A stretch of 64,000 bases of DNA, taken from Mycobacteriaceae bacterium (GTDB taxonomy: Bacteria > Pseudomonadota > Gammaproteobacteria > Burkholderiales > Burkholderiaceae_D). How positions within the stretch are numbered: the first letter of the stretch is position 1; the number at the start of each line of letters is the position of its first letter. Below the pieces are notes generated by a model, which searched no databases, was not told the origin of the DNA, and saw only the letters and a list, made by a program, of their open reading frames with translations. The DNA lies in contig CAJCHO010000131.1 of NCBI GenBank assembly GCA_903970145.1, forward strand, positions 1-64,000. The letters are read 5' to 3'. A program made the position numbers and the translations under genes. Shown here piece by piece: positions 1 through 64,000 of the stretch.

Positions 1-1902
1 GTGCTCCATCTTCATGGCTTCCATGACCAACAGAGCCGCTCCGCGCGCCACACGTGTGCCAGCCTGTGCGTTGATGGCAACGATCTTGCCGGGCATGGGC
101 GCGGTGAGCCCGCCGGCCCGCGCATCGGCGTCCGCTGTGTGCTGCAGCCGGTCGATCACCGTCAGGATCCGGTAGCGTGCCCGATGAAATACATGCAAGG
201 CTTCGGCCTCAAGGACCACGTCACCGGCCACACGCTCCTCACCCCAGAGAATGTTGATCGAAGCCTCGGGCCCCGCTGCAATTGCGAGCTCGGCCCCGTG
301 TTCCCCGACGGTTAGCCGCAGCTTTCCACCCGGCTGATAGTCGAGCTGCGCGAACACCTCGATGCCGCCATCCTCGAACTCGAAGCGCCGGCTTGCCGGA
401 AGATGCAGGCGAAACGCCTCGATGCTGTCCCAGGGATCGGATCCGCGACGGCTGCGTTCGTTAAGCACCTGGGCTGCGACCGCAAGCGCGATGACCTGCG
501 GCTCGGGGACACCATGTTTAGGCAGCAGCTCGTCGTGATGGCGCTCGATGAGACCGGTATCCAGATCCGCCGTGGCGAAGGCACTGGAGGCGACCACGCG
601 GCCGAGGAACTCGATGTTGTTGGATACGCCGATGATCTGTACGCCAGCCAGAGCGGCATGCATGCGGGCCAGCGCCGTCGCACGGTCCTCTCCCCAGACA
701 ATCAGCTTGGCAATCATGGGGTCGTAATAGGGCGATATCGTGTCGCCCTCACGTACCCCGCTGTCGATGCGAACGGAGGCACGCCGCGCCCCGTCATGGA
801 CGACGAACTCACTGGCCGCGGGCAGATGCAGGCGTCTCAAGGTGCCGGTAGAAGGAAGGAATCCGCGGTCGGGGTTTTCCGCATACAGACGCGCCTCGAG
901 AGCATGCCCCTCGAACTTCAGGTCTTCCTGGCGGCACGGCAAGGCCTCGCCACAGGCGATTCGCAGCTGCCACTCGACCAGATCAAAGCCGGTGATCATT
1001 TCGGTAACCGGATGCTCAACCTGCAGTCGGGTATTCATCTCCATGAAATAGAAGGTGCCGTCGTGATCGACGATGAATTCGACCGTGCCTGCGCCCACGT
1101 AAGCAACGGCACGTGCCGCAGCGACCGCGGCCGCGCCCATTGAGCTGCGTCGCTGCTCCGTCATGCCGGGGGCTGGCGCCTCCTCGAGTACTTTTTGGTG
1201 ACGGCGCTGTACCGAGCAGTCGCGCTCGAACAGATATACGCAGTTGCCATGGCTATCGGCAAAGATCTGGATCTCGATATGGCGCGGGCGCTGCAGATAT
1301 TTTTCGACCAGAACCTTGTCGTCACCGAACGAAGCCAGCGCCTCGCGCTTGCAGGAACTGAGAGATTGCGCGAACTCGCTCGCATTGCGGACAATGCGCA
1401 TGCCCTTACCGCCGCCGCCGGCGGACGCCTTGATGAGCACCGGAAAGCCGATAGCCTGGGCCGCGCTGGCCAATAGGGCCGGATCCTGGTCGTCGCCGTG
1501 ATATCCCGGCACCAGCGGAACGCCGGCTGACTGCATGAGAGTCTTGGCGGCCGATTTCGAGCCCATCGCATGAATCGATTTGGCCGGTGGTCCGATGAAA
1601 ACGACCCCCGCCTTTTCACAGGCGGCAGCAAATTCGGCGTTTTCCGAGAGAAATCCATAGCCGGGATGGATGGCCTCGGCACCTGTCGCCTGTGCCGCGC
1701 GCAGGATCGAGGCGCCAACGAGATAGCTCTCGCGCGCCGCGGCAGGTCCGAGGCGCACTGCTTCATCGCATGCCGCCACGTGCTTGGCCTGGGCATCGGC
1801 GTCGGAGTAGACCGCGACCGTCTCGACACCCAGGCGACGCGCGCTGTGCGCGACACGGCAGGCGATTTCGCCCCGATTGGCGATGAGGATCTTGCGAAAC
1901 AT
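1..1902 (-). CDS. liuD: 3-methylcrotonyl-CoA carboxylase alpha subunit, C-terminus cut by window edge
   Basis: Biotin-carrying subunit of methylcrotonyl-CoA carboxylase, which carboxylates 3-methylcrotonyl-CoA in leucine breakdown. The first 634 residues are present. The protein starts MFRKILIANRGEIACRVA, the standard biotin-carboxylase N-terminus. An ATP-grasp segment follows with the glycine-rich loop ASAGGGGKGMRI and the active-site stretch MEMNTRLQVEHPVTE near residues 290-305. The last readable residues, EAMKMEH, are the biotinyl-lysine motif, so only some tens of residues are missing. Full-length relatives are about 660-680 aa. The ATG lies one base after the liuC stop, so the two are translationally coupled. 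Identification as the methylcrotonyl enzyme, and not an acetyl- or propionyl-CoA carboxylase, comes from the liuB, liuC and liuA neighbours. Confidence 0.93.
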   Translation of the reverse strand, partial: MFRKILIANRGEIACRVAHSARRLGVETVAVYSDADAQAKHVAACDEAVRLGPAAARESYLVGASILRAAQATGAEAIHPGYGFLSENAEFAAACEKAGVVFIGPPAKSIHAMGSKSAAKTLMQSAGVPLVPGYHGDDQDPALLASAAQAIGFPVLIKASAGGGGKGMRIVRNASEFAQSLSSCKREALASFGDDKVLVEKYLQRPRHIEIQIFADSHGNCVYLFERDCSVQRRHQKVLEEAPAPGMTEQRRSSMGAAAVAAARAVAYVGAGTVEFIVDHDGTFYFMEMNTRLQVEHPVTEMITGFDLVEWQLRIACGEALPCRQEDLKFEGHALEARLYAENPDRGFLPSTGTLRRLHLPAASEFVVHDGARRASVRIDSGVREGDTISPYYDPMIAKLIVWGEDRATALARMHAALAGVQIIGVSNNIEFLGRVVASSAFATADLDTGLIERHHDELLPKHGVPEPQVIALAVAAQVLNERSRRGSDPWDSIEAFRLHLPASRRFEFEDGGIEVFAQLDYQPGGKLRLTVGEHGAELAIAAGPEASINILWGEERVAGDVVLEAEALHVFHRARYRILTVIDRLQHTADADARAGGLTAPMPGKIVAINAQAGTRVARGAALLVMEAMKMEH

Positions 1903-1903
1903 G

Positions 1904-2710
1904 TCAGCTATCCATCGCGTTAAGGGCCCAGGCGGGCTTGCGCTTCTCAAGGAAGGCCGTGACGCCTTCGCGACCCTCGGCGGATGCACGGATGGTGGCG
2001 ATGCGCAGTACCGTATCGGCGGCCAGCGCGTCCGACAGGGGTGCATAGGCAACATCGCGAATGAGCCGCTTGGCTTCGCGCAGGGCGTTTGGTGAATTGC
2101 CAAGCAGCGTTGTCGTCAGGCCATGGACCGTGCTGTCAAGCTCCTCGGGAACCACGCTCATGTGCACCAGACCCATGCGTTCGGCCGCGTCCGCGTCAAA
2201 GCGCTCGGCGGTCAGGAAATAGCGACGCGCCGCCGAGGGGCCGATGGCGCGTATCACATAGGGACTGATGGTCGCGGGGATCAGTCCGAGACGCACTTCA
2301 GACAGAGAGAAATTGGCTGACTGGGCCGCGACCACGATGTCGCTTGCCGCAATCAGGCCCATGCCACCGGCGTAGCAGTCGCCGTTTACCCGCGCGATGA
2401 CCGGCTTGTCGCACAGGTAGATTGCGTTGAGCATGCGCGTCAGTCCCGCCGCGTCGCGCTGATTGTCGGCGTCGGAGTAAGTTGCCATGCGTTTCATCCA
2501 GTTCAGGTCGGCGCCGGCACAAAAGGCCTTGCCTGCCCCGGTCAGAACGATGGTGCGTACCGTGGCATCGCCATTGAGCCGAATGAAAACCTCACCGAGC
2601 TCGCGGATCATGTCCTCGCTAAAGGCGTTGCGCAGATCCGGCCGGTTAAGGGTAACGCGCGCGACACCGCCGTCCTGTTCGAGCACGATGCTTGTGAAGT
2701 TCATGGTCAT
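1904..2710 (-). CDS. liuC: Methylglutaconyl-CoA hydratase (enoyl-CoA hydratase family)
   Basis: Crotonase-fold enzyme of 268 aa that hydrates 3-methylglutaconyl-CoA to HMG-CoA in leucine degradation. The oxyanion-hole region FCAGADLNWMKRMA (near residue 65) is the form typical of LiuC and AUH-like hydratases. The second conserved block, CYAGGMGLIAASDIVVA, follows near residue 112. Length is normal for the family. The start is MTM; the second Met two codons on is equally possible. It lies between liuB and liuD on the same strand, which supports the assignment over a generic enoyl-CoA hydratase. A 57-bp gap to liuB shows no terminator, so one transcript is likely. Confidence 0.92.
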   Translation of the reverse strand: MTMNFTSIVLEQDGGVARVTLNRPDLRNAFSEDMIRELGEVFIRLNGDATVRTIVLTGAGKAFCAGADLNWMKRMATYSDADNQRDAAGLTRMLNAIYLCDKPVIARVNGDCYAGGMGLIAASDIVVAAQSANFSLSEVRLGLIPATISPYVIRAIGPSAARRYFLTAERFDADAAERMGLVHMSVVPEELDSTVHGLTTTLLGNSPNALREAKRLIRDVAYAPLSDALAADTVLRIATIRASAEGREGVTAFLEKRKPAWALNAMDS

Positions 2711-2767
2711 CCTCTTGGTGTCGATACAGCGCCAGCCCGAGCGTCGTCAGAGCACGCGCACACTGAT

Positions 2768-4375
2768 TTACATGCGGAACACGCCGAAACGCGTCTCACC
2801 GATTGGTGCGTTCAGGCATGCCGAGAGCGCGAGCCCGAGCACATTGCGCGTATCTGCCGGCGCGATTACCCCGTCATCCCACAGACGCGCGCTGGCGTAA
2901 TAGGGGTGCCCCTGATGCTCATATTGAGCGAGGATCGGTGCCTTGAAGCTCGCTTCGTCAACTGCCGACCACGTTTCGCCGCGCGTCTCGATGGCGTCAC
3001 GACGGATGGTGGCAAGCACGCTGGCCGCCTGCTCGGCGCCCATGACGGAAATGCGCGCGTTGGGCCACATCCACAGAAACCGCGGTGAATAGGCGCGACC
3101 GCACATGCCGTAGTTGCCCGCACCAAACGAGCCACCGATGATGACGGTCAGCTTGGGTACCCCCACGGTCGCGACCGCCGTAACCATCTTCGCGCCGTGC
3201 TTGGCGATGCCCTCGTTCTCGTATTTGCGACCAACCATGAATCCTGTGATGTTCTGCAGGAACACGAGAGGGATCTTGCGCTGGCCGCATAACTCGATGA
3301 AGTGGGTTGCCTTCTGCGCGGATTCCGAGAATAGAATGCCGTTATTGGCGACGATGCCAACCGGCATCCCGTGGATGTGCGCAAACCCGCAGACGATGGT
3401 CACACCGTAACGCGGCCGGAATTCGTCGAACTCCGAGGCGTCGACGACGCGCGCGATCACTTCGCGGACATCGTAGGGCTTGCGGGTGTCAGCCGGAATC
3501 AGGCCTTCGATCTCGTCCACCGGATAGGCCGGCGCGCGCGGCGCGATCAGGACGGGGCCAGTGGGCTTGCTGGTGTTGAGATTGCCGACGATGCGGCGCG
3601 CAATCGCCAGCGCGTGGCGATCGTCATTGGCAAGGTGGTCAACCACCCCCGAGAGCCGGGTATGGACATCGCCACCGCCGAGTTCCTCTGCGCTGACCAC
3701 CTCGCCGATGGCCGCCTTGACCAGCGGCGGTCCGGCCAGAAATATCGTGCCCTGATTGCGCACGATTATCGATTCGTCGCTCATCGCCGGCATGTAGGCG
3801 CCGCCAGCGGTGCACGAGCCCATTACGACCGCGATCTGGGCAATGCCGGCAGCGCTCATGGTGGCCTGGTTGTAGAAGATCCGGCCAAAGTGTTCGCGAT
3901 CGGGAAACACCCCATCCTGGTTGGGCAGGTTGGCTCCGCCCGAGTCCACCAGATAGATGCAGGGCAGGCGGTTTTCGAGGGCAATCTCCTGCGCGCGCAG
4001 ATGCTTTTTTACGGTGATCGGATAATAGGTGCCGCCCTTGACGGTGGCATCGTTACAGACGACGACGCATTCGCGGCCGGCGACGCGTCCTACCCCCGTG
4101 ACAATGCCGCCCGATGGCGCCTCGTTGTCGTACATCGCAAAGCCGGCCAGCTGCGAGAGTTCCAGAAACGGTGCCGCCGGATCAAGCAGGGTGTCGATGC
4201 GTTCGCGTGGCAAGAGTTTGCCGCGTGCCGTGTGCCGGGCGCGCGCAGTCGCGCCGCCGCCCTTGGCGATCTCTGCCACCTTGGCTTGAAGATCCTCGAC
4301 CTGGGCGCGCATGGCGCTGCGATTGGCCTCGAATTCACTCGAGCGCGCATTGACCGTGGATTCGATTATCGGCAT
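2768..4375 (-). CDS. liuB: 3-methylcrotonyl-CoA carboxylase beta subunit (carboxyltransferase)
   Basis: Carboxyltransferase subunit, 535 aa, the usual length. It transfers the carboxyl group from biotin on LiuD to 3-methylcrotonyl-CoA. The N-terminal block [17 protein letters not shown] and the later [19 protein letters not shown] are hallmarks of the MccB/PccB family. The C-terminal half contains [18 protein letters not shown] and [16 protein letters not shown], the acyl-CoA and biotin pocket motifs typical of methylcrotonyl-specific enzymes. It follows a rhodanese gene by four bases and precedes liuC, forming one operon. Confidence 0.95.
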
Positions 4376-4379
4376 TGCC

Positions 4380-4775
4380 TCAGACTTTCCTGGGTATTAC
4401 GGCAGTCGGGGCCCCGGCGGCTTTCCAGGCCGCAAAGCCCCCATCGATGTGTGCCACGCGTGCCAGACCCATGTCCTGCACGGTCTTGGCGGCCAGAGCC
4501 GAGCGCCAGCCGGCAGCGCAAAAGAAGATGAACTCCTTGTCGGCGCCAAAGATCTCCTTGAAATAGGGACTCTCGGGATCGACCCAGAACTCGAGCATGC
4601 CGCGTGCCGCGTGAAACGCTCCGGGGATGATGCCCTCGCGCTCGAGTTCGCGTACATCGCGTACGTCGACCAGCTGCACATCGCCCTCTCGGACGCGCTC
4701 CTGCGCCTGGCTCACCGAATAGGTCCTGACCTCGGCGAGGGCTTCGTCAAGCAGTCTGCGATAGCCTTTTTTCAT
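4380..4775 (-). CDS. Rhodanese-like domain protein in the leucine operon
   Basis: Single rhodanese domain, 131 aa, predicted cytoplasmic, with a short helical N-terminus ([16 protein letters not shown]). The active-site loop FFCAAGWRS holds the cysteine in the C-x-x-G-x-R pattern of active sulfurtransferases. The ATG at 4775 was preferred to longer frames because a clear GGAGG ribosome site sits about 9 bases upstream. It is wedged between an acyl-CoA dehydrogenase and liuB with spacings of 14 and 4 bases, so it is surely cotranscribed with the liu genes. Its substrate is unknown; repair or relay of sulfur species linked to CoA thioester chemistry is only a guess. Confidence 0.85.
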
Positions 4776-4789
4776 GTTCTGTCCTCCGG

Positions 4790-5920
4790 CTAAGCCAGCG
4801 CCCGGCCGATGAGAATTTTCTGGATGTCGCTGGTGCCCTCGTAGATCTGGCACACGCGCACGTCGCGATAAATGCGTTCAACCGGAAAGTCGCTCACGTA
4901 GCCATAGCCGCCATGGATCTGGATGGCTGCCGAGCAGACCCGTTCGGCCATCTCGGAGGCAAACAGCTTGCCCATGGCCGCCTCCTTGAGGCAGGGGCGC
5001 TGCGCATCGCGCAGGCTCGCCGCATGCCAGACCATCTGTCGTGCCACCTCGATCTCGGTCGCCATCTCGGCCAGGCGGAACTGCACGGCCTGGTGAGCAA
5101 ACAGCGGCTGACCGAAACTCTCTCGCTGTTTGGAATAATCGAGCGCGGCCTCGAAGGCGGCGCGCGCCATGCCGATGGCCTGGGCGCCAATGCCAATGCG
5201 TCCACCCTCGAGGCCCGAGAGCGCGATCTTGTAGCCCGCGCCCTCGCTGCCCAATAGGTTCGCCACCGGAACGCGGCAATCCTCGAAGGCGATCTGGGCC
5301 GTGTCGGAGGCGTGCTGGCCGAGTTTGTTCTCAATGCCGGCTACGCGATATCCGGGTGTGTCCGTGGCAACGATGAATGCGCTGATGCCGCGCTTGCCGG
5401 CTTCAGGGTTGGTGACCGCCATGACCAGCGCCACGTCGGCGTTTTTGCCCGAGGTGATGAACTGCTTGGCGCCATTGAGCACAAAGTGATCGCCCTCGCG
5501 CCGTGCGCTCGTGCGCAGCTGGCTGGCATCAGAGCCGACGTGGGGTTCGGTCAGACAAAAGGCGCCAAGCATCTCGCCTTTGGCGAGCGGCACCAGCCAG
5601 CGACGCTTTTGCTGCGCGTCTGCATAAGTCGAGAGCATGCTGCACACCGGACAATTGTTGACGCTGACAATCGTTGAGGTGGCGCCATCGGCCGCTGCGA
5701 TCTCCTCGAGGATAAGCGCAAGGGCGAGATGATCGAGTCCGGCGCCGCCAAACTCCTCGGACACGGTTACCCCGAAGCACCCCAGGGCCGCCAGACCCTT
5801 CAGGGCCTCGGCTGGAAAGCTGCAGTCCTTGTCCCACTGTGCGGCAAAAGGCAGGATGCATTCGCGCACGTAGGCGCGCACGGCATCGCGCACCATCTCA
5901 TGCTCGCTGCTCAGAATCAC
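4790..5920 (-). CDS. Acyl-CoA dehydrogenase, short/branched-chain type
   Basis: Flavin-dependent acyl-CoA dehydrogenase of 376 aa, typical length. It shows FCLTEPHVGSDASQLRT in the FAD-binding middle domain. The catalytic glutamate sits in CQIYEGTSDIQKILIGRAL near the C-terminus, the position used by butyryl- and 2-methylbutyryl-CoA dehydrogenases. This differs from the isovaleryl-CoA dehydrogenase in the same cluster, so it probably serves another acyl-CoA, perhaps from isoleucine or valine. The start is a GTG that overlaps the ridA-like stop as GTGA, indicating translational coupling. The exact substrate cannot be read from sequence. Confidence 0.9.
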   Translation of the reverse strand: MILSSEHEMVRDAVRAYVRECILPFAAQWDKDCSFPAEALKGLAALGCFGVTVSEEFGGAGLDHLALALILEEIAAADGATSTIVSVNNCPVCSMLSTYADAQQKRRWLVPLAKGEMLGAFCLTEPHVGSDASQLRTSARREGDHFVLNGAKQFITSGKNADVALVMAVTNPEAGKRGISAFIVATDTPGYRVAGIENKLGQHASDTAQIAFEDCRVPVANLLGSEGAGYKIALSGLEGGRIGIGAQAIGMARAAFEAALDYSKQRESFGQPLFAHQAVQFRLAEMATEIEVARQMVWHAASLRDAQRPCLKEAAMGKLFASEMAERVCSAAIQIHGGYGYVSDFPVERIYRDVRVCQIYEGTSDIQKILIGRALA

Positions 5921-6312
5921 CGCGGGGCCTCAGAGGCGCGCCGCGCCGTGACTTCGATCTCGATTTTCATGCGCGCATCGACGAGCCCGACCACGAGCGC
6001 GCTCGCTGCCGGTCGGGCCTTGGCAAAGTAATGACCGAACACGGGTGCCAGCGTCGCGAAATAGGCGGCATCGGTGATGAAGTACTGCACGCGCACCACG
6101 TCATCGAGCGTCGCGCCGGCCTCGGCGAGCGCGTTCCCGATATTGCGAAATGCCTGATGGGTCTGCTCGATCGGATCGTCGCTGATCGACATCGTCGAGT
6201 AGTCGAACCCGGTCGTGCCGGACACGTACACAGTGTCGCCCTCGACCAGGGCACGCGAGTAGCCGGCCAGCACCTCGAAACTGGACCCGGAGGAAATGCA
6301 TTGGCGGGGCAT
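5917..6312 (-). CDS. RidA/YjgF-family protein
   Basis: Small RidA-like protein of 131 aa. It has the family blocks GDTVYVSGTTGFD and DVVRVQYFITD, and ends in a segment MKIEIEVTARR that resembles the conserved EIEAIA strand with changes. RidA proteins hydrolyse reactive enamine/imine intermediates of amino-acid metabolism, although many paralogues are uncharacterised. The ATG at 6312 is chosen because an upstream in-frame Met would overlap the SDR stop. The gene is coupled to the downstream dehydrogenase by a GTGA overlap. The arginine of canonical RidA that binds the substrate carboxylate is not clearly present, so true deaminase activity is uncertain. Confidence 0.85.
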   Translation of the reverse strand: MPRQCISSGSSFEVLAGYSRALVEGDTVYVSGTTGFDYSTMSISDDPIEQTHQAFRNIGNALAEAGATLDDVVRVQYFITDAAYFATLAPVFGHYFAKARPAASALVVGLVDARMKIEIEVTARRASEAPR

Positions 6313-6320
6313 GGTGCGGC

Positions 6321-6992
6321 TTACCATTCCAGACGCGATCCGGAATAGTCGAAGAACCCGCCGTGCTCCTTGTTGCCCGCGCCCTCCACGACCTTGCGGA
6401 TTCCGGTCACGCTGGTAAGCACGTCGAGCGTCGCGCTCGGTCCTCCCATGTCGGTCCGCACCCAGCCGGGGTGCAGGCTGACCACCGTGACCGAACGCGC
6501 GCCCCATTCGAGGGAGGCGGCCTTTGCCACCGCATTCACGGCAGCCTTGCTGGCCCGATAGACGATGCTACCGGGACTGTCCATCAGGCCAATCGAGCCC
6601 ATCCGTGACGAGACGAAGGCCAACCGGCCGCCGGTCTTCGCCAGGGCAGGCCCAACGAGAGGGGTGATGCGCAGTGCCCCAAACACATTGGCGTGCATGA
6701 CGGCATCGAACTCGCCAAGCGCTGGCGCTTCGACCCGGCCGGCGCGCGGCCCCGAGACGCCCGCGTTATAGATGCAGGTGTGCAGTGGCCCGGCGGCGAC
6801 TGACTCGGCAAGAGCCGCGTCGTCACCGCTTATGACATCGAACAGAAAGGCGTGCGCGCCCAGAGCCTTGAGTGCGTCGCGGGATTTGGCGTCGCGCGCG
6901 CTGGCACGCACCTGCCAGCCGGCGGCTAGGTACTGGCGTACCAGTTCGAGGCCGATGCCCCGCGAAGCTCCGACGATCAATGCACTTTGCAT
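6321..6992 (-). CDS. Short-chain dehydrogenase/reductase (SDR)
   Basis: NAD(P)-dependent SDR, 223 aa. The Rossmann glycine motif GASRGIGLELV is at the N-terminus, NAG appears as YNAGVSGP, and the catalytic Ser-Tyr-Lys set is seen in FVSSRMG and YRASKAAVN. A PG motif follows (LHPGWVRTDMGG), with a threonine/aspartate pattern like the CsgA/sniffer subgroup. It is 3 bases from the thiolase and 8 from the RidA gene, so it belongs to the liu transcript. The substrate is not predictable. A role in the reduction or oxidation of a branched-chain intermediate is plausible only from context. Confidence 0.88.
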   Translation of the reverse strand: MQSALIVGASRGIGLELVRQYLAAGWQVRASARDAKSRDALKALGAHAFLFDVISGDDAALAESVAAGPLHTCIYNAGVSGPRAGRVEAPALGEFDAVMHANVFGALRITPLVGPALAKTGGRLAFVSSRMGSIGLMDSPGSIVYRASKAAVNAVAKAASLEWGARSVTVVSLHPGWVRTDMGGPSATLDVLTSVTGIRKVVEGAGNKEHGGFFDYSGSRLEW

Positions 6993-6995
6993 GAT

Positions 6996-8195
6996 TTACT
7001 CCAGCATTTCGATGGCCATCGCCGTGGCTTCGCCGCCACCGATGCACAGCGATGCGACGCCGCGCTTTTTACCCTGTTTGCGCAAGGCACCGATCAGCGT
7101 CACCAGCAGGCGCGCCCCGGACGCGCCGATCGGGTGTCCCAGAGCGCACGCGCCACCGTGTATATTGACCTGCTCGTGCTTGATGCCGTGCTCGACCATG
7201 GCGGCCATCGGCACTACTGCGAAGGCCTCATTGATCTCGAACAGGTCAACATCCCGGGTCTGCCAGCCGATCTTCTTGTAGAGCTTCTCGATGGCGCCGA
7301 TCGGTGCGGTCGTGAACCATCCCGGTTCCTGGGCGTGGGTACTGTGCCCGATGATGCGCGCCAGCGGCTTTTTGCCCAGCCGCTCGGCGCTCGATGCGCG
7401 CATGAGAACCAGTGCCGCGGCGCCATCGTTGATTGAACTGGAGCTTGCCGCGGTGATCGTACCGTCTTTCTTGAATGCAGCTTTCAATGCGGGAATCTTG
7501 TCGATCTTGATCTTGCGTGGACCTTCATCGGTGTCGATCTGGACAGCGCCCGCCTTGCCGTTGACGGTGACGGGTGTGATCTCCCAGGCGAAGCTGCCGT
7601 CCGCAGTAGCGGTCTGGGCGCGCCGCACGGATTCCATGGCGAAGGCGTCCTGGGCGGCACGCGTGAACTGGTATTTCGCGGCACAGTCCTCACCGAAGGT
7701 GCCCATCGCGCGACCCTTTTCGTAGGCGTCCTCGAGACCGTCGAGCATCATGTGGTCATACATCATGGCGTGGCCGATACGATAGCCGCCGCGCGCCTTG
7801 GGGATCAGATAGGGCGCATTGGTCATGCTCTCCATGCCGCCAGCGACGACAATCTGCGCCGAACCGGCTACCAGCAGATCGTGGCCCAGCATGGCGGCCT
7901 TCATGCCCGAGCCGCACATCTTGTTGACCGTGGTGCAGCCGGTCGCGACCGGCAGTCCCGCGCCGAGCGCGGCCTGGCGCGCTGGCGCCTGTCCCAGACC
8001 GGCGGGCAGGACGCAGCCAAAAACCACTTCGTCGACCAATTCGGGAGACAGGGTGGCGCGCTCGAGGGCTGCCCGGATCGCGGCGGTGCCGAGTTCGGTT
8101 GCGGCAAGCGATGCAAATTCTCCCTGGAAGGCCGCCATCGGGGTACGCGCCACGGAGACGATTACTACCGGATCGGACTGCTCGTGCTGACTCAT
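6996..8195 (-). CDS. Acetyl-CoA C-acetyltransferase (thiolase)
   Basis: Thiolase of 399 aa that interconverts acetoacetyl-CoA and acetyl-CoA, the last step after HMG-CoA cleavage in leucine catabolism. The acyl-accepting cysteine lies in NKMCGSGMKAAM near residue 90. The C-terminal active-site motifs are GGACALGHPIGASGAR (His) and CIGGGEATAM (second Cys). These place it in the AtoB/PhaA degradative-biosynthetic class. It lies directly downstream of liuA. It could also feed polyhydroxybutyrate synthesis, but no pha genes lie in the window. Confidence 0.92.
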   Translation of the reverse strand: MSQHEQSDPVVIVSVARTPMAAFQGEFASLAATELGTAAIRAALERATLSPELVDEVVFGCVLPAGLGQAPARQAALGAGLPVATGCTTVNKMCGSGMKAAMLGHDLLVAGSAQIVVAGGMESMTNAPYLIPKARGGYRIGHAMMYDHMMLDGLEDAYEKGRAMGTFGEDCAAKYQFTRAAQDAFAMESVRRAQTATADGSFAWEITPVTVNGKAGAVQIDTDEGPRKIKIDKIPALKAAFKKDGTITAASSSSINDGAAALVLMRASSAERLGKKPLARIIGHSTHAQEPGWFTTAPIGAIEKLYKKIGWQTRDVDLFEINEAFAVVPMAAMVEHGIKHEQVNIHGGACALGHPIGASGARLLVTLIGALRKQGKKRGVASLCIGGGEATAMAIEMLE

Positions 8196-8225
8196 AAATA
8201 CTCCGCAAAAAAAGACTGCCGGGTT

Positions 8226-9407
8226 CTACATGGTTTCGCTGAACAGTTCGCGTCCGATCAGCATGCGCCGGATCTCGCTGGTGCCCGCGCCGATCTCATA
8301 GAGCTTGGCGTCACGCCACAGGCGACCGGTGGGGTAGTCATTGATGTAGCCGTTGCCGCCGAGCAGCTGCAGGGCTTCGCCGGCCATCCAGGTCGCTTTC
8401 TCGGCGCAATACAGGATCACTCCGGCGCAGTCCTTGCGCACGCGCCGTACATGCTCCTGACCGAGCCCGTCGAGGTTGCGCCCCACCGCGTAGCAGTAGG
8501 CACGACAGGCCTGGAAGGTCGTGTACATGTCGGCGACTTTACCCTGAACAAGCTGGAATTCGCCGATGCTCTGACCGAACTGCTTGCGCTCGTGGATGTA
8601 GGGCAGCACCACGTCCATGCAGGCCTCCATGATGCCCAGCGGACCGCCGGAGAGCACGGCGCGCTCGTAATCGAGGCCGCTCATGAGCACCTTGGCGCCG
8701 TTGCCTTCACCGCCCAGCACATTGATTTCGGGAACCTCGACGTCCTCGAAGACCAGCTCACCGGTGTGCGAGCCGCGCATGCCGAGCTTGTCGAGCTTTT
8801 GCGCGACCGAAAAGCCCTTCATCGACTTCTCGACGATAAAGGCGGTCATGCCGCGCGCACCCAGCTCGGGTTCGGTCTTGCCGTACACCACCAGGGTGTC
8901 GCAGTCCGGGCCGTTGGTGATCCACATCTTGGTGCCGTTGAGCACATAGCGATCGCCGCGGCGCCGGGCGGTCAGACGCATGCTCACCACGTCCGAGCCG
9001 GCATTGGGCTCGCTCATGGCCAGCGCGCCGATGTGCTCTCCCGAGACGAGCTTGGGCAGGTAGCGCGCTTTCTGGTCGGTGGTGCCGTTGCGGTGAATCT
9101 GGTTGACGCACAGATTCGAGTGTGCCCCATAGGACAGGCCGACCGAGGCTGATGCGCGCGAGATCTGCTCCATGGCGAGCATGTGGGCGAGGTAACCCAT
9201 GTTGGCACCCCCGTACTGTTCATCGACCGTGATGCCAAGAACGCCGAGCTCGCCCATCTTGCGCCACAGGTCCATCGGGAACTGGTCGCTCGCGTCAATC
9301 TGCGCCGCACGGGGCGCGATCTCGGTCTCGGCGAATGCGCGCACGCTCGCGTGCAGCATTTCGAGATCCTCGCCGAGGTAGAAACTGAGGCCGGGAAGGT
9401 GGCTCAT
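8226..9407 (-). CDS. liuA: Isovaleryl-CoA dehydrogenase
   Basis: First committed enzyme of the leucine branch, oxidising isovaleryl-CoA with FAD; 393 aa, normal length. The middle-domain motif is [16 protein letters not shown]. The glutamate expected to be catalytic in isovaleryl-CoA dehydrogenases lies in [15 protein letters not shown], and the usual C-terminal catalytic position is replaced ([16 protein letters not shown] has no Glu before GTSE). That pattern separates it from other acyl-CoA dehydrogenases. It is the first structural gene downstream of liuR and sits just behind the 24-bp palindrome, so it is likely the main point of LiuR control. Confidence 0.95.
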
Positions 9408-9457
9408 CGGATGCTCGCTCCAGGGTCGTTTTTGTCGAGGCGCAAATTGTAGGGGGA

Positions 9458-9481
9458 ATTGACGTTTACGTAAACGTCAAT
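9458..9481. promoter_or_regulatory. Probable LiuR operator: perfect 24-bp palindrome
   Basis: A perfect dyad centred between 9469 and 9470, with half-site ATTGACGTTTAC and no mismatch over 12 bp on each side. It lies between liuR and liuA and contains the liuR stop codon (TGA, 9479-9477). MerR-family regulators bind dyads in the promoter they control, and TTGACGTTAACGTCAA-like sites are known for LiuR-type regulators. The part read on the minus strand also supplies a TTGACG box usable as a -35. Operator function is inferred. Confidence 0.8.
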
Positions 9482-9917
9482 CTAGCTGCTCGCGTCGCGC
9501 TCGGGTGCGGCGAGCCGCGCTGGCGCCGCCCTGACCCGGCATGCCTTCAAGCAGCTTGCGGCACTGCGCCTCGTGAGTGTCCACTTCGGCAAGGGCGATC
9601 TCGATATCCTCGCGCTGTTGCTCGAGCGTGCCCCGGTGGCGCGCCAGGACCGCAAGAAAACGCACCAGCTGGGCAGCACTATCCTTGGGGGACTCGTACA
9701 TGTCGACCAGCTCGCGGATTTCCGCCAGGGCGAGTCCAAGGCGCTTGCCGCGCAGGGTGAGTTTGAGGCGCGTGCGATCGCGCTGTGAGTACACGCGCAC
9801 CCGGCCGCTTGGCCCGGTGCGCGCCGGTGCCAGCAGACCCTGGTCTTCGTAAAAGCGGATGGCGCGCGCGGTGACGTCGAATTCTCGGGCCAGCTGAGCG
9901 ATGCTATAGGTGGGCAT
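9477..9917 (-). CDS. liuR: MerR-family regulator of leucine/isovalerate catabolism
   Basis: MerR-family protein of 146 aa. The N-terminal winged HTH reads MPTYSIAQLAREFDVTARAI and is followed by YEDQGLLAP, the family signature. The dimerisation helix spans roughly residues 75-125, and the tail is basic and short with no metal-binding cysteine cluster, which fits acyl-CoA-responsive LiuR and not a metal sensor. The Met at 9917 was taken because it starts exactly at the conserved domain; a longer frame adds 11 unconserved residues. It heads the cluster and is followed by its likely operator. A second related dyad upstream suggests autoregulation. Confidence 0.9.
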   Translation of the reverse strand: MPTYSIAQLAREFDVTARAIRFYEDQGLLAPARTGPSGRVRVYSQRDRTRLKLTLRGKRLGLALAEIRELVDMYESPKDSAAQLVRFLAVLARHRGTLEQQREDIEIALAEVDTHEAQCRKLLEGMPGQGGASAARRTRARREQLD

Positions 9918-9967
9918 ACAGAGTCGGTCTCGAAAGCGCGCGCTCAGCATGCGCGCTAGAATGAAGT

Positions 9968-9987
9968 AATTTCCGTTAACGTCAATT
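9968..9987. promoter_or_regulatory. Second, imperfect LiuR-like dyad
   Basis: A 20-bp dyad centred on GTTAAC with 8 of 10 positions paired. Its right arm, AACGTCAATT, matches the half-site of the perfect palindrome at 9458-9481. It lies between divergent liuR and the metallo-beta-lactamase-fold gene, about 50 bp above liuR and 15 bp above the earliest start of the other gene. It probably serves autoregulation and may bring the divergent gene into the regulon. This is inference from similarity. Confidence 0.6.
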
Positions 9988-10002
9988 CTAAGCCCGAATC
10001 GC

Positions 10003-11094
10003 GTGCGCTGTGCGCGCCTCGACCGTGCCCGGGGAAGTCGCTTGAACCCTCTGGAAAGTCGCCTCGAATATCCCCTTGGAGAGACCGTCGCAGTGCCCGG
10101 CCATAAGCTGCCGATCGCGCCCGGTGTCTACTGGATACGCAAGTCCCTGCCCTTTGCGCTCGACCACATCAATCTGTGGCTCTTGCGCGATGAATTCGAC
10201 TCCCGCGACGGCTGGACCGTCATCGACTGCGGCATTGGCTCGACGCAGACGCGCGAGGCCTGGGAGAGCGTGATTGCCAATGAGCTCGACGGTTTGCCGA
10301 TCGTACGGGTGCTGTGCACCCACACCCATCCTGACCATCTGGGCAATGCCGGCTGGTTGTGCGCGCGCTTTGGCGCGCCGCTGTGGATGACTCTGGGCGA
10401 GTACACCATGGGGCGGCTTTTGCAGGGGGCGCTGCCCGGCACCGACGGACCGGGAATCGTCGAGCACTACCGTGCCCACGGCCTGACCGATCGCGAGCAC
10501 ATCGCCAATCTTGGCCAGCGCACCAACTACTTCCCGAAATTGGTTCCCGAGATGCCTTTCGCGTTTCGGCGCATCCAGGACGGCGAGTCGATTGCCATCG
10601 GCGGTGAGCGCTGGCGCGTGATCACCGGTTTTGGCCATTCTCCAGAGCACGCGGCCCTGTATTGCGCCGAACTCGGTGTGCTGATCTCGGGTGACATGTT
10701 GTTGCCGCGCATTTCCACCAACGTCAGCGTGCACGCGCTCGAACCCGAGGGCAATCCCCTGACCCTGTTTCTTGATTCGATCGACCGCTTTACGCCCCTC
10801 GACGAGAACACGCTCGTCTTGCCGTCGCACGGCCGGCCGTTTCGCCGGCTGCACGAACGGGTACGCCAGCTGCATGATCATCACGCCGCCCGACTCGACG
10901 AGGTGCGCGCATTGTGCCGGGCCCCGACCAGTGCCAACGATGTCATGCCGGTCATGTTCAAGCGCGAACTCGATTCGCACCAGATGTTCTTTGCCCTGGG
11001 AGAAGCGCTGGCCCATCTGCACACGCTGTGGTACCGCCACGAACTTACCCGTCAGCGCGGCGCGGACGGCGTGTACCGCTTCGAGCTGGCCTGA
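10003..11094 (+). CDS. MBL-fold metallo-hydrolase
   Basis: Metallo-beta-lactamase-fold hydrolase, 363 aa from a GTG start; a TTG at 10042 behind a GGGGAAG ribosome site is a credible alternative. The zinc motif is HTHPDHLG near residue 107, with a further histidine in GFGHSPEHAAL and an aspartate in ISGDMLLPR. The C-terminal ~100 residues resemble the helical extension of the LACTB2-like group. It is divergent from liuR across a LiuR-like dyad, suggesting it acts with leucine degradation, possibly as a thioesterase for CoA intermediates. The family covers many substrates, so this remains a guess. Confidence 0.85.
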   Translation: MRCARLDRARGSRLNPLESRLEYPLGETVAVPGHKLPIAPGVYWIRKSLPFALDHINLWLLRDEFDSRDGWTVIDCGIGSTQTREAWESVIANELDGLPIVRVLCTHTHPDHLGNAGWLCARFGAPLWMTLGEYTMGRLLQGALPGTDGPGIVEHYRAHGLTDREHIANLGQRTNYFPKLVPEMPFAFRRIQDGESIAIGGERWRVITGFGHSPEHAALYCAELGVLISGDMLLPRISTNVSVHALEPEGNPLTLFLDSIDRFTPLDENTLVLPSHGRPFRRLHERVRQLHDHHAARLDEVRALCRAPTSANDVMPVMFKRELDSHQMFFALGEALAHLHTLWYRHELTRQRGADGVYRFELA

Positions 11095-11108
11095 GGGGCG
11101 AACCGCGC

Positions 11109-11549
11109 ATGAAAAAAATCCTTTTCCTCCTCTTCACCCTGGGTGTGACGCTGTCGGCGCGCGCCGAGGATCTCGCCGTCAGCGGCGCCTGGGCGCGCCC
11201 GACCGTGGAGGGCCAGGGGGCAAGCGGGGTCTTCATGACGATCAGGAGCACCAGCGGGGCGCGTGTGGTCGCAGTGCATTCGAGCGTTGCGGCAGTCGCG
11301 CAGGTTCACGAGATGGTCATGAACGGCCCCGTCATGACCATGCACGCGTTAAGCGCGCTCGAACTGCCGCCGCAGAAGTCGGTGGTGCTGAGCCCCGGTG
11401 GCATGCACATCATGCTTCAGGACTTGAAGCGCCAGTTGCGTCTTGGCGAGCATTTTCAGGTCGTTCTCGACGTAATTGGCGCCGACAGTCAGTCGCGCCA
11501 GCATTACATCGAAGTCGAGGTGCGCAACAGCGCTCCCGACGGGCCCTAG
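11109..11549 (+). CDS. Periplasmic copper chaperone, PCu(A)C family
   Basis: Secreted copper(I) chaperone of 146 aa. A clean signal peptide (KKILFLLFTLGVTLSARAE, cut after ARA) is followed by the PCu(A)C domain. The copper ligands can be seen as HEMVM near residue 64 and GMHIM near residue 98, matching the H-M ... H-x-M pattern. Proteins of this family deliver copper to the CuA site of cytochrome oxidase. The main oxidase cluster lies about 17 kb away in this window. It begins 14 bases after the upstream gene and may be cotranscribed with it. Confidence 0.9.
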   Translation: MKKILFLLFTLGVTLSARAEDLAVSGAWARPTVEGQGASGVFMTIRSTSGARVVAVHSSVAAVAQVHEMVMNGPVMTMHALSALELPPQKSVVLSPGGMHIMLQDLKRQLRLGEHFQVVLDVIGADSQSRQHYIEVEVRNSAPDGP

Positions 11550-11557
11550 GATCCGCG

Positions 11558-11752
11558 GTGGCGCGCAAGACGCTCGGCACGCGCCAGAAGCTGGTGTTTC
11601 GCGTGCCGGCCACCAAGCCGCGTAATCCGGTGGCGGTTGCCGCACACCAGCGCAAGGCGGGCGCACACACCAAGACGCACGGCGCACAGCGCGCCGGCGC
11701 GCGCAGCAAGCCCGACACCGTCGATACTGCCGATCCTCCCGAAGACGATTAG
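11558..11752 (+). CDS. Small basic hypothetical protein
   Basis: A 64-residue protein from a GTG start nine bases after the copper-chaperone stop, ending in TAG. It is rich in Lys, Arg and Ala with an acidic tail (TADPPEDD), and contains KPRNPVAVAAHQRKAGAH. No transmembrane segment, signal peptide or cysteine is present. The composition suggests binding to nucleic acid or the ribosome, but no domain is recognised. I believe similar small proteins occur in betaproteobacteria, though this is from memory and unverified. Tight spacing to the gene upstream supports its being real. Confidence 0.55.
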   Translation: MARKTLGTRQKLVFRVPATKPRNPVAVAAHQRKAGAHTKTHGAQRAGARSKPDTVDTADPPEDD

Positions 11753-11785
11753 GCCTGAACCGGCTCGCCAACTTGCCATGCGCAA

Positions 11786-11968
11786 CTAGTGTTCGCCCAG
11801 GCGCCGCATCGCCTGCGCCAGGAGGGCGAGCTGCTTGCCAAAGTTGCTGCAGGCGTCGCAAATCATCAGGTGCAGGCGCAACGCAAGTCGTTCGCGCCAG
11901 GGGAGCTTGTGGTCGCAGGCCTCTGCCATGAGCTTGTGGGCCTGCTTGCAGGTTCGGTTGAACATCAT
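11786..11968 (-). CDS. Mini zinc-finger anti-sigma-like protein
   Basis: A 60-residue soluble protein beginning MMFNRTCKQAHKL. It contains LHLMICDACSNF, the H-x3-C-x2-C pattern of zf-HC2 anti-sigma factors, and an earlier cysteine in the opening segment. It has no transmembrane helix. Its start overlaps the stop of the ECF sigma gene (ATGA), so the two are translationally coupled. In known pairs of this sort the zinc finger holds the sigma factor inactive and releases it upon oxidation or another signal. Function as the cognate anti-sigma is inferred from motif and coupling. Confidence 0.8.
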   Translation of the reverse strand: MMFNRTCKQAHKLMAEACDHKLPWRERLALRLHLMICDACSNFGKQLALLAQAMRRLGEH

Positions 11969-12555
11969 TTTGACAAGGCTTGAGGCACCCCCGAAAACCA
12001 GTTCAATTGCAGGCATTCGCGCAGGCGCATGCGCGCGCGATAGAGCATCACCCAGCAATTGGACGTGGAAATCGCCATTTCCTTACAGATTTCCTCGGTT
12101 TCGAGCTCAAGCCACTCCCGCATCATGAAAATCCGGCCAATATTGGGCGGCAGCTTGTCGACGCACACCTGCAGGATCTCGAAGAATTCGCGCCGCTCGA
12201 GCGCGGCGTGCGGATCGCCCCAGTCGGGCGGCGCCTCGCGCCAGTGGCCGTCCGCTGCAAACAGCTCGTCAAAGGCCGCCAGATCATCGATGTCGTCGCC
12301 GCTCTCGAGCTGTACTTCGCGACTGGAGGCGCGCAGCTGGTCGATGATCTTGTGCTTGAGAATTCCGATCACGTAGGTTTTCAGGGAAGACCTTTGCGCG
12401 AAGGCGCCCGGCTTCTCGAGAATCGCGATGATGGTTTCGGATACGGCGTCCTCGGCCCACTGATCATTGCGCAGCTGCAGCCGGGCAAAACGCACCAGAT
12501 CGGGCCGCAGTGGCGCGAGCGCGCCGGCTAGGTCAAAGTTTGGGTCACTTGGCAT
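11965..12555 (-). CDS. ECF-type RNA polymerase sigma factor
   Basis: Sigma-70 family ECF factor of 196 aa. Region 2 covers about residues 15-85 (ARLQLRNDQWAEDAVSETII, then TYVIGILKHKIIDQLR). Region 4 covers about 135-185, with PPNIGRIFMMREWLELETEE and the HTH around MAISTSNCWVMLYRARMRLR. The Met at 12555 is placed at the start of the conserved domain; a longer frame to 12597 is possible. Coupled to a small zinc-finger gene, it most resembles ECF groups paired with zinc-binding anti-sigma factors, often reacting to oxidative stress. Its target promoters cannot be read here. Confidence 0.9.
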   Translation of the reverse strand: MPSDPNFDLAGALAPLRPDLVRFARLQLRNDQWAEDAVSETIIAILEKPGAFAQRSSLKTYVIGILKHKIIDQLRASSREVQLESGDDIDDLAAFDELFAADGHWREAPPDWGDPHAALERREFFEILQVCVDKLPPNIGRIFMMREWLELETEEICKEMAISTSNCWVMLYRARMRLRECLQLNWFSGVPQALSK

Positions 12556-12626
12556 GATGGTGATCGGCAATCTAGCCTTGTGGACGACGGCTGGCAAGCG
12601 GCGCGACGCGATGGGCGCTGCGCTAG

Positions 12627-14272
<1,646 letters not shown>

Positions 14273-14275
14273 TTT

Positions 14276-14908
14276 ATGAATTCCAATCCCCATGCAGGCG
14301 ACAAAGCACCGGCGCCAGCGTCCGGCAAAAGCGGCTCACGGCGCCCCGGGGAGCGGCGTTTGCAGATCCTGCAGACTCTGGCGCAAATGCTCGAGCATCC
14401 CAAGGGTGAGCGCATCACGACTGCCGCGCTGGCGCGGACTCTGGACGTTTCCGAGGCCGCCCTCTATCGCCATTTCGCCAGCAAGGCCCAGATGTTCGAG
14501 GGACTCATCGAATTCATCGAGGAGACCGTCTTTGGCCTGATCAATCAGATTACCGCGAGCGAGGACGATGGCATCAAGCAGGCGCGCCGCATGATCACCA
14601 TGCTGCTCGATTTTGCCCAGACCAATCGCGGCATGACGCGCGTATTGATCGGGGACGCGTTGGTGATCGAGGACGAGCGCCTGCAAGAGCGCATGAACCA
14701 GCTGATGGATCGTCTCGAGAGTTCCGTCAAGCAGAGCTTAAAGCTCGCGCTGGCGCAAGGCGTCTATCCCAGCAATGAAGACGTGGCAGCGCGCGCCAAT
14801 CTCGTGATGGCTTATGTCATCGGGCGCTGGATGCGTTTTGCCAAGACGGGGTTTCGTAAGCTGCCGCTCGAATTCGGAGAGCGCCAAGTCCTTCTGCTTT
14901 TGGCCTAG
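14276..14908 (+). CDS. slmA: Nucleoid occlusion factor SlmA, TetR family
   Basis: TetR-fold protein of 210 aa that blocks FtsZ ring assembly over the nucleoid when bound to SBS sites. The HTH reads ERITTAALARTLDVSEAALY followed by RHFASKAQMFEGLIEFIE, the SlmA signature. The core TNRGMTRVLIGDALVIEDERL is also typical. It is 3 bases from the nucleotidase stop, so probably in the argB operon. The stop codon lies in a 16-bp palindrome shared with the convergent EamA gene. Confidence 0.94.
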   Translation: MNSNPHAGDKAPAPASGKSGSRRPGERRLQILQTLAQMLEHPKGERITTAALARTLDVSEAALYRHFASKAQMFEGLIEFIEETVFGLINQITASEDDGIKQARRMITMLLDFAQTNRGMTRVLIGDALVIEDERLQERMNQLMDRLESSVKQSLKLALAQGVYPSNEDVAARANLVMAYVIGRWMRFAKTGFRKLPLEFGERQVLLLLA

Positions 14909-14918
14909 CCGGCTAGGC
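14903..14918. terminator. 16-bp palindrome enclosing both convergent stop codons
   Basis: Perfect palindrome GCCTAGCCGGCTAGGC. Its two arms contain the slmA stop (TAG, 14906-14908) and the stop of the convergent EamA gene (TAG read on the minus strand, 14915-14913). It could act as a compact bidirectional hairpin, although it has no loop and no T-run, so terminator function is tentative. Confidence 0.4.
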
Positions 14919-15773
14919 GCGCCCCCCTAACACCAGCCAGGTGGCCAGAACGACGAGGCCGCCCCCCTCGGCCATGCGCAACTCGAGCGCCTCGCCGATA
15001 AATAGCCAACCCCAGAGGACCGCAAAAAGCGGTACCAGAAAAGTCACCGTCAGGGCGCGCGTGGGTCCGACATCGCGTACCAGGCGAAAAAAGAGCAGAT
15101 AGGCGATCGCCGTGCAAAACAGACCCAGCACCAGGATAAGACCCAGTTCGCGCAGGCTGGGCGCGCTGTGCCACGGCGCGAAGGGGAGCAAGGGCAGCAG
15201 CAGGAGCGCCGCGCAGATCTGGGAGCCGGCTGCCATGACTGCCGATGGAATCGGTGCGGCCCGTTTCTTGATGTAGGTACTGGCAAAGGCATAGCAAAAC
15301 GCGCCGCCAAGTGCTGCGGCGATCGCCACGAGCAGCGTCGCTCCGCTTGCGGCTGAGTGCAAATCAACCAGGAGCGCCACTCCCACGACACCCGCGCCGA
15401 TGCCACACAGCTTGCGCGGCGTCAGGGCTTCGCCGAGCCATAATGCCGCCAGTGCGGCGGCAAAGAGCGGTGAGGTGGCGTTCAGGATGGCGCAGTAAGC
15501 TGCCGGGAGGGTCATGGCGGCAAATGACAGCAGCATGAAAGGTAGCGCAGAGTTGGTAAGGCCGACTATGAAGAGGGCCCAGCCCTGGGTGCGCCAGTCG
15601 AGCGATAGCGACTCTATGCGCAACCAGACCAGGAGCGCCACGGCGCCGATCAGCGCGCGTGCTTCGGCAGTAACGATCGGTCCAAGCAGCGGCGCCACGA
15701 TGCGCAAACAGAGAAAGGATGCGCCCCACAGGGCGGCCAGAACAATCAGACGGGAGATATCCGCAGCACGCAT
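14913..15773 (-). CDS. DMT-superfamily transporter, EamA family
   Basis: Integral membrane protein of 286 aa with about ten hydrophobic helices forming two EamA repeats. The first repeat opens with LIVLAALWGASFLCLRIVAP, and the second has GGAFCYAFASTYIKKRAAP. Proteins of this type export amino acids, nucleobases or other metabolites. No substrate can be inferred from neighbours. It converges on slmA with 4 bp between stops. The upstream 150 bp toward the VOC gene carry no gene and presumably both divergent promoters. Confidence 0.9.
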   Translation of the reverse strand: MRAADISRLIVLAALWGASFLCLRIVAPLLGPIVTAEARALIGAVALLVWLRIESLSLDWRTQGWALFIVGLTNSALPFMLLSFAAMTLPAAYCAILNATSPLFAAALAALWLGEALTPRKLCGIGAGVVGVALLVDLHSAASGATLLVAIAAALGGAFCYAFASTYIKKRAAPIPSAVMAAGSQICAALLLLPLLPFAPWHSAPSLRELGLILVLGLFCTAIAYLLFFRLVRDVGPTRALTVTFLVPLFAVLWGWLFIGEALELRMAEGGGLVVLATWLVLGGRA

Positions 15774-15929
15774 GGCAGGCTCAGGTAGTGATGAGTCCCA
15801 ATCATGGGCCGGTGTAGTGCGCCCTGCTCGCCATTTGCGGACAGCGAAGTGACTCTGGCGATGCGCGCGGGCGAAGTCAGTGAAGGCCGCCGCGCAAATC
15901 GGTAGGATAGGCAGTCAAGGAGCAAAGCC

Positions 15930-16340
15930 ATGTCACAGTTCACCGGGCTTACACCCTATATAGAGGTGTTCGACATGAACGCCTCGCTGGCCTTCTATCG
16001 CGATTGCCTTGGTTTTGCTGTGGTATTCGCGAGTCCCGAGGTGGACACGGCAGAGGGGCGCTTCTCGCACTTTGTGCGCCTGCGGCGCGGTGGGGCGCAC
16101 CTGATGCTCAATACCGCATACGACTCAAACGAGCGACCCCCGACGCGAAGCGAGCCGCGCTGGACCGCTTGTGGCCACACGCATTTCTACATCAACTGCG
16201 ACGATCTTGCGGGACTCCATGCCGAAGTCCTTGCGCGCGGATTGGCGCTGCCGCCGCCTAGTCTGACGCGATACGGCTACCTCGCGTTCTCGGCCCTGGA
16301 CCCGGATGGCTATCGCATCACTTTTCACCAGCAAAAATGA
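15930..16340 (+). CDS. VOC-family (glyoxalase/bleomycin-resistance-like) protein
   Basis: Single VOC domain of 136 aa with the paired beta-alpha-beta modules: TPYIEVFDMNASLAFYRDCL at the N-terminus and HTHFYINCDDLAGLHAEV in the second half, closing with FSALDPDGYRITFHQ. Metal-type ligands (His, Glu) are not fully apparent. An AAGGAG ribosome site precedes the ATG. It may act as a dioxygenase, lyase or binding protein. It stands alone, so the context gives no role. Confidence 0.87.
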   Translation: MSQFTGLTPYIEVFDMNASLAFYRDCLGFAVVFASPEVDTAEGRFSHFVRLRRGGAHLMLNTAYDSNERPPTRSEPRWTACGHTHFYINCDDLAGLHAEVLARGLALPPPSLTRYGYLAFSALDPDGYRITFHQQK

Positions 16341-16374
16341 GGCGCGTCGAACTCGCTGATCTTCGCGCCTGGTG

Positions 16375-17142
16375 CTAGGCGCGATGCGCGCATACCGGGC
16401 AGTGCGCGTCGCGCGTCAGCGCCACGGTCTGCCATTGGGTAGTAAGCCCATCAATGAGCAGCAGGCGGCCTGAGAGGGTGCGGCCGATCTGCGTCACGCA
16501 CTTGATCGCTTCCCCGGCCTGCAGGGCGCCAATCACGCCCGTCAGTGGCGCGAAGATGCCAAGCGTTGCGCAGTTCACCTCTTCAGCCTCGCCCGTTTCC
16601 GGGAACAGGCAGTGGTAGCAGGGCGCATCGCTGTCGCGCAGATCGAACACGCTGATCTGGCCATCAAAGCGGATTGCCGCGCCGGAAACGAGCGGCACCG
16701 CGTGCGCAACGCAGGCGCGATTGACTGCGTGACGGGTTGCGAAGTTGTCGCTGCACTCGAGCACGACCTGGGCCTGGCTCACCAGGGCATCGAGTTCTGT
16801 GCCGCCAAGGCGGCGCTCGAGCGCGACCACCGTGACTTCCGGATTTAGTTCGGTAAGCGCCTTCATGGCGCTGGCGGCCTTGGGATTGCCGATGTCGCGC
16901 GCTCGATAGAGGATTTGGCGCTGCAGATTGGTCAGATCAACGACGTCAGGGTCGGCCAGCGTGATGCGGCCGATTCCTGCTGCGGCCAGATACAGAGCCG
17001 CAGGAGTGCCAAGACCTCCGGCCCCGACTATCAGCGCGTGCGCGCTGCGCAGCTTGTCCTGCGCCTCGATTCCGAACTCGTCAAGCAGGATGTGCCGCGA
17101 GTAGCGCAGCAGCTGCTCATCCGAGAGCGGAGCAGGATTCAT
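16375..17142 (-). CDS. moeB: ThiF/MoeB/HesA-family adenylyltransferase
   Basis: E1-like adenylyltransferase of 255 aa that activates the C-terminal glycine of MoaD or ThiS. The nucleotide loop is ALIVGAGGLGTPAALYLAAAG, the conserved block DLTNLQRQILYRARDIGN follows, and the zinc cysteines are CYHC and CPVC near the C-terminus. The Met at 17142 matches the usual domain start NPAPLSDEQLLRYSRHI. It follows ctpA on the same strand by 45 bp, the arrangement seen in many betaproteobacteria. Whether it serves molybdopterin or thiamine is not decided by sequence. Confidence 0.9.
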   Translation of the reverse strand: MNPAPLSDEQLLRYSRHILLDEFGIEAQDKLRSAHALIVGAGGLGTPAALYLAAAGIGRITLADPDVVDLTNLQRQILYRARDIGNPKAASAMKALTELNPEVTVVALERRLGGTELDALVSQAQVVLECSDNFATRHAVNRACVAHAVPLVSGAAIRFDGQISVFDLRDSDAPCYHCLFPETGEAEEVNCATLGIFAPLTGVIGALQAGEAIKCVTQIGRTLSGRLLLIDGLTTQWQTVALTRDAHCPVCAHRA

Positions 17143-17187
17143 GGCCCGCCGTGCTGCCACGCGCGCCACAGGCAGGGCGCCGCTCGA

Positions 17188-18651
17188 CTACTTGACAGTG
17201 TTCGGCGCGACGGCGCCGCTGGCTGCGCTCTTGTCCTGCGCACCCACGCCCGCGTCAGCAGTCATTTTCTTGGTTTCGACCGGCTCGCCCTTGAGGTAAT
17301 GCACGGCCTGTTCAAGCTGATAGTCGTCCTTGCTGCCAAAGTCGATCTGCTTGAAGGGCTTTTTGACCGCTTCAGCGGCTTCCTCGGCAGGTTTTGCGGG
17401 CTTGGCCGAATCGTCCTCGTTGGCGACCGTGGTATTGGTCAGGTGGCGCTCAAGGTCAGCCTCGCGCGGGAACTCGAAGAGATTGCCTTCACGGGTGTCC
17501 TCGACAACCAGGTCAGGCGTGACGCCGGTGTTCTGGATCGAGCGTCCGTTGGGCGTGTAGTAGCGCGAGATGGTCAGCTTCAGTCCGGTCTTGCGATCCG
17601 GTGGCAGGGGCAGAATGGTCTGTACCGATCCCTTGCCAAAGGTCTGTGTGCCAATCAGCGTTGCGCGCTTGTAGTCCTGCAGCGCTCCGGCGACGATTTC
17701 GGAAGCCGACGCCGATCCACCATTGACCAGCACCACCATCGGAACGGTCTTGACCTCGGGGGGTAGGGAGCGCAGCAGATCCTCGCCGCCGCCGAGCTGG
17801 TATTCCTCGGGGTTACCGAAATATTTCTTCTGCGCGTTCTCGAGCTGGCCGCGTGTCGACACGATCAGGCTGTTGGGGGGCAGGAAGGCCTCCGAGACGC
17901 CTACGGCCCCGTGCAATACGCCGCCCGGATCGCCGCGCAGGTCAAGCACGATCGCCTTGATCGGTCCGGCCTTGGCGAGATTGGTAATCTGCTTGGCCAT
18001 GTCTTCTACGGTCGGGTCCTGGAAGGCCATCACGCGTACGTAGGCAATGTCCGATTCAAGCATCTTGGAGCGAACCGTCTGGTACTTGATTTCTTCACGC
18101 ACCAGCGGGAATACCAGGGGCTTGTTTTCGCCGACACGCGCGATGGTCACCGTGACCTTGGTCTTGGGTGCGCCGCGCAGGCGCTTGACTGCTTCGGTGA
18201 TCGACAGGCCTTTGACGTCGGCGTCATCAATCTTGACGATCAGGTCGCCGGTCTTGATGCCGGCACGAAAGGCCGGGGTGTCCTCGATCGGCGCGACGAC
18301 TTTCAGATATCCGTTCTCGCTGCCAATCTCGATGCCAAGGCCGCCAAAGCGACCCGTGGTCTGTTCGTGCAACTCCTTGAATGCCTTCTCATCGAGGTAG
18401 GCCGAGTGCGGATCAAGGTCCGACAGCATGCCATTGATGGCGCCGGTGATCAGCTTGCGATCATCGACCGGCTCGACGTAGCTCGACTTGATCGTGCCGA
18501 AGACGTCGGCGAACTGGCGCACTTCGTCGATGGGCAAGCCGCCCCGACTGTCAGCAATGCGCTGCGCGGTGGCGCTGATGCCCAGGCTCAGGGCGACGCC
18601 GGCGATCAGGCCGGAAGCAATCAGTCCAACATTCTTCATGTTCATGCGCAT
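17188..18651 (-). CDS. ctpA: C-terminal processing peptidase, S41 family
   Basis: Periplasmic serine protease of 487 aa. An N-terminal membrane anchor or signal (NVGLIASGLIAGVALSLG) is followed by a PDZ domain at about 90-170 (FGGLGIEIGSENGYLKVVAP) and the tail-specific protease domain. The catalytic serine lies in VNGGSASASEIVAGALQDY and the lysine in TFGKGSVQTILP. A low-complexity Lys/Ala-rich tail closes the protein. It sits downstream of envC and gpmA on the same strand, a common arrangement linking it to cell-wall turnover. It likely trims murein hydrolases or periplasmic proteins. Confidence 0.93.
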   Translation of the reverse strand: MRMNMKNVGLIASGLIAGVALSLGISATAQRIADSRGGLPIDEVRQFADVFGTIKSSYVEPVDDRKLITGAINGMLSDLDPHSAYLDEKAFKELHEQTTGRFGGLGIEIGSENGYLKVVAPIEDTPAFRAGIKTGDLIVKIDDADVKGLSITEAVKRLRGAPKTKVTVTIARVGENKPLVFPLVREEIKYQTVRSKMLESDIAYVRVMAFQDPTVEDMAKQITNLAKAGPIKAIVLDLRGDPGGVLHGAVGVSEAFLPPNSLIVSTRGQLENAQKKYFGNPEEYQLGGGEDLLRSLPPEVKTVPMVVLVNGGSASASEIVAGALQDYKRATLIGTQTFGKGSVQTILPLPPDRKTGLKLTISRYYTPNGRSIQNTGVTPDLVVEDTREGNLFEFPREADLERHLTNTTVANEDDSAKPAKPAEEAAEAVKKPFKQIDFGSKDDYQLEQAVHYLKGEPVETKKMTADAGVGAQDKSAASGAVAPNTVK

Positions 18652-18697
18652 TTCATCCTAGATGCAGGGCGCCCCGTCAAAGAACATCTCCAGGCGC

Positions 18698-20191
18698 CTA
18701 ACGCGGGGCAAGCCATCCCTGGGGGTCGAAGGGTTTGCCCTGGTAGCGGAGTTCAAAGTATAAACCCGTTTGATCGTTGCCTCCGCTGTCGCCCACGGTA
18801 GCTACTACCTCGCCCGCCTGGACATGATCCCCGGGTTGCTTCAGTACTGACTCATTGTTGCCATAGATCGACAGGTACTCGTCCCCATGGTCGATGATCA
18901 GGAGGTTGCCAAAGCCGCGCAGCCACTCCGCAAAGACCACCCGACCCGGTGCGACGGCATGGACCGCGGCACCCTGGTCGCCACGAATGAAAATACCCTT
19001 CCAGCTTGGACCCCCGGCGCCGCGCGCGGTTCCAAAGCGGCTGATCTGTTCGCCGGCAAGCGGGGTCTGCATTTTGCCGCGCAGGGCGGCAAAACTGCCG
19101 GCCGACGGCGCAGCGCTCGCGATGGCCGGCGGGTTGTGCGACGGCGGGTTGACGGGTGTCGCCGACTTGCCCGCGGCCAGCTGCGCCGCGCGCCGCGCTT
19201 CCTCCTCTTTTTCACGGGCTAACTGGCGCTGGCGCTCGCGTTCCCGGGCTTCGCGAGCCTGGCGCTCAATCAGTTTGCCGAGTTCCTCGACGATCTGGGT
19301 AAGGCGCTTCTCGTCGCGCTCGAGAGCTCCAGCCTGGGCGCGCTGCGTCTGCAGTTTCTCCGATATCTGGGCAAGCGTCGCCTGATGCGTGGCCTGCTGG
19401 TGCACGAGGTCGCTGCGCGTGGCTTCCTCGTCGCGCGAAATGCCCGCGAGCTCCGCATCGCGTGCTGCGGTTTGCTCGCTAAGCTGCTTTAGCTGCGCAA
19501 GATTCTGTTGCAACTGTTCGACCTGCAGCGCCTCGGCGTGCGCTACGTAGCCGCGGTAAGTGATCTCGCGTTCGAGCCGCTGGGGATCGTCTCCGGAGAG
19601 CAGCAGTTTGAGCGGATCGGCGCTATTGGCCTCGTACTGATCGTGCAGCAGCCGCGCCAGTTGCTCCTGCTGGGTGGCGATGGTCTGCGCCGTGCGCGCG
19701 TGATCCTGATTGAGTGCCTCCAGACGTGCCTCAACCGTGTGGCGCTGCTCGCCCAGGTCATGGAGCTTGCGGTTCGAGTCGGAAATTGCGCGCTCGGACG
19801 CCGCCAGCGCATCTGCTGCCTCCGAGCGACTTGCCTCACTGGTGCTGATTTCGCGCTTTAGCTCGGCCAGGCGCGCGACCAGTTCATCACGCTGCTGAGC
19901 CTGTTCCTGCTGGCGCGCCTTGACGGCTTCCGGGTCGTCCGACTCGGGCGGCGGTTCGGCGGGTTTTGCCGGCTTGGTCGCCACATGCTTGGGTGGCGCG
20001 CGCTTGACCGCCCGACGCACCGGGGGCTTCCTGGTGCTCTTGGCCGTTTGGGTCGTCTGGACGGGCTTGGCAGGAGTCTTTGCGGCGGTGGTGTCGTCGG
20101 CGAGCGCCGCCTCGCGTGCCGCGCACAGCAGCAAGGCGCAACATGCGCAGGCTGCCCGCAGGTAGATCTTCGCGCATCGCAGCGATGGCAC
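18698..20191 (-). CDS. envC: Murein hydrolase activator EnvC with degenerate LytM domain
   Basis: Secreted cell-division protein of 497 aa. It has a signal peptide, then a Lys/Pro-rich linker (about 35-90), a long coiled coil (about 95-330) and a C-terminal M23 domain. The coiled coil and the catalytic-site loss match EnvC: the ligand-bearing HFE position of active M23 enzymes reads LYFELRYQG here, as in E. coli EnvC, so it should activate an amidase and not cut peptidoglycan itself. The start is GTG, two bases past the gpmA stop. It is longer than E. coli EnvC (419 aa) because of the linker. Confidence 0.92.
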   Translation of the reverse strand: MPSLRCAKIYLRAACACCALLLCAAREAALADDTTAAKTPAKPVQTTQTAKSTRKPPVRRAVKRAPPKHVATKPAKPAEPPPESDDPEAVKARQQEQAQQRDELVARLAELKREISTSEASRSEAADALAASERAISDSNRKLHDLGEQRHTVEARLEALNQDHARTAQTIATQQEQLARLLHDQYEANSADPLKLLLSGDDPQRLEREITYRGYVAHAEALQVEQLQQNLAQLKQLSEQTAARDAELAGISRDEEATRSDLVHQQATHQATLAQISEKLQTQRAQAGALERDEKRLTQIVEELGKLIERQAREARERERQRQLAREKEEEARRAAQLAAGKSATPVNPPSHNPPAIASAAPSAGSFAALRGKMQTPLAGEQISRFGTARGAGGPSWKGIFIRGDQGAAVHAVAPGRVVFAEWLRGFGNLLIIDHGDEYLSIYGNNESVLKQPGDHVQAGEVVATVGDSGGNDQTGLYFELRYQGKPFDPQGWLAPR

Positions 20192-20193
20192 GC

Positions 20194-20937
20194 TTAGACG
20201 GCCCTCACTGTTGCACTCGCCGAGGGCGTCGTCTCGATCTCGCCACCCTCGCCGAGGTAGTAACTGCGCGTGGGTCGCAATTGCGCATCGAGTTCGTAGA
20301 CCAGAGGTTTGCCGTTGGGGATGTTCAGGCCGACGATGTCGCTGTCGCTGATGCCGTCGAGGTATTTGATCAGGCCGCGCAGGGAATTGCCGTGCGCCGA
20401 GATCACCACGCGCTGGCCGCGTGCGATGGTCGGCGCGATCTCCTCATGCCAGAGCGGCAGGACCCGGGCCACGGTGTCCTTGAGGCATTCGGTGAGCGGT
20501 ATCTCGCTTTTCGCGAGCGTCGCATACCGTTCGTCGCCAAAGCTGGCGCGCGGATCGTCAGCCGCAAGCGGCAGCGGAGCGATGTCATAGCTACGGCGCC
20601 ACAGCTGCACCTGGGCGTCACCGTACTTGGCAGCAGTTTCGGCCTTGTTGAGTCCCTGCAGGGCGCCGTAGTGGCGCTCGTTCAGGCGCCAGCGATTGCA
20701 CACCGGGATCCACATCTGGTCCATCTCATCCTGCATCAACCAGAGCGTGCGCACGGCGCGCTTGAGGACCGAGGTGTAGGCGATGTCAAAGCGCAGGCCA
20801 GCGTGCGCCAGCGCCTGCCCGGCGGCGCGCGCCTGGGCTACTCCGGTGGCTGTCAGGTCGACGTCGGTCCAGCCGGTAAAGCGGTTTTCCTGGTTCCAGG
20901 TGGATTCGCCGTGGCGAACCAGAACTAGTTTGTGCAT
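20194..20937 (-). CDS. gpmA: 2,3-bisphosphoglycerate-dependent phosphoglycerate mutase
   Basis: Glycolytic enzyme of 247 aa interconverting 3- and 2-phosphoglycerate. The active-site histidine motif is [20 protein letters not shown] at the N-terminus, with the second histidine in [15 protein letters not shown] and the acid residue in [17 protein letters not shown]. Length is typical. The Met at 20937 was selected since it opens the domain directly. It precedes envC by two bases, so expression of envC may depend on it. Confidence 0.96.
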
Positions 20938-21102
20938 GGCATGGCGCCCCTGGCGCGGTGCGTTAAGGAAGAGGCGCCGGGGCGCCGTCTGCGAGCTGTC
21001 ACGCGTATATTCTATAATGCGCAATCGTCCCGCTACCGTGGGCTATGGCGCGCTCGCGCCGCGCGGCAGCGCCGGGACGTCTGAATAAGGTGTATCGAGT
21101 TC

Positions 21103-21537
21103 GTGAAATTCCTTTCCCAACCCATCAATCTGGCGTTTATCGCCACGGCCCTGGCCAGCGGTTCGATTCTGCTCTATGGCACGCTTGCCAAGCGCGGCGG
21201 TGCGCGCTCGGTCTCGACGCTCGAGGCCACGCAGATGATCAACCGCAACAATGCCATGGTGCTGGACGTGCGTAGCGCAGAGGAATTTACCTCGGGCTCG
21301 ATCATCAACGCGCGCAATGTGCCGCTCGAAGCCATCAAGGAGCGCATCGCCGAACTTGCCCGCTTCAAGAACCGGCCCCTGATCGTGGTGTGCGCGAGCG
21401 GTCAGCGCGGTGCCCGGGCGGTCACGCAACTGATCGCTGAAGGTTTCGCCGAGGTCTTCAATCTGGCTGGGGGCCTGGGCGCGTGGAAGGAAGCCGGGCT
21501 GCCACTTGCGAAGGGAGTGGTCAAGGAGAAAGCATGA
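21103..21537 (+). CDS. Membrane-anchored rhodanese-like protein
   Basis: Protein of 144 aa from a GTG start. An N-terminal transmembrane helix (PINLAFIATALASGSILLYG) is followed by one rhodanese domain with the active-site loop VVCASGQRGARAV. This architecture matches YibN. In E. coli and betaproteobacteria yibN lies with grxC and secB, as here: the stop overlaps the grxC start as ATGA. Its role is uncertain; a link to protein translocation or sulfur transfer has been suggested for YibN. Confidence 0.9.
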   Translation: MKFLSQPINLAFIATALASGSILLYGTLAKRGGARSVSTLEATQMINRNNAMVLDVRSAEEFTSGSIINARNVPLEAIKERIAELARFKNRPLIVVCASGQRGARAVTQLIAEGFAEVFNLAGGLGAWKEAGLPLAKGVVKEKA

Positions 21538-21797
21538 GCGTAGCGGTGCGGATGTATACAACTGCATTGTGTCCGTTCTGCCAGATGGCCGAGCGGCTCT
21601 TGCGTGCCAAGGGTGTCGAGCAGATCGAGAAGATCCGTGTCGACCTCGAGCCCGAAAAGCGCGTCGAGATGATGTGCCAGACGCAGCGTCGCACGGTGCC
21701 GCAGATTTACATTGGCAGTCGCCACGTCGGCGGTTTCGATGACCTCGCCGCCCTTGATCGGGGCGGCAAACTTGATGCGCTCCTGCAGGGTGACTGA
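21534..21797 (+). CDS. grxC: Glutaredoxin 3
   Basis: Glutaredoxin of 87 aa that reduces protein disulfides with glutathione. The dithiol active site reads TTALCPFCQMAERLL near residue 13, the cis-proline motif RTVPQIYIG follows, and the glutathione contact GGFDDLAALD comes next. The length is standard. It is coupled to the rhodanese gene by a four-base overlap and lies 62 bp before secB. CPFC in place of CPYC is a common variant. Confidence 0.95.
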   Translation: MSVAVRMYTTALCPFCQMAERLLRAKGVEQIEKIRVDLEPEKRVEMMCQTQRRTVPQIYIGSRHVGGFDDLAALDRGGKLDALLQGD

Positions 21798-21859
21798 GCG
21801 CATAGTCGTCCGGATTCCGGGCACAGAACTTAACCGAATTTCTTGAACCGAAGGTTTTT

Positions 21860-22342
21860 ATGTCCAGCGTCCCACAACCCGTATTCAACATTCAGCGCAT
21901 CTATCTGAAAGATGTCTCGCTCGAGATTCCCAACGCGCCGCTGATCTTTCTTGAGACCGACGCGCCGAGCGTCGAGGTACAGCTCGATGTCGGCGGCTCG
22001 GTCATCAAGGACGAGATTCGTGAAGTGACTGTCACCGTGACCCTGACCACCCGCGTCAAGCAGCAGGTCGCTTTTCTGATCGAGGCCAAGCAGGCCGGGA
22101 TATTCGAGGTGCGCGGCGTGCCTGCCGAGCAGATCGATCCGCTGCTCGGTATCGTCTGCCCGAGCATCATCTATCCCTACCTGCGCGCTACCGTGGCGGA
22201 TCTGATCACGCGCACCGGTTTCCCGCCGATTCACCTGGCCGAAATCAATTTCGAGGCCTTCTACCAGCAGCGTCGCGCGGCAATGGCGGCCGGACAGCTG
22301 TCGGTTCCGGACGCGCCGCAAAGCGGCATCGCCGTCCAGTAA
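21860..22342 (+). CDS. secB: Protein-export chaperone SecB
   Basis: Homotetrameric export chaperone of 160 aa that holds preproteins unfolded for SecA. Family blocks include [19 protein letters not shown] and EVQLDVGG, and the SecA-contacting region around [20 protein letters not shown] is present. The C-terminal tail is short and lacks the zinc-proximal signature in part. It overlaps the next gene by one base (TAATG). The grxC-secB-gpsA order is a conserved arrangement. Confidence 0.96.
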
Positions 22343-22806
22343 TGATGCGTCAGCGCGCTATGATTTTGCGCGCTTGCGCCAGCGGGCTTGCCGTGATCTG
22401 CGGCCTGCTGGCCGGACAGGCGCACGCCGCCGATTTCAAATCGGTCGGCGCCGATGCGGCCATTCTCTACGATGCACCCACCAATCGCGGGCGCAAGCTC
22501 TTCATTGCGCCGCGGGGAATGCCGCTCGAAATCGTGCTCATGCAGGGCGACTGGGCGCGTGTTCGGGATTCGACGGGCGAGTTGTCATGGATCGAAAAGC
22601 GCACGCTGTCGGATAAACGCATGCTGGTCACGCTGGCGCCGGTGGGCCTGCGTGGGGCCGCCGATGACAATGCACCGGTGGTGTTGCGGCTGGACGGTGC
22701 GGTGCTCGTCGAGCTGGCCGACGCCCCGCAAAATGGCTGGGTGAGCGTTCGCCATCGCGATGGCGCGGCCGGATGGCTTAAGGTCGGCGAAGTCTGGGGA
22801 CTCTAG
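22342..22806 (+). CDS. Secreted bacterial SH3-domain protein
   Basis: Protein of 154 aa with a signal peptide (cleavage likely after AGQAHA). Two bacterial SH3-like repeats follow: residues about 30-85 ([19 protein letters not shown]) and about 90-150 ([20 protein letters not shown]). Such repeats bind peptidoglycan or other partners. The ATG overlaps the secB stop by one base, and gpsA begins 31 bp downstream. Similar genes lie between secB and gpsA in other betaproteobacteria, to my knowledge. Confidence 0.86.
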
Positions 22807-22837
22807 GGGCGCTAGTGTCGCCTGCCCCGATTTATCG

Positions 22838-23818
22838 ATGCGAATAGCCATTCTTGGCGCGGGTGCCTGGGGCACGGCACTGGCCGTCAGCCTGGCGGCG
22901 CGTCATCAGATCGTCCTGTATGCGCGTTCGGCCGAACTGGCAGGCGAAATCGCCAGTCACGGCGAGAACCGCCGCTACCTGCCAGGCATCGGTCTGCCGG
23001 CAGCGATCCGCTGTAGCGCCGAACTGTCGCACGCCGTGCGCGACGCCGATCTGATCGTGGTCGCAACGCCAGTGGCCGGCCTGCGTCCGACCTGCAGCGC
23101 ACTACATGCCCACGAGGTTACGCGGCTGGTGTGGCTGTGCAAGGGCTTCGAGGAGCACACGGGGCTGTTGCCGCATCAGATCGTTGCCGAAGTCTTGCCG
23201 CAGGTACGCGGGGCTGTTCTCTCCGGACCGAGCTTCGCGCTCGAAGTCGCCCGCGGCCAACCGACGGCGCTGACTGCGGCCTCCGCAGATGGCCCCTTGC
23301 TGAGCCAATGTGTGGATGCCTTTCATGGCAACCTATTGCGGGTGTATCGCAGCGATGATCTGGTCGGCGTTGAGGTCGGCGGAGCAGTCAAGAACGTCCT
23401 GGCGCTGGCCACCGGGATCTGTGACGGACTGGAACTGGGCCTGAATGCCCGAGCGGCTTTGATGACGCGCGGCCTCTCCGAGATGATGCGCCTGGGAATC
23501 GCGCTCGGGGCGCGCTCCGAGACCCTGATGGGCTTAAGCGGGGTCGGTGATCTGGTCTTGACCTGCACCGGCGCTCTGTCGCGCAACCGCGCGGTCGGCC
23601 TGGCACTTGGTTCGGGCGAAGCGCTGCCGGCGATCCTGGCGCGTCTGGGACATGTCGCCGAAGGCGTCTTGTGCGCGCGCGCGGTTCTCGATCTGGCACG
23701 GCGCCACGGTGTCGAGATGCCGATCACGGCGGTGGTGTGCAGCGTGCTCTTTGAAGGATTGCCCGCCAGCGAGGGCGTTGCCGCCTTGTTCGCACGCGCA
23801 CCGCGTAGCGAGAACTAG
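22838..23818 (+). CDS. gpsA: NAD(P)-dependent glycerol-3-phosphate dehydrogenase
   Basis: Enzyme of 326 aa that makes sn-glycerol-3-phosphate for phospholipids. The Rossmann motif [17 protein letters not shown] is at the N-terminus. The CKGFEE motif, the catalytic lysine in [18 protein letters not shown], and the substrate block [20 protein letters not shown] are all present. It closes the grxC-secB-gpsA run. The stop lies next to a decayed IS481-like element, so the native downstream region was altered by insertion. Confidence 0.96.
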
Positions 23819-23829
23819 GGCCTGGCTGC

Positions 23830-24210
23830 GAACTTGCAATGGCTTGCTTCGAGCGGGCTTGAGTCTGGACATAGCCGCGAGGCTTCCAATGCCTTGGTGA
23901 GGGCGGTGCCAGTTGTAGCGGCGCATCCAGGTTTCGAGCATATCAATGCGTCCTGACGTGTTGCGATAGACAACGCCTTACGTCCACTCTCATCGAGCGG
24001 ACTGGATGAAGTGCTCGCCTCTACCGTTGGTTTGTGGCCGGTACGAACTCGTCAAGCGGTGCCCTAAGCCCGGTACCTCAATCGTTTCACTGAATTTCAT
24101 TGAGCGCAACGGCCCCTGTTTGCGGCCATCGACGATCATGCCCGGAAGCCCTGGCCGACGTACATCGCGCGAAACAAGTCCAAATAAACCACCTCGCACT
24201 CGGTATTTTT
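23830..24210 (-). pseudogene. IS481-family transposase, C-terminal remnant
   Basis: On the minus strand, one frame reads GHRLTSSYRPQTNGRGEHF followed by IQSAR, then a TGA, EWT, a TAA, and on through GVVYRNTSGRIDMLETW and RYNWHRPHQGIGSLAAMSRL. These are the last catalytic-domain blocks of IS481-type DDE transposases. Two in-frame stops and frame changes further upstream (an EVVYLDLFRAMYVG segment lies in another frame) show it is dead. The N-terminal part is not contiguous; a candidate lies near 26.4 kb. Confidence 0.82.
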
Positions 24211-24430
24211 CCTTGCAACCGAACCGTGGGACGCGGGCTTCAGGGAGGGATGTTTGCCCCGGCGGCATCCCTGGGCGGAATCTTTCACGACCGCTCGAGC
24301 CGCATCGCGTCGCCTCACACAAGCAGAGGGATGCGTCGCTACGCGAGGCTTTTCGGGCGCTTGCGCAAATCGGTGCCGGTTCCACGTTGAAATGCGGAAT
24401 GATCTCGCCTGGAATACACGCCGGATAAAT

Positions 24431-25003
24431 ATGAGTGTCAGCGTTCAAGAAAATCCAGGGAGGCGCATGAAGTATCTACTCAATCCGGAGAGATGCCTCT
24501 GGGTGATCTGGTCCTGTATCGCGTTCTACGCGATTTTGATGACTCGACTCGTCCCGAGATTTTGGGTCGAAGGCACTGATCACCAACAGTTTGTCGAAGT
24601 CATGTCGTCCGTAGCGCCGATGATCCGCGGCATTCGGGATGTCTCAGACCACACCGGATTTTGGGCCTTTTTCTACGCTGGCTTTTGGGCTCTGGTCTTG
24701 CCGCTTCCCATCGTGGGAGTTGCGTCCTCGTTCTACTTCAGCCAGGAGGCTCGTCGGCGGATGCGCGGAAAACCGTGGCTCTCTTTTCTAATCGTTATGG
24801 CAGCTATTTGGTCGCTCGACGCTATGGCTTTGTTGCTCCCGCAAGTGGCTGGAACAAGCGGTTCGGTGCCATGGATCAACGAGACGAGCGGCAATCTGTT
24901 TGTTCTTCTGTTTACCGTTGTTGCGGTTGCAAGTTGTTTCTACGCAGCTGGTCTGTTCGTAGGCGCCCTTCGAATTCGACTTACGTCGAACCAAGCATTG
25001 TAG
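24431..25003 (+). CDS. Membrane protein, DUF2165-like
   Basis: Protein of 190 aa with about four hydrophobic helices: near residues 22-40, 75-98, 117-140 and 158-180. The overall pattern resembles DUF2165 small membrane proteins, a family of unknown function; this is a topology-based call. The ATG at 24431 starts just upstream of the first helix. It lies within the IS481 remnant, so it is probably cargo or a relic of transfer. It appears intact. No catalytic motif is seen. Confidence 0.6.
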   Translation: MSVSVQENPGRRMKYLLNPERCLWVIWSCIAFYAILMTRLVPRFWVEGTDHQQFVEVMSSVAPMIRGIRDVSDHTGFWAFFYAGFWALVLPLPIVGVASSFYFSQEARRRMRGKPWLSFLIVMAAIWSLDAMALLLPQVAGTSGSVPWINETSGNLFVLLFTVVAVASCFYAAGLFVGALRIRLTSNQAL

Positions 25004-25085
25004 ATTCGCGCCCCATATCTGAATAACGATCAAGGCGTGCGTCCACTGAGATCGCTTCTCCACAGCGGTTCCCGAGCGACCAGAC

Positions 25086-26162
25086 TTGAGCACATCCGAA
25101 CGCGACATTGTCCGCTCAGGTTCGATCTCGACGAGCTGGATTCTCTACGATTTTGGCAAACGCGAAGGCGCGGCAGACGAGGCTCGCGAGCTACTTGTCG
25201 CCGCCCAGGCCAATCAAGCCTCGGTGCTTCAATCGCTCTTCGCGACGGTTGCCAAGGACTACTACACGGCGCAGGCTGCGCAGGGATCGTTCTTGGCCTC
25301 ACAAAATGTCGAGAACTCAGCAAGGCAAAGCGTCGATGTCGCGGAAGGAAGAGTACAACGTGGGATAGCCCCGATTAGTGACCAATACCAAGCCCAGACA
25401 GCATACGCCGAGGCGGTCTTCGCGCGCACCAAAGCGCAAGGTGATCTCGACGTGGCCCTCGGTACGCTTTGCAGCGATATTGCCGTGGACCCTGACACGG
25501 CGCTTGTCTTGAGTGAGGTGGGTACGACCCTTGCGCCTGATGATCAATTCCACGAATCGCTTAGGGATCTCATCGAGGCAGCGCGCCGTGACAATCCTGA
25601 CGTGCAATACGCCGAGGCACAGTATCGGGCGTCACGGGCGAGGGTGACGGAGACTCAAGCCGATGGATCGCCTTCAATCAGCCTGGTCAACAAGTACACG
25701 CGTGACAACCAGCCGGCCTCGATCGGACTCGGGCTACCCACCTATCCGGCTACAGGCCACGACTACTATTTTGGCGTCCAGCTGTCGATTCCCCTATTTG
25801 AAGGATTTGGCAGACACTACCAGGTCGCCCAGGCAGAGGCTCAAAGTGAATTGCAGCTCGACGCGGTCCACGGCGCCAGGCAGACGGTCGCACTGGGTGT
25901 TTGGTCAAGCTATCACCTGATGAATGCGGTAGCCGAGAATCTGAGCAACAGCGAGACCTTCGCCGACATCGCGAGGCGATCGCTCGATGCTGCCCGGAGT
26001 CGTTACCTATCTGGCGTTGGAAACATGCTCGAACTCCTGAACGCGCAAGCTGCGGTTGCCAACGCTGAGAAGCAAAGGATCCAATGTATTTCGGAGTGGA
26101 AGAAGGCTAGGTTACAGCTGGCTGCGGCGCTGGGTCGAATCGGAATGTGGAGCATTCGATAA
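25086..26162 (+). pseudogene. TolC-family outer-membrane efflux protein, 5'-truncated
   Basis: A 358-residue frame from a TTG, open upstream only to 25050, with no signal peptide. It begins inside the family at STSWILYDFGKREGAADEAR, the first-repeat region of TolC proteins. The second repeat is present (YFGVQLSIPLFEGFGRHYQV) and the end is intact (SGVGNMLELLNAQAAVANAE). Usual length is 420-480 aa, so about 100 N-terminal residues, including the secretion signal, are missing. Without them it could not reach the outer membrane. It is probably a relic of an efflux or type I secretion operon. Confidence 0.82.
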
Positions 26163-26164
26163 CA

Positions 26165-26468
26165 TGGGGTCTCGCGCATTGAGTCTCGCGGACGCGCTTA
26201 GCCGCGCCACATGCTCTGACGGACGAGACCGCGGTGGATAGCGCTCGACCTCAGCGGGGCGGCCATAGATGATCGGTGCTCGCAAATCGCGTTCTTTTAG
26301 CCCGTCCTCGCCTTCCGCCAGGAAGGGGTCCAACCATGTGCGCACAGTAGCCTCGGTGATGCCGCGTTTCCGACCTATGGAGGCGATCGGAACATGCAAA
26401 CCGGTGACTTGCTGGACCATTTCAATTCGACGGGCCAAGGGCAGTCGTGCATTCTCATGGATGTTCAT
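26165..26468 (-). pseudogene. IS481-family transposase, N-terminal remnant
   Basis: Begins MNIHENARLPLARRIEMVQQ, the typical start of IS481 transposases, followed by a helix-turn-helix (RGITEATVRTWLDPFLAEGE). Similarity fades after about 75-100 residues, just where the TolC fragment ends on the other strand. It has the same orientation as the C-terminal remnant near 24 kb. About the middle third of the transposase is absent. Confidence 0.78.
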
Positions 26469-26566
26469 TCGGCTGGGCTCCTTGAGTCAACTGGGGGTTT
26501 GGCGATTTTCAGTTTCTCAATTCCAGTCCGAATGAACCACAACTACAACCTATTGAAACATCACAC

Positions 26567-27037
26567 CTAGCCGGCCCCGGCGAAGCCGTTCTGGCGCCAC
26601 GCCTCATAGACCACGATGGCGACCGTGTTGGACAGATTCAGGCTGCGGTTGTCTGGTCGCATCGGCAGGCGCAGACACTGTCCAGACGGCAATCGCGCCC
26701 GCAGCGAATCGGAGAAGCCGCGCGTCTCTGCGCCGAAAACCAGAAAGTCGCCGCCCTTGAAGGTCGTCTCGGCATAGCTGCGCGTGGCGCGCGTGGTGAA
26801 AGCGAATAGTCGCTCAGGGGCTGGCGCCTGGTTGGCCAGAAAAGTGTCCCAACTGGCGTGCACCTGCATGCTGGTGTACTCGTGATAGTCCAGACCGGCG
26901 CGACGCATGCGTGCGTCATCCAGCGGAAACCCGAGCGGCTCGATTAGATGCAGCCGCGCCCCCGCGTTCGCGCATAGGCGGATGACATTGCCCGTGTTGG
27001 GCGGGATTTCCGGTTCGACCAGGACGACGTTGAACAT
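26567..27037 (-). CDS. trmL: tRNA (cytidine/uridine-2'-O-)-methyltransferase TrmL
   Basis: SPOUT-class methyltransferase of 156 aa modifying the wobble base of tRNA-Leu isoacceptors. Motif 1 is EPEIPPNTGNVIRLCANAGA. The C-terminal trefoil-knot segments are FLVFGAETRGFSDSL and LRLPMRPDNRSLNLSNTVAI. The length is standard. Its stop abuts the decayed IS. It is divergent from the BioC-like gene with about 100 bp between them. Confidence 0.94.
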   Translation of the reverse strand: MFNVVLVEPEIPPNTGNVIRLCANAGARLHLIEPLGFPLDDARMRRAGLDYHEYTSMQVHASWDTFLANQAPAPERLFAFTTRATRSYAETTFKGGDFLVFGAETRGFSDSLRARLPSGQCLRLPMRPDNRSLNLSNTVAIVVYEAWRQNGFAGAG

Positions 27038-27135
27038 GCACGGATGCGATTGGGCGTGCGCGATCCCTTATACTCGCACAGCTTGCCCGGCGCGGTGCAC
27101 TCGCGCGTGCGCGCCAACCCATTCCCCCAATTCCA

Positions 27136-28023
27136 GTGGAAGCCTCGCGTCCCCGAATCGATCCCAGCCTGCGTCGCCGCGCTCTAGCTAGCGCCGCGCA
27201 GACGGATTTCATTGATCGGGAGGTCGCAGCCCGGATGGCCGAGCGCCTGGAGTACATCCGCATCTCACCCGAGCTCGTGCTCGATGCCGGTTGTGGGCGT
27301 GGCGCTGACTGGCCGTTGCTGGCACGACGCTTTGACAAGGCGCGGATTCTCGCTGTAGACCGCGAGCTCGATGCCCTTTGCAAGGCGCGCTTGCGCGGCC
27401 CGCGCGCCGAGTCGGGCATAGCTCAGCTGATTCCCGGGCCGCGGCTACCGGTTACCCGGATGTGCGCGGACTTCGCCCGCCTGCCGATCAAGAGCGGGGC
27501 GCTTGATCTCGTCTGGTCGAACCTTGCCCTGCATTGGCACGATGCCGCCGAGGCGGTACTGCCCGAATGGTCGCGCTGTCTGGCCGTTGGAGGCCTGGTG
27601 ATGTTCAGCAGTTTTGGACCGGATACCTTGCGCGAGGTGCGCAGTGCCTTCGCTGCCATCGATCTGGCGCCCCACACTCCGGCCTTCACCGATATGCACG
27701 ACTACGGCGACATGCTGGTTGCCTCGGGTTTCAGCACACCGGTGATGGACATGGAGCAGATCACCCTGACCTACGAAGGGGCACACAGCCTGTGGCGTGA
27801 CGTGCGTGCGCTGGGCGGCAATCCGCTCGTCGACCGACGTCGCGGCCTGATCGGGCGGGTCGCCGGCGAGCGCCTGGCTGCGGCGCTTGATGCGACGCGG
27901 CTCACCGACGGTCGCTATCGGCTGAGTTTTGAGGTTCTCTACGGTCATGCCTGGCGGGCCGAAGCACGCAGCACGGCGGACGGTCAAGCAATCGTGCGCT
28001 TCGCGCCGCGCGAGCGGGCCTAG
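27136..28023 (+). CDS. BioC-like SAM-dependent methyltransferase
   Basis: Class I methyltransferase of 295 aa from a GTG start. The SAM motif is LVLDAGCGRGADWPLLARRF near residue 50. The later block VWSNLALHWHDAAEAVLPEW and then GGLVMFSSFGPDTLREVRSA are typical of BioC, the malonyl-ACP O-methyltransferase of biotin synthesis. No other bio gene is in the window, and BioC relatives with other substrates exist, so the symbol is withheld. The stop is followed by about 400 bp with no confident gene before ctaC. Confidence 0.82.
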   Translation: MEASRPRIDPSLRRRALASAAQTDFIDREVAARMAERLEYIRISPELVLDAGCGRGADWPLLARRFDKARILAVDRELDALCKARLRGPRAESGIAQLIPGPRLPVTRMCADFARLPIKSGALDLVWSNLALHWHDAAEAVLPEWSRCLAVGGLVMFSSFGPDTLREVRSAFAAIDLAPHTPAFTDMHDYGDMLVASGFSTPVMDMEQITLTYEGAHSLWRDVRALGGNPLVDRRRGLIGRVAGERLAAALDATRLTDGRYRLSFEVLYGHAWRAEARSTADGQAIVRFAPRERA

Positions 28024-28118
28024 CCAGTGACGCAGCATGCGCCTGATCCAGAGCAGAAATACCGGGCCGTGGGACGTGCTGGCGCTATGCGCAGCGGGGC
28101 AATCGGGTGCATGCTGGC

Positions 28119-28147
28119 TTGATCACTATCGGGGGTTCCCCTATAAT
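28119..28147 (+). promoter_or_regulatory. Strong sigma-70-type promoter upstream of ctaC
   Basis: TTGATC at 28119-28124 and TATAAT at 28142-28147 are 17 bp apart, a near-consensus promoter. A short dyad GGGGTTCCCC lies in the spacer just before the -10. The next confident gene on this strand is ctaC, about 280 bp downstream, so the transcript would have a long leader or first make a small RNA. Confidence 0.7.
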
Positions 28148-28429
28148 CTCGCGGCGGTGCAGTAGCCGCCTACCCACGTATCGCGCAGCCATGCTCGAGA
28201 GGTTGGAAACCGTCAGCCGTGTCGATGAAGTCGAGCGAGCAACGCGTTAGCGGATGCTTACGCGCGAGCGCTCTCACCCTCACCGGCAGCTGGTCTTTTT
28301 CAATCCGTTCCTGGTCGCGATCTGTCTGGGCATCGGATCGCCAGCGCCTGGCGAAAAAAATTGAGCGCGCGCTGGTGCGGTTTGGTAGCAGCGGCGCGCA
28401 ACAGGTTTGATTCGGTACTTGAGGTAAAC
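28148..28429 (+). other. ctaC leader region with two short reading frames
   Basis: About 280 bp between the promoter and ctaC hold no recognisable gene. Two small frames are visible: 28190-28249 (19 codons from ATG to TAG) and 28254-28364 (36 codons, containing the hydrophobic run LVFFNPFLVAICLGIG). Their ribosome sites are weak. They may be chance frames, a leader peptide, or the decayed end of an older gene. The ctaC ribosome site (TTGAGG) lies at the end. Confidence 0.3.
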
Positions 28430-29296
28430 ATGAACTTGGCCAAATCCCTCTTGCAGGCAAGCGTGCGACGCATCGCTCCTGTCGCGCTATCCCTGGTATC
28501 GCTGGCCGCCTGGGCGGTGCCCGACAGCGAGGGCGGACCGAAGGTCAATCAGCTGAACCTGCCCGTGGGTGTGACCCAGATCTCGCGCGAGATCTACGAT
28601 CTGCACTCGTTCATGATGTGGCTGTGCCTGATCATCTTCGTGCTGGTCTTTAGCGTAATGTTCTACTCGGTCATCATGCATCGCAAGTCGCGCGGCCATA
28701 AGGCAGCGACCTGGCACGAAAGCACGACACTCGAAATCATCTGGACCATCATTCCCTTCATCATCGTTATTGCGATGGCCCTACCGGCCACGCGTACCGT
28801 GATCGCGATGAAGGACACCACCAATTCGGACCTTACCATCAAGGCCACCGGCTCGCAGTGGAAGTGGGGCTACGACTACCTGCGTGGCGAAGGCGAGGGC
28901 ATTTCCTTCTGGTCGAACATGTCGACCCCGCGCAACCAGATTGGCAGCCCCGAAAACGGCGAGAAGCCCAACGTCAGCGATGCCGAGTACCTGCTTGAAG
29001 TCGACAACCCGGTGGTCGTGCCCGTCAACAAGAAGGTACGCATGATCGTGACCGCCAATGACGTGATCCATGCCTGGGCCGTGCCGCAGTTCGGCGTCAA
29101 GCAGGATGCGATCCCCGGATTTGTGCGCGACACCTGGTTCAAGGCCGAAGTGATCGGGACCTATCGCGGCGAGTGCCAGGAATTGTGCGGCAAGGAGCAC
29201 GCCTTCATGCCGATCGTCGTCAAAGTCGTGTCCGCCGAGGATTACACCAAGTGGGTGGCGAGCAAGGCCCCCGCGCCCGCAGTGGCGGCGCAGTAG
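28430..29296 (+). CDS. ctaC: Cytochrome c oxidase subunit II
   Basis: CuA-bearing subunit of 288 aa that takes electrons from cytochrome c. It has a signal peptide, two transmembrane helices (about 65-90 and 105-130) and a periplasmic cupredoxin domain. The CuA ligands lie in GECQELCGKEHAFMPI (two Cys, His, Met), with another histidine in DVIHAWAVPQFG. There is no fused cytochrome c domain, so it is aa3-like and not caa3. The ATG at 28430 sits behind TTGAGG. It leads the oxidase operon. Confidence 0.96.
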   Translation: MNLAKSLLQASVRRIAPVALSLVSLAAWAVPDSEGGPKVNQLNLPVGVTQISREIYDLHSFMMWLCLIIFVLVFSVMFYSVIMHRKSRGHKAATWHESTTLEIIWTIIPFIIVIAMALPATRTVIAMKDTTNSDLTIKATGSQWKWGYDYLRGEGEGISFWSNMSTPRNQIGSPENGEKPNVSDAEYLLEVDNPVVVPVNKKVRMIVTANDVIHAWAVPQFGVKQDAIPGFVRDTWFKAEVIGTYRGECQELCGKEHAFMPIVVKVVSAEDYTKWVASKAPAPAVAAQ

Positions 29297-29372
29297 TTGC
29301 TGTGCCTGGCGGGCCGGTGCTCGTATCGGTTAACGGAATCAACTGGCTGGAATAGGAATCGGGAGAATCACC

Positions 29373-30965
29373 ATGAGTAGCATTGCGGTCGGGCATACCG
29401 ACGATCACGCACATGACCACGACCACCATCCGAGCGGTTGGCGGCGCTGGCTGCTCGCGACCAATCACAAGGACATCGGCACGCTCTACCTGATCTTCGC
29501 ACTGGCGATGCTGTTTGAAGGTGGGGTGCTGGCGCTGGCGCTGCGCACTGAGCTCTTCGAGCCTGGTCTGCAGTTTGTCGATCCGGAACTGTTCAACCAG
29601 TTCACCACCATGCACGGTCTGATCATGGTGTTCGGCGCGATCATGCCGGCCTTTGTCGGCTTCGCAAACTGGCAGATCCCGCTGATGGTGGGCGCGCCCG
29701 ACATGGCCTTTGCGCGCATGAACAACCTGTCGTTCTGGCTCCTGCCACCGGCGGCCGTACTCCTGACGGCGTCGTTCTTCGTGCCCGGTGGTGCGACCTC
29801 AGCCGGCTGGACCCTGTATGCCCCGCTCTCGGTGCAGATGGGCATGGGCATGGATCTGACGATTTTCGCGATTCACATCATGGGCGCCTCGTCCATCATG
29901 GGGTCGATCAATATCATCGTGACGATTCTGAACATGCGGGCTCCGGGCATGACGCTCATGAAAATGCCGCTGTTCGTGTGGACCTGGCTGATCACGGCCT
30001 ACCTGCTGATCGCCGTGATGCCGGTGCTGGCCGGGGCCGTGACGATGCTGCTCACGGACCGCCACTTCGGGACTTCGTTCTTCAATGCCGCCGGCGGCGG
30101 TGACCCGGTGCTGTTCCAGCACGTGTTCTGGTTCTTCGGGCACCCCGAGGTCTACATCATGATCCTGCCGGCCTTTGGCATCGTCTCGCAGGTCATTCCG
30201 ACCTTCTCGCGCAAGCCGCTGTTCGGCTATGCCTCGATGGTCTACGCAACCTCTTCGATCGCCATCCTCTCTTTCATCGTCTGGGCGCATCACATGTTCA
30301 CCACCGGCATGCCGGTGACCGGTCAGCTGTTCTTCATGTATGCGACCATGCTGATCGCAGTGCCCACCGGCGTGAAGGTGTTCAACTGGATCGCCACGAT
30401 GTTCCGCGGCTCGCTGACGTTCGAGACCCCGATGCTGTTCGCGGTGGGCTTTCTGTTCGTGTTCACGATGGGCGGCTTCACCGGCCTCATTCTCGCGATG
30501 ACGCCGATCGACATCCAGCTGCAGGACACCTATTACGTGGTGGCACACTTTCACTATGTGCTGGTCGCGGGTTCGCTGTTCGGCCTGTTCTCGGGCTTTT
30601 ATTACTGGGTACCCAAGTGGACCGGCCACATGTATCCGGAAGTTCGCGGCAAGTGGCATTTCTGGATGTCGCTGATCTCGTTTAATGTGACCTTCTTCCC
30701 GATGCACTTTCTTGGGCTCGCCGGGATGCCGCGTCGCTACGCCGATTATCCGGCGCAGTTCACGGACTTCCATCAGATCGCGACTATCGGGGCATTCTGG
30801 TTTGGTCTCTCCCAGGTCTACTTCCTGTTTTTCGTAGTCATCCCGACTGTTCGTGGCGGTCCGAAGGCGCCTGACAGTCCCTGGGAAGGCGCCGAGGGCC
30901 TGGAGTGGACTATTCCGAGTCCGGCTCCTTTCCATACTTTCGAGAATCCGCCGACGGTCAAGTAG
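29373..30965 (+). CDS. ctaD: Cytochrome c oxidase subunit I
   Basis: Catalytic haem-copper subunit of 530 aa with twelve predicted helices. The low-spin haem ligand is in TTMHGLIMVFGAIMPAF. The CuB His and cross-linked Tyr are in WFFGHPEVYIMILPAFG, with two more CuB histidines in VWAHHMFTTGM. The haem ligands are in YYVVAHFHYVLVAGS. The K-path lysine region FSRKPLFGY is present. The family-standard length and motifs identify an A-type oxidase. The N-terminus carries a His-rich stretch HTDDHAHDHDHH. Confidence 0.97.
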   Translation: MSSIAVGHTDDHAHDHDHHPSGWRRWLLATNHKDIGTLYLIFALAMLFEGGVLALALRTELFEPGLQFVDPELFNQFTTMHGLIMVFGAIMPAFVGFANWQIPLMVGAPDMAFARMNNLSFWLLPPAAVLLTASFFVPGGATSAGWTLYAPLSVQMGMGMDLTIFAIHIMGASSIMGSINIIVTILNMRAPGMTLMKMPLFVWTWLITAYLLIAVMPVLAGAVTMLLTDRHFGTSFFNAAGGGDPVLFQHVFWFFGHPEVYIMILPAFGIVSQVIPTFSRKPLFGYASMVYATSSIAILSFIVWAHHMFTTGMPVTGQLFFMYATMLIAVPTGVKVFNWIATMFRGSLTFETPMLFAVGFLFVFTMGGFTGLILAMTPIDIQLQDTYYVVAHFHYVLVAGSLFGLFSGFYYWVPKWTGHMYPEVRGKWHFWMSLISFNVTFFPMHFLGLAGMPRRYADYPAQFTDFHQIATIGAFWFGLSQVYFLFFVVIPTVRGGPKAPDSPWEGAEGLEWTIPSPAPFHTFENPPTVK

Positions 30966-31003
30966 GGCCAGTCGCGCCCCGTGACCAGAACCAGACTGCC
31001 GTG

Positions 31004-31123
31004 ATGACTCCTGCCCAACAATCCGAGCTCCGTCGCGCCAACCTGCGCCTGGCTTGGGGTCTGGCGGGGCTCGCGCTTGCAATTCTGCTGGCCTTTGTCG
31101 TGCGCCGATGGATCGGCGGCTGA
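31004..31123 (+). CDS. Cytochrome oxidase small assembly protein (CoxFIC-like)
   Basis: A 39-residue protein with one transmembrane helix (LAWGLAGLALAILLAFVVRR). It lies between ctaD and ctaG, where betaproteobacteria usually have a tiny gene annotated as cytochrome oxidase small assembly protein. A GTG one codon upstream is an alternative start. The stop is one base from the ctaG ATG. Position and topology, not motif, support the call. Confidence 0.75.
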   Translation: MTPAQQSELRRANLRLAWGLAGLALAILLAFVVRRWIGG

Positions 31124-31124
31124 C

Positions 31125-31727
31125 ATGGCTGAAGACGACAAGAACCAGCACGATCCGGTCTCGCGCGGCCTGAATCGCGCCATGTTTTTCAAGCTCATTG
31201 TCGTCATCGGCATGATGTTCGGCTTTGGCTATGCGATGGTGCCCCTGTACAAGAAGTTGTGCGAGGTCACGGGCCTGAACGTGTTGACCCAGAGCGATCC
31301 GGATGCCGAGCGCATCGCGCGCAACGCCCAGGTCGATACTTCACGCACCATTACCGTGGAGTTCGACGCAAATGCGCGCGGTGACTGGGCGTTCAAGCCC
31401 GAGCACAACAGTCTCGATCTGCATCCGGGCGAGCTCGCCACGATGATCTACACCGTGACCAACAACGAGGATCGCAGGATGCAGGCCCAGGCGATTCCGA
31501 GCTACGCGCCCAAGCAGGCCATGTCGCATTTTCACAAGCTCGAATGCTTCTGCTTTTCGCAGCAGACCTTGGGGCCGCACGAGACGCGACGCTTCCCGGT
31601 GGTTTTCGTGATCGATCCGAAGCTGCCCCAGGACGTCAAAACGATTACCCTGTCCTACACCTTCTTCGAGGTGGGTAGCGCGGCCGCAGTGATGCCGGCG
31701 CTGGACGTGATGGCGGCCGTCGCCTAA
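31125..31727 (+). CDS. ctaG: Cytochrome c oxidase assembly protein CtaG (Cox11)
   Basis: Copper chaperone of 200 aa that inserts CuB. A single N-terminal helix (MFFKLIVVIGMMFGFGYAMV) anchors a periplasmic Cox11 domain. The conserved copper cysteines are in FHKLECFCFSQQTLGPHETR, and a further cysteine in YKKLCEVTG. It follows the small assembly gene by one base and precedes a DUF2970 gene. Confidence 0.95.
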   Translation: MAEDDKNQHDPVSRGLNRAMFFKLIVVIGMMFGFGYAMVPLYKKLCEVTGLNVLTQSDPDAERIARNAQVDTSRTITVEFDANARGDWAFKPEHNSLDLHPGELATMIYTVTNNEDRRMQAQAIPSYAPKQAMSHFHKLECFCFSQQTLGPHETRRFPVVFVIDPKLPQDVKTITLSYTFFEVGSAAAVMPALDVMAAVA

Positions 31728-31737
31728 GGCATGATGG

Positions 31738-31956
31738 ATGCCCACCGAGCCACAGGATGCACCGCGCACGCGTCGCGCCACCTTCCTGCAGACCGTCGGC
31801 GCGGTTTTCTGGTCGTTTTTCGGGGTGCGCAAGCGGCGCGACCTGGAGGCCGACATGTTGCAACTCAATCCGGTGCACATCATCATCGCCGCAGTGGCGG
31901 GCGCCGCGATTTTCGTATTGACCCTGATTTTTATCGTCAGGCTGGTCGTGCAATAG
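31738..31956 (+). CDS. DUF2970 family small membrane protein
   Basis: A 72-residue protein with one strong helix near the C-terminus (IIIAAVAGAAIFVLTLIFIV) and a basic N-terminal half containing FWSFFGVRKRRDLEAD, the DUF2970 pattern. Family members sit among oxidase genes in betaproteobacteria; no function is established. Two other ATGs lie within 7 bp upstream but are out of frame. Confidence 0.82.
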   Translation: MPTEPQDAPRTRRATFLQTVGAVFWSFFGVRKRRDLEADMLQLNPVHIIIAAVAGAAIFVLTLIFIVRLVVQ

Positions 31957-32017
31957 GACAGGCAGATGCGGCGCCTCGCGGCGCGCTGCCGATGGAATCG
32001 ATGTTCTGGAGATACTG

Positions 32018-32878
32018 ATGAGTGCTCATAGCAAGAACGTGCCGTATTACTTTGTCCCGAGCCCTTCCGGCTGGCCGGTATTGATGGGGCTGGCGATGCT
32101 GGCCACCATGTTCGGTGCCGCCGGCTGGGTCAACGACGTTCCCGGAGCGAGTACGCTCAACGCGATCGGCCTGCTCGCTGTGCTGACGATCCTCTACATG
32201 TGGTTCGGCGATGCGCGCAGCGAATCCGAGGGCGGCCAGTACAACAAGAAGATCGATCTGTCCTTCCGCTGGAGCATGAGCTGGTTCATCTTCTCGGAAG
32301 TGATGTTCTTTGGCGCTTTCTTCGGTGCCCTGTTTTACGCGCGCGCGATATCGATGCCATGGATGGCCGATCTCGACCACAAGTTCCTGTGGCCCGACTT
32401 CTCGGCGAGTTGGCCCAACATGGGTCCGACGCACACCGTCGAGGCTTTCCAGAAGATGTTGCCGCTGTGGGTGCCGACGATCAATACGGCGCTGCTGCTG
32501 ACTTCCGGCCTGACGATCACGATTTCGCACCACATGCTGCGAGCTGGCAATCGCAGCCAGACAGCGTTCTGGCTGTTTCTGACGATTCTCCTCGGAGCGA
32601 CCTTCCTGTATTTCCAGGCGACCGAGTATTACCACGCCTACACCGTGCAGAACCTCAGGCTCACCTCCGGGATCTACGGCTCGACCTTTTTCCTGTTGAC
32701 CGGATTTCACGGCTTTCACGTGACCCTTGGCGCACTGATGCTAACGGTTGTGCTGGTGCGCATTCTGCGTGGTGACTTCACGCCCGATCATCACTTCGCG
32801 TTTGAAGGAGTGTCCTGGTACTGGCACTTCGTTGACGTGGTCTGGTTGGGACTGTATATCGTCGTGTACTGGCTGTAG
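32018..32878 (+). CDS. ctaE: Cytochrome c oxidase subunit III
   Basis: Subunit III of 286 aa with seven predicted helices. Typical blocks are FSEVMFFGAFFGALFYARA near residue 92, GATFLYFQATEYYHAY, STFFLLTGFHGFHV and FEGVSWYWHFVDVVWLGLYI at the C-terminus. It completes the core of the oxidase. A hairpin directly after the stop marks the operon end. It is preceded by about 60 bp with no gene after DUF2970. Confidence 0.96.
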   Translation: MSAHSKNVPYYFVPSPSGWPVLMGLAMLATMFGAAGWVNDVPGASTLNAIGLLAVLTILYMWFGDARSESEGGQYNKKIDLSFRWSMSWFIFSEVMFFGAFFGALFYARAISMPWMADLDHKFLWPDFSASWPNMGPTHTVEAFQKMLPLWVPTINTALLLTSGLTITISHHMLRAGNRSQTAFWLFLTILLGATFLYFQATEYYHAYTVQNLRLTSGIYGSTFFLLTGFHGFHVTLGALMLTVVLVRILRGDFTPDHHFAFEGVSWYWHFVDVVWLGLYIVVYWL

Positions 32879-32888
32879 CAGAAACGGC

Positions 32889-32915
32889 ACCGGTCGCGTC
32901 CAGCGCGACCGGTTT
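32889..32915. terminator. Hairpin after ctaE
   Basis: Inverted repeat with arms ACCGGTCGCG and CGCGACCGGT (10 bp each) around a 5-nt loop, followed by TTT on the plus strand. It starts about 10 bp after the ctaE stop and also lies 30 bp beyond the convergent DUF2909 gene, so it could stop transcription from both sides. Confidence 0.75.
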
Positions 32916-32945
32916 ACACAGGCTGTGGCGAGCGCTGCGCGCCGG

Positions 32946-33146
32946 TCAGAGTCCGCCGTTGGGGGTGATCCACCCCATTCTCCAGGACAGGAGAATAAAG
33001 AGGAAGAGCGCGATCGACAGCAGCACGCGCACGAATAGGGCATTCACCGTGCGATTAGTTGTGCCCTTGTCTTTCATCAGAAAGAACAGCGCCAGTGCGA
33101 GCGCGATAAGTATCAGCACAAAGGCGACGGCGACTATATAACGCAT
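32946..33146 (-). CDS. DUF2909-like twin transmembrane protein
   Basis: A 66-residue protein with two hydrophobic helices (IVAVAFVLILIALALALFF and VRVLLSIALFLFILLSW) separated by a polar loop with KDKGTTNRT. Similar twin-helix genes lie between ctaE and the SURF1 gene on the opposite strand in related bacteria. Its ATG (33146-33144) overlaps the divergent SURF1 ATG by two bases. No ribosome site is seen upstream. Confidence 0.8.
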   Translation of the reverse strand: MRYIVAVAFVLILIALALALFFLMKDKGTTNRTVNALFVRVLLSIALFLFILLSWRMGWITPNGGL

Positions 33147-33882
33147 GCAAGAATTATGGCATAGGCGCGCCCGGCTCCGCGCCGGCTTACTGATCACCCT
33201 GGCGCTCGCCGGGGTGACAGCTACGGTCATGCTCGGCAACTGGCAGATGCGTCGTGCCGACGAGAAGATGGCCTTGCAGCAGCGCGTTGCCGCAGCCCTC
33301 TCAGCACCCGCCCAGGTGCTTGACGCGCGACCGGTGGATGCCGCCAGTCTCGTCTGGCATCAGCTGCGCATGCACGGGCGCTGGCTGCGCGAAGACGCCA
33401 TCTATCTGGACAACCGGCCCTTCGAGGGTCGACCCGGCCTGTATGTGCTGATGCCCCTGCAGCTGGCCGATGGCACGGTAGTGCTGTGCAATCGGGGCTG
33501 GCTCGCCCACGACGTGCGCCAGCGTGCGCTGATCGGGAATTACGAGACGCCGTCAGGACAGATCGAGGTAGAAGGCGTGGCGATTCCCGATGAGCAGCGC
33601 TTTCTCGAACTGGGCAAGAAGGCGCCCGGACAGCTCGGTGCGATCTGGCAGAATTTTGATTTCGCGCAGTACCAGCAGGTCAGCGGTTTCACGCTTGCTC
33701 CTATGATCGTGCGTGTCGATGGTGGCCCCGACGATGGACTGATTCGCAGCTGGCCCGATCGGGGTGCGCCGTTTGAGGCGCGCATAGCCCGCAATCATGG
33801 CTACGCGGTCCAGTGGTATGCGATGGCGTGCGCCCTGTTGGCTTTTTATGGGATCCGTCATGTCCGCAAGCGCTACTCCTGA
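33145..33882 (+). CDS. SURF1-family oxidase biogenesis protein
   Basis: Membrane protein of 245 aa that helps haem a insertion into oxidase. An N-terminal helix (AGLLITLALAGVTATVMLGNW) is followed by the conserved QMRRADEKMALQQR. The core blocks are RPFEGRPGLYVLMPLQL and VVLCNRGWLAHD. A second helix closes it (NHGYAVQWYAMACALLAFYG). The start overlaps the divergent DUF2909 start. The end overlaps the next gene by 23 bp. Confidence 0.92.
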   Translation: MQELWHRRARLRAGLLITLALAGVTATVMLGNWQMRRADEKMALQQRVAAALSAPAQVLDARPVDAASLVWHQLRMHGRWLREDAIYLDNRPFEGRPGLYVLMPLQLADGTVVLCNRGWLAHDVRQRALIGNYETPSGQIEVEGVAIPDEQRFLELGKKAPGQLGAIWQNFDFAQYQQVSGFTLAPMIVRVDGGPDDGLIRSWPDRGAPFEARIARNHGYAVQWYAMACALLAFYGIRHVRKRYS

Positions 33883-34462
33883 CTCCCCAGCGACTCGCTC
33901 CGGGCGCGCAAAACTCGGCCTGATCGCGCTGTTGTGCCTGACGCCCATCGTCGCGTCCTACCTGACCTATTACGTATTTGCCCCGCAGACACGCAACAAC
34001 TACGGCGCGCTGATCGATCCGCAACGGTCGATGCCCGCGCTCGAGCTGCGCGAGCTCGATGGCAGCGTCTTTGATGCGGCGAGCCTCGCGGGCAAGTGGG
34101 TGCTGGTGACCGTCGACGGCGCCGCATGTGACGCGCGCTGTGAGGAGAAGCTCTACCATATTCGCCAGCTGCGTCTGATGACGGGCGTTGGGCGCGAACG
34201 CATAGAGCGTCTCTGGCTGATCGAGGATGACGCCGCCGTAGGCCCGGAGCTGCTTGCAAAATACGACGGCACGATCATGCTGCGCGCCAAAGCTGCGCAG
34301 CTGCGGGCCTGGCTGCCGGCCCAGACCGACAGTGCGATCGAGGATCACATTTTCATTGTCGATCCACACCAGAACCTGATGCTGCGCTTTCCGCCGCATC
34401 CGGATCCAAAGGGTACCAAGCACGACCTGACCCATCTCCTGGCCGCCTCGAGCATCGGCTAG
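33860..34462 (+). CDS. SCO-like membrane protein with CxxxC motif
   Basis: Protein of 200 aa with one N-terminal helix (LGLIALLCLTPIVASYLTYY) and a thioredoxin-fold domain. It keeps a C-x3-C pair in DGAACDARCEEKLYHIRQL, the copper-binding arrangement of SCO proteins, and a final DPHQNLMLRF block. It is diverged from classical SCO. Similar genes follow SURF1 in betaproteobacterial oxidase clusters. It overlaps SURF1 and precedes ctaA by 9 bp. It may insert CuA or act as a thiol reductase. Confidence 0.75.
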   Translation: MSASATPDSPATRSGRAKLGLIALLCLTPIVASYLTYYVFAPQTRNNYGALIDPQRSMPALELRELDGSVFDAASLAGKWVLVTVDGAACDARCEEKLYHIRQLRLMTGVGRERIERLWLIEDDAAVGPELLAKYDGTIMLRAKAAQLRAWLPAQTDSAIEDHIFIVDPHQNLMLRFPPHPDPKGTKHDLTHLLAASSIG

Positions 34463-34471
34463 GTATCCGCG

Positions 34472-35560
34472 ATGCGTGTTGGTGATCTCGTTCTGCTCTT
34501 GACCATCGGGGTGCTGGTTGGCGCCGTACCGCTGTTGCTCGTCTGGAGCAGTCGCGGCAGTGCGCGCGTGTCGCGCCTGGCCTGGACGTTGGTGTTCATC
34601 ACTTTCGATCTGGTCGTCTTTGGCGGATTTACGCGTCTGACTGATTCCGGCCTCGGCTGTCCAGACTGGCCCGGCTGCTTTGCCAAGGCCAATCCGCTCT
34701 CGGCCCTTGCCGACATCGAGGCGGCGACGCGCGCCGCGCCCGACGGACCGGTGACGCTCATCAAAGCCTGGATCGAGATGATCCATCGCTTTCTCGCAAT
34801 GGGCGTGGGCCTGCTCGTAGTCACGATGGCCGTCCTTGCCTGGCGCGAACGCAAGCTGCGAAGTCCTGATGTGTCACTGGCCAGTGTCTTCCTGGTTGTC
34901 GTGCAAGGGCTCTTTGGTGCTCTCACCGTTACCGAAAAGCTGCGACCGGTAATCGTCACCTGCCATCTGCTACTGGGGATAGCGCTCTTGGGGTTGCTGA
35001 CGTTTTCTGCTCTCAAGCGCGACCCGCCAGAGCCGCGAGCAGTCAGTTCCCGCGGGCTGAGCATCCTCGCCGCGTTCGCCTTGGTGCTCTTGTTCGGGCA
35101 GATCGCTCTCGGTGGGTGGGTGAGCACTAACTATGCTGTATTGGCTTGCCCGGACTTCCCCTTCTGCCGCGGCCAGTGGTGGCCAGACATGGATTTTTCC
35201 GCCGGATTTACGCTTTGGCGAGAACTGGGACGCAAGGCCGATGGCAGCATCCTGAACTATGCGGCATTAACCGCGATCCACTACGCGCATCGCCTGGGGG
35301 CGGCGCTGGTCTTCACGGTTCTTGCTGCGCTCGCCATCGTCCTCCATGCCCGACCGCAACTGCGGCGGCTGGCCACTGCGCTGGCGCTGCTGATCCTCGC
35401 GCAAGCCGCGAGCGGGATCGCCACCGTGGTGCTGGGCTGGCCGCTACTTGCCGCGGTCCTTCACAATGCCGGCGCCGCCGCCCTGACGGTGTGCCTGGTC
35501 ATGGTAAATTACCGCCTTAGCTCCCACGCTCCTGCCCAACCGGGCGTGAGCCGTCCGTGA
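34472..35560 (+). CDS. ctaA: Haem A synthase (COX15/CtaA)
   Basis: Membrane enzyme of 362 aa that oxidises the C8 methyl of haem O to make haem A. Eight helices are predicted in two related halves. Each half has a cysteine-pair loop: [17 protein letters not shown] and [16 protein letters not shown]. Haem-ligand histidines lie in [14 protein letters not shown] and [13 protein letters not shown]. Its stop overlaps the ctaB GTG start (GTGA). Confidence 0.95.
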
Positions 35561-36465
35561 CCCCCATGCAAAGCACGCAGCCAGTGCCGCTGCTTCACAA
35601 GCTGGCGCAATTCTACGAACTGACCAAGCCGCGGGTGACGCAGCTGGCGGTTTTTTGCGCCGTCATTGGCATGTTTCTCGCTACTCCGCTCGTGCCCGAC
35701 CTCAAGCGCGTCGCGATTGCAACGCTGGGTATCTGGCTGCTCGCCGGGGCGGCCTTTGCGATCAACTGTCTGGTTGAGCGCGAGATCGACGCGCGCATGG
35801 CGCGCACGGCGCGCCGCGGTACCGCGCGCGGCGAGATTACGGTCGTCCAGACCCTGGGCTTTGCAAGCGCGATCGGCCTCGCGGGGATGTGGATCCTCTT
35901 TAACTGGGTCAATCCACTGACGATGTGGCTGACCTTTGCGACCTTCGTTGGCTACGCCATCCTCTACACGATCATCCTCAAACCGGCGACGCCCCAGAAC
36001 ATCGTGATCGGCGGCGCGGCGGGGGCCATGCCTCCGGCGCTGGGCTGGGCGGCGATCGCCAATGACGTTCCGGCACAGGCGTGGCTGCTCGTGCTGATCA
36101 TTTTTGTGTGGACACCGCCGCACTTCTGGTCGCTGGCGCTCTACCGCCGCGATGATTTTGCGCGTTCGGGACTGCCGATGCTGACTTCCACCCATGGTCC
36201 CGAACATACCCGTTTGCAGGTGTTCCTCTACAGCCTCGCGCTGGTGGCGACCTCGCTGATGCCGTTCGCCATTCACATGAGCGGCTGGGTTTACCTGGCA
36301 GCGGCCGTGCCTCTGGGGGCGCAATTTGTGCGCGTCACCTGGCGCGTCTGGCGCCACTACACCGACGATGCTGCGCGTGCTAGTTTTCGCTACTCGATTC
36401 TCTACCTGGCGCTGTTATTTGCGGCGCTTCTGGCCGACCACTATCTACTGTCGGTGACCTTTTAG
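35557..36465 (+). CDS. ctaB: Protohaem IX farnesyltransferase
   Basis: UbiA-family enzyme of 302 aa that converts haem B to haem O. The prenyl-diphosphate site is [18 protein letters not shown] near residue 70, and the second motif near residue 210 includes [13 protein letters not shown]. About eight to nine helices are predicted. The start is GTG, overlapping ctaA; an ATG two codons on (MQSTQP) is also possible. With ctaA it provides haem A for ctaD. Confidence 0.95.
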
Positions 36466-36511
36466 GCAGTCGCTCGCGGCGCTCGTGCGCCTCTAGGCGG
36501 CCTTCACATCC

Positions 36512-37102
36512 ATGCTGCGCTCCCTGATTCCCTTGCGTCTGTTACTTGCACTGCTAGCCTTGTGCGTCGCGGCTTGCGGGCAATCCCCGCCTTCCTTCGA
36601 GAGCGTCGACATTACCGGCGCCGACTATGCACGCGAGTTCACCTTGCGTGACACATCGGGGGCGACGCGCACACTCACCGATTTTCGCGGCAAGGCGGTG
36701 GTGATTTTCTTTGGCTACACCCAGTGCCCCGATGTGTGTCCAACGACGATGACCGATCTCGCGCAGACCATGAATCTGCTCGGTGACGAGGCCAATCGTG
36801 TCCAGGTGCTGTTCGTGACCCTCGATCCGGAGCGCGACACCCCCAAGGTGCTAAGCGCCTATGTACCGAATTTTGATGCGCGCTTTCTCGGCCTATACGG
36901 CAGTCCGGCACAGACCGAAGATGTCACACGCGAGTTCAAGATTTTCTATCAGAAGGTCGATGGCCCGACGCCGACCTCATACACGATCGATCACACGGCG
37001 GGCAGCTACGTGATTGATCCGACCGGCAAGGTGCGATTGTTCGTGCGCAATGGCGAGCCGCCCGAAGCCATTGCCCACGACCTGAAAATCCTGCTCGGCT
37101 AG
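36512..37102 (+). CDS. SCO1/SenC family copper chaperone
   Basis: Lipoprotein-like protein of 196 aa: the signal ends in LALCVAACGQSP, with a lipobox cysteine. The thioredoxin-fold domain has the copper pair in FGYTQCPDVCPTTMTDL and the conserved histidine in SYTIDHTAGSYVIDP. It delivers copper to CuA of subunit II. This is the standard SCO of the cluster. It ends in a TAG that overlaps the convergent DsrE gene's TAG. Confidence 0.93.
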   Translation: MLRSLIPLRLLLALLALCVAACGQSPPSFESVDITGADYAREFTLRDTSGATRTLTDFRGKAVVIFFGYTQCPDVCPTTMTDLAQTMNLLGDEANRVQVLFVTLDPERDTPKVLSAYVPNFDARFLGLYGSPAQTEDVTREFKIFYQKVDGPTPTSYTIDHTAGSYVIDPTGKVRLFVRNGEPPEAIAHDLKILLG

Positions 37103-37572
37103 TTCGCCGGATCCAGTACATAGCCCTGGGTTTGCAGCCAGGCGACCTCGAGAAAGCCGCTTGGTACCACGTCCGCGTCAGCTACGCCGGCGAGCGTGTG
37201 GAAATCGATATCACCTGCGCGTAGCGAGTTGTTGCAGACGGCGAATTGCACCCCCCGGGTCCGCAATTCACGCACCGCGTCCGCGATATCCCCTTCCTTT
37301 TGCGCGAGCAGCAGGACGGCACCGCCATAGGTCACCACCTCGATGGTGAGCTTGCCGCCCCATGCGTCCGCGGCGGCCAGGGCACTGCGGATATTGCCCA
37401 TCTTGAAACCCCAGACCTTGGGGTCGCTCGAGGAGATCGGCACGACTATCTTTACCGCGCCATAGCTGGCGTGAGCGATCTTGGGCTCGACGTACTTCCC
37501 TTCGGCCTGGGCCACCGAGAGTAAGCCAAGCGAAATTGCGAGTGAGACAGACAGGCAGGCAATCGACTTCAT
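37099..37572 (-). CDS. Secreted DsrE-family protein
   Basis: Protein of 157 aa with a signal peptide (cut near AQAEG) and a DsrE/DsrF-like fold (AVKIVVPISSSDPKVWGFKM ... TIEVVTYGGAVLLLAQKEGD). A single cysteine lies in GVQFAVCNNSLRAGD, the position of the conserved Cys in DsrE-like proteins. Its periplasmic location and sulfur partner are uncertain. It converges on the SCO gene with overlapping stops. Confidence 0.87.
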   Translation of the reverse strand: MKSIACLSVSLAISLGLLSVAQAEGKYVEPKIAHASYGAVKIVVPISSSDPKVWGFKMGNIRSALAAADAWGGKLTIEVVTYGGAVLLLAQKEGDIADAVRELRTRGVQFAVCNNSLRAGDIDFHTLAGVADADVVPSGFLEVAWLQTQGYVLDPAN

Positions 37573-37672
37573 CCACGACTCCCAAAAGGTTCAGGCCCGC
37601 CAGTTGCGGGCGCGCAGGCGCACGCTACCACGCGTTGCTTAAGCTGCCAATCCGATCAGGGGCGTCGATTGC

Positions 37673-39289
37673 CTAGCGCTGCAGTACGCGCTGGCGTTTG
37701 TTCTTGTACATCGCCGAGTCTGCCTGGTGCAGCAGTTCGGTTGCGGTGGTGCCGTGTTCGGGAAAGGTGGCCACGCCAATCGACACCGAGCACTGCAGCT
37801 TGACACCCTCCCATTGCACCGGCTTGCGCAGGGCATTGGCCAGCCGCTGCGCCTTGCGTTCGGCATCGTGTGGTTCCTTGATGTCGACGATGATCACCGC
37901 AAATTCGTCACCGCCCAGGCGCGCCAGCACATCCTTGGAGCGGGTCGCCTCGGCGAGGCGGCGCGCCAACTCGACCAGCAGGGCATCGCCTGCGGTGTGG
38001 CCATAGGTATCGTTGACCGGCTTGAATTCATCGAGATCGAGGTAGGCGATCCCGAAGCGTCGTTCCTCGGTGCGGCAGTCGGCAAGCGTGGTCTCGAGCA
38101 GCTCCAGAAAGTGGCGCCGGTTATAGAGGCCCGTGAGCGCGTCGTGCGTGGCCTCGTGCTGCAGATTTTCCTGCAGCCGTTTCAGGAGCGCATTCGACTG
38201 CTCGAGCGCCTCGGTTTTCTGGCGCTCCAGATCGGCCTGGCTGCGCAACTGGTCGATCTCGAATTCGACCGCCAGCACTTCGGTGCGCCGACTCAGGCGT
38301 TCCTGGTGAATGTGTTCCTGCAGGCGAATGACAGAGTGGGCAAATTCGAGCGCTTGCGCTGGCATCTTGCGCGCTTCGTAAAACAGCAGCAGTACCCGAG
38401 CGGCGCGCAGCTCGAGCGCGACCGAGGCGGCGGCCCGAGTGCGCTCGAACGCCTCCTTTAACGGGGCTTCGGCTTCCGACAGGCGCCCCAGCGCGATATA
38501 GGCCTCGCCCAGGCTGATCAGGATGCCGCAGGACTCCAGCACGTCGCCTTGCGTGCGCGCGGCGCTCACCGCGGCTTCGAGATCGATCAGCGCTTCGGCG
38601 TGGCGGCCGAGCGCCAGCTTGGCCGCTCCCTCGAGACCCTGCAGCATCGTCGCCTGCACTTCGAATCCGTGCTCGGCAGCCAGAGGACGCCAATGCGCCG
38701 CCACGTCCAGGGCCAGCTCGTATTTGCCAAGCAGCAATTCCGGTTCAGCGACATTCATCGCGCTCACGGCGCAAGCCAGCGTGTTGCCGGTCAGCTCGGC
38801 AATGCTGAGTACCTTGCGTCCGATCTCCAGAGCGCGCGGTAATTCGCCCATTTCGAAATACAGCATCCCGATATTGCCCAGGGCGCGCACCTCGGCATTG
38901 CGGTCATTGGCCGACCGGGCGTAGGCGAGATAGCGGTGGTACTGGCCAAATGCCTTGCCGTACTGGCCGCGCGTATGGGCAATCGTGCCAAGCCCATTGA
39001 CGCAGCGAAACTGCAGTTCGGGCTGGCCCAGTTCCTCGGCCAGACCCACGGCTTCACCAAGCGTCTGTTCCGCGTCTTCGAAGCGCGCCAGGGCGACACT
39101 CGCGGTTCCCTTGAGAAACAGGCTGCGCGGCTGCGTCTGGCGCAGGTTGGTTGAGCGGGCGAGTTCCAGGGCCCGCCCGGCCAATTCGACGGTTTCGCGC
39201 GGATTGATTCGCAGACGTTGCTCGGCGCGCGCATTGAGGTCAGTGACCTGTGCCAAAAGATCACTGGATGGGGGCAGCGGGGAGGCCAT
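37673..39289 (-). CDS. TPR-repeat diguanylate cyclase
   Basis: Soluble protein of 538 aa. Residues about 30-330 form tetratricopeptide-like repeats, followed by a coiled coil (about 345-390), then a GGDEF domain (about 400-538). The active site reads VLARLGGDEFAVIIVD and the substrate region LDLDEFKPVNDTYGHTAGD. An RSKD inhibitory site precedes the active loop by five residues, so product inhibition is likely. No transmembrane segment is present. The Met at 39289 opens the repeat region; a longer frame would add a basic, low-quality stretch. Regulation is likely through the TPR partner. Confidence 0.93.
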   Translation of the reverse strand: MASPLPPSSDLLAQVTDLNARAEQRLRINPRETVELAGRALELARSTNLRQTQPRSLFLKGTASVALARFEDAEQTLGEAVGLAEELGQPELQFRCVNGLGTIAHTRGQYGKAFGQYHRYLAYARSANDRNAEVRALGNIGMLYFEMGELPRALEIGRKVLSIAELTGNTLACAVSAMNVAEPELLLGKYELALDVAAHWRPLAAEHGFEVQATMLQGLEGAAKLALGRHAEALIDLEAAVSAARTQGDVLESCGILISLGEAYIALGRLSEAEAPLKEAFERTRAAASVALELRAARVLLLFYEARKMPAQALEFAHSVIRLQEHIHQERLSRRTEVLAVEFEIDQLRSQADLERQKTEALEQSNALLKRLQENLQHEATHDALTGLYNRRHFLELLETTLADCRTEERRFGIAYLDLDEFKPVNDTYGHTAGDALLVELARRLAEATRSKDVLARLGGDEFAVIIVDIKEPHDAERKAQRLANALRKPVQWEGVKLQCSVSIGVATFPEHGTTATELLHQADSAMYKNKRQRVLQR

Positions 39290-39489
39290 GGTTGGTCGTT
39301 GGTGGGTCGAATTCCGGCAGCGCACGCGCCCGCGGCATAACTCGGACACGCTGCTATTGGCATGCGTCCCTGTCTCGGTTTTGTGAAGGTTAAACCATAA
39401 ACCCCCAATCCGATAGCCGCGGCGGCGGTGGGGACTACTCGGTAATCGGGCCAGTGGCGCGCCCTTGCTACCCACACGGAAATCGGTGA

Positions 39490-39720
39490 AGGCTTCGACA
39501 GACTGATTTACGCAGACTGTCAATCTGCGAGAACAGGGGCGCGTTCACTGGGTCGCTATGCCCCGGATGGCGTAGTTTCTGAACCGCCGCGATAATGTGC
39601 GGTGGGTCATCGAGCAAAGGCCCGAGTCCCTTGAACTCGTTGTGCACTGCCCGAAGGGTCTGAGCAACTTTGCGTGGATGCTGTCGCGCAGCTCATTCGC
39701 GCAGTAAAAGTGATCCAGGG
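39490..39720 (-). pseudogene. Possible coding remnant, unidentified
   Basis: Between the GGDEF gene and wecB about 500 bp carry no intact gene. On the minus strand one frame reads protein-like text (VAQTLRAVHNEFKGLGPLLD, then IIAAVQKLRHPGHSD and NAPLFSQIDSLRKSV) without a start, and a different frame just upstream continues with DHFYCANELRDSIHAKLL. This suggests a frameshifted relic, but no family is recognised and chance is possible. Confidence 0.25.
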
Positions 39721-39800
39721 GCAATGCCGAGCTGAGGTCTCGGGCTGACTCCTGGCGGATAGTGGGGCAGGCGCGATCTCGCGGTGAGGGCGGAGAAGAT

Positions 39801-40976
39801 ATGGCAATGAATCTAAGTGACAAGCCGGTTCTGTTGTGCATGGGAACTCGAGCAGAGATCATCAAGATGGCACCGGTCTACCATGCATTGAAGGAGAGCC
39901 GCCTCAAGCCCCTGGTGATGCGCACCGGACAGGACCCCGAGATGGCCGACGCGATGTATGAGTACTTCGCCATCAAGCCGGATCTGAGTCTCTATCTCGA
40001 GCGCAGCCGCGATTCGCTTGCCAACCTGTCTTCGCAAATGCTCGACAAGATCGGCAACGTGCTCGAGCAGAGCGAGGCCATGGCCGTGCTGGTGCACGGC
40101 GGCACTTCGAGCGCGCTGATGGCCGCGCTCGCAGCTTTCTACCAGCGCGTCCCGGTAGGGCATGTCGAAGCCGGGCTGCGCTCGCATAACTCCTTTGATC
40201 CTTTTCCCGAGGAAAAGAACCGTGAATTGATTGCGCGACTGGCGGCGCTGCATTTTGCGCCAACCGTGCAGGCACGCCTGAATCTGCTTAGCGAGGGCGT
40301 CAATGCCCAGTCGATTCACGTCGTCGGCAACACGGTGGTCGATGCCGTCCACCTGGCTGGCAAGCTCGAAAAGCCCCGTACTGCGCCGCGCGGATTGGCC
40401 GAGGCCGGTCTCGCGAAATTGCCGGCGATGCTCGAAAACCGGCGCGTCTTGCTGGTGACGGCGCATCGACCCGAGAATCTTGGCAAACCTCTTGAGGCCA
40501 TCACGCGCGGTGTGCGCCAGTTGCTCGAGACCAATGACGATCTGATCGTGGTCTGGTCGGTCCACGCCAATCCCAAGGTCGCCGAGGCGGTGCATCAGGC
40601 CTTTGAGGGCATCACGGCAAAGGTCGAGCGCCGTCTGTTCCTGTGCGATCCATTGAGCTACCAGACCTTCATCTGGGTTCTGAACCGCTCCTGGCTGGTG
40701 CTGACCGACTCCGGCGGTGTCCAGGAGGAGGCCGCCTCGGTCCACGTGCCGATCCTGGTATTGCGTGACGCCACTGAGCGACCGGAGCTGATTTCAGAAG
40801 GCGCCGGCCTCCTGGTGGGTACCGACACCGACCGCATCATCAACCAGGTCAACGAGCTCAAGCTCAATCCTGGCGCGGCCCAGGCGATGCGCGAAGCCTC
40901 CAATCCCTTTGGTGACGGGCACGCCGCCGGACGAATTGTCGAGTTACTAGCTCACACGCTGTCGCTGACCCGGTGA
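39801..40976 (+). CDS. wecB: UDP-N-acetylglucosamine 2-epimerase
   Basis: Enzyme of 391 aa producing UDP-N-acetylmannosamine. It has MGTRAEIIKMAPVYHALKES at the N-terminus, the catalytic-site histidine block VGHVEAGLRSHNSFDPFPEE, then LLVTAHRPENLGKPLEAI and LTDSGGVQEEAASVHVPILV. A GGAGAAGAT ribosome site precedes the ATG. No polysaccharide genes flank it, so its role (capsule, LPS or a signal) is not apparent. Confidence 0.93.
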   Translation: MAMNLSDKPVLLCMGTRAEIIKMAPVYHALKESRLKPLVMRTGQDPEMADAMYEYFAIKPDLSLYLERSRDSLANLSSQMLDKIGNVLEQSEAMAVLVHGGTSSALMAALAAFYQRVPVGHVEAGLRSHNSFDPFPEEKNRELIARLAALHFAPTVQARLNLLSEGVNAQSIHVVGNTVVDAVHLAGKLEKPRTAPRGLAEAGLAKLPAMLENRRVLLVTAHRPENLGKPLEAITRGVRQLLETNDDLIVVWSVHANPKVAEAVHQAFEGITAKVERRLFLCDPLSYQTFIWVLNRSWLVLTDSGGVQEEAASVHVPILVLRDATERPELISEGAGLLVGTDTDRIINQVNELKLNPGAAQAMREASNPFGDGHAAGRIVELLAHTLSLTR

Positions 40977-41017
40977 CGCTGCAATACGCCCTCGTACCGC
41001 GCCACGGGGTAAGCGGA

Positions 41018-41737
41018 TCAGTCAGCCGTGTGCGGCCACTTTGAGATGTCGAGTCCCTTGACGATGAGCCACAGGCAGAATGCGGTTTCGCCGATCAAAG
41101 ACGGCAGTAGTATGGCGGGAAACAAGCGGGCCTCGACTGACGGCGCGACGATCATCGCGAAGCTGTTGACGAGATAGGCGGCACCTGCGAGGTACATCAG
41201 GATTCCGAGGAACTTCGGGAAATAACCGGAACGGTAAAGCAGATAGCCATGCACCAGGCAGGTAAATCCGAAGAATATCAAGCCGAGACCAAAGCCGAAC
41301 TCATGTGACTCGATGGCGAGGTAGGCAAGCGTTTGCACCTCTCCCGCCGGCAAGCCACCGATGTGCGTTGCGCTCGTGATAAGCGCGAGCGCGTTCACGA
41401 GATTCATCTTGTTGGCGACGAGGACCGCGGTCTGCACCAGGTTGGCAAGCAAAGCGAGTAGCGACAGATCCTTGTTCACCGGTTTAAGGAGCACATAGAG
41501 GATCAGCATCGAGGGTACGTCACACAGATGCATCACGAGGTCACCCGCAATGCCCAGGCGCCACAGGCTCTCCGAAGCAAGGATGTGGCTCGCCGTTGCT
41601 TGAACATCGCCCGGGATGACCAGAGCACCCCTGACGAAAATCTCGCCGAACACACCAAGGCCAATGACGGCGAGGTAAAGCCAACCCGCGATGCGGGCAT
41701 AAACCTGTGGAGATAGCTTGCCGCGCTCGGTGCTCAT
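41018..41737 (-). CDS. DUF4386 family membrane protein
   Basis: Membrane protein of 239 aa with about six helices. It starts with YARIAGWLYLAVIGLGVFGE and ends FPAILLPSLIGETAFCLWLI, the DUF4386 pattern. The family has no assigned function. It lies 24 bp from an SRPBCC gene on the same strand, which suggests cotranscription. Confidence 0.82.
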   Translation of the reverse strand: MSTERGKLSPQVYARIAGWLYLAVIGLGVFGEIFVRGALVIPGDVQATASHILASESLWRLGIAGDLVMHLCDVPSMLILYVLLKPVNKDLSLLALLANLVQTAVLVANKMNLVNALALITSATHIGGLPAGEVQTLAYLAIESHEFGFGLGLIFFGFTCLVHGYLLYRSGYFPKFLGILMYLAGAAYLVNSFAMIVAPSVEARLFPAILLPSLIGETAFCLWLIVKGLDISKWPHTAD

Positions 41738-41761
41738 GGTCGCTCGCTGTCCAGAATGCGT

Positions 41762-42400
41762 CTACTGCCCGGCGAGATACTTCGCCAGGGGCACCCAGTA
41801 GTGGTCCTGCCATCCCTGTGCGAGATCCCTGGCCTCGCCCTCAGGGAAGCCTTGATGATCAAATACCAGCCGTGTCCCACCACCGAGGCCCGCCAAACAA
41901 AAGCGGGCAATCGAGTATTGTCCATCTGGCCAATGCGCTACGCGCCACGCCTGAACAATGCGCTCGTCCTCAATGAGTTCGATCTGGCGACCGAGGATGA
42001 CGCCACCGAAGAGAACAAAAGCACTTCCGGCCACGGCAGTCAGTTGGGTTTTTTGTGCGTTGGGACGAGCGAGCAGGCGGGCGCCGTCGCTCAGGCGTGT
42101 GATCGCATCGAACTGGTTCTCATCGCTTAAGGCCTGATACACCTGGTGGCGCGATGCCTTCAGATCGATCTCTTGGTGGATGGTGTACGCCTGATCCGCA
42201 TGGGGATCAGGATTCTGGGCGCTGGCTGCGCGAGTCGATAGGCCGAGAAGACCGACTCCCGCGCCAAGCGCGCCCATCTCGGTCAGGAATTTTCTGCGAG
42301 ATCGGATGGAGGTCAGCACGAGGAAGGCCCTTCGAGAGGAACTGCCTGGGCGCACCGGGTGATCGCTTGTGCGCTTTCGTATGGCTTCGATTCGCGTCAT
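41762..42400 (-). CDS. SRPBCC-domain protein with Tat-like signal
   Basis: Protein of 212 aa. Residues about 30-60 look like a twin-arginine signal (SRRKFLTEMGALGAGVGLLG), with cleavage near RAASA. A START/SRPBCC domain follows (EIDLKASRHQVYQALSDENQ ... LVFDHQGFPEGEARDLAQGW). This fold binds hydrophobic ligands. A GTG at 42319 would start the protein right before the signal and is credible; the longer start is kept with caution. It probably forms an operon with the DUF4386 gene. Confidence 0.75.
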   Translation of the reverse strand: MTRIEAIRKRTSDHPVRPGSSSRRAFLVLTSIRSRRKFLTEMGALGAGVGLLGLSTRAASAQNPDPHADQAYTIHQEIDLKASRHQVYQALSDENQFDAITRLSDGARLLARPNAQKTQLTAVAGSAFVLFGGVILGRQIELIEDERIVQAWRVAHWPDGQYSIARFCLAGLGGGTRLVFDHQGFPEGEARDLAQGWQDHYWVPLAKYLAGQ

Positions 42401-42606
42401 GTCTTGGCCTCAGGCCACGGTGTCCGCCAGCGCACTGACGCAGCCCTGTCTGGAATCTTACGATAGATTGCGCTAACGTGGCGTCATTGGTTCGCGGGCA
42501 CGATGCACAACAGTGCATAAAATAAGCACGCAGCGCATTTTGCTCGCAAGGGTTCCGTGTGCGGCACCTCGGAACGCATCTCGAGATGAACCGTGAGGAA
42601 ATTGAC

Positions 42607-43029
42607 ATGAGTCCGAACGCAAACAGCCGATGCTTGGCAATCCTATGTGGTGTCGCGCTGGTCGCGGCGCTCTCGACGAGTCTGGCCCTGGCTCAGGACG
42701 ATACCAGTAAGACTCAGGACGACAGCCTGAAGGCCCAGTCCAAAGACGCCGCCCACCAGGCAGCGCAGGCCGGCAAGGATGCCGGGCACGCAGTTGCCGA
42801 CACCGCACGCACCGTGGGGCACGCGGTTGCCGACACGGCACGGACGGTCGGGCACGCTGCGGCAGATGGAGCCCGCACGGTGGGACACGCGGCAGCCGAC
42901 AGCGCCCATGCGGTTGGGCATGCTGCGAGCGACACCGCTGACTCTGTCAGGGACGGAGCCAAGTCTGCCGCTGACAAGGCCAAGGCAGACGGCGCAGCCG
43001 TCAAGCAGAAGGTCACGGGCGACAACTAA
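42607..43029 (+). CDS. Secreted protein with 11-residue LEA/apolipoprotein-like repeats
   Basis: Protein of 140 aa. A signal peptide (residues 1-30, cut near SLALA) is followed by a short Lys/Asp/Ser-rich part and five tandem 11-mers of the type GHAVADTARTV (residues about 60-114), then a Lys/Asp/Ala tail. The repeats would form a long amphipathic helix. The layout resembles LEA-type or envelope stress proteins. A GAGG ribosome site precedes the ATG at 42607. No family is certain. Confidence 0.75.
   Translation: MSPNANSRCLAILCGVALVAALSTSLALAQDDTSKTQDDSLKAQSKDAAHQAAQAGKDAGHAVADTARTVGHAVADTARTVGHAAADGARTVGHAAADSAHAVGHAASDTADSVRDGAKSAADKAKADGAAVKQKVTGDN
42784..42948 (+). repeat. Five tandem 33-bp repeats
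   Basis: Units at 42784, 42817, 42850, 42883 and 42916, each 33 bp and in frame, encode 11-mers starting Gly-His-Ala. The first two are closest and the later ones have drifted, suggesting past tandem duplication. Confidence 0.85.
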
Positions 43030-43170
43030 ACGACGAGATGTCTGAGAATCTCGACAACTCTCGACCCAGCCGCCTCTCGATAATTTTCCGGTAAGCAGTA
43101 GTTCGGCGCGCCATGATGAACTGACGCAAACTGGCTAACGCCGGGATTCCGGTCGCAATCCGTTCCTCCT

Positions 43171-43593
43171 TCACGGACAGCAGATCCTGACGGCCTCGGC
43201 CGGGGCGAGAATGGTGATCTCGCGGTGGCGGCCGAGATCGAGCAGATCCCTATCGCCGGAGACGATGAGACCGGCGCGGGCTTCGACGGCAGCCGCGATG
43301 ACATGATCGTCGTCGGGATCGGCGGTGATGACCGCCGGCACGTCCTTGGGCGACACGCCGACGGCCAAGCCGCCATAGAGCGACAGGGCCTCCTCGACCG
43401 AGGAGCTTTGCCGTTCGAGGCGGGCGGCCAAGTGCGGGCGCGTCAGCACGTCGGAGAGTTCGGCCAGCAATGCCGGCGAGGTGCAGAGCGTGACGGTGCC
43501 ATCGACGGCCGCCTGGATCAGCCGATAAGGCGTGCCGCTCCAGATGAGCGCCGAGACGACGACGTTGGTATCACGAACGACCCGCACCGCCAC
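43171..43593 (-). CDS. PIN-domain putative toxin
   Basis: PIN-domain nuclease-like protein of 140 aa. The acidic catalytic residues are seen in RDTNVVVSALIW (Asp), LAELSDVL (Glu), ADPDDDHVIAAAVEA (Asp) and SGDRDLLDLG (Asp). VapC-like toxins cleave RNA. It overlaps the upstream ribbon-helix-helix gene by 23 bp, the usual toxin-antitoxin arrangement. It is the last gene in the three-gene operon. Confidence 0.86.
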   Translation of the reverse strand: MAVRVVRDTNVVVSALIWSGTPYRLIQAAVDGTVTLCTSPALLAELSDVLTRPHLAARLERQSSSVEEALSLYGGLAVGVSPKDVPAVITADPDDDHVIAAAVEARAGLIVSGDRDLLDLGRHREITILAPAEAVRICCP

Positions 43594-43846
43594 CCGGCAT
43601 GGTCTGGCGCCGGGCGCGGCGTTCGGCCCGGTACGCCTTCACCTCGGCGTCGATCTCCTCCATCGACATCGGCGGAATGCCGGCGGCATGGATGCGTTCG
43701 GCGACTTCCAGCAGCCGGCGTCCGGCCTGCCGGCGGATCGCGTCTTCCAACAGGTCTTGAATCGCGGTGTCGGACAGCAGCCCGGCGCTCTTTGCGCGCT
43801 GCGCCAGCTCGTCGGGCAATCTGATCTCGATCTTGGTCATGGTCAT
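43571..43846 (-). CDS. Ribbon-helix-helix-type putative antitoxin
   Basis: Protein of 91 aa starting with a beta-strand and two helices typical of RHH proteins (KIEIRLPDELAQRAKSAGLL). The C-terminal half contains an acidic/basic stretch (MSMEEIDAEVKAYRAERRAR) suited to wrap around the PIN toxin. It overlaps the downstream PIN gene and shares four bases with the upstream XRE gene. The role as antitoxin is inferred from context. Confidence 0.8.
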   Translation of the reverse strand: MTMTKIEIRLPDELAQRAKSAGLLSDTAIQDLLEDAIRRQAGRRLLEVAERIHAAGIPPMSMEEIDAEVKAYRAERRARRQTMPGGGAGRS

Positions 43847-44226
43847 GGTGAACGCCCCTCTTCGGCGCCGGCCTGGTTGATGACGGCATCGAGCATTTGC
43901 ATGACGACCCGCTGAGTGGTCTTCGGCAGATGCTGGATGCGCTCCAACTGCTGCTGGAGCTTGGGCATCGGACCGCGCCGAGCCGGACGAGGCTCACCCG
44001 CCGGATCATCGCCGATCAGATCCTCGACCGGCATGGACAGAACTTTGGCGAGCGGCGGCAGCAGGGCCGCCGCGATGCGCAGGCGGCCTCCCTCATAATG
44101 GGCGAGCGTCTGCTGGGCGATGCCGAGTTGATCGGCGATCTGCTGCTGGGTGAAGCCGCGCGCTTTGCGGGTCTCGGCGATGCGCTGCCCGAGAGCTTGA
44201 TAGAAAGCCTTGTCGGTGACGGCCAT
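43843..44226 (-). CDS. XRE-family regulator in a TA-like operon
   Basis: Protein of 127 aa with an N-terminal helix-turn-helix (RKARGFTQQQIADQLGIAQQ then TLAHYEGGRLR) and a C-terminal Gln/Arg-rich helix. The Met at 44226 directly precedes the domain; a longer start at 44301 is possible. It overlaps the RHH gene by four bases and is divergent from a primase gene. It likely represses its own operon through dyads in the intergenic region. Confidence 0.85.
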   Translation of the reverse strand: MAVTDKAFYQALGQRIAETRKARGFTQQQIADQLGIAQQTLAHYEGGRLRIAAALLPPLAKVLSMPVEDLIGDDPAGEPRPARRGPMPKLQQQLERIQHLPKTTQRVVMQMLDAVINQAGAEEGRSP

Positions 44227-44293
44227 GGGACTGCCCTGATGGAGTAACGATGCCGTCAGCATATCCCCTGCCTCCTTCGAACCGGGTTTACTA

Positions 44294-44314
44294 TACTCCA
44301 AATCAGAGTACTCC
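44294..44314. promoter_or_regulatory. Candidate XRE operator
   Basis: TACTC at 44294 and GAGTA at 44306 form an inverted repeat with 7 bp between, and the hexamer TACTCC recurs at 44309. The site lies between the divergent XRE and primase genes. A binding site for the XRE protein is likely but not shown. Confidence 0.4.
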
Positions 44315-44369
44315 CCAATCGAGTTTTTTGCTCATTTTAGGCTTGACAGATTTTACGGGGAGGGCCGGC

Positions 44370-45083
44370 ATGGCGCGCATCGCGGAGGCCGAGATCGAGC
44401 GGCTGAAGGCGGAGATATCGCTGGTCCGGCTGGTCGAGACCTCGGGCGTGCGGCTGGAGAAGCGCGGCAAGGACTGGGCGGTCCTGTGCCCGTTCCATGA
44501 GGAGGCGACGCCCTCCTTCGTGGTGACGCCGGACAAGAACCTGTTCCGGTGCTTCGGCTGCGGGGTGGCCGGCGGGCCGATCGACTGGGTGATGAAGCGC
44601 CAGGGCGTGAGCTTCCGGCACGCGGTCGAGCTGCTGCGGGAGGGTCTTCCGTTAGCTGCTGAACTGGCGGCGGCGAAGCGCTCGACGGCGCGCAGCCTCG
44701 CTCCGCCGGTGAGCTTTGACGCCGACGACCGGGCGCTGCTGAACCAGGTGGCGGGCTATTACCACGAGACTTTGAAGCAGAGCCCGGAGGCTCTGGCCTA
44801 TCTGCAAGCCCGTGGCCTGGTGCATAGCGAGCTGATCGAGCGGTTCACACTCGGCTACGCCAACCGGAAGAGCGGCGTTGCGCTATTCCCAAAGGAAAGC
44901 TTTGAGGTTGTTTCACCGACCGTTGCATCGACGTGGATTGCATCATGGAGCAGCAAAGACTTCTTCCAGCTTGCTCCGGAACGATGGGCGCAGGCGGGAT
45001 TTTGGGAACGATTCTATGATCAGGAACCGGATGCCATTCACATTTTTGAAGAAGAAAGGAAGGCTATAGAAGCTGACCCCTGA
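44370..45083 (+). CDS. CHC2-type DNA primase, truncated with foreign tail
   Basis: A 237-residue frame. The first ~165 residues form a DnaG-like CHC2 zinc finger (VLCPFHEEATPSFVVTPDKN then LFRCFGCGVAGGPIDWVMKR) and linker, like primases of integrative elements. From about residue 165 (after GYANRKSGVALF) the sequence has a different composition, rich in Phe, Trp and Glu, and does not continue the primase; the catalytic Toprim domain is missing. A GGGGAGGG ribosome site precedes the ATG. It is probably a recombination-truncated fragment. Confidence 0.75.
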   Translation: MARIAEAEIERLKAEISLVRLVETSGVRLEKRGKDWAVLCPFHEEATPSFVVTPDKNLFRCFGCGVAGGPIDWVMKRQGVSFRHAVELLREGLPLAAELAAAKRSTARSLAPPVSFDADDRALLNQVAGYYHETLKQSPEALAYLQARGLVHSELIERFTLGYANRKSGVALFPKESFEVVSPTVASTWIASWSSKDFFQLAPERWAQAGFWERFYDQEPDAIHIFEEERKAIEADP

Positions 45084-45195
45084 TTTCTTGCCGCAGAGGG
45101 CGCGGTGGCCAGCGGCGCTGCCGCAGAGACAACAGCGCAACAGGCTTCACACCGATTCCGCGGATCGCGCAAAGATTGATTTGATCGGGAAATAA
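45084..45195. other. Intergenic stretch after the primase fragment
   Basis: No coding signal recognised. It likely marks the border between the accessory patch and the conserved rpoH region. Confidence 0.4.
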
Positions 45196-45199
45196 GAAA

Positions 45200-45225
45200 G
45201 GCCGGATCAGAGTCCTGATCCGGCC
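45200..45225 (-). terminator. Intrinsic terminator of rpoH
   Basis: Perfect 11-bp inverted repeat (GGCCGGATCAG and its complement) with a 4-nt loop, followed on the minus strand by CTTTCTTATT. It lies about 25 bp past the rpoH stop. Confidence 0.85.
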
Positions 45226-45248
45226 CTCTTACCTAAGGTAAACCCGGT

Positions 45249-46172
45249 TTAGCGATAAGCCGCCAGGGCATTCTTCATCTTCTTCATCGCGGCCACTTCA
45301 ATCTGGCGGATGCGCTCGGCAGAGACGCCAAACTCGCCGGCCAGATCATGCAGCGTGGCGCTGCCGACTTCGCCCGAGCTGTCTTCATGTAGCCAGCGCG
45401 CCTCAATGATGCGGCGACTGCGCGGATCGAGCTTTTCCAGCGCGGCCGTGATGCCATCGCCGTGCAGGCGATCCTGCTCCCGGGCCGCAAGCACCTGGGT
45501 GGGCTCGTTGTGCTCGTCCTTGAGGTAGGCGATCGGCGCGAATGCCTCCTCGCCGTCGTCGACCTGGCCTTCGAGCGCAATGTCTCCACCCGAGAGACGC
45601 GTTTCCATCTCGATGACTTCAGAGCGTTTGACGTTGAGCTCTTCTGCCAGCGCCGTGACTTCATCGGGTGTGAAGGTATGGTGTCCGGTCTTGTGCGAGC
45701 GCAGGTTGAAAAACAGCTTGCGCTGTGCCTTGGTGGTGGCGACTTTTACCAGACGCCAGTTGCGCAGTATGTATTCGTGGATCTCCGCCTTGATCCAGTG
45801 GATCGCGAAGGACACGAGACGCACACCGCGCGCCGGATCAAAGCGCTTGACCGCCTTCATCAGGCCGACATTGCCTTCCTGGATCAGGTCGGCGTGCGGC
45901 AGTCCATAGCCGAGATAGCCACGCGCGATGGATACCACCAGGCGCAGGTGCGAGAGCACCAGCTGGCCGGCGGCGTCGAGGTCGTTCTTGTCCTGGTAGC
46001 GCTGGGCGAGTGCGTTCTCGTCCTCTGCGCTCAACAGGGGCAACTTGTTGATGGCCTGGATATACGCGTCAATGGTGCCCAGGGAGCCCGGATTGGCGAT
46101 AGCCATCATGAGCTGCGACCCTTGAGCGGGGCGCGCAAGCAGACCCATCGAGGGTGCGATTGCGGTGGACAT
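45249..46172 (-). CDS. rpoH: Heat-shock sigma factor sigma-32
   Basis: RpoH of 307 aa. Region 2 shows LVVSIARGYLGYGLPHADLI then QEGNVGLMKAVKRFDPARGV. The RpoH box is seen as QRKLFFNLR. Region 4 contains RWLHEDSSGEVGSATLHDLA then GEFGVSAERIRQIEVAAMKK. It directs transcription of chaperone and protease genes. An AGGAAAGG ribosome site precedes the ATG. A CIRCE element lies about 50 bp upstream and a strong terminator follows. Confidence 0.96.
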   Translation of the reverse strand: MSTAIAPSMGLLARPAQGSQLMMAIANPGSLGTIDAYIQAINKLPLLSAEDENALAQRYQDKNDLDAAGQLVLSHLRLVVSIARGYLGYGLPHADLIQEGNVGLMKAVKRFDPARGVRLVSFAIHWIKAEIHEYILRNWRLVKVATTKAQRKLFFNLRSHKTGHHTFTPDEVTALAEELNVKRSEVIEMETRLSGGDIALEGQVDDGEEAFAPIAYLKDEHNEPTQVLAAREQDRLHGDGITAALEKLDPRSRRIIEARWLHEDSSGEVGSATLHDLAGEFGVSAERIRQIEVAAMKKMKNALAAYR

Positions 46173-46224
46173 ATGTATTTCCTTTCCTGGAGGACCTGTA
46201 TTGGCCCTGCCTACGAAATGAATG

Positions 46225-46251
46225 TTAGCACTCTCTTGTTCTGAGTGCTAA
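46225..46251. promoter_or_regulatory. CIRCE element (HrcA operator) upstream of rpoH
   Basis: TTAGCACTC, nine bases, then GAGTGCTAA: an exact match to the CIRCE consensus. It sits 53 bp above the rpoH start. It implies that HrcA represses rpoH, a link I recall being proposed for betaproteobacteria from comparative genomics. hrcA itself is outside the window. Confidence 0.93.
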
Positions 46252-46350
46252 ATTGGCTTTCATTATGTAGGTGATAGCCAAAACGCATCGAGCACGTGGC
46301 GTAAGTGCTTGATTAAATAGACAGTTATTTCCAGGAAAAGTTCCCGCCGG

Positions 46351-47271
46351 TCAGGCCTTGCGCGCCAGCTGGCTGCGTACGGAAAGCGCTGCGCCGATCC
46401 AGCCGAGCATCGCCGATACGGCCAGAAAGAGGAGGATCTGGCCGGCCGCCGGCATGTCGAGACCGAACTCAGCCGAGTAGAGATGGGCCAGCGCCGCGAC
46501 TTCGGTATTGAGCGGAATCAGCACCACCCAGACCACCAGAAGCGCGAGCACTCCGCCGGCAAAGCCCTGCAGGGCACCGGTGTAATAGAACGGCCTGCAG
46601 ATGAACGCATCGGTAGCCCCGATCAGGCGTGCGACTTCGATTTCCGCATGCTGGCTTGCGACCTGCAGGCGAATGGTGTTGAAGACGGCGGCAATGACTG
46701 CCAGCGCCAGCGCGAGGCCAACCAGCGCGACGGCCAGCCGCAACAGGTGCAGCAGGGACTCCATGCGCGCCGCCCAGGCCGAATCGATCTGCACGTGTTC
46801 CACCGACGGCAGTTTGCTGATGCGTCGGGCCATGCTTTCCTGCAGGGACACCGCGCCCTGTGCGTCGGCCGCTTCGCGCGACAGGCGCAGGATCCACGCG
46901 TCGGGAAGGGGATTGTCGTGCAGCGCGGCGAGAGCGGCCTGCATACCCGGCCGTTGACGCAATTCCTCGACCGCGTTCTCGCGCGGCACGAAACGCGCCT
47001 CGGCCACCCCGGCAAGCCCGCGCAGTTGAACACCCAGTGCGAGCGCGTCGGCACGCTTGGCATCGAGCGACAGAAACACCGAGATTTCGGGATCGCTCGC
47101 GAGGCGTCCTGAAACCGGCTCAAAACTGGCCACCAGCACGAGGCCAAGCAAGGGCAGGGCGAGGACAATGGCGACCGCGATCACGTTGAGTGCAATCGAC
47201 AGCGGTTCGCGCAGCACGCGTACCAGCATCGCATCGAGTGCTACCCGATGGGAGGTTAGCCAGCGCATCAT
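46351..47271 (-). CDS. ftsX: Cell-division protein FtsX
   Basis: Permease-like partner of FtsE, 306 aa, with four helices: one near residues 28-50 (LNVIAVAIVLALPLLGLVLV) and three at 175-300. The periplasmic domain between them recruits murein-hydrolase activators such as EnvC. Its start overlaps the ftsE stop (ATGA). envC is found elsewhere in this window. Confidence 0.94.
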   Translation of the reverse strand: MMRWLTSHRVALDAMLVRVLREPLSIALNVIAVAIVLALPLLGLVLVASFEPVSGRLASDPEISVFLSLDAKRADALALGVQLRGLAGVAEARFVPRENAVEELRQRPGMQAALAALHDNPLPDAWILRLSREAADAQGAVSLQESMARRISKLPSVEHVQIDSAWAARMESLLHLLRLAVALVGLALALAVIAAVFNTIRLQVASQHAEIEVARLIGATDAFICRPFYYTGALQGFAGGVLALLVVWVVLIPLNTEVAALAHLYSAEFGLDMPAAGQILLFLAVSAMLGWIGAALSVRSQLARKA

Positions 47272-47945
47272 GGCGCGCTCCCGGCGAGGGGATCGGTTCC
47301 GAGTACCCGGCCCTGCTCGAGCCTAAGCAGGCGCGGCTTCACGGTCGTGAACAGGCTCTCGTCGTGGGTCGCGATGAGTACCGTCACGCCGACCTGATTG
47401 AACTGGCGAAAGATTTCCACTACCCGCAGGGCCGCGGCACGATCGAGGTTGGCGGTCGGCTCATCGGCCAGAAGCACCGCCGGCCGATTGACGATGGCCC
47501 GCGCAATCGCCAGCCGTTGCTGGTCACCACCGGCAAGCGCCGTTGGATTGGCGCGATCACGCTCGAGCAGACCGACTTTCTCGAGCGCGGCGCGCGCCCT
47601 GCGCGCGGCCACGCGCGGACTGGTGCCAACGATCAGAAGCGGCAGCATGACGTTCTCGAGAACCGTGCGGTCGGTAAGCAGCTTCTGGTCCTGGAAAATC
47701 AAGCCAAGATTGCGACGCAGATAGGGAATGGATTTGCGCGGCAGGCGGCTGATGTCGGCGCCGCTGACTATCACATTGCCACGGCTGGGTCGCTCGACGG
47801 CCGCGATGAGCTTAAGTAGCGTGCTCTTGCCGGCGCCTGAATTTCCCGACACGAAGACGAATTCCCCGGGCTCGATCGAGAAGCTCGCGCGAGTGAGCGC
47901 CTCCTGATTGCCGTAATACTTGTAGACTTCCCTGAATTCGATCAC
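47268..47945 (-). CDS. ftsE: Cell-division ATP-binding protein FtsE
   Basis: ABC ATPase of 225 aa. Walker A is VSGNSGAGKSTLLKLIAA, the signature is PTALAGGDQQRLAIARAIVN (a variant of LSGGEQQR), Walker B is AVLLADEPTANLD and the switch histidine lies in TVLIATHDESLF. With FtsX it couples ATP hydrolysis to septal peptidoglycan splitting. It is coupled to ftsX; ftsY lies close by on the same strand but is separated by a gene on the other strand. Confidence 0.95.
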   Translation of the reverse strand: MIEFREVYKYYGNQEALTRASFSIEPGEFVFVSGNSGAGKSTLLKLIAAVERPSRGNVIVSGADISRLPRKSIPYLRRNLGLIFQDQKLLTDRTVLENVMLPLLIVGTSPRVAARRARAALEKVGLLERDRANPTALAGGDQQRLAIARAIVNRPAVLLADEPTANLDRAAALRVVEIFRQFNQVGVTVLIATHDESLFTTVKPRLLRLEQGRVLGTDPLAGSAP

Positions 47946-48080
47946 GAAGGTCGCCTTGCCGGGTCCGCCAAACGGTCCCGATTGCTAACGATGGATGCAG
48001 GCCGAATGATAACCTCGCCGCTGGTTCCGGCAAGCGCCGATCCCTCCGTGCAAAATTCCGACCTAGCGCAAGCCCAGCCG

Positions 48081-48491
48081 ATGAACCACTTTCTGACTTC
48101 CAGTGACTCTGATGCCGCACTTCTGGGCGAGCGCCTGTCGGCCAGCCTCCTGGTGGTGGGTCTGTGCGCCCAATGGTGCAGCACCTGCCGCGAATTTGCG
48201 CCTCTATTCAATGAACTGGCGATGGCCCATCCGGGTGCGACTTTCGTCTGGCTCGATGTCGAGGACGACAGCGAATTGGCCGGGGAGATCGACGTCGACA
48301 ACTTCCCGACGTTGGCGGTGTATCGCGATGGCCTGCCGGTGCATTTTGGCATCAGTCTGCCGCAGCTGCCGGTCGTTGCACGGCTGATCGGGGCGCTTGC
48401 CCAGGCAGAGGCGCGTGTGGTCGACGTGGCGCGCCCGGTGCGCGAACTACCGGCGCTCTTGGCACAGCACGCAAGATCCGCATCCGCGTAG
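48081..48491 (+). CDS. Thioredoxin-like protein with WCSTC motif
   Basis: Protein of 136 aa with a thioredoxin fold and active site LCAQWCSTCREFAPLFNEL near residue 33, followed by VWLDVEDDSELAGEIDVDNF and the cis-proline segment NFPTLAVYRDG. It lacks a signal peptide, so is probably cytoplasmic. WCSTC differs from the usual WCGPC. It is inserted between ftsE and ftsY in the opposite orientation, converging on ftsY. An earlier start at 48006 is possible. Confidence 0.82.
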   Translation: MNHFLTSSDSDAALLGERLSASLLVVGLCAQWCSTCREFAPLFNELAMAHPGATFVWLDVEDDSELAGEIDVDNFPTLAVYRDGLPVHFGISLPQLPVVARLIGALAQAEARVVDVARPVRELPALLAQHARSASA

Positions 48492-48503
48492 TCCTGCAAG
48501 GGC

Positions 48504-49448
48504 TTACGAGAGGAGCGCTTCGACAAATTCGCGCGCGCGAAACGGCTGCAGGTCGTCCAGATTCTCGCCGACGCCAATGAAATAGACCGGGATCGGCGCG
48601 GCACGGGCAATCGCCGTCAGCACCCCGCCCTTGGCAGTACCGTCGAGCTTGGTGATGATGAGCCCGGTGAGCTTTAGTGCACCGTCAAATGCCTTGACCT
48701 GCGCCAGCGCATTCTGACCATTGCTGCCGTCAAGCACCAGCAAGGTCTCGTGGGGCGCACCATCCATCGCCTTGCCGATGACGCGCTTGATCTTTTTCAA
48801 CTCTTCCATCAAATGCAGCTGGGTTGGCAGACGTCCGGCCGTGTCAGCGATCAATACCTGAGCCCCGCGCGCACGTGCGGCGGCAACTGCGTCGAAGACA
48901 ACCGCGGCCGGGTCGCCACCGTCCTGCGAGATCACGGCGATGCCATTGCGTTCACCCCAGGCAAGGAGCTGCTCGCGCGCGGCCGCGCGAAAGGTGTCCC
49001 CGGCAGCCAGCAGAACCGTCTTGCCACGTCCCTGGAAGTGATGAGCGAGCTTGCCGATGCTGGTGGTCTTGCCGGCACCGTTGACGCCGGCAATCATCAT
49101 GACAATAGGCGCCGCGCGTTCGAGATCGAGTTCCTTTTCGAGCGGCGCAAGCAATTCGATGAGGGCCTGTGCGAGCGCGCGCTTGAGCTCCCCGCCGTCC
49201 TCGATGCGCTCGCGCCGTGCGGTCTCGCGCAGCTTATCCATCAGGAACTGGCTGGCATCTACGCCCGCATCGGCCTGCAGCAGGACAGACTCGAGCTCCT
49301 CGAAGAGCGCTTCGTCGACGCGCGCGCCAGTGAATACCGCACTAATAGACGAACCGGTGCGTGCCAGCCCCGACTTCAGACGCGATAACCACGACGCACG
49401 CGCGGCAGGGGCTTCGGCTGGCGCGTCGGTTTTGCGCGAGGTAAACAT
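48504..49448 (-). CDS. ftsY: Signal-recognition-particle receptor FtsY
   Basis: SRP GTPase of 314 aa. The G-domain motifs are MIAGVNGAGKTTSIGKLAHH (P-loop), DTAGRL (G3) and TKLDGTAKGGVLTAIAR (G4/G5), and the N-domain starts near residue 20. The N-terminal acidic A domain is short. It targets nascent membrane proteins to the Sec translocon. It is divergent from rsmD, about 100 bp apart. Confidence 0.95.
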   Translation of the reverse strand: MFTSRKTDAPAEAPAARASWLSRLKSGLARTGSSISAVFTGARVDEALFEELESVLLQADAGVDASQFLMDKLRETARRERIEDGGELKRALAQALIELLAPLEKELDLERAAPIVMMIAGVNGAGKTTSIGKLAHHFQGRGKTVLLAAGDTFRAAAREQLLAWGERNGIAVISQDGGDPAAVVFDAVAAARARGAQVLIADTAGRLPTQLHLMEELKKIKRVIGKAMDGAPHETLLVLDGSNGQNALAQVKAFDGALKLTGLIITKLDGTAKGGVLTAIARAAPIPVYFIGVGENLDDLQPFRAREFVEALLS

Positions 49449-49549
49449 CGTTGCGGGGATCGGTTGGGAGGGGTGCTACACTGGGCCGCAGTTTAACACT
49501 GCGCTGCGCCCGCCCTTTGCGGCGACACCAGGCGCGCGACCGGCACGCA

Positions 49550-51007
<1,458 letters not shown>

Positions 51008-51204
51008 TGGCCCTCGACCGGGTGGCGCGACGCCCCCCGTCGGATCGGGAAACATGCGCGGATGTACTCGCAAGTCGTTGGAGTCGCGCCCCGAATTGCC
51101 AGTTAGACTGGTAGTTGCCGCATCGTGGACTGCCCCGACAGGCGGGGTGCGCAAACGGAACTGCCGTGGCCAATCAATCAGGTATCTGGAATCTGGGCAG
51201 GGGC

Positions 51205-54111
51205 ATGCGCGCAGCTTGGGTGCGCAATGGCAGTGCCTTGTTCGCCATTTTGCTGGTGCTCGTGGCCTGGCCGCTGCTCTCGCATGTCACCAATACTTCG
51301 CTCGCCGGCAAGGGGATGCTCGATCTCGGTCCGCGTACCCAGTGGATCGCTGATCCGGGCGCGAGCCTGTCGATTGCCGAAGTGCGCCAGCGGCCGGCCG
51401 GCGAGTGGCAGGGGCCGGATAGCCACTACCCGGCGCTCGGATTTCAGGACGAACCGGTGTGGTTTCGCGCGCCACTAGCTGCCCAGGACCTGCCGCGCGG
51501 GCCGCTGTGGCTCGAATTTGGCTTTCCGGTACTCACCCGGGTCGATGCCTTCCTGCTCGATGCGCGCGGCAACCTTGTCGCCCAGTGGACGACGGGCACC
51601 GGAATCCCGGTCACCGCCCGTCCCATTTCTGGGACCGCGCTGGTGGTCCCGCTGGAACCGCGTCCACGCGAGGGCGACCAGTTCCTGGTTCGCGTTCACA
51701 CGGTCTCGGCAATGCGGGTGCCTTTGCACGTCTGGAACGCCGAGACCTTCCTGCGCGAACAAAACGCCTGGCACCTGGGCAGCGGGGTGGAGTTTGGTCT
51801 CCTGGTCGGCTTTCTGGTGATGGCGCTGTTCTTTGGCCGAGCGCTGCACGAACGCTACTTCAGCTGGCTCGCAGCCATGATCGGCTCCATGCTTGTCATT
51901 GCTCTCTATCGTACCGGCACGCTGGCCGCCTATCTGTTGCCGGGTGCCCCGGTGGCGCATCGCACGGTCTACTTTGCCGCCCTGGCCAGTCTGACGTGTT
52001 GTGTGGCCTATTCGCAGCGCTCTTCGCTGCGTCTGGCCGCCCATTGGCATGCTGCCGACGTTGTAATGCGGCGCGTGAGCTGGTTGACGCTGTTAGTTGG
52101 CATCACGGGTGTCCTCACACAGAGCGCGACCTATAACGCGGTGCTGCAGGTGCAATTGTGCATCGTCGTCTGCATGGTGCTGGTGCTATCGATTCTGGCG
52201 TGGCGACGCGGTTACCCCGGGGGCCTGCATTTTGCGGTCTTGTGGGTCCTCGTGATCCTGACCGGGGTCGGGCGGCTGGCCGGTGGCCTGTTTGGCCTTG
52301 GCCATCTTCCGGAGTATGTCGATGTGTTGCCCGAGGCGGGGGTGGTTCTGGGCGGGCTAACGATGGGCGATGCCCTTTCGATGCGCGTCCTGCGTGCCGA
52401 ACGCGAGCGCGAACGCGCCCGTCGCAGTGCCGGAGAGTCGCTGCGGCGCTTTGAGCGCGTTTTCGATAATGCGCTCGAGGGGCTGTTCGTGTGGATCCCC
52501 GATTCGAGCTACCTGATCTGCAATCAGGCACTGGCGCGCTTTCTTGGCTATGAATCGCCCGAGGCCTTCGATCGCGCCGTCGCAGAGCCTGCCAATATGC
52601 TCTACGAACCGCAACGCTTTGCCGACATCGAGAGACGCCTGCGCAGTGATCGGGCGGTTCGCGAAGAAACGATTGCCCTGCGTCGCGCCGACGGCTCGCG
52701 CATGTGGGCGATCCTATCGATGCGGCGCGCCGGCTTCGAGGGAGGGCAAAGCGGCTTCGAGGGAGCGGTCGTGGATGTCACGGCCTTGAAGGACTCCCAG
52801 GAGCGCCTGCTGTCGCTGGCCAACCACGACCCGTTGACGGGGCTCGCCAATCGCCGCGCCTATGCCGATTTCATGGATGAACTCAAGCGCGGCCCGGACA
52901 GCCATGATCAACGCCACGTGCTGTTTTATATCGACTTGTCGCGCTTTAAGCTCGTCAACGATACGCTTGGCCATGAAGCCGGAGACCGGCTGCTCGCGCA
53001 GGCCGCCAAGCTGATTCAGTCACAGATCGGTGCCGGGGATCTCGCCGCGCGCCTCGGTGGTGATGAGTTTGGCGTGGTCCTGGTTGACGAGGACGATGCG
53101 GCGGCCGAGCAGGTTGGCATGCGCATCATCGAGCTTATCAGCGGTCTGCGTTTTGCCTGGGAGGGCAAGAGCTTTAGCATTGGCGCGGCAATTGGCGCGA
53201 TCAGTTTTCGGGCGGGCGAGATGCCTACCGAGCGCTTGACCAGCATGGCCGATACGGCGTGCTATCTGGCCAAGGAGCAGGGTTCGGCCCGTCTGCACTG
53301 GTTCCACGAGGCGGCCGAGCAGGCCAGTCAGTACCAGCGGGAGTCAGGCTGGATCCCGCGCATCCAGCATGCGCTCGTCCACGGTGGCTTCGTGCTCTTC
53401 GGTCAGGAGATCCAGCCGATAGCGGCACCCGCCGGCAGACCCAAGTTCGAACTCTTGATCCGTTATCGCGCCGAAGACGGCACGATAACCCAACCGGCCA
53501 CCTTCCTGCGTGCCGCAGAGCGCTACGGCTTGTCGACCACCATCGACGAGTGGGCCGTCCAGACTGCCATGACCTATCTGCGCAATCTCGCCGGCCGCGC
53601 GCAGCGGCCGCCGGTGTTGTCGATCAATCTCAGTGCGGCGGCCTTCTCCGACGACGATTTCCGCGAGAACCTCTTGTCGATGCTCGACACCAATTCAGAT
53701 CTGTGCGACTGCCTGTCGTTCGAGCTGACCGAGACGATGGCCTTGCGCGACATGGTCAAGACCGTCAGCTTCGTCAATGCGGTGCGCGCGCGCGGCTGCA
53801 CCGTTGCGCTCGATGATTTTGGCAGCGGATTTGCATCCTATGCCTCGCTGATCTCGATCCCCCTCGACTATCTCAAGATTGACGGATCTTTCATCCGCGG
53901 AATGGTCGACGATCCGGTCAAGGAGGCGCTGGTGCGCTCGTTCGTTGACATCGGTCGCAGCCTGAATGTGCGCACGATCGCCGAGTTCGTGGAGAGTAGT
54001 GCCACTCATGAAAGGCTGGCGCGCCTCGGGGTAGACTACGGGCAGGGATTCTATTATCACGCTCCCCAGCTGATGGTGGATTCGGTGTTCACCATCGCCG
54101 CGCAGGCTTAG
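51205..54111 (+). CDS. Membrane 7TMR-PAS-GGDEF-EAL cyclic-di-GMP protein
   Basis: Protein of 968 aa. After an N-terminal helix comes a periplasmic 7TMR-DISMED2 sensing domain (about 40-190), seven helices (about 195-385), a PAS domain (about 415-530), GGDEF (about 540-700) and EAL (about 715-960). The cyclase active site is AARLGGDEFGVVLVD; no RxxD inhibitory site precedes it (GAGD instead). The EAL motif reads ELL in FELLIRYRAEDG, while NLSA, ELTE, DDFGSG and LKID are kept, so phosphodiesterase activity is plausible. The ATG at 51205 was chosen in front of the helix; a GTG at 51166 is possible. Confidence 0.92.
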   Translation: MRAAWVRNGSALFAILLVLVAWPLLSHVTNTSLAGKGMLDLGPRTQWIADPGASLSIAEVRQRPAGEWQGPDSHYPALGFQDEPVWFRAPLAAQDLPRGPLWLEFGFPVLTRVDAFLLDARGNLVAQWTTGTGIPVTARPISGTALVVPLEPRPREGDQFLVRVHTVSAMRVPLHVWNAETFLREQNAWHLGSGVEFGLLVGFLVMALFFGRALHERYFSWLAAMIGSMLVIALYRTGTLAAYLLPGAPVAHRTVYFAALASLTCCVAYSQRSSLRLAAHWHAADVVMRRVSWLTLLVGITGVLTQSATYNAVLQVQLCIVVCMVLVLSILAWRRGYPGGLHFAVLWVLVILTGVGRLAGGLFGLGHLPEYVDVLPEAGVVLGGLTMGDALSMRVLRAERERERARRSAGESLRRFERVFDNALEGLFVWIPDSSYLICNQALARFLGYESPEAFDRAVAEPANMLYEPQRFADIERRLRSDRAVREETIALRRADGSRMWAILSMRRAGFEGGQSGFEGAVVDVTALKDSQERLLSLANHDPLTGLANRRAYADFMDELKRGPDSHDQRHVLFYIDLSRFKLVNDTLGHEAGDRLLAQAAKLIQSQIGAGDLAARLGGDEFGVVLVDEDDAAAEQVGMRIIELISGLRFAWEGKSFSIGAAIGAISFRAGEMPTERLTSMADTACYLAKEQGSARLHWFHEAAEQASQYQRESGWIPRIQHALVHGGFVLFGQEIQPIAAPAGRPKFELLIRYRAEDGTITQPATFLRAAERYGLSTTIDEWAVQTAMTYLRNLAGRAQRPPVLSINLSAAAFSDDDFRENLLSMLDTNSDLCDCLSFELTETMALRDMVKTVSFVNAVRARGCTVALDDFGSGFASYASLISIPLDYLKIDGSFIRGMVDDPVKEALVRSFVDIGRSLNVRTIAEFVESSATHERLARLGVDYGQGFYYHAPQLMVDSVFTIAAQA

Positions 54112-54171
54112 CGCTGCTGGCCCGAGCCCTACCCCATTTCCCCGGACTCCTCGAAGCGGCACGGCGCCCCG

Positions 54172-55392
54172 ATGCAAAAGAAGATTTCTCCCGCGCAGCT
54201 GCGTGTGGGCATGTATCTCGACAAACTTGGCGCGAGCTGGTTGGACCACCCCTTTTGGCGGCGCTCCTTCCTGATCGAAGATCCGGCCAGCATCGCGCAG
54301 ATCGTCGAGCTTGGCATCACCGAGATATGGATCGATACTGGCCGCGGCCTTGACGTCGAAGTCAAGGCGCCGGCCGCAAGCCTGCCGGCCGCAAACTCGC
54401 CGGTGGATCCGGCAACGAGGGTGTTGGCCAATAAACCCGCGCGGGTCGTCGAGGAGGACCTTGTCTCGGCGATGGCGCGCGCGCAGCGCCTGTGCGAATC
54501 GGCACGCGGCGAAGTCGCCTCGATGTTTGGTGACGTGCGTATGGGTCGCGCGATCAATGTCGAATCGGTCGGTCCCCTGGTCGAGGAGATCGCGTCATCG
54601 GTTCGCGAGAACGCGGCGGCGCTGATTTCGGTAGCCCGCTTAAAGACCCATGATGATTACACCTACCTGCATTCGGTCGCGGTGTGCGCACTCATGGTCG
54701 CGCTGGCGCGCGAATTGGGACTTGACGAAGCCGAGGTCCGCAGGGCCGGCGTCGGCGGCCTGATGCATGATCTGGGCAAGGCCTTGATGCCGATCAACAT
54801 CTTGAACAAGCCCGGCAAGCTGACCGACGAGGAATACGCTGTCATGAAGCTGCACCCGGCGGTTGGACATCGGCTGCTCGCCGAGGGTGGTGGCGCCGAC
54901 GAAGCGACGCTCGAGATCGCGCTCCATCATCACGAAAAGATGGACGGCTCGGGATACCCAGGTGCGCAGGCCGGCGAGGGCATTACCCACTGGTCGCGCA
55001 TGGGGGCCGTGTGCGACGTGTACGACGCCATCACCTCGAATCGCCCGTACAAGTCGGGCTGGGATCCGGCGCAGGCAATCCGCCGCATGAACTCATGGAA
55101 GGGGCACTTCGACGAGCGCATCCTGCGCGCTTTCGTCAAGAGTGTCGGCATCTATCCGGTTGGCGCCCTGGTGCGACTGCGCTCGGACCGCCTCGGAGTC
55201 GTCGTCGAGCCCGGCCGCTCATCGCTGATCAAGCCCAAGGTGAAGGTTTTTTTCTCGGCGCGGTCCCGGGAGCCGATCACCACCGAGATCGTAGATCTTG
55301 AGGCGGCACGCAGCCCGGACGCGATCGCCGGACCGGAAGATCCGGCGACCTGGGGCTTTACCCATCTCGTGCAGTTGTGGACACCCCAGTAG
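54172..55392 (+). CDS. HD-GYP phosphodiesterase with N-terminal DUF3391
   Basis: Protein of 406 aa that probably hydrolyses cyclic-di-GMP. The N-terminal DUF3391 domain starts KKISPAQLRVGMYLDKLGAS, and the HD-GYP domain spans about 155-320. The HD pair is in GLMHDLGKALMPINILNKPG and the GYP motif in HHHEKMDGSGYPGAQAGEG. Other metal ligands are in YLHSVAVCALM. It follows the GGDEF-EAL gene on the same strand after 60 bp, giving a synthesis/degradation pair. Confidence 0.94.
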   Translation: MQKKISPAQLRVGMYLDKLGASWLDHPFWRRSFLIEDPASIAQIVELGITEIWIDTGRGLDVEVKAPAASLPAANSPVDPATRVLANKPARVVEEDLVSAMARAQRLCESARGEVASMFGDVRMGRAINVESVGPLVEEIASSVRENAAALISVARLKTHDDYTYLHSVAVCALMVALARELGLDEAEVRRAGVGGLMHDLGKALMPINILNKPGKLTDEEYAVMKLHPAVGHRLLAEGGGADEATLEIALHHHEKMDGSGYPGAQAGEGITHWSRMGAVCDVYDAITSNRPYKSGWDPAQAIRRMNSWKGHFDERILRAFVKSVGIYPVGALVRLRSDRLGVVVEPGRSSLIKPKVKVFFSARSREPITTEIVDLEAARSPDAIAGPEDPATWGFTHLVQLWTPQ

Positions 55393-55404
55393 GGCTGCGG
55401 GCCT

Positions 55405-55436
55405 GCGGCGGGCGGCTCGAACGAAGCCGCCGCCGC
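55405..55436. terminator. GC-rich hairpin between convergent genes
   Basis: Arms GCGGCGGGCGGCT and AGCCGCCGCCGC pair with a one-base bulge around a 7-nt loop, between the HD-GYP stop and the stop of the convergent beta-helix gene. No T-run, so the terminator role is tentative. Confidence 0.45.
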
Positions 55437-55441
55437 GACGC

Positions 55442-57751
55442 TCAGTAGGCGCCCGCCGTCCAGGTACTGCCGCGCGCGGTGCCAGCGAAGTTGGTGCTGT
55501 AGCTCGTCGAGAGCGACGTGCCGAGCGCTGCCGCTGGCGAACCTGAACCGAGGGCCGCTTCTGTCGGACTGTAGGGTGTCGGTGATGCACCGAAGAACTG
55601 GTTGCTGCTCGAGGACACTCCGATGAGCAGGGGATTGGCGAACACGCTCTTGGTATCGGCTCCCGCGAACACGCTCTGCCAGGTCGCAAGGGCCACCGAA
55701 TACACCGTGTCGTAGCCGTAGCTGAACATGGTCGTCGTCGGGCCGAAGTAAGCGTTGTGGTTCAAGGTGATTCCGGTCAGCGGCCCGCTCTGCTGGGCCG
55801 ACCAGATCACCGGCGTATCGCTCATGAAGCCATAGACGACATTATTCTCGATCAGCGAGTTGCTATTGTTGCTGCCGTTGTTCTGCAGATAGATACCGGT
55901 GACGTAACTGTTGGCAACATCACCCTGGTACATCACGATGGTGTTGTTGGTGATCAGGGTGTTCTTCAAACCGTGATTGGCGATCGCGGTGCTGCCTTCG
56001 GCATAGTCGCGAATCCCGATGCGACAGTTGGCGAAGATATTGTTGTAGACCTGGGTGTTGGCGAGGTTGGCGTAGCCATTGCCGCCGTTGCTCGAACCCT
56101 GCTCGTCGGCCAGCATCGCGCACACGCTGTACTTGGCAAGCGTGTTCCAGGGCGATTCGCTGGCGTTGTAGTAGAGGAAATTGGCCGTGTTGGTCGGATG
56201 GTTGTAGAGGAAATTCTGGCGCGCGACATCGTTGGGCTGATTGTCGAAGTACAGGTTCACGCTCCAGTTATCAAACGCCACGTTCTGTTCGAAGACGGTG
56301 CTGCCACTTTGGACCCCTGAGAGGCTGCCGTACGAGAGAATGCCTTCGCCGCCGTTGTCGTGCACGATATTGCCGCGCGCCAAGCCGTTGTAGTTGTATG
56401 ACCAGACCAGATTTCCGGCCCAGCCGCCGCCGTTCTCGGCAAAGCCATTATTGCCGCGCGGCCAGTTCAATAGCACGTTCTGGTAGGCGTGGGTGGTGAT
56501 GACCGAATTGTTGTAGTTGTAGCCCGCGTTGTACTGGAAACTGACGGCCGCCTTGGCGTTGAATTTGATGTTGCAGTTGATCACGGTGATGTCGTGGCCA
56601 TAACCCCAGATGCCGTTGGAGCCCGAGCCGCGCACTGTCAAGCCGTTAAAAACCAGAAACGAGCTGTTCCAGAAATAGACGTGATACTGGCCTCCGTCGC
56701 TGTTGGGTACCACGACATCAGCAGTTGCCGGGGCCACGCTGCCAAAGTCGGCGTAGATCTGGTTGGTACTGGAATTCCAGCCCCACATGCCGGAGCCGGA
56801 AGTCACGCCGGCGATTCCCACCTGAGGCGCGCTGGAGCCGCGCTGGCCCTGGGTCACCTGCTTGAGCGGGACGTCGTTGATGACGACACCCACGGGTGCA
56901 CCGGCCGTACCGTCGGTGGAGGCGGCGTTCGGGTTATAGCTCGCTTTGTAGACGCTACCGGAGACCTGTGTCCAGCCCGTAACGGCCTGGCTGATGTCGA
57001 GAATCACTTCTCCATTTCCGTAGGCGCCAAAGGTGGTCAGTTTCGTCGCCGAGCCGTTGATGCCGTCATGCAGATTGATGCCCTCGCGGTACAGGCCGCC
57101 CTTGATAAGGACAGTGTCGCCGCCCGACTGGGAGACCACGCTGACCGACTTTGCGATCGTCTTGAATGCTGTCGCCACCGTCGTGCCGGCGTTCGAGTCC
57201 GAGCCGTTGGTACCGTCTACATAGTAGGTCTTGCCGCTCGTCGAGGGTGCCACGGTCGGCACGCTCTTGGTCCAGGTTGGCCAGGGATAGGGTCCGCCCA
57301 CATCGGTCATACCGCCTACCACGGGACCGGAGGTCGTGGTCGTGGATTCGGTGAAGTAGACCTGGGTGAGTTCCGGCCACTGCATGCCGACCGTGCAGAT
57401 CGGGTTCTTGCCGGTGCAATTTCCGGTCCAACTGGAGAAGGTCGAACCACTTGCGGCAGTGGCCGTGATCGTGACTGTGGAGTCGACGGCGAAATATCGG
57501 GTACAGACCCCCGGGCCTTGGCAAGCTGTCCGCGAGGGACTGAAGGTCAGGGTGCCGTTGCCCACGATCGTGGCCTGAAAGACATTGTTTACCTGAGCGG
57601 TCGCGGTCAGCTCCGCATGGTCTGCGCCCGACTGACTGTCGCCTGTGCCGCCGCCGCCGCAGGCGGCCAAGAGAGACACGCAGGAGACGGCGGCTATGCT
57701 CAGACGCAGGCGCCGCAGATTCGACAACAAGGCAGAAGTAATCATGGTCAT
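55442..57751 (-). CDS. Right-handed beta-helix lipoprotein
   Basis: Protein of 769 aa. The lipoprotein signal ends in VSCVSLLAACGGGGTGD. An N-terminal beta-rich domain (about 40-130, ATIVGNGTLTFSPSRTACQG ... SGSTFSSWTGNC) resembles InlB B-type repeats. Residues about 170-740 form a beta-helix rich in Asn, Gly and Thr with repeated strands such as NNSVITTHAYQNVLLNW and NNVVYGFMSDTPVIWS. The DUF1565-like motif TYYVDGTNGSDSNAGTTVAT is at the start of the helix. It may be a surface polysaccharide-binding protein or lyase; no catalytic site is recognisable. The start is at 57751 or the Met two codons later. Confidence 0.8.
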   Translation of the reverse strand: MTMITSALLSNLRRLRLSIAAVSCVSLLAACGGGGTGDSQSGADHAELTATAQVNNVFQATIVGNGTLTFSPSRTACQGPGVCTRYFAVDSTVTITATAASGSTFSSWTGNCTGKNPICTVGMQWPELTQVYFTESTTTTSGPVVGGMTDVGGPYPWPTWTKSVPTVAPSTSGKTYYVDGTNGSDSNAGTTVATAFKTIAKSVSVVSQSGGDTVLIKGGLYREGINLHDGINGSATKLTTFGAYGNGEVILDISQAVTGWTQVSGSVYKASYNPNAASTDGTAGAPVGVVINDVPLKQVTQGQRGSSAPQVGIAGVTSGSGMWGWNSSTNQIYADFGSVAPATADVVVPNSDGGQYHVYFWNSSFLVFNGLTVRGSGSNGIWGYGHDITVINCNIKFNAKAAVSFQYNAGYNYNNSVITTHAYQNVLLNWPRGNNGFAENGGGWAGNLVWSYNYNGLARGNIVHDNGGEGILSYGSLSGVQSGSTVFEQNVAFDNWSVNLYFDNQPNDVARQNFLYNHPTNTANFLYYNASESPWNTLAKYSVCAMLADEQGSSNGGNGYANLANTQVYNNIFANCRIGIRDYAEGSTAIANHGLKNTLITNNTIVMYQGDVANSYVTGIYLQNNGSNNSNSLIENNVVYGFMSDTPVIWSAQQSGPLTGITLNHNAYFGPTTTMFSYGYDTVYSVALATWQSVFAGADTKSVFANPLLIGVSSSSNQFFGASPTPYSPTEAALGSGSPAAALGTSLSTSYSTNFAGTARGSTWTAGAY

Positions 57752-58564
57752 CCAGGTAAAAGCGGGATGGCTTGATCGGTCGGCTCTGGCAAGCCGCCGG
57801 GCAAAAGCGATCCCTGCCGGTGCGCAAAAGCGCATCGACGACAAGCGGTCGGATACTGCTGATGCCGGCTGGATAGGAGCCAGCCGGCGGCGCGTGCGTG
57901 AACGAACTCGATCGATCGGTGCAGCTAGACGCCGTTCGGCCGGGCGGGCCCGAATTGCGCTTTGTTGCCAATCATCCGAGGTGACGGTCGGGCCGATCTG
58001 TCGGCGGCGTCCTCGCTAGGATGGGATTCACGCTGCCTGATCCGCTGTCTCGTGGCACCTGGGCTTTCAACTGTGAAAGTACCGTGCCTTCATCACAACA
58101 CGTTGACAGTTTCGGTTGCGTGGCGTTCCGATGTAATCGGCGATCAACCGAAAATCGACTAGGTGAACATACGATTCTGCCTGTAGGACTACGCAAGGAT
58201 TGCGCTAGGTGCTTAGTTTGGGTGTCGGCAGGCAGAGGACTCGATTGTCCGGGAGTTGCGTCCTCGTTTGTGCACGAATTTGGTGCGCGCGCGAGGCGCC
58301 CTTAACCAAGCCGATTCTTGCCCATTGCCGGCGCTGGGTTTGTCACGCCCGCAGATCAGGAGGGCCCCAAAGGTCGCAAAAGGCCGCAAAAGGCTGACGG
58401 CACGGGGCATCCGGCGCGTCTGCCGGGTGCTGATGCCAAATGTGAATTTTTCACAGTTGCTTGCGGGAATTCTTACTAATAATGGCGCCGCGTCGAGCCT
58501 ACAGTGAAGCCATGGGATCGAGATGCACAGAGGACAGGGATCCCGCCACAACGAGGAGAGCGCC
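57752..58564. other. Long intergenic stretch
   Basis: About 800 bp with no supported gene. An open frame at 58021-58305 on the plus strand has no ribosome site or recognisable motif. The left part should hold the beta-helix promoter. The right part has direct repeats of GCAAAAGGC near 58377 and the TGTGA-type palindrome at 58441, and leads into the first miniprotein gene. Confidence 0.5.
58441..58455. promoter_or_regulatory. CRP-like palindrome TGTGA-N5-TCACA
   Basis: TGTGAATTTTTCACA is a perfect 15-bp palindrome, 110 bp above the first miniprotein ATG. CRP sites have TGTGA-N6-TCACA; here the spacer is five. The regulator at 59021-59668 retains the Arg-Glu of the CRP recognition helix, so it is a natural candidate binder. 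Confidence 0.55.
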
Positions 58565-58750
58565 ATGAACGACAAGCCTTCGAAATCCGAAACGGTCCTT
58601 GAATCCATCTTGCGCGGTCTGGTGGTCGCGATGGCAATTGGTCTGGTCGCCTGGGTTGGTTTGGCGGCTCGCGAGCTTGCGGCCCCGGCCAAGTCGAGCG
58701 TTGTCGCTTCGATCAGCCAACTCGCGGCAAGCGCATCTGCGGCGACCTGA
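58565..58750 (+). CDS. Single-helix membrane miniprotein A
   Basis: A 61-residue protein: a charged N-terminus (MNDKPSKSETVLES), one hydrophobic helix (ILRGLVVAMAIGLVAWVGLA) and an Ala/Ser-rich tail. GAGGAGAGC precedes the ATG. It shares the core S-x-L-x-G-L-V-V-A-x-x-I-G-x-x-x-W-x-x-L-A with the next gene. No family is known to me. Confidence 0.75.
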   Translation: MNDKPSKSETVLESILRGLVVAMAIGLVAWVGLAARELAAPAKSSVVASISQLAASASAAT

Positions 58751-58817
58751 AACCCACCCCGAACGCAGCACCTGCGTAACACGGCAACTTGGTTCGACCA
58801 CTCACAGGGAGAGCACC

Positions 58818-58961
58818 ATGGACACGCAACATACCGAAGACGAGCTTGAAATGGACAGCATGCTTCACGGCCTGGTAGTCGCAACCATGATTGGTTGCAC
58901 CTTGTGGCAGGCGCTGGCGCCCCAGGTGATCCCGATGCTCACCGCACTGACGGTCTCCTGA
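58818..58961 (+). CDS. Single-helix membrane miniprotein B
   Basis: A 47-residue protein with an acidic N-terminus (MDTQHTEDELEMDS) and one hydrophobic helix (MLHGLVVATMIGCTLWQALA). GGGAGAGC precedes the ATG. It is a diverged copy of miniprotein A, 67 bp downstream on the same strand, so the pair probably arose by duplication. Function unknown. Confidence 0.75.
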   Translation: MDTQHTEDELEMDSMLHGLVVATMIGCTLWQALAPQVIPMLTALTVS

Positions 58962-59020
58962 ATGCTGCGCGCCCCGCTAGTCCGGTCAGCGGACACGGGA
59001 ATGGTGAATGTCGCACCCGG

Positions 59021-59668
59021 CTACCAGGCCTCCGGTAGCTTGCGCTGGATCACGATACGCTTGGCGTCGACACAGATATAGCCGCCGCGCGCGAGATCCT
59101 TGAGTATTTTGCTGACCATCTCGCGCGATGAACCGACGCGGTCGGCGATATCCTGGTGCGTGTAGCGCTCACGCATCTTGCGGACCCCGCCTTCGATGTC
59201 CGACTCGGTGGTCAAGAGCTCAGCGATGCGGCCGTAAACGTCCATTAAAGCCAGGCTCTTGATCCGGATGGTAGAGCGACGGATCAGGCGGATCAGCTTG
59301 ATCACCAGGTGCGAGGCGAACTCCGGATAGTCACGCATGAATTCGCGCAGGTCTTCTGCGTAGACGACCGAACAGGAAGTCGGCTCGACGGTCATCACGG
59401 ATGCGGCGCGTGTGCCGCCGTCCAGTGACAGCTCCCCGAGATATTCGCCCGGACCGAGAATACTGTAGACCACCTCCCGACCGGCCTGGCTGATCGAATA
59501 GACCTTCACGCGGCCCGCCAGGATGATGAAGATCGAGTCGCCCGGTTCGCCCTCGTTGATGATGACACTGCCAGGGGGATAGCGCCGGACCTGACCTGCC
59601 TCGGCAATGCGCAGCAGCACGTCATCGTCGATGGCGTCAACCGATGCCAAGCCTTTGGTTTTCTCCAT
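59021..59668 (-). CDS. Crp/Fnr-family transcriptional regulator
   Basis: Protein of 215 aa. A cyclic-nucleotide-binding beta-roll spans about 20-115 (YPPGSVIINEGEPGDSIFII ... LGELSLDGGTRAASVMTV), followed by a dimer helix and a winged HTH. The recognition helix SSREMVSKILKDL keeps the Arg-Glu of CRP, which contact the TGTGA half-site. There is no N-terminal cysteine cluster, so it is not an oxygen-sensing FNR. The effector could be cAMP or another nucleotide. It converges on miniprotein B and is divergent from the MarR gene. Confidence 0.92.
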   Translation of the reverse strand: MEKTKGLASVDAIDDDVLLRIAEAGQVRRYPPGSVIINEGEPGDSIFIILAGRVKVYSISQAGREVVYSILGPGEYLGELSLDGGTRAASVMTVEPTSCSVVYAEDLREFMRDYPEFASHLVIKLIRLIRRSTIRIKSLALMDVYGRIAELLTTESDIEGGVRKMRERYTHQDIADRVGSSREMVSKILKDLARGGYICVDAKRIVIQRKLPEAW

Positions 59669-59756
59669 CGACTAAGTATATTCCGGCGCGCCAGAGGGCA
59701 ACAGGGATGCACGCGAGGCGATGCCGGGTGGTCGCTGGTCCTTGTGGTGTCCCAAC

Positions 59757-59789
59757 TACATGGATGCAAATATAATTACCATCCATGTA
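59757..59789 (+). promoter_or_regulatory. Inverted repeat around a -10 box, probable MarR operator
   Basis: Perfect 10-bp inverted repeats TACATGGATG and CATCCATGTA are separated by 13 bp that contain TATAAT (59771-59776). Binding would block that -10 directly. It is 57 bp above the MarR start and also upstream of the divergent Crp-like gene. A clear -35 was not found. Confidence 0.7.
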
Positions 59790-59845
59790 TGATGTGAGCC
59801 GCGCAAATCGGCGCGACTGACTGAGCACATTCTTGAAGGCGGTCA

Positions 59846-60325
59846 ATGGGAAGACAGACCAAGCAGGACTTGCCCCTCCAGGTATTGAAGAAATTCCGGG
59901 TGATTTATGGTTCGGTGCGGCAGCATTTTCGCGACGTGGAAGCGTCCTGTGGCCTGTCGGGCTCCCAGCTTTGGATTCTGCGAGAGATCGATCGCACTCC
60001 CGGTGTCGGCGTTTCCGAACTCGCCACACGTTTGTCGGTACACCAGTCGACTTCGAGCCAGCTCGTCGAGAAGCTGGTGCTGCGCGGCCTGGTCTCCAAG
60101 CAGCGGTCCCGGGAAGATCAGCGCCGCGTGGGCTTGCTTGTTTCGCGCGAAGCACGCGAGCTGATCGCCCGGGCGCCTGGTCCGGCCAAGGGCATCCTGC
60201 CCGAGGCGCTCATGGCAATGTCCGCGAGCGCTTTGGTGGCGCTTGATGGGGGACTGGAGAAAGTGATCGAACAATTGGAAGTTCGAGATGAGAGATACGC
60301 CGACCGACATCTATCCGAGCTCTGA
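59846..60325 (+). CDS. MarR-family transcriptional regulator
   Basis: Protein of 159 aa. The winged HTH runs from about residue 45 to 115: VGVSELATRLSVHQSTSSQL then VEKLVLRGLVSKQRSREDQR, with the wing arginine. Length is normal. The inverted repeat around its promoter suggests autorepression. It overlaps the next frame by 38 bp, so the downstream membrane gene may be its target; the ligand is unknown. Confidence 0.9.
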   Translation: MGRQTKQDLPLQVLKKFRVIYGSVRQHFRDVEASCGLSGSQLWILREIDRTPGVGVSELATRLSVHQSTSSQLVEKLVLRGLVSKQRSREDQRRVGLLVSREARELIARAPGPAKGILPEALMAMSASALVALDGGLEKVIEQLEVRDERYADRHLSEL

Positions 60326-61239
60326 GAGACCGATCAACGTCGGACCCACAGCGTCCTCGCCTACGCTTGCCACCGGGCAGCCAGCGATCCCTATGGTTCC
60401 TTTGGCGAGCTCACACCGCACCGTGGTCTTGAGGCTCGCCCTCATGCTCGTGATCGGCGCTGCCATGCTGCTGGCAGCCAGTACCTGGCGCGTCTATGGA
60501 CACACCTGGGACGAGCCGGAACATCTGGCGGCCGGTATGGAGTTGCTCGATCGCGGCAAGTATGAATATGACATCCAGCATCCGCCGCTCGCTCGCGTTC
60601 TGATTGCATTGGGCCCCTATCTTGCGGGGGCGCGTTCGCTCGGCAAGCCGCCCCCCGATGGAACACCGGAGGGAGTCGCGATCCTCTACGGGGGTGGTCA
60701 CTATGATGAGTATCTGACGCTCGCCAGGCTCGGGGTGCTGCCGTTTCTGGGGCTGCTGTTGTTCGCGACCTGGCTATGGGCGCGGCGCATCGCGCGTTCC
60801 GATGGCGAAGCGCTGTTGGCCGTTTTGCTGTTCGCTGCCGTCCCGCCCGTGCTTTCTGATTGGCTGGCAGCTCGCCACGCTCGTGACGGCCTACCCGGAC
60901 TACCTTCCCTACTTCAACGAGGCCGTCGCCAAGCCCGAGCGCGTTCTGGTCGATTCGGATCTCGCCTGGGGTCAGGACCTGCGCCGGCTCGAGCAGCGCC
61001 TCGCAGAGCTTAGAGTCGCTCAGTTCAGCTTCGCCTACCTCGGAACCGCCGATCTGAATCGTGAAACCTTTCCGAAGCTCACCCGTCTTGCGCCCGGGCA
61101 GATGGCCACCGGCTGGGTCGCCATCACCGCACTGGCACGCGTGCATGGAGGCGCGGGGTATGCATGGCTCGATGCCTACAGCCCGGTAGAGACAGTCGGC
61201 AAGTCGATCGACCTGTATTTCATTCCGGCGCCGCAATAG
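60288..61239 (+). pseudogene. Glycosyltransferase-39-like membrane protein with internal deletion
   Basis: The N-terminal part (to about 60870) has the first helix (VVLRLALMLVIGAAMLLAAS) and the WDEPEHLAAGMELLDRG and HPPLARVLIALGPYL motifs of PMT/ArnT-like glycosyltransferases. The C-terminal soluble part lies in another frame (from about 60865): YPDYLPYFNEAVAKPERVLV then DSDLAWGQDLRRLEQRL, to a stop at 61239. Full relatives have about 500-600 aa with many helices; some 200-300 central residues are missing and the frame changes at the joint. It is probably dead. A later ATG at 60393 is a likelier original start. Confidence 0.75.
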
Positions 61240-61242
61240 CGT

Positions 61243-62580
61243 TTGCCAGTGATCAAGTTCCCCACGCTTGCCGAGAGTCTGAGTAAGCATCACCTGACCA
61301 GTGCTGCGGCCTGGCACGATCGTCTTGTCATCTGGACCGCGGCGGCGGTGGCCGGCTTGTGCGTGGCTGGCTTCACCTTACTCACTGATCAGGCCTTCAG
61401 CCTTTTTGCCAGCCTGCGCGGATGGTCACGCTGGATACCTCTGGGCCTGATGCCGCTAGGGGGCGTCGCGATCGTAGCAATCACGCGGCGCTTCGCAGCC
61501 GGGGCCGCAGGAAGCGGCATTCCCCAGGTGATGACAGCACTCGATTCGAGCCTCAGCGAGGAGCAGCGTTCCACGTTTGTCTCACTCAGATTGTCGATAC
61601 TGAAGGCCCTGCTGGCTGCAGCCGCACTGGCCTGCGGGTTTTCAATTGGTCGCGAGGGTCCATCGGTGCAGATCGCGGCGGGCGTGATGAACGCCTTCCG
61701 GGGTCGGTTTTCAAGCCGCTCGCTGATCCACTCGCGCGACCTGATCCTGGCCGGCGGTGCGGCCGGCATCGCGGCGGCGTTCAACGCGCCTCTGGCGGGA
61801 GTGGTGTTTGCCATTGAGGAGCTGTCGCGCCGTTTCGAGCAACGATGGAGCGGCCTGATCACTACCGCCATCATCATTGCCGGCGTCGTATCGATCTCGA
61901 TTTTCGGCAACTACACCTACTTTGGCCAGATGCAGGTCAGGGAGTTAAGCCTGCACATCATTTCCGCGTCGATCGTCTGCGCGATCCTCGCGGGTCTGCT
62001 TGGAGGCTTGTTCTCCCGCCTGCTCATCCTCTCGTCAATGGGCTTTGGCGGCTTTCCGTCGAGATTCCGGCAAAGACATCCCCTGCTCTTCGCTGGGCTT
62101 TGCGGTCTGGCGGTGGCGATTCTGGGACTGATCAGCGACGGAGCCGCACACGGTAGCGGATACCAGCCAACCCAGGATCTCCTGGCCGCACGAGAATCCG
62201 TGCCAGTGGTATATACCGGCATCAAATTCATCTCCACCTGGATTTCCTACTGGAGTGGCATCCCGGGGGGCATTTTTTCGCCCTGCCTTGCGATCGGTGC
62301 CGGTTTGGGGAACGATGTCGCCTCTCTTCTTACCTCAGGCAATGCGACGCCCCTGATAGCCGTGGGCATGGTGGGTTTTCTCGCCGCAGTGACGCAAGCC
62401 CCCATCACTTCTTTCATCATCGTCATAGAGATGATTGACGGTCACGCGATGGTATTGAGTCTGATGGCCAGTGCCCTCGCAGCATCGGTGATCTCGAGGC
62501 TGCTTTCGCCTTCCCTATACGGTACGCTTTCGAAGCTGCAGCTCGGTGAACTTGAGCTCGTCTCCAAAGAGTCCCACTAG
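61243..62580 (+). CDS. ClC-family chloride channel/antiporter
   Basis: Protein of 445 aa with about ten to twelve helices. The chloride-path motifs are AAGSGIPQVM and SIGREGPSVQIAAGVM (with the gating glutamate), GGIFSPCLAIGAG, and TQAPITSFIIVIEM. The glutamate of the internal proton path is seen in VFAIEELSRRF, so proton-coupled exchange is plausible. No cytoplasmic CBS domains are present. The start is TTG at 61243, or GTG two codons on, four bases after the broken glycosyltransferase gene. Confidence 0.92.
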   Translation: MPVIKFPTLAESLSKHHLTSAAAWHDRLVIWTAAAVAGLCVAGFTLLTDQAFSLFASLRGWSRWIPLGLMPLGGVAIVAITRRFAAGAAGSGIPQVMTALDSSLSEEQRSTFVSLRLSILKALLAAAALACGFSIGREGPSVQIAAGVMNAFRGRFSSRSLIHSRDLILAGGAAGIAAAFNAPLAGVVFAIEELSRRFEQRWSGLITTAIIIAGVVSISIFGNYTYFGQMQVRELSLHIISASIVCAILAGLLGGLFSRLLILSSMGFGGFPSRFRQRHPLLFAGLCGLAVAILGLISDGAAHGSGYQPTQDLLAARESVPVVYTGIKFISTWISYWSGIPGGIFSPCLAIGAGLGNDVASLLTSGNATPLIAVGMVGFLAAVTQAPITSFIIVIEMIDGHAMVLSLMASALAASVISRLLSPSLYGTLSKLQLGELELVSKESH

Positions 62581-62633
62581 CGTCTGCTTCGCCCGTACTT
62601 ACGAATTCGCGGACTGGATAGTCAGTTCACAGT

Positions 62634-63728
62634 CTAGACATTGAACCGGAAGTGCATGACGTCTCCATCCTTGAGCACGTACTCCTTGCCTTCGAGGCGC
62701 ATCTTGCCCTTCTCCTTGGCGCCAGCCTCACCCTTGCCGGCGATGTAATCGTCGTAGGCAATCACCTCGGCGCGAATGAAGCCACGCTCGAAATCGGTGT
62801 GGATGACTCCGGCCGCCTGGGGTGCGGTGGCACCGACCGGAACGGTCCAGGCGCGCACTTCCTTGACGCCCGCCGTGAAGTAGGTCTGCAGACCCAGCAG
62901 CGAGAACGCAGCGCGGATCAGGCGATTGAGACCGGGCTCGGTCATACCCATGTCGGACAGAAAGACTTCCTTGTCCTCGTCGGACAGGTCAACGATTTCG
63001 GACTCGAGGGCAGCGCAGATGGCGACCACCGGCGCGTGGTGCGCGTTGGCGAATTCGGCGAGCTTGTCGAGTAGCGGATTGTCCTTGAAACCATGGTCGG
63101 CGACATTGGCGACATACATGGCCGGCTTGGCGGTGATCAGACACAGTGGCTTGATCAGTTCGCGTTCCTCGTCATCGAGCGCGAGCGAGCGCACTGGCGC
63201 TGCCTGATCGAGGTGGGCGCGCACGCGCTCAAGTGTCGCGACCAACTTGGCCGCCTCCTTGTCGTTGCCCGACTTCACCGACTTGGCGTAGCGCTGGTAA
63301 GTCTTCTCAACCGTGGCCAGGTCCGCCAGTGCCAGTTCAGTCTGGATCACCTCGATGTCGGCGATCGGATCGACCTTGCCGGCCACGTGAATGATGTTGG
63401 GATCTTCGAAGCAGCGCACCACATTGACGATGGCATGGGTCTCGCGTATATGGGCAAGAAACTGGTTGCCAAGCCCTTCGCCCTTGGATGCGCCAGCGAC
63501 CAATCCGGCGATATCCACAAACTCGACCACGGCGGGCATGATGCGTTCCGGAGAAACGATCGCGGCCAGGGCCGCCAGCCGCGGGTCCGGCACCTCGACG
63601 ACACCGACGTTGGGTTCGATCGTGCAAAACGGATAGTTTTCGGCGGCGATGCCGGCCTTGGTAAGCGCGTTGAACAGCGTCGATTTGCCGACATTGGGCA
63701 AGCCGACGATGCCGCATTGCAGAGCCAT
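62634..63728 (-). CDS. ychF: Ribosome-associated GTPase/ATPase YchF
   Basis: Obg-family P-loop protein of 364 aa, normal length. It has [20 protein letters not shown] (G1), the switch region [20 protein letters not shown] (G3) and a C-terminal TGS domain ([17 protein letters not shown] ... [16 protein letters not shown]). YchF binds ribosomes and prefers ATP. The Met at 63728 gives the conserved MALQCGIVG start. About 150 bp upstream contain no gene before the next, partial one. Confidence 0.96.
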
Positions 63729-63886
63729 TGTGAATCCTTCTGGAGACGGTCGCGGGATCGGCGGGGATGGGTGACGGCGCCGATTCCGGAATGGGACCTG
63801 GGCGCGAACGCGGCGCTGGGCCGCCGGATCCGGCAAAAGCCGATATTGTATCCGCTCCGGTAGTGCGTCCGGCCTGCCTCGCCGAC

Positions 63887-64000
63887 CTAGAGCGGGCGCA
63901 CCCGCGCCAGGTCGGGCCGCTGGCAAAACTCCAGGAAGGCTTCGGCCAGTCGCTCGCATTCGGACAGGGCGCGGCGCCAGCTCGCCACACGCGCGTCATG
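63887..64000 (-). CDS. C-terminal end of an unidentified protein, cut by the window edge
   Basis: The last 37 codons of a frame reading leftward, ending in TAG (63889-63887). The visible text contains [20 protein letters not shown] then [14 protein letters not shown], with a helical pattern. I do not recognise the family. It is on the same strand as ychF and about 160 bp upstream of it. Confidence 0.4.

Follow-up and report, generated by a model that had tools for sequence, protein, structure and literature searches.

The window analysed here, a stretch of 64,000 nucleotides taken from contig CAJCHO010000131.1, carries two short genes on the forward strand, preceded by a palindrome and promoter elements and followed by a convergent gene for a CRP-like regulator (Table 1). 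The sequence-only reading of this DNA had reported two genes of 61 and 47 codons with ribosome sites, a helix core common to both, and a CRP-like regulator and TGTGA palindrome nearby; all of these were found as described, with coordinates, lengths, sequences and the core motif exact.

Table 1. Features of the miniprotein locus, with positions in the window
Feature	Position	Strand	Basis
Putative operator palindrome TGTGAATTTTTCACA, CRP-like TGTGA half-sites, spacer 5	58441..58455	+	sequence
Conserved promoter element GGGAATTCTTACT, between operator and -10	58465..58477	+	consensus G.AtT..TtaCT, 13 aligned promoters
-10-like hexamer TACAGT, 44 bp after palindrome	58500..58505	+	invariant 44-45 bp spacing in family promoters
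Ribosome-binding site of ORF1, GAGGAGA	58553..58559	+	sequence
ORF1, 61-aa membrane miniprotein, predicted single-helix	58565..58750	+	sequence, HMM, shuffling
Ribosome-binding site of ORF2, AGGGAGAG	58806..58813	+	sequence
ORF2, 47-aa paralogue of ORF1, second gene of the operon	58818..58961	+	sequence, HMM, shuffling
CRP-like regulator, cNMP-binding domain and Crp-type HTH, convergent with the operon; probable activator	59021..59668	-	Pfam, homologues

Two related miniproteins and their neighbourhood

ORF1 and ORF2 have in common the helix core S-x-L-x-G-L-V-V-A-x-x-I-G-x-x-x-W-x-x-L-A, in which 12 of the 21 residues are identical; over the same core 35 of 63 bases are identical, and six of the 12 identical residues are specified by different codons. 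The score of this match was reached by none of 20,000 shuffles, either of whole sequences or in a segment-preserving mode with the helix shuffled separately, and each protein is the other's second-best match genome-wide (E 0.012 and 0.008). In addition, an HMM for which solely sequences of another genus were used ranked ORF1 first (E 4.6e-5) and ORF2 second (E 3.3e-4) among the 1359 reading-frame segments of the window, with the third-ranked segment at E 0.63, and its first position coincides with the proposed ATG in both genes. A sequence scan found no promoter-like site between them. These comparisons confirm, at the level of sequence, that ORF1 and ORF2 are related proteins of a predicted one-helix membrane type.

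Each member of the miniprotein family has a single hydrophobic segment of ~19 residues, which in ORF2 and the 42-aa members described below is followed by no charged residue. The AlphaFold2 model of ORF2 is a single helix over residues 4-46 (mean pLDDT 75) and, being a single helix, adds little. Neither protein came near a curated cut-off with the Pfam, NCBIfam, PHROGs or PADLOC models.

The neighbours of ORF1 and ORF2 in the window include the regulator, a MarR gene, a ClC gene and others. MarR genes lie near three of the miniprotein loci, but they are not closely related, and MarR was rejected as a common partner. Downstream, at 60288-61239 (+), a glycosyltransferase-like membrane protein is split over two overlapping frames (241 and 145 aa) as if its middle had been deleted, and appears to be a pseudogene or an assembly fault. 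The gene at 55442-57844 (-) encodes a beta-helix protein of 800 aa, whose N-terminus is lipoprotein-like and which has a domain resembling an InlB B-repeat (weak Pfam matches).

Tandem arrays and distribution of the family

A protein search of 60 relatives yielded a 57-aa homologue in one genome (G010; E 1.5e-5), a three-sequence profile found two homologues in a second genome of the same genus (G074), and a five-sequence profile revealed tandem arrays in both. On contig C181 of G010 there are three pairs of 42-aa genes within ~2.4 kb, with a third relative after two of the pairs, and on contig C101 of G074 there are two pairs, one with a third gene; more copies are found on contigs C170, C278, C121 and C127 of G074 and C14 and C24 of G010. 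Homologous tandems are thus present in two other genomes; the sequence-only reading had named their absence elsewhere as counting against its proposal, and such an absence was not what was found.

A profile of 22 sequences matched 12 times in G010, 12 times in G074 and twice in the window genome (G000), the homologues in G010 and G074 being mostly of 42 aa and arranged in operons of two or three tandem genes. The remaining 389 genomes in the family sample had no match to this profile, and an order-wide sample of 399 genomes added two matches, both weak and inside large ORFs. The weak matches in other genomes of the family and order (L008-L010, L017-L025, L129 and L130) were taken as chance, as those inspected lie inside large ORFs or are unrelated in sequence, and the scores of the others are no better. 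In a collection of 84,980 species genomes a conserved-core pattern matched only the two array genomes, which the public records list as bog metagenome assemblies, PLEY01 (Burkholderiales bog_994) and CAJCID01 (labelled Rhodospirillales); this pattern was made from a narrower alignment than the 22-row one, which is too diverse for a degenerate-pattern scan, so that divergent relatives in the collection could be missed. All genomes carrying the system are draft MAGs, and on present sequence data the family is known to date from just two Burkholderiales genera, in which it is encoded in tandem operons. An origin from phages or plasmids was rejected, since searches of plasmids, phages, IMG/VR and PHROGs gave no match.

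Among pairs of the relatives' copies within the other genus (that is, not the ORF1/ORF2 pair itself), dN/dS was 0.07-0.38 with many synonymous changes, which indicates that the protein is what is kept. The sequence-only reading had proposed selection on the helix, and in part this holds; however, the helix is only a portion of what is conserved, as the hydrophilic entry R-[LI]-D-N-V-L and the terminal P-L-[AT]-A are preserved at least as well in the family-wide alignment. No conserved His was present in the alignment of 22 sequences.

Several further observations were made at these loci. At L080 (G074:C170) and L081 (G010:C24) the miniprotein operon adjoins a ClpP-type protease gene (PF00574, tested in L080), in differing relative orientation. 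A LanC-like gene (PF05147, 9.6e-21; L077, 1627-2874, -) lies beside the G074 array and not beside the G010 array. The Rhodospirillales title of CAJCID01 (G074) looks wrong, as this genome has the genus of a Burkholderiales MAG together with its gene arrays.

A common promoter and a conserved neighbouring regulator

The sequence TGTGAANNNTTCACA occurs once in the window assembly, at the palindrome upstream of ORF1, and the palindrome is found at equal distance before the homologous operons of G010 and G074. One G074 homologue carries the window-type promoter, with TGTGAA-N3-TTCACA and then TACAGTG at exactly equal distance, and nearly every operon of the family starts with TGTGAAT-N3-TCACA, followed after 44-45 bp by TACAGTG. 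Aligned on the palindrome, the promoters read TGTGAATA-x-tTCACA, G-x-AtT-xx-TtaCTcg, TAcAgTG at 44-45 bp and then aGtCaTC-x-gatc; the divergent single-gene homologues L007 and L016 keep this layout with degenerate palindromes. A search for the compound pattern TGTGAANNNNTCACA-N(43-46)-TANANTG gave 13 matches in the three genomes (one in G000, five in G010 and seven in G074) and a single one among the 389 remaining genomes of the family, with ~0.5 expected by chance in the whole scan. That stray match, in G153, is inside an adhesin-like reading frame, an unrelated coding region, and was set aside. These sequence data show that the miniprotein family has a promoter in common.

Taking the hexamer as the -10 would put the centre of the palindrome near -62 to -64 relative to the transcription start so deduced; in E. 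coli CRP this is around the class I position of activation. A sigma-70 scan of the promoter gave no -35/-10 pair, as expected for an activator-dependent promoter, and an Rfam search gave no match to a known RNA element. The first bases after the -10 (GGAGTCATCGGATC, 58500-58525, and the homologous leaders) are conserved even between divergent loci, and may be a signal in the leader RNA or contribute to promoter recognition.

The three genomes also have palindrome sites outside the loci assigned to the family; these precede other small ORFs or lie at a contig end. Two of these ORFs encode single-helix proteins (46 aa each) and two encode related soluble proteins of ~63 aa. The soluble proteins, L086 (G010:C27, site 1501) and L091 (G074:C124, site 1501), with the sequences MSRTKILLRWTRVGKGSGATCQW... 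and [MV]KRAKLEMCWQRVNGKLGVASRW..., are 40% identical over 50 residues (E 0.008) and have a promoter of the miniprotein type; they would be a second small-protein type of the regulon. A relaxed pattern added one site, L147 site 1501 (G010:C186:34605), where a full-consensus promoter lies beside unresolved bases with no clear small ORF.

The product of the convergent gene has the CRP/FNR layout, with PF00027 (7.7e-23) followed by PF13545 (1.1e-10). Among 14 genomes, homologues above 50% identity were present only in G010 and G074 (57 and 56% respectively), the others reaching at most 46%. In all three genomes carrying the system the regulator adjoins a miniprotein-type operon. In G010 and G074 the regulator gene is followed closely, on its own strand, by the palindrome site and a single-helix small-protein gene; the window has a convergent arrangement instead, so the adjacency has survived a change of gene order. 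In addition, GGTGAATAATTCACA precedes the gene of a regulator homologue with 46% identity in another family. On gene neighbourhood and site distribution, the assignment of this protein as the regulator of the miniprotein operons is well supported, and the common operator and conserved CRP-like neighbour lend strong in silico support to the earlier suggestion of a regulated, undescribed system.

When aligned with the E. coli CRP sequence, the regulator keeps, in its recognition helix, R180 and E181 of the residues that read TGTGA, and R185 is Lys in the window and Arg in the orthologues. Of the cAMP pocket (G71 E72 L73, R82), Gly-Glu-Leu and R82 are kept, S83 is Ala in the window and Ser in both orthologues, and the C-helix positions T127/S128 are S/T or T/T, so that all three proteins have hydroxyl residues there. 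The N-terminal cysteine cluster of FNR (4Fe-4S) was sought, and the three orthologues have no N-terminal cysteine. Among solved structures, the nearest relatives are Crp/Fnr-family proteins of the actinobacterial type, which we take to be GlxR and Mycobacterium Crp. Upstream, at 51115-55392 (+), a 7TMR-DISM/PAS/GGDEF/EAL protein and a DUF3391/HD-GYP protein are encoded in tandem, placing c-di-GMP turnover near the CRP-like gene. As the Burkholderia CRP/FNR member Bcam1349 binds c-di-GMP (PMC3584217), this cyclic dinucleotide is a possible ligand.

Proposed role and comparison with known systems

On balance, we think it more likely than not that the locus represents a small, dedicated regulon: a relative of CRP would switch on inner-membrane miniproteins of one helix each, and these would function by attaching to a membrane complex or to one another. 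This proposal builds on what is observed in the sequences, i.e. the genes, the family, its tandem arrays, purifying selection in the relatives, the common promoter and the conserved regulator neighbourhood; from these we infer binding of the regulator to the site, activation rather than repression, a ligand, a membrane orientation, a membrane role for the miniproteins and a protein target. ORF1 and ORF2 would form a two-gene operon giving two paralogous single-pass inner-membrane miniproteins. The neighbouring CRP-like protein would bind the 15-bp palindrome, ~62-64 bp upstream of the presumed transcription start, and activate a promoter with a recognisable -10 and without a good -35, a geometry that would be that of class I CRP activation, probably in answer to a cyclic nucleotide. 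Each miniprotein would then enter the membrane as a single helix, preceded by a hydrophilic segment at the N-terminus (R-[LI]-D-N in most members) and followed by a short tail that is mostly uncharged. The sequence-only reading had likewise suggested helix pairing or attachment to a membrane complex, which is plausible. It counts against the proposal that no partner complex is encoded near ORF1 and ORF2. For action by binding a protein, AzuC and VcdP provide a precedent: both are under CRP control and work by attaching to a larger protein, GlpD and GltA respectively (PMC8672173). More speculatively, a CRP-type regulator that has shifted to a 15-bp operator might control a regulon almost wholly of miniature proteins, most of them one-helix membrane proteins, multiplied and diversified in tandem arrays, which could serve as cyclic-nucleotide-controlled, interchangeable one-helix adaptors for membrane complexes; this wider idea we put forward only tentatively.

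Some findings count against the proposed regulon: the 5-bp spacer of the palindrome, as against the 6 bp of E. coli CRP sites; the C186 promoter of G010 with no clear small ORF, which adjoins an assembly gap; the occurrence of the regulator's wider group (43-46% identity) in genomes without miniproteins among the 14 tested; and the further CRP homologues of the window genome. The spacer and these additional homologues also favour the view that another CRP-family protein of the cell reads the palindrome and that the neighbouring gene is a bystander, but since regulator and operon have stayed together in three genomes despite the altered gene order, and a regulator homologue has the site before its own gene, we consider that view unlikely. 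It is scarcely conceivable that ORF1 and ORF2 are chance reading frames, alike merely as hydrophobic helices are. Short hydrophobic ORFs are indeed common, and weak matches in the genome show the background; however, the segment-preserving shuffles never attained the observed score, and the independent HMM, purifying selection in the relatives (dN/dS) and the compound promoter that the genes have in common contradict such an origin, so chance likeness of hydrophobic stretches was discarded.

Two other roles were weighed against that of membrane adaptors. The miniproteins might be depolarising, multicopy membrane peptides like the type I toxins Ldr, Ibs and TisB, held in check by antisense RNA. 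The ldr genes are multicopy and tandem, and the miniprotein genes resemble those of Ldr and Ibs in this. The products are moreover below 65 aa, hydrophobic and of one helix, general features of type I toxins (PMC8309996), but ORF2 and the 42-aa members are without the cationic C-terminal residues noted for LdrD-like toxins (PMC8309996). No Rfam antitoxin family was matched, no promoter-like site was found on the minus strand over ORF1 and ORF2 (a weak test), and the operons hold two or three distinct paralogues with separate ribosome sites behind a strong activator-type promoter, all of which makes a toxin role improbable. Less likely still are exported or released peptides, whether two-peptide bacteriocins, signals or precursors of modified peptides, as which paired short paralogues with small-residue helix motifs, and one array adjoined by a LanC-like gene, might be understood. 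ORF1 and ORF2 have no double-glycine leader, the window holds no adjacent transporter or immunity gene, and the LanC-like gene is absent beside the other arrays; having been found beside one array only, it was rejected as a peptide-modifying enzyme.

The protein family is undescribed in the sense that the libraries searched (Pfam, NCBIfam, PHROGs and PADLOC) have no entry for it, and among the papers listed in searches of part of the literature there was no description of such a tandem miniprotein/CRP system. CRP is already known to control individual small proteins, but to our knowledge no regulon has been described that serves a family of one-helix membrane proteins multiplied in tandem, accompanied by a conserved regulator gene next door. 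With an operator defined, an activator proposed and some two dozen natural variants of a ~42-aa protein at hand, the function and evolution of tiny membrane proteins become testable. Standard family libraries miss such genes.

CydX, CcoQ and the light-harvesting alpha/beta polypeptides are small single-pass subunits, and the light-harvesting pairs are tandem and multicopy. The miniproteins are also small and, by prediction, single-pass, and are tandem and multicopy as the light-harvesting pairs are; in contrast, they have no conserved His ligand of the light-harvesting kind, and their genes do not adjoin those for the large subunits of any complex. The regulator is like CRP, GlxR and Bcam1349-type proteins in domain layout, TGTGA-reading residues and most of the cAMP pocket, but is 28% identical with E. 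coli CRP, would have a miniprotein regulon, and has a predicted operator, TGTGA-N5-TCACA (15 bp), that falls outside the 16-bp TGTGA-N6-TCACA of CRP sites. The type I toxins Ldr, Ibs, TisB and Fst are, like the miniproteins, short, hydrophobic and of one helix (PMC8309996), and some are multicopy, whereas the miniproteins are polycistronic, distinct paralogues, most of them without a cationic C-terminus, for which an antisense partner was not found. AzuC/AzuCR of E. coli and VcdP of Vibrio cholerae resemble the present system as very small proteins under a CRP-family regulator (PMC8672173). They have no sequence family in common with the miniproteins, and each is encoded by one gene, on a dual-function RNA that the global CRP controls (PMC8672173), whereas the miniproteins are tandem paralogues with a probable dedicated regulator encoded next to them. 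CRP-controlled small membrane proteins are a known kind, to which this miniprotein family is new.
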